Part shown: positions 1 through 12,381 of the stretch, piece by piece
Layout of the letters: every line of letters begins with the position of its first letter
How positions within the stretch are numbered: position 1 is the first letter of the stretch
Assembly (NCBI GenBank): GCA_016839635.1
Contig: JAEOTV010000124.1
Location: forward strand, 1-12,381
DNA: 12,381 nucleotides
Origin: Promethearchaeota archaeon
GTDB taxonomy: Archaea > Asgardarchaeota > Lokiarchaeia > Sigynarchaeales > SOKP01
Direction of reading: 5' to 3'
Notes under the pieces: generated by a model
Database searches by the model: none
Told to the model about the DNA's origin: nothing
What the model saw: only the letters and a program-made list of their open reading frames with translations
Translations under genes and position numbers: made by a program

Positions 1-253
1 CTTTACTTTCAATTCTAAAGCTCATGAATATTTTCCCAAGTTTAATTTTTTACAGTAATCTCTAATATAAGATAAGAATTTACAATATAAATAAAATTCA
101 TTAATAATTTTTAAGTCATAGATTTTACTAAAGTTAGATATTATTATTGGCTTCAATAACGGAACGACTACATCTCTATGTAACTAACGTATATTATAAT
201 CATTTAGCTATAGATATATAGGCTATTTAACTCGATTATTTCAAATGAACATT

Positions 254-268
254 AACCTTTTCACGAAT
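254..268 (+). repeat. Intergenic TTTCACGA motif, copy 1
   Basis: Reads AACCTTTTCACGAAT and matches the copy at 1121-1135 at 14 of 15 positions. The core TTTCACGA is found four times in the window, always between genes and always on the plus strand. Its role is unknown. Confidence 0.4.
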
Positions 269-333
269 AAAATAATTTAAATCTTAATCACAATAACTTC
301 AGGATAATCTCGTTTCATCCCTATTAACCAAAG

Positions 334-359
334 TCTACAAGTGCAGCAGCACTTGCAGA
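334..359. other. 26-base hairpin
   Basis: TCT-a-CAAGTGC pairs with GCACTTG-c-AGA around an AGCA loop, giving ten base pairs and one mismatch. It overlaps the stop codon of the minus-strand 41-codon frame. No U-run follows directly, so it is not a clear terminator. It could be a decayed coding repeat or an RNA stem. Confidence 0.4.
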
Positions 360-460
360 GTGGTAATTGCCGAAAAAGTAATTTGAGATGGTAAGCTAAT
401 GCCTGCTCCAAAACCTCCATAAACTATCTTAGATTTGAAGGTTGATGTTTCTATGGACAT
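335..460 (-). CDS. Doubtful 41-residue ORF, possible gene remnant
   Basis: A minus-strand frame runs from ATG at 460 to TAG at 335-337. The product has a glycine-rich stretch (KIVYGGFGAG) followed by a hydrophobic tail, which reads more like real protein than random A+T-rich sequence. No Shine-Dalgarno sequence was found and the frame is closed by stops on both sides. It may be a fragment of a decayed gene or chance. The family is not recognised. Confidence 0.2.
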   Translation of the reverse strand: MSIETSTFKSKIVYGGFGAGISLPSQITFSAITTLQVLLHL

Positions 461-523
461 GAAGTTAGTGCCTATTCATAGATTTCGAATATAGCTTATT
501 GTGATTTTTTCAATGCTATTATT

Positions 524-530
524 AAAAAAA
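524..530 (-). terminator. T7 run downstream of membrane-protein gene
   Basis: On the minus strand this is a run of seven T, about 70 bases beyond the stop codon at 600. Archaeal RNA polymerase can terminate at T-runs without a stem, so this is a plausible but unproven terminator. Confidence 0.3.
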
Positions 531-554
531 GGATTGAATAATTTATTTGTATTC

Positions 555-569
555 TGTTATTTCACGATA
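555..569 (+). repeat. Intergenic TTTCACGA motif, copy 2
   Basis: The core TTTCACGA at 560-567 lies about 33 bases beyond the stop codon of the minus-strand membrane-protein gene. This is the most diverged copy; only the eight-base core is shared with the others. Confidence 0.3.
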
Positions 570-599
570 ATTAACTAAAATGTAAGCTTTTGACTTTTA

Positions 600-950
600 T
601 TAAAGAACACCTATTATTATTAAAAAAATAAAAACATTCACGCATAGTCCACAAATCAGGATTACTGCTAACACTCTTCTTCCCATTAAAACATTTTGAT
701 TGTTAATTTCTTTGCTTTTCTTTCTACCTATTAACATCCCATACATTATTTCATGATTAGCAAAATAAAAAATCAATGAAACTATCCCAACCACCATAAA
801 TGTCAAAAGGAGTCCAGAAACATAAGGAAAAAGATTATTTAAATCAGCTAATAAAGAAAGAAGGGGTGGTAAAATTATAAGAACAATACTAAGAACTAAA
901 TATTTCTTAGCTTCTTCTTTCGGAATATTTTTGATTGACATTAAAGTCAC
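600..950 (-). CDS. Small three-helix membrane protein, unknown function
   Basis: The product has 116 residues and three hydrophobic segments at about residues 17-35, 42-64 and 92-114. A basic loop (RKKSK, about residues 76-80) separates segments two and three. The frame opens with GTG at 950, but an ATG three codons later (941-939) is an equally good start and would give 113 residues. An A-rich TATA-like stretch (TTATAA, about 963-970 on the minus strand) sits about 25 bases from the ATG, which would suit a leaderless message starting there. I recognise no family or catalytic motif. It lies alone, about 200 bases from the next minus-strand gene, so the context says little about its role. It could be a small accessory membrane protein of the neighbouring nuclease cluster, but nothing demonstrates that. 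Confidence 0.65.
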   Translation of the reverse strand: MTLMSIKNIPKEEAKKYLVLSIVLIILPPLLSLLADLNNLFPYVSGLLLTFMVVGIVSLIFYFANHEIMYGMLIGRKKSKEINNQNVLMGRRVLAVILICGLCVNVFIFLIIIGVL

Positions 951-1120
951 TATTTTTTTTAGTGTTATAATACATTTAAATAAACCTAATTTTAAATGAA
1001 CACTCCGATTATTTTATGAAGCCTATGAAATAAGAAGTTTGAACCCATTTATTAAATAATTAAAGCAGAAATGGTGGTTTATAACAAAATAAAAATAAAT
1101 CTTAATGGATTTAATGGGAT

Positions 1121-1135
1121 AACCGTTTCACGAAT
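1121..1135 (+). repeat. Intergenic TTTCACGA motif, copy 3
   Basis: Reads AACCGTTTCACGAAT and lies 12 bases beyond the stop codon of the minus-strand DUF4268 gene. It is nearly identical to the copy at 254-268. Confidence 0.4.
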
Positions 1136-1146
1136 ATTTTAATTGT

Positions 1147-2085
1147 TTAGATAGTCAAATTAGTAATATGCTCCCTAAGGGCACTTTCTAATCTAATCAT
1201 AGCGTCAATCATTTTATCCTGCAATTCATTCCAATAATCTTCATCATTTAATCCATAATCACTAATTCTCCAGCTTATACGACATGCTCTCTTCCCTTCA
1301 ATACGATCCCAGATTAAACTTCCCTTAAAATCACGTTCTATTAATTCCTTTTTTGAATGAAGTTGATTATAAATTTCTTCATTAACGCTTTCTTTCTCTT
1401 TTCCTTTATCAATATATAATTCTGCCATACCTTCATGTTGTCTAATTACATAATTATAAGATAAACCTGATTTTCCTGCACCAGTACCAATCCAACTATA
1501 TTTACCTGGTTTAATAGTTGAGTGAAGTTTTGTTTTTAAACTAGCTTTATCTAGTAATTGCGTCCAAAATTCTAACCTTTTATAATGTCTCTCAGCATAA
1601 TCTCGTTTAATTTTTCCAATTTCCTTTGCCTCATCGCTGGGGCCACATATTATTGAAAATTTAGGAGCAGGGGGTGAATCTTCTATCGAATATGCTTCTA
1701 CTTTAATCAAGTAAAAAGTTGTTTCTGGTGTAGTGTTTTCATTTAACCAATTTATAGCTTTCTTATGTTCTGGTCGTGCTTCCCTACAAATCCAAATTGC
1801 AGATTTTGCTTCTAGATTTGTCATATAGGTTAAAACTTTACCTAAATGGTCATGGTTTGTTTTTTCGAGTTGATTTTCAATAATAATTTTATTACCATCT
1901 TCATCTTCTGCGAGCAAATCAACATTAAATATCCCAACGGGTTTTTCACGCTCACTAATGTTCAAGTTGATGTCTAATTCTTCATTCAAGAAATCTATAT
2001 TATTTTCAAGCCATGGTGTAAACTCTAATGCTTCATTTTTCCATAATTCACGTAGAGGTAATTTCTTTAATTTACTAATTCTCAT
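1147..2085 (-). CDS. DUF4268 family protein with PD-(D/E)XK-like N-terminus
   Basis: The 312-residue product fits the DUF4268 layout. The N-terminal part (about residues 45-130) looks like a PD-(D/E)XK nuclease fold: an aspartate at D56 in FNVDLLAED, then IIIENQ with E70 and Q72, then a conserved-looking NHDHLGKVLTYM stretch. The pattern D...E-x-Q, with glutamine instead of lysine, is familiar in this family as I know it. The C-terminal DUF4268 part spans about residues 165-310 and includes a tryptophan-rich segment around YSWIG and WRISDYG. Members are often found near restriction or defence genes, but no substrate is established here. ATG at 2085 is the natural start because a stop codon in the same frame lies directly before it (2086-2088). 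By eye the gene looks somewhat richer in G+C than the 721-residue gene next door, which could mean a separate origin. It is divergent from the large plus-strand cluster. Confidence 0.85.
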   Translation of the reverse strand: MRISKLKKLPLRELWKNEALEFTPWLENNIDFLNEELDINLNISEREKPVGIFNVDLLAEDEDGNKIIIENQLEKTNHDHLGKVLTYMTNLEAKSAIWICREARPEHKKAINWLNENTTPETTFYLIKVEAYSIEDSPPAPKFSIICGPSDEAKEIGKIKRDYAERHYKRLEFWTQLLDKASLKTKLHSTIKPGKYSWIGTGAGKSGLSYNYVIRQHEGMAELYIDKGKEKESVNEEIYNQLHSKKELIERDFKGSLIWDRIEGKRACRISWRISDYGLNDEDYWNELQDKMIDAMIRLESALREHITNLTI

Positions 2086-2088
2086 TTA

Positions 2089-2244
2089 AATTACATGTTC
2101 AATTAAAAAATATTGTTTAATAATCAAACTGAGTATATTTTTCTTTATTAAAAAGGATTTATCAATTTCTAATATTTGTTCTTTATTTTTATCAGGTTTA
2201 AAATCTAATCTAACAATTCCTACTTCAAAATGGATTTTTAAAGA
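2089..2244 (-). pseudogene. Possible remnant of a coding frame upstream of DUF4268 gene
   Basis: On the minus strand 52 codons stay open and end with TAA at 2086-2088, directly before the ATG of the DUF4268 gene. The translation reads like protein (for example FEVGIVRLDFKPDKNKEQIL), but it has no ATG, GTG or TTG start before a late TTG and is closed upstream by a stop. A short open stretch in another frame (through about 2300) could be joined to it by one frameshift. It may be the decayed 3' end of a lost gene that preceded the DUF4268 gene, or chance in A+T-rich DNA. Confidence 0.25.
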
Positions 2245-2362
2245 TTAAAGTGTTGAAAATTTCTAATTCCTATTTTATATAAAGATATGGCGGTTATTTC
2301 ATTTACTTAAAATTTAAAGCTCAAATTTAAATTACTGAAATTGTACTATTATTTTATATAGT

Positions 2363-2379
2363 GATTCTTATAGAGAATC
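2363..2379. promoter_or_regulatory. Inverted repeat next to TATA box, candidate operator
   Basis: GATTCT-TATAG-AGAATC is a perfect six-base inverted repeat with a five-base spacer. It directly abuts the TATA box (2380-2389) of the plus-strand cluster, covering the position where TFB would bind. A dimeric regulator bound here could block initiation. Candidate regulators nearby are the winged-helix proteins at 8041-8646 and 8795-9445; the link is inference. Confidence 0.4.
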
Positions 2380-2389
2380 TTATATATAA
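2380..2389 (+). promoter_or_regulatory. Archaeal TATA box for the 721-residue gene
   Basis: TTATATATAA is centred about 31 bases before the ATG at 2416. Archaeal transcription normally starts about 25-27 bases beyond the TATA box, so the message would have a leader of only a few bases. This agrees with the absence of a Shine-Dalgarno sequence before this ATG. Confidence 0.55.
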
Positions 2390-2415
2390 AAAGATTTGAA
2401 ATTTCTTGAAAAGTT

Positions 2416-4581
2416 ATGGAGAAGGGCAACATAATACAAAGGAAATTCTTTTTAGGTGTTATTCCAGATGATTATTTAAAGGGTATTTTAAAGAAAAAGA
2501 TAAAATCTAGAGAAGAATTAAAGAAGTTATTAGAAAATTTTTTTAAAAAAAAAATAAAAAATCCTGAGAATAAACTAAAAAATTTATCACATTCAAAATT
2601 GACAGATCTTTTTATTCAATTTAATTTATTAACTATAGAAGAAGAAAAACATTACTTTCTCCAATTTAGAGATAGTAAAGATCCAATTTTTTATTTATTT
2701 AAAATTCAAAAAAATTTTATTAATGATTTGAATAAAATTAAAGAAAAAATTGATAATTTTTTTGAGATTAATAAATTGGATATAAATTACAAATTCTCTG
2801 ATAACTACAAAACTCAAGAAATCATAAATAATTACATCTATAATTATAAAGATTTTGAATTAATCGATTATAAATTGGATCAAGATAACGAAATTTTAGA
2901 ATTAAGTTTTGAATATTTAGAAAGAATAAATTATCTTAAAAAAGAATATATACCCAGTTTTGTTTATAATTTAAGAAGTGGTTTTTTATGGTTAGATAGA
3001 AATAATCAATTAATTATTATAAAATGTCATGATTATAATATAGTTAAAGCAATTATTTCTGCTTTAGGTACGTTATTTAATTCTAAATACTATAAATTTA
3101 ATTTACAACAAAGTATTGTTGATAAGATTTTTGATAAAAAAGAAATTGTAAAAAATGTATTAAAGTCAGATAAATATATCAATCCTGATCTAATAGAATC
3201 AGTGGTTGTAAGGGATAAAGATTATGCTGAAAAATCAAAAGATCCAAAATACAAAGTTCTTTCAGAGTATCAAAGGAAATCAGGTAGCTATTTAACTAAT
3301 ATTAAGGGTTTCTCTAAAAAGACTAAAATAGATGTAATCGAATCGGGTAAGATATCACTTACAGGAAAAGCGATAAAATTGGATAAATGTCGAGAATGGT
3401 TGATAGTTATATTACTCAAAATCATTAAAATTCAAGAAAACTTATTAAAAATTGGTGATATTGATAGTTATATTAAATCTAGTGATTTTATTGAAAGAAC
3501 AAATTTATATAAGAAAGTAAATAATCAAAAAGCGAGGAAAAAAATATCAGAATTAATAAATAAGATTACTATCTTAAAAACAAATCCTACTTTAAATTAT
3601 GTTGATTTCAGTTTTTCTTTAGGAATTTCATTTTATTTTGATGAATTTTTAATACCACTCGTAGATTTAAGATGTTCTAATGATGAATGTGATACAAGTG
3701 TAATATGTCCAAATAATAAATGTAAATCAATTGAATTTGAAATTAAAAAAAATATTACAAAAAGAACTGTTGAATTAAAATGCAGGTATTGTAATAATGA
3801 AATTAAAGTAGACACAGAACTTGAATGTGTTGATGGTCATGCAAATAAATTAGATTTAAGTGAATCAATATTTTTCATTTTTCAACCCTCATTAAAAATG
3901 GAATTAAATAATATCTTAAATGGATTAAAATTGAGTTATGAAATTCAAGACGAGAAAGAAACATTTTATATAAAGGAAAATAAATTATATAGAAAAAAAT
4001 TTAAAGGTAAGATTGTCTATCACTGGGAGGAATTGCCCATATTTAAAGAAATTCCAAAAATAGATGAACTAAAAAATGAGATTCAAAAACAGCAGGTAAT
4101 AAATATAAAAACAATATTAGAAAAGTGTAGTAATCGAACAAATAAATGTAGAGCTTGTCAGATTTATAAAGCTGATGAAAAAATTTGCCTCTTAAGAATT
4201 TTTGCTAAATTATCTGGAGGTCAAGCTCATCCTCATAGTGGAGATGAATTTGGTGATTTTGAATTTCCTCAAAATTTTCCAGAAGGAAGAGAATTAATAA
4301 TAGGCATAGCTAAAAGCTTCAAAAAACCTCCAAAAAGAAGAACACAGCTCTTATACGATGAACCTTTTGATATTTTAACATTTAAAAAAAATGATAATTT
4401 ATTAGAACAATTTTTTCAGTTATCTAACAATGATACAATTCATTTCATTATGGTTGTATCAGGGCGATTAATTGATTCAAGATTAAAAGCAGCTCTAATA
4501 GAAATTGCTAAATGGAAAAGTAAAAAAATTGTCATAATTGAACCTAAAGATCTAATTCCAATATTCTCAGCTTATTTTTAA
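2416..4581 (+). CDS. Zinc-cluster protein with putative restriction-endonuclease-like C-terminus
   Basis: The 721-residue product belongs to no family I can name. Residues 1-330 are lysine- and asparagine-rich and probably alpha/beta without clear motifs. Two cysteine clusters follow. The first is C420, C425, C431, C436 plus C456, C459, C471 and H475, enough for two zinc sites. The second is C571, C578, C581, C591. The last 120 residues resemble a PD-(D/E)XK fold: HSGDEFGDFEF gives D614 (with E611 and E616 nearby), a beta strand follows (ELIIGIAK) ending in K633, and the tail MVVSGRLIDSRLKAALIEIAKW...IVIIEP looks like the C-terminal core of Mrr-type restriction endonucleases. The usual acidic residue before the lysine is replaced by isoleucine (I631), so activity is uncertain. 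A T7A10 tract at 2538-2554 lies within codons 41-47. The gene is first in the plus-strand cluster. The nuclease assignment is moderate; the zinc sites are well supported. Confidence 0.8.
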   Translation: MEKGNIIQRKFFLGVIPDDYLKGILKKKIKSREELKKLLENFFKKKIKNPENKLKNLSHSKLTDLFIQFNLLTIEEEKHYFLQFRDSKDPIFYLFKIQKNFINDLNKIKEKIDNFFEINKLDINYKFSDNYKTQEIINNYIYNYKDFELIDYKLDQDNEILELSFEYLERINYLKKEYIPSFVYNLRSGFLWLDRNNQLIIIKCHDYNIVKAIISALGTLFNSKYYKFNLQQSIVDKIFDKKEIVKNVLKSDKYINPDLIESVVVRDKDYAEKSKDPKYKVLSEYQRKSGSYLTNIKGFSKKTKIDVIESGKISLTGKAIKLDKCREWLIVILLKIIKIQENLLKIGDIDSYIKSSDFIERTNLYKKVNNQKARKKISELINKITILKTNPTLNYVDFSFSLGISFYFDEFLIPLVDLRCSNDECDTSVICPNNKCKSIEFEIKKNITKRTVELKCRYCNNEIKVDTELECVDGHANKLDLSESIFFIFQPSLKMELNNILNGLKLSYEIQDEKETFYIKENKLYRKKFKGKIVYHWEELPIFKEIPKIDELKNEIQKQQVINIKTILEKCSNRTNKCRACQIYKADEKICLLRIFAKLSGGQAHPHSGDEFGDFEFPQNFPEGRELIIGIAKSFKKPPKRRTQLLYDEPFDILTFKKNDNLLEQFFQLSNNDTIHFIMVVSGRLIDSRLKAALIEIAKWKSKKIVIIEPKDLIPIFSAYF

Positions 4582-4587
4582 AATCAT

Positions 4588-4602
4588 GATCGTTTCACGA
4601 AA
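4588..4602 (+). repeat. Intergenic TTTCACGA motif, copy 4
   Basis: Reads GATCGTTTCACGAAA and starts seven bases after the stop codon of the 721-residue gene. It shares the CGTTTCACGAA core with the copy at 1121-1135. Confidence 0.4.
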
Positions 4603-4636
4603 AATTGAGAGAAATAATTTTAAAATTTTATTAGAA

Positions 4637-4650
4637 CATTTTTAAATTTT
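4637..4650 (+). terminator. T-rich tract, possible terminator
   Basis: Two T5 runs separated by AAA lie about 60 bases after the stop codon of the 721-residue gene. Such tracts can terminate archaeal transcription. If used, the ATPase-RNase gene has its own promoter, for which the box at 4673-4680 is a candidate. Confidence 0.3.
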
Positions 4651-4672
4651 TAAAAGAGAATAAAAATATGGA

Positions 4673-4680
4673 TTTATATA
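4673..4680 (+). promoter_or_regulatory. Candidate TATA box before the 54-residue ORF
   Basis: TTTATATA would place a transcription start near 4703, about 30 bases before the ATG at 4733. In this A+T-rich setting the match alone is modest evidence. It would drive the small ORF and the ATPase-RNase gene together. Confidence 0.35.
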
Positions 4681-4732
4681 ATGAAATCATAGAATGACCT
4701 AAGATTTAAAAAAACCAGTAAGATTGAATTAT

Positions 4733-4897
4733 ATGGATTATGAAAAAATTACTGATAAATTAATTCGAGATGTTTTGATAGACTTTAAATTGGATAAAGT
4801 TTATCAAGAATTTTTAGATTCGCTCATTAAATTTGGTGATTTTAAGAATTTAGCTAATAAAGATTTCCAAAAATATTTGGATAATATTGAAATTTAG
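4733..4897 (+). CDS. 54-residue ORF before the ATPase-RNase gene
   Basis: The ORF runs from ATG at 4733 to TAG at 4895-4897 and encodes a mixed-charge, probably all-helical product (starts MDYEKITDKLIRDVL, ends KYLDNIEI). It ends 19 bases before the ATG of the ATPase-RNase gene, so the two would be co-transcribed. The spacing of hydrophobic residues (leucine, isoleucine and phenylalanine every three to four positions) fits amphipathic helices more than random sequence. No Shine-Dalgarno sequence precedes the ATG; a TTG at 4724 is an alternative start. I recognise no family. Its place suggests a partner or inhibitor of the large protein, such as an antitoxin-like subunit, but that is inference. 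It may also be the surviving end of a decayed gene. Confidence 0.5.
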   Translation: MDYEKITDKLIRDVLIDFKLDKVYQEFLDSLIKFGDFKNLANKDFQKYLDNIEI

Positions 4898-4916
4898 TAG
4901 GTTAAGAAAATAAAAA

Positions 4917-7900
4917 ATGGAAGCAAAATTAAATCAAAATCTAGCAATTGAACTTAATACTCAAGGGAGGAACACTATTCCATATATTGATTATGGTAAT
5001 ATTATAACAATTCATGGAAAAAATGGTGTTGGAAAATCAATGGCAGCAACACTCCTTGAAATTGCTTCAGGTAATTATATATTTGAAAGTGAAAGCAGAT
5101 TTAAGAAGCTGGCAGGAGTTATCGATTCTTGTGAAATTCAATTTAAGATAGAAGATAATCTTCTGTATAAAACAATCTTAAAACCTCACCTTTGGAGCTT
5201 TGACAAAAATTTAAATGGAGTAAATCCACTTACTCTTGGAAAATTCTATAAGGTGGATAAAAACAGGGAAAAAGAAATTGATTTTGAAGAATTTAGAAAG
5301 GACATCTATATTAGAACAATACGAGGTAATGAAAGCTTAGAGCAACAAATCTTTTTCTTTAAAGATATTTTTACTGCAAAAATTAGTCAAAAACTTAAGC
5401 AATTAGATGATAAAATTGATTTTTTAGAAAAATATCTAAATTTGCTTAACCTTAATGAACTAGAAAAAATTTCAGATGGATATATTCAACTACAGCAAAA
5501 GCATAACGACGAGCTAAATAAAATTAACAACTTTGAGAATAGCATAAGAAATAGAAGAGCAAATATAAAAAATATTGAGGAAAAGCTAAAAATTTTACAA
5601 CAACTCATAAAATCAACTGGTAATGACCTAGAAACTCTAAAAAAGAATAAAAAAGTAGAAGAGGATAAACTTTCAAAAATTAAAACAGAGCTAGAAAAGA
5701 AGTATAAAGAATTATCAAATATTAAGCTGAAAAAGGATGAGTTAACAACTTTACTTGATAAGAAAACTAAAGAAACTTTTAAAAATCTCAATAAACTCAG
5801 AAATGCAAAAGAAAATTTGGAAAAGCAATTGATTTCTAAATATAAATTACATCTGGATAAAAAAAAAAGTATAAAAAGCGATATTAAAGAAATTAAAGAT
5901 AATATCGGGAATTATCAAAATAAAATAAAAAGTTATAAATTAGAAATAGAGAAATTAAATAAAAACAATGAGAGCATAATTGAAATTAATAAATATTTAA
6001 CTCAACTCAGAGATATTTGCAGTAAAGCAAGTTCCCATGATTTTGGGAAAGATAAGTTAATTAAAGCAACAACCGATAAAGAAAGTTTTGTTTCTTTTTC
6101 TTTCGAAGAATTATATAAGATTTTTCATGAGAATAATATTGAATTTAAACAAGATAAGGAGCTAAAAGAGTACCAAAGTAAAGTTGAGAATTATAATGAA
6201 GAGATAAATGAAAATAGAAAGAAGTTAAATGCGTTAAAAGAATACAGTAAAATTTTAGAAAAAACTTCCCAAATAGAAGCAGATCTTAAAGGAAAAGGTT
6301 CAACAATAGACAGTTTTATAGATATAAATACACAATTTGAATCATTAGACAAAAAACGTATTAATCAAGAGACATTTATTAAAAATTTGGATAAGGAAAT
6401 TTTAGAAATTAATCAAAAAGTTCAGGAATTAGACAATTTTATCAAAGAATTGGAAACTATGCCCACTCAAACGTCCTTACTAAAAGAATTAGAGAAGATG
6501 GGGATCAAAATAGATAAAAACGGATTAATAGAGGATATATGTAAGCAACAATGCCTTGAAATTCAGAAAGAAGTCAATAATCGTCAAGTTGAACTAAAAG
6601 CCATGGTGGATGATCAAAATGTAACCAAGCAGAGATTGGGAATAACTAGGGAAGCTTTAGATAAGGCTACAAAAGTTATAAAAAATTATGTTAAAGATTT
6701 TGGCTATACTCAAATAGGTGAATTTTTAGATTATTTAAAACCTCATATGGAAAAATTTCATAGGTATATAGAAAACACAAAAAAACTTTATAGTCGCTTA
6801 AAGATACTAAAAGATGATATTGAAAAAGTAATAAATGGGATAAAACCAAAAAATGAAACACATTTAAAAATAATTAATATTGAATTTGATAATATCTTTA
6901 AAAGATTATATGAGAAAAATGAATTTTTTGAATATGTTTTCAAAAATTATTCAAAAATTAAAAAATTTGATATTATCAATAGAACAATAATATTCAATAC
7001 ACTTGAAGGCCTGGAAGAGAGTCGAGATTTAGAAGAATTTTCAAGTGGTGAAAAAACTTATGCTTATTGTCGTTCGATTATATCAATGACAGCAAATATA
7101 GCAAAATATAATATTATTATCTTAGATGAGTCATATGCTTTACTTGATCGTGAACATAGTAAAAATTTATATCAATTTCAAAAGCAAATGGTTCAAGAAA
7201 AAGGAATCACAAAATTTATTAATATACTTCCATTGAAAGAAAATCTGGATGATTTAATCAATTCAGTAGAAAAAAATCTGAAACAAGAAGAGAAATATCC
7301 AGATTCTGAAAATCTTATACATCTCAAACATCAGCTAAATATTCTTAAATCCTTTCAGGAAGAAGTTTCCTCAAAACATTATTATCAAGAAATTAATTAC
7401 CCTGATGAATTAAGAAAAGAAATAAATGTTAGTTCTGGGATAATTCAAAATTCTAGTTTAACTATGCTCCTAACTGATTCTTCAGAAAAAGAACTTCTTT
7501 TTTCTTTTATATTAGATGGTTCAAATATAGCTCGTCACAATCGTGGATCAGAAAAGGCACATATTCGAGATGTGTTAAAATGCAAAAAGAAACTTGAAAA
7601 TTTAGGAGTTCCTGAAAACAGCATCTTCATTGTTTTTGGTGCGGGATTAAGACATTACATTCCGGAAAGAGATAAAACATTATATGAAAGTTTGCTTACT
7701 TTAGAAACTGTTAATCAGGCTCCAGCAGAGAGAGATGATGATTGGTTTATAATTAAATTTGCTATGGATCATGATTCATATATAATAACAAATGATAGAT
7801 ACTTGAATTATAGAGAAAAATCATTATCTTATGAAGAATTTATTAAATCTCACTCAATTCACTATAGTATAATAGGAAATGATATTATCTTTGATGAAGG

Positions 7901-7952
7901 GTTTAGAGAAAAAATTAAATCAATAATGACTTCAAAAAATAAAAACAAATAA
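4917..7952 (+). CDS. SMC/Rad50-like ATPase fused to Zc3h12a-type NYN ribonuclease
   Basis: The 1011-residue product has a split ABC-type ATPase head. Walker A is GKNGVGKS (34-41). The ABC signature is FSSGEK (708-713), Walker B is IIILDE (733-738) and the D-loop is LLDREH (742-747). Between the half-heads lies long coiled coil (about 155-365 and 415-515), broken at about 366-412 and 515-548, where a hinge could sit. There is a C-x3-C (C542, C546) but no Rad50 zinc hook (CxxC). After a linker, residues 863-1005 match the Zc3h12a-like NYN (PIN-like) ribonuclease pattern: LDGSN with D867, a DDD cluster at 940-942 in QAPAERDDDWFIIKFAMD, and ITNDRY with N959 and D960. All the acidic residues expected for a metal-dependent RNase are present. 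Known ATPase-gated RNases such as PrrC and RloC suggest an abortive defence role, but they use a different nuclease domain. Domain calls are strong; the biological role is inferred. Confidence 0.9.
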   Translation: MEAKLNQNLAIELNTQGRNTIPYIDYGNIITIHGKNGVGKSMAATLLEIASGNYIFESESRFKKLAGVIDSCEIQFKIEDNLLYKTILKPHLWSFDKNLNGVNPLTLGKFYKVDKNREKEIDFEEFRKDIYIRTIRGNESLEQQIFFFKDIFTAKISQKLKQLDDKIDFLEKYLNLLNLNELEKISDGYIQLQQKHNDELNKINNFENSIRNRRANIKNIEEKLKILQQLIKSTGNDLETLKKNKKVEEDKLSKIKTELEKKYKELSNIKLKKDELTTLLDKKTKETFKNLNKLRNAKENLEKQLISKYKLHLDKKKSIKSDIKEIKDNIGNYQNKIKSYKLEIEKLNKNNESIIEINKYLTQLRDICSKASSHDFGKDKLIKATTDKESFVSFSFEELYKIFHENNIEFKQDKELKEYQSKVENYNEEINENRKKLNALKEYSKILEKTSQIEADLKGKGSTIDSFIDINTQFESLDKKRINQETFIKNLDKEILEINQKVQELDNFIKELETMPTQTSLLKELEKMGIKIDKNGLIEDICKQQCLEIQKEVNNRQVELKAMVDDQNVTKQRLGITREALDKATKVIKNYVKDFGYTQIGEFLDYLKPHMEKFHRYIENTKKLYSRLKILKDDIEKVINGIKPKNETHLKIINIEFDNIFKRLYEKNEFFEYVFKNYSKIKKFDIINRTIIFNTLEGLEESRDLEEFSSGEKTYAYCRSIISMTANIAKYNIIILDESYALLDREHSKNLYQFQKQMVQEKGITKFINILPLKENLDDLINSVEKNLKQEEKYPDSENLIHLKHQLNILKSFQEEVSSKHYYQEINYPDELRKEINVSSGIIQNSSLTMLLTDSSEKELLFSFILDGSNIARHNRGSEKAHIRDVLKCKKKLENLGVPENSIFIVFGAGLRHYIPERDKTLYESLLTLETVNQAPAERDDDWFIIKFAMDHDSYIITNDRYLNYREKSLSYEEFIKSHSIHYSIIGNDIIFDEGFREKIKSIMTSKNKNK

Positions 7953-7996
7953 ATTAAAAAAGGCTATAATAGAATTAATTTTATTTAATCATAAAA

Positions 7997-8044
7997 ATGA
8001 GCATAATACGCGATTCAGTATACTTGAAGGAATTAAAATTTTGA
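7997..8044 (+). CDS. 15-codon upstream ORF overlapping the next start
   Basis: ATG at 7997 opens a frame encoding MSIIRDSVYLKELKF and stops with TGA at 8042-8044, overlapping the TTG start codon at 8041. A TATA-like CTATAAT (7964-7970) lies about 30 bases before the ATG. The Shine-Dalgarno sequence for the TTG (GAAGGA, 8026-8031) sits inside this frame. It could couple translation to the following gene or be chance. Confidence 0.25.
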   Translation: MSIIRDSVYLKELKF

Positions 8045-8646
8045 ATATTATTAAATCAATTATATTAGAATTTGGACCTTGTGCCAAGCTGGAGATACTT
8101 GATTATTTGAGATCTGACTTATTTTATAAAAAAGGTAATTATTCTCCTATAGAGTGGACTCGTTCTAAAATCCAATATCAATTAAAAAAGATATCTCAAA
8201 AAGATAAAAACATTTTCAAATTTAAAAGTAATAATGGTTTTAAAGTTCGCTATGGTATATCAAAATTCAAGTATTATTCATTAAAGGAGCCAAGATATAT
8301 AAGAGTAAAAGGCTATATAAGGCGATGCATGTTTTGTGGGATGCCTATGTATGTTTATGATTCAGAAATATTTCATTTTAAATATAAATGTAAACATTAT
8401 GAAGAACAAAAATGTTTTGAATTATTGAAGTTAAATACATTTTGGGCGATAATCTCCCCAAACTATGTCCATGGGATACTTGATGATTTACAGTCTGGCA
8501 CAATTAGATTACCAGGAACGAATCAAAATAAATCAAATAGACAAATTCATTCAGAATTATGGTTGATAAATGAAAAGGCACGAGAAAAAGAAATTATTGA
8601 GACAGATCGCTTGCTACCCATTAAAGCTGAAGAATTTATTGTTTAA
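8041..8646 (+). CDS. Winged-helix protein with zinc-binding cluster
   Basis: The 201-residue product starts with a probable winged helix-turn-helix (about residues 1-80: NIIKSIILEFGPCAKLEILDYL, then SKIQYQLKKI as a likely recognition helix). It continues into a zinc-binding segment with C96, C99 (CMFC), H112, C117, H119 and C125. The C-terminal helix-rich part (130-201) has no known motif. The start is TTG at 8041, supported by GAAGGA nine bases upstream; the frame is open further upstream to 7930 but offers no ATG, GTG or TTG. The gene follows the ATPase-RNase by 88 bases and probably belongs to the same unit. A DNA-binding regulator or a nucleic-acid recognition subunit of the module is the likely role; the precise target is unknown. 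A T-rich tract follows its stop codon. Confidence 0.7.
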   Translation: MNIIKSIILEFGPCAKLEILDYLRSDLFYKKGNYSPIEWTRSKIQYQLKKISQKDKNIFKFKSNNGFKVRYGISKFKYYSLKEPRYIRVKGYIRRCMFCGMPMYVYDSEIFHFKYKCKHYEEQKCFELLKLNTFWAIISPNYVHGILDDLQSGTIRLPGTNQNKSNRQIHSELWLINEKAREKEIIETDRLLPIKAEEFIV

Positions 8647-8657
8647 GAATGTGCTAT

Positions 8658-8673
8658 ATTTCTTTTTTGTTTT
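8658..8673 (+). terminator. T-rich terminator candidate
   Basis: A T-rich tract including T6 (8663-8668) starts about 12 bases after the stop codon of the winged-helix gene. Such tracts terminate archaeal transcription. It would separate the ATPase-RNase unit from the HhH/AAA+ nuclease pair. Confidence 0.4.
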
Positions 8674-8773
8674 AAATGATTAAATTTTTGGGAATCCAAA
8701 AATATTTTAGAGATAAAATCAAAAATACTAATTGACGAAAAGGAAAAAATCATAAAAATCATCATTTATAACT

Positions 8774-8780
8774 AAGGAGG
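8774..8780 (+). promoter_or_regulatory. Shine-Dalgarno sequence for the HhH gene
   Basis: AAGGAGG is the strongest ribosome binding site in the window, but it lies 14 bases before ATG 8795, longer than usual. A TATA-like TTTATAA at 8765-8771 would start the message near the ATG and exclude this site, so the real promoter is probably further upstream. Confidence 0.5.
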
Positions 8781-8794
8781 GTTTTGGAATAATA

Positions 8795-9445
8795 ATGACG
8801 AGTAATTTAACAGAAATTAAAGGAATTGGAGATTCAATCTTAAAAAAGTTGAAAAAAGCGAATATAAAAAATCTCGATGATTTAGCAAAGTCAACAATTG
8901 ATTATCTGACTAAAATAGATGGTGTTGGAGAGAAGTCTGCTAAAAAATGGATTTTCGCTGCTAAAGAGTTTTTAAATTCTCATGGCATTTCTAAAAAGAT
9001 TAAAGTTAAAGATTATGCATTAGAACAGAAGGTTGAAACTAAAGCTATGGTATTTTCTGAAGAAATTTATTCAATTCAATCGGAAATAAAAAAAATACAT
9101 AATAGAATAGATAATATGGATTATCGTTTAAAAAATATTGAGAATAATTTTTATAAATCAAAAAATATAGAAAAATCGATTCCTAAAATTACAGAAGAAC
9201 ATTTTTTAAGGACTTTAAGAGTTGTGTATGATTCTTTAGAAAAAAAAATTGAAAATTTTGTTCCTATTTCTGCTTTAACTGAAAAGCTTAAAGAATACAT
9301 CCCATGGTCGACTGAAAAAATTCATTCTGAAATATATAAATTATTCATGAATTATAAGGTAGATTTACAACCAGGTAAAAGATTTGATGGGAAACCACTA
9401 GTTCAGGATGGAAGAAAGTTTGTATGGTTTAAATTTAAATCTTAA
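8795..9445 (+). CDS. Helix-hairpin-helix DNA-binding protein with coiled coil
   Basis: The 216-residue product begins with a double helix-hairpin-helix domain (about residues 5-62). Hairpin glycines are visible in IKGIGDSIL and IDGVGEKSAKKW, a pattern that binds the DNA backbone without sequence preference and is common in repair and nuclease-associated proteins. A coiled coil follows (about 85-120, EIYSIQSEIKKIHNRID). The C-terminal part (about 130-216) looks like a winged-helix domain ending in a beta-rich wing (KPLVQDGRKFVWFKFK). The gene ends 24 bases before the AAA+ nuclease gene, which has its own Shine-Dalgarno sequence, so the pair is an operon. The likely job is to bring or orient the partner nuclease on DNA, perhaps recognising structure rather than sequence. 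Domain assignment is firm for the hairpins and weaker for the C-terminus. Confidence 0.8.
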   Translation: MTSNLTEIKGIGDSILKKLKKANIKNLDDLAKSTIDYLTKIDGVGEKSAKKWIFAAKEFLNSHGISKKIKVKDYALEQKVETKAMVFSEEIYSIQSEIKKIHNRIDNMDYRLKNIENNFYKSKNIEKSIPKITEEHFLRTLRVVYDSLEKKIENFVPISALTEKLKEYIPWSTEKIHSEIYKLFMNYKVDLQPGKRFDGKPLVQDGRKFVWFKFKS

Positions 9446-9456
9446 AAAGATAAATT

Positions 9457-9462
9457 AAGAGG
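9457..9462 (+). promoter_or_regulatory. Shine-Dalgarno sequence for the AAA+ nuclease gene
   Basis: AAGAGG lies seven bases before the ATG at 9470, in the 24-base gap after the HhH gene. It fixes this ATG as the start and supports co-transcription of the pair. Confidence 0.6.
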
Positions 9463-9469
9463 CTTAAAA

Positions 9470-11701
9470 ATGGTTTTGAATGATTTCGGTGAATATAAAG
9501 GTTGGTTCAAAAAATGTAAAGGAAACCTATTGAACTCTGAATATTTAAATCCATTTCCTAGACCTCCTATTGCTGTTAATCTTTATAATAATCCTCCCAT
9601 ATTTTGTTACGGAAGAGATGAGTATATAGAAGAAATATTAAATGAAGTTAAGGACAGCATTAAAAATCCTGAACCAAATTTAATAAGAATAATCGGAAAA
9701 CAAGGAATTGGAAAATCAACAGTAATCTGTTGGGTAATGAAAGAATTAGAAGAAATATATGATGTCCCAATTGTATACTTAGAAACAAGCGCTCAGCCTG
9801 AAGATTTCAATATGAAATCGCTATATAGGCAAATAATTTCTATAATAGAAAAGAGAGATATCCTTAATAAGCTTATCTTTAATAGTATAAGTAAATTCAT
9901 AAAAGCCTTTAAAGATGCGGGAGGAAGACTTTATAAGGAAATTTCAGAGAAATTTTCGGGTGAAGAAATTGAATACTTAATCAATAATTCTGAGTTTATA
10001 AAAAATAAGATACAAGATCCAAGTTTTAATCAAAAGTTTTTTGACTTATTAAAGAACAATATTATCCTAATAAAAGATTACATCCCAGTAGATCCTAATT
10101 TTTTATTGATTTTCTGGAAATCACATGTCCAAAATCCAGAAATAATTAAAACTTCTAACGCTTTTAGAGGAAATATGTCCTATGAGGGGTATAATATAGA
10201 AACAGATTATGATGCATCCAATTCTATAGATGAGTTAATTAATTTTAATCGGTGGTTATTTAACAATGAAACAGTGTTTGTTTTAATATTTGATCATTTA
10301 GAAGCGGGAATCTCTGAACAAAAAGAAGGTGTTTATTCTAATCTATTCTCCCTTCTTTTAAATTTAAGACATAAGAAATATTTAACTATAATAATTTCTG
10401 GTACTTTAGATGCATATAGTGCTTTTGATGAAATACTTCAAGAAGATCAAAAATTACAACTAGATAATTGGTCAAAAACAATTGCGTTAACAACTTTAAA
10501 GCCAGATAATGTAATTCGAATAGTAAATGAATATTTATCTATTTTTTGGAATAAATTTAATTTTCAACCTCCTCCGAAAAATGCATTATTCCCATTTGGA
10601 GAAAAAAGTATTAAATATTTGTATGAAAATAATGGTTTAGATTTACGTAAAACGTTAAAAAATCTATATGAACTCATTGAAAAATATAGATATGAAAAAG
10701 AATTAGAATATGTTGATGACTTTTTTAAGGCATTCAAAACTTTTAGAAAAAGAGAAGACGTAGCTCTCTCTTTTATAGAGCAACAAGAATTAGTTAAAAA
10801 ATTAATGGATAAATCTATTCAAGATAAAAATCGATCAACTTTAGTTGAGATGGCATTATATCAATTTTTTGATATAGTAAGGAGTCACCCTGATTATAAG
10901 TATCTTACAGATGTTAAACATGAACCCCCCTTAGGAAGATCGGAAAAAAGACCAGATGTATTTCTAGAATTTTTTGGTAATGAGGGACAACAATATGTTA
11001 AAAAATTAGGTATTGAAGTAAAAATGTATCGCAAAACTGATAAAATCTCAAAAGGAGATATCAATAAAACATATATTCTATTAAAAGAAAATGCTTTAGA
11101 TTATGTCACATGGATATCCAATGTCCCCTTGGATATTAAATATAGATATAGTTCAATTTCAAAAGAATTAACAAAACATATTGGTAGAATAAGTCCGTTG
11201 GATGATCTAGAATTAGCATATATTGCATTTATGGTATATTTTAATGAAATATATGGTAGAGACCCTAAGATAGAGGAAATTGAGTTTACTCTTAATAAGA
11301 TCGATTTAAATCCATTAAATATGAGAGAGAAACTGAAAAGTTTACCAAAGTTAACTGAAATTGAACTTCCAAAACCTTCAATAGAAATTACTTCATTTTT
11401 GAAACCTGAAGAAATTATCATTAAAACTCCTATAAGGGATAATTCTATTAAACCTAGAAAACCACCTAAAGTAGCCGTTGAAATAGGACAAGAAGAAATA
11501 AAATTAGAAGTTGAAAAATATATTAAAAGTAAATCTAGGACAAATCAGCAAATAACAAGTCATTATACGATCAAAGCAATTCAAAACGCTTTAAATCTTA
11601 AAGATCAAGATACAAAATTGGATGAAGAGATATGGGCAATTGCACTTAATATTTCTAAAAGTTATGGATTTAAACATTCTCCAAAAACAATCTATTTTTG
11701 A
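9470..11701 (+). CDS. AAA+ ATPase fused to PD-(D/E)XK nuclease
   Basis: The 743-residue product has an N-terminal AAA+ ATPase of ORC/STAND-like type. A GRDE motif (48-51) precedes Walker A GKQGIGKST (76-84). Walker B is VFVLIFDHLE (269-278, D275) and a sensor-like strand IIISGTLDA follows (307-315). The usual second acidic residue after D275 is histidine, with glutamate two residues on. About 455-555 is a canonical PD-(D/E)XK nuclease: a helix MALYQFFDIV, then RPDVFLEF (P495, D496), then GIEVKMYR (E516, K518), with a following helix and strand (DYVTWISN). All catalytic residues expected for DNA cleavage are present. The C-terminal 70 residues may form a winged-helix domain. Its close partner is the HhH protein upstream. 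An NTP-controlled DNA nuclease of a defence or repair system is the natural reading. ATPase and nuclease calls are strong; the family name is not known to me. Confidence 0.88.
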   Translation: MVLNDFGEYKGWFKKCKGNLLNSEYLNPFPRPPIAVNLYNNPPIFCYGRDEYIEEILNEVKDSIKNPEPNLIRIIGKQGIGKSTVICWVMKELEEIYDVPIVYLETSAQPEDFNMKSLYRQIISIIEKRDILNKLIFNSISKFIKAFKDAGGRLYKEISEKFSGEEIEYLINNSEFIKNKIQDPSFNQKFFDLLKNNIILIKDYIPVDPNFLLIFWKSHVQNPEIIKTSNAFRGNMSYEGYNIETDYDASNSIDELINFNRWLFNNETVFVLIFDHLEAGISEQKEGVYSNLFSLLLNLRHKKYLTIIISGTLDAYSAFDEILQEDQKLQLDNWSKTIALTTLKPDNVIRIVNEYLSIFWNKFNFQPPPKNALFPFGEKSIKYLYENNGLDLRKTLKNLYELIEKYRYEKELEYVDDFFKAFKTFRKREDVALSFIEQQELVKKLMDKSIQDKNRSTLVEMALYQFFDIVRSHPDYKYLTDVKHEPPLGRSEKRPDVFLEFFGNEGQQYVKKLGIEVKMYRKTDKISKGDINKTYILLKENALDYVTWISNVPLDIKYRYSSISKELTKHIGRISPLDDLELAYIAFMVYFNEIYGRDPKIEEIEFTLNKIDLNPLNMREKLKSLPKLTEIELPKPSIEITSFLKPEEIIIKTPIRDNSIKPRKPPKVAVEIGQEEIKLEVEKYIKSKSRTNQQITSHYTIKAIQNALNLKDQDTKLDEEIWAIALNISKSYGFKHSPKTIYF

Positions 11702-11705
11702 ATAT

Positions 11706-11729
11706 AATTCTAAACAAATACTTAGAATT
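11706..11729 (+). terminator. Hairpin after the AAA+ nuclease gene
   Basis: AATTCTAA pairs perfectly with TTAGAATT across an eight-base loop, beginning four bases after the stop codon. T-rich sequence follows (TATTTCTTCTT, about 11738-11750). It is a good candidate for ending the cluster transcript. Confidence 0.5.
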
Positions 11730-11779
11730 CCTCCATATTATTTCTTCTTAAATTTTATAAAGAAAATCTTTAATTATAT

Positions 11780-11793
11780 AATTGTTAACAATT
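11780..11793. promoter_or_regulatory. 14-base perfect palindrome upstream of NurA-like gene
   Basis: AATTGTTAACAATT is a perfect palindrome about 25 bases before the TATA box at 11817-11828, a position where activators or repressors often bind in archaea. Because it is A+T-rich, chance remains possible. Confidence 0.3.
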
Positions 11794-11816
11794 TTGTTTA
11801 ATCAAATCATAATTCA

Positions 11817-11828
11817 AAAATATATTTT
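11817..11828 (+). promoter_or_regulatory. TATA box for the NurA-like gene
   Basis: AAAATATATTTT is centred about 25 bases before the ATG at 11847, with no Shine-Dalgarno sequence between. This spacing predicts a leaderless message beginning at or near the ATG. Confidence 0.5.
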
Positions 11829-11846
11829 GCACGGTTGATATAATTT

Positions 11847-12381
11847 ATGGAGCCCCAAATCAATTTCGATTTAAATCAAATCCAAAATATTGATGAAACT
11901 GTTCAAACTCAAGTTGAAAAATTTCAAAGTATAAGAGATTTAGTAAAAAATCTAAAGTTTGTACCAATTGACCCTATTGGAACCTATAGTTCAGTTACTT
12001 ATAAATCTATAGATGGCGGAAAAATGGGGATTTACTTTGATCCATTTGAGCTAGATTATATTGTTATTGCTGATTCTTTTGGAAATGAATTAATGAAATT
12101 TCTTGTGCCGAAAGGTAAAGAATTAGAAACAGCAGATTTCATTTTTATGGATGAATTTTCGATTATTCAAAAGTTTTTATACCTTTTAGGGTTGAAATCG
12201 GTATCTCAAAGCTCTGGAATTTTAAAAAGTTCTAAGATTGCTATGGAAATTGCTGAAATTGCTTCCATTTTTGAAAGATTAACAAGACATAAAAATGAAC
12301 CATTAATTATAATGAAAGATGGTTTATTAAGAACAATTGCGTTAAAACAAGAACACATTGAAAGATTAATATCTATTTTAA
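11847..12381 (+). CDS. NurA-like nuclease, 3' end outside the window
   Basis: An open frame runs from ATG 11847 to the window edge; 178 residues are visible. It resembles the NurA domain, an RNase H-like metal-dependent nuclease that works with the HerA helicase in archaeal DNA end resection and in several HerA-associated defence systems. Visible landmarks are YKSIDGGKMG with D56 (the usual position of the VDGS motif), then a beta strand pair (YIVIADSFGNEL), the helix MEIAEIASIFERL with E137, and IIMKDGLLRT with D158 (the usual DGSL motif). The serine after DG is glycine at the first site and missing at the second, so this is a diverged member. Typical NurA proteins have about 330-450 residues, so roughly half is missing here. 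It has its own promoter and is set apart from the preceding cluster by a hairpin. A HerA-type ATPase may follow downstream. Confidence 0.7.
   Translation, partial: MEPQINFDLNQIQNIDETVQTQVEKFQSIRDLVKNLKFVPIDPIGTYSSVTYKSIDGGKMGIYFDPFELDYIVIADSFGNELMKFLVPKGKELETADFIFMDEFSIIQKFLYLLGLKSVSQSSGILKSSKIAMEIAEIASIFERLTRHKNEPLIIMKDGLLRTIALKQEHIERLISIL

What the first reader, a model, noticed from the sequence alone, without database searches (positions are those of the whole stretch)
4917..7952. SMC/Rad50-type ATPase carrying a C-terminal Zc3h12a-like NYN ribonuclease
One protein combines a full split ABC head (GKNGVGKS, FSSGEK, IIILDE), long coiled coil, and an intact NYN RNase site (D867, D940-942, N959/D960). 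Zc3h12a-type domains are best known from eukaryotic Regnase-like RNases. I know of no described system with exactly this fusion. By analogy with PrrC and RloC, the ATPase could sense DNA ends or invading nucleoprotein and unleash RNA cleavage.
Basis: partly seen in the sequence, partly recalled or inferred. Interest (0 to 1): 0.85.

Follow-up and report, generated by a model that had tools for sequence, protein, structure and literature searches.

The report
Asgard SMC ATPase fused to RNase
A family of proteins from Asgard archaea joins a DNA-repair-like motor to an RNA-cutting domain of the kind used in animal immunity; it travels with two small partner genes and in several genomes sits among antiviral genes, so it is probably an immune device, though this has not been tested in the laboratory here.

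Summary

A head search finds SMC-NYN in 3 of 227 genomes of a Lokiarchaeota genome's phylum. Neighbours: PDC-S11 and type I-D CRISPR-Cas (G099); NurA-HerA, with viperin, cyclase and CARF about 20 kb off (G103); PDC-S11 and an Orc/Cdc6-like gene (window). A fourth, truncated locus shows no defence genes.

Most likely an RloC-like sensor-effector: the ATPase recognises invader DNA and releases RNA cleavage. It is not RloC (no CxxC hook, no anticodon nuclease) and not a standard Lamassu (effector fused, Walker-B Glu kept). Activity, trigger and target are untested.

The parts
4733..4897 (+).
   Evidence: Homologous ORF at the same place upstream of SMC-NYN in G099 (63% id, E 9e-20) and G103 (59% over 51 aa, E 3e-17); changes concentrated at codon position 3, dN/dS 0.19 and 0.33 in the two pairs where dS could be computed; gaps to SMC-NYN 19, 28 and 14 nt
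4917..7952 (+). SMC/Rad50-like ATPase with C-terminal NYN RNase domain, 1011 aa
4917..5393 (+). N-terminal half of the ABC head (residues 1-159, Walker A at 34-41)
   Evidence: Model pLDDT mostly 83-94 here; Walker A conserved
5394..6833 (+). Antiparallel coiled coil with a small apex at about residues 373-412, no CxxC
   Evidence: Helices from 141 to 372 and 413 to 639 in the model; 0 of 41 rows contain CxxC anywhere, 40 of them covering the apex
6834..7433 (+). C-terminal half of the ABC head (signature, Walker B, D-loop)
   Evidence: FSSGEKTYAYCR and LDESYALLD invariant in 41 of 41 rows
7437..7490 (+). Disordered linker between head and NYN (residues 841-858)
   Evidence: pLDDT below 50
7494..7934 (+). 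Zc3h12a/Regnase-type NYN (PIN-like) RNase domain, residues 860-1006
8041..8646 (+). 201-aa partner: winged-helix-like N-terminus (my reading) and zinc-like cluster (C96, C99, H112, C117 invariant in 39 of 39 aligned rows)
   Evidence: 59 proteins found, the window's own included, 39 of them aligned; directly downstream of SMC-NYN in G099 and G103; model pLDDT 79, no confident fold match
1147..2085 (-). Neighbour: PDC-S11/DUF4268 candidate defence gene; also divergent and adjacent to the module in G099
   Evidence: PADLOC E 9.8e-129; G099 copy E 2e-91

Best explanation
The module 4733-8646 (54-aa protein, SMC-NYN, 201-aa protein) is an Asgard immune system of the sensor-effector kind. Shown here: the ATPase head motifs are complete and conserved, the RNase site is complete and conserved, a low-confidence (probably flexible) linker joins them, and two small genes accompany SMC-NYN in the three loci where both flanks could be read. 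Inferred: the SMC/Rad50-like ATPase dimer, helped by the 201-aa protein (winged-helix-like and zinc-like, so probably nucleic-acid binding), engages invader DNA such as ends or unusual structures; ATP-driven head closure brings the tethered NYN domains into an active arrangement, and they cut RNA, either the invader's transcripts or host RNAs in a growth-arrest response as RloC does with tRNA. The 54-aa protein most likely holds the complex in check or organises it.
Against: No functional data. G089's locus shows no PADLOC hit in 5 scanned neighbours; of 5 further G103 genes scanned, 4 had none (3 on the other flank and one 459-aa gene) and the coiled-coil protein only weak coiled-coil matches; the G103 NurA has no PADLOC match and the HNH protein only a weak one (0.0019). 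I had no within-genome null for defence-gene density, and Lokiarchaeales are reported rich in defence systems (5.8 per genome; PMC11291487 section 6). Genome completeness is not given, so absences are uncertain. Seven of 41 aligned rows lack the NYN domain, so the ATPase can do something without it. No relatives in viral contigs. The 201-aa protein matches no family and the 54-aa protein none in Pfam, so their roles are guesses.
Confidence: 0.6

Rival explanations
1. Housekeeping or stress role: an SMC/Rad50-like complex that clears RNA (R-loops, transcripts) at broken or stalled DNA, with no immune function.
For: The head is strongly conserved: 94 to 45% identity to the window over the 10 NYN-bearing rows compared. 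The G103 contig includes what looks like a NurA-HerA-Mre11-Rad50 run. G089's locus sits beside metabolic genes.
Against: Found in only 3 of 227 genomes by head search, which does not fit a core function, though completeness of these genomes is not given. G103 also encodes a separate Rad50-like protein and Mre11-type nuclease. Decayed or orphan pieces of the module occur.
Confidence: 0.2
2. A toxin-antitoxin-like or mobile-element maintenance module: SMC-NYN is an RNase toxin held by the 54-aa or 201-aa protein, acting mainly to keep an element in the cell.
For: A small conserved gene lies directly upstream with a 14-28 nt gap; patchy presence with remnants; the effector is an RNase by fold.
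Against: A 1011-aa toxin with a full ABC ATPase and long coiled coil would be unusual; no relatives in viral contigs (plasmid records were not searched); the 201-aa gene can persist without SMC-NYN (G101).
Confidence: 0.12
3. The NYN domain cuts invader DNA rather than RNA, so the protein is a fused SMC nuclease similar in outcome to Wadjet or Lamassu-Cap4.
For: SMC/Rad50 partners in known defence complexes are usually DNases, and PIN-like folds also occur in DNA nucleases (both recalled).
Against: The structural matches of the NYN part shown are MCPIP1/ZC3H12, KHNYN and protein-only RNase P, all known as RNases.
Confidence: 0.08

Closest known systems
RloC (ABC/Rad50-like ATPase with C-terminal anticodon nuclease)
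   Same: Order of parts: split ABC head with coiled-coil insert, then a C-terminal RNase in one polypeptide; RloC needs linear DNA for its nuclease (PMC3874168, abstract and section 18 read; PMC2610378, passages seen).
   Different: No CxxC zinc hook (0 of 41 rows); nuclease is NYN/PIN-like rather than the PrrC-type ACNase; two conserved small partner genes.
Lamassu (LmuA/LmuB/LmuC)
   Same: SMC/Rad50-like ATPase plus a small partner plus an effector; Lamassu LmuACB is among the Foldseek matches (9hqu_A, rank 47, E 5e-5).
   Different: Effector fused to the ATPase instead of a separate LmuA; Walker-B glutamate kept (41 of 41) where LmuB generally has Gln (PMC10586767, section 9 read); no convincing PADLOC LmuB match (E 0.29).
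Mre11-Rad50
   Same: Best Foldseek match of head and coil is fungal Rad50 (7zr1_C, E 4.6e-12).
   Different: No zinc hook, no Mre11 beside it, own nuclease domain; G103 has a separate Rad50-like protein and Mre11-type nuclease.
Regnase-1/ZC3H12A-C, KHNYN (eukaryotic NYN RNases)
   Same: NYN fold and active-site residues.
   Different: Fused to an SMC-type ATPase; no CCCH zinc finger or KH domain reported by Pfam.
Orc/Cdc6-REase-HerA 'capture' systems (PMC10853773, passages of section 22 seen)
   Same: Neighbouring genes in the window (Orc/Cdc6-like AAA+ protein with a nuclease-like motif, then a NurA-like gene) and the NurA-HerA pair beside SMC-NYN in G103 resemble these.
   Different: Nothing in the passages I saw describes SMC-NYN as part of them.

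Membership tests
Zc3h12a-type NYN RNases (PF11977) | Passes the family model's curated cut-off | tested here: met
   39.6 bits against cut-off 23, E 5.5e-10
Zc3h12a-type NYN RNases (PF11977) | NYN/PIN fold | tested here: met
Zc3h12a-type NYN RNases (PF11977) | Acidic metal-binding residues | tested here: met
   D867, N870, D941, D942, N959, D960 in 34 of 34 NYN-bearing rows
Zc3h12a-type NYN RNases (PF11977) | RNase activity | not testable with these tools
   Needs biochemistry
RloC | Split ABC head with coiled-coil insert followed by a C-terminal nuclease | tested here: met
RloC | CxxC zinc hook at the coiled-coil apex | tested here: not met
   0 of 41 rows contain CxxC; 40 of 41 cover the apex
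RloC | PrrC-type anticodon nuclease domain | tested here: not met
   C-terminal domain is NYN by sequence and by fold
RloC | Nuclease activated by linear DNA | not testable with these tools
   Needs biochemistry
Lamassu | LmuB-type ATPase | tested here: inconclusive
   PADLOC LmuB E 0.29 over residues 149-645; Foldseek 9hqu_A E 5e-5, below Rad50 and Smc5/6
Lamassu | Separate effector protein LmuA | tested here: not met
   The nuclease domain is in the ATPase chain in 34 of 41 rows; no LmuA match among 7 window proteins scanned
Lamassu | LmuC middle component | tested here: inconclusive
   201-aa protein: 0 PADLOC families at E <= 1 and no confident fold match; 54-aa protein not scanned with PADLOC
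Lamassu | Walker-B Glu to Gln (general in LmuB, not universal) | tested here: not met
   E738 in 41 of 41 rows
Mre11-Rad50 | Zinc hook CxxC | tested here: not met
   0 of 41 rows contain CxxC
Mre11-Rad50 | Mre11 partner encoded alongside | tested here: not met
   No metallophosphatase match among 8 window proteins scanned; in G103 the Mre11-type nuclease lies beside a different, Rad50-like gene
Wadjet/MksBEFG | JetA/B/D partners (kleisin, KITE, Toprim nuclease) | tested here: not met
   No JetA, JetB or JetD match among 7 window proteins scanned; JetC only over residues 158-376, E 0.0037. Genes beyond the window's end were not seen

The most novel reading that the evidence does not exclude
An undescribed Asgard three-gene immune system in which a DNA-structure-sensing SMC/Rad50-type motor directly gates a Regnase-type RNase, one of several Asgard conflict ATPases (BrxL-like, Mokosh-like, possibly an McrB-associated one) that use the same NYN effector. 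If so, Asgard immunity already used Regnase-type RNases as antiviral effectors, and the antiviral role of animal Regnase, N4BP1 and KHNYN (recalled) could have roots in this pool.
Probability: 0.3. Interest if true: 0.85.

Novelty: new variant of a known kind. Interest (0 to 1): 0.62.

Why it matters
It would add an RNA-cutting effector of the Regnase type to SMC/Rad50-based immunity, give Asgard archaea a candidate defence module that PADLOC does not name, and make a concrete test case for how a DNA-bound ATPase switches on an RNase in the same chain. That the same NYN family is also attached to a BrxL-like and a Mokosh-like protein points to a shared effector pool in the archaea nearest to eukaryotes.

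Tried and rejected
Rad50, RloC, Lamassu and Wadjet were each considered as the family name and rejected or left inconclusive (membership table). No whole genome is held for the window, so I worked from the phylum of the genome that holds L001.

Idea that the NYN-less relatives prove effector swapping: not supported as stated. They form one group (92/89 support), and head and NYN diverge in step in the most distant NYN-bearing rows (P0048 head 48%, NYN 45%; P0052, a partial row, 45% and 44%), so one old fusion with a later loss fits as well. The NYN of L001 falls inside the SMC-NYN group (97/82), so the domain has probably moved at least once; that protein's start is cut off by the contig end, so its architecture is unknown.

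The contig-length pairing of SMC-NYN and 201-aa proteins (19 of 51 clusters with a length, the window included) is a proxy and a lower bound: G103's pair is real but was not counted. None of P0030 and P0032-P0037 (7), of the 6 aligned NYN-less ones with a length, or of P0048 and P0052 was paired, so the 201-aa partner may belong to only part of the family. Searches of the 227 genomes scored a limited number of candidates per genome: 3 for the whole protein, up to 14 for the head, 4 for the 721-aa protein. Seven further genomes (E 1.7e-4 to 7.8e-4, 30-35% identity over short stretches) were left out as probable generic ATPase matches; I did not inspect them.

The origin of eukaryotic Regnase was not tested: no eukaryotic sequences were put in a tree.

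Full report

WHERE IT COMES FROM. Of the 52 proteins, 16 carry an organism name and all 16 are Asgard archaea (Lokiarchaeota, Promethearchaeota or Promethearchaeia, Harpocratesius, Sigynarchaeota; the last two lie in Promethearchaeati). The one hit among GTDB genome contigs, L001, is a Lokiarchaeota contig and matches only the NYN part (44%). In 227 genomes of the phylum of L001's genome, a search with the C-terminal head finds strong matches in 3 (G099, G103, G089; E 1.1e-62 or better) and 7 weak ones that I set aside. Completeness of these genomes is not given. The NYN part alone is common: 76 of 227 genomes match the whole query at E <= 0.001, nearly all there.

A THREE-GENE MODULE. Reading the spacer upstream of SMC-NYN showed a 54-codon ORF at 4733-4897. 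The same ORF lies 28 and 14 nt upstream of SMC-NYN in G099 (TTG start) and G103, 63 and 59% identical, with differences by codon position of 10/5/22 and 14/8/21 against the window over 50 codons, and dN/dS 0.19 and 0.33 (dS could not be computed for the third pair). In 227 genomes it is found in those two plus a truncated remnant in G115 (E 9e-4). Downstream, the 201-aa gene follows SMC-NYN in the window, G099 and G103 (gaps 88, 6 and 52 nt). Its alignment (39 of the 59) has C96, C99, H112 and C117 in 39 of 39 rows, which reads as a zinc site, and its first 54 residues model as helices in a winged-helix-like pattern; that reading is mine, since no confident fold match came back. It occurs without SMC-NYN in G101 and as a broken piece in G104. 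The truncated G089 locus (42% identical over the part held) has no 201-aa gene on the rest of its contig, and none was found in that genome.

NEIGHBOURHOOD. Window: PDC-S11 (E 9.8e-129) diverges from a 721-aa protein of no known family (only noise). After the module come a helix-hairpin-helix protein (8795-9445), an Orc1/Cdc6-like AAA+ protein (9470-11701; TIGR02928 E 1.8e-7) with an E-x-K nuclease-like motif at residues 516-518, and a gene running off the end at 11847 that is 58% identical to a Pfam-confirmed NurA in G103. G099: PDC-S11 diverges from the module as in the window; beyond it lie Cas6, Cas3d, Cas5d, Cas7d, Cas11d, Cas10d, Cas4 and two CARF proteins (I scanned 10 of the 14 ORFs of 90 aa or more listed, and all 10 hit). 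PDC-S11 itself is found in 16 of 227 genomes, two of them weakly, so its presence beside the module twice is suggestive, not decisive. G103: NurA, HerA, an HNH protein and a coiled-coil protein lie between 39.3 and 45.7 kb on the contig, with SMC-NYN at 46.6-49.7 kb. Further up, at 23.5-35.5 kb, are a cyclase, a viperin, a CARF protein and a NurA-HerA-Mre11-Rad50 run; NurA and HerA of that run are my reading and similarity, Mre11 and Rad50 are Pfam matches. The G103 NurA beside SMC-NYN has no PADLOC match and the HNH protein a weak one. The other flank of G103 is metabolic (3 scanned, 0 PADLOC hits). G089: 5 of the 7 other ORFs scanned, 0 PADLOC hits. So three of four contexts hold defence genes and one does not; no null for defence density was possible.

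HOW IT PROBABLY WORKS. The layout is that of RloC: an ABC head interrupted by a coiled coil, then an RNase. RloC's tRNase needs linear DNA, and its activity seems to depend on retaining the hydrolysed nucleotide (PMC3874168, abstract and section 18 read). By analogy, SMC-NYN would bind DNA of an invader, close its heads with ATP, and free or pair the tethered NYN domains; Regnase is known to act as a dimer (recalled). The 201-aa protein is a plausible nucleic-acid-binding partner and the 54-aa protein a plausible inhibitor or assembly factor. Shown: parts, conservation, linkage. Inferred: trigger, substrate, order of events, biological role.

AGAINST KNOWN SYSTEMS. It lacks the CxxC hook of RloC and Rad50 (0 of 41 rows) and the anticodon nuclease of RloC. 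It differs from Lamassu in having the effector fused and a kept Walker-B glutamate; a review says LmuB generally has glutamine there and that many but not all LmuB have a zinc hook (PMC10586767, section 9 read). PADLOC gives no convincing match for the protein. The Asgard defence survey by Leao et al. (PMC11291487: outline with abstract, section 6 and a term search seen) lists RloC among systems more frequent in Asgards, and its main text has no occurrence of SMC or NYN; its supplements could not be read here. The archaeal survey PMC12988326 was seen only as passages. PMC10853773 was seen as passages; its one NYN mention is a reference title.

RELATED FUSIONS. I read 14 other NYN proteins out of 15 loci tried and scanned 4 of these and the L001 protein with Pfam. 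One is a BrxL-like protein ending in an NYN domain (L014; BrxL PADLOC E 1.3e-154, NYN E 1.3e-17). One is an SF1 helicase resembling MkoA of Mokosh with an NYN domain (L013). L001 carries an NYN protein (E 9.1e-18) near an McrB-like AAA gene. In the NYN tree of 49 rows SMC-NYN domains group together except that L001 falls inside them; several of the other rows are long branches, so only the main grouping should be trusted.

VERDICT. The sequence observation is confirmed and extended. The defence reading is the best supported (0.6) but untested. It is a new variant of a known kind: an SMC/Rad50-type sensor coupled to a nuclease effector, here with a Regnase-type RNase in the same chain and two conserved small partners.

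Noticed in passing
L014:1-1929 (G053): A BrxL-like Lon-type protein (PADLOC BrxL 1.3e-154) ends in a Zc3h12a NYN domain (Pfam 1.3e-17) that looks intact: a BrxL-NYN fusion.
   Followed up: partly
L013:985-3363 minus strand (G088): SF1 helicase resembling Mokosh MkoA (1.1e-66) followed by an NYN domain (2.6e-9) in one long ORF that continues beyond the fetched stretch.
   Followed up: partly
window 8795-12380: Helix-hairpin-helix protein, Orc1/Cdc6-like AAA+ protein with an E-x-K nuclease-like motif, and a NurA-like gene: looks like a second candidate defence system of the Orc/Cdc6-HerA kind. G101 has NurA, HerA and an AAA gene with a part 24% identical to the window's on one contig.
   Followed up: partly
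L066:7830-10550 (G085): 906-aa ORF matching NurA near its start and then HerA at 53% identity: looks like a shortened NurA fused to HerA, with a Cas6-like gene nearby by eye.
   Followed up: no
window 2416-4581: 721-aa protein with two cysteine-rich stretches and no match in Pfam, PADLOC or PHROGs and only noise in NCBIfam; partial matches in 4 of 227 genomes, some broken.
   Followed up: partly
L001:3-842 and 1489-3849: An NYN protein whose domain groups inside the SMC-NYN clade lies near an McrB-like AAA gene with DUF4357; its N-terminus is cut off by the contig end.
   Followed up: partly
L052:6547-18464 (G103): Cyclase, viperin and CARF genes directly precede what looks like a NurA-HerA-Mre11-Rad50 run, mixing immune and repair genes.
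   Followed up: partly
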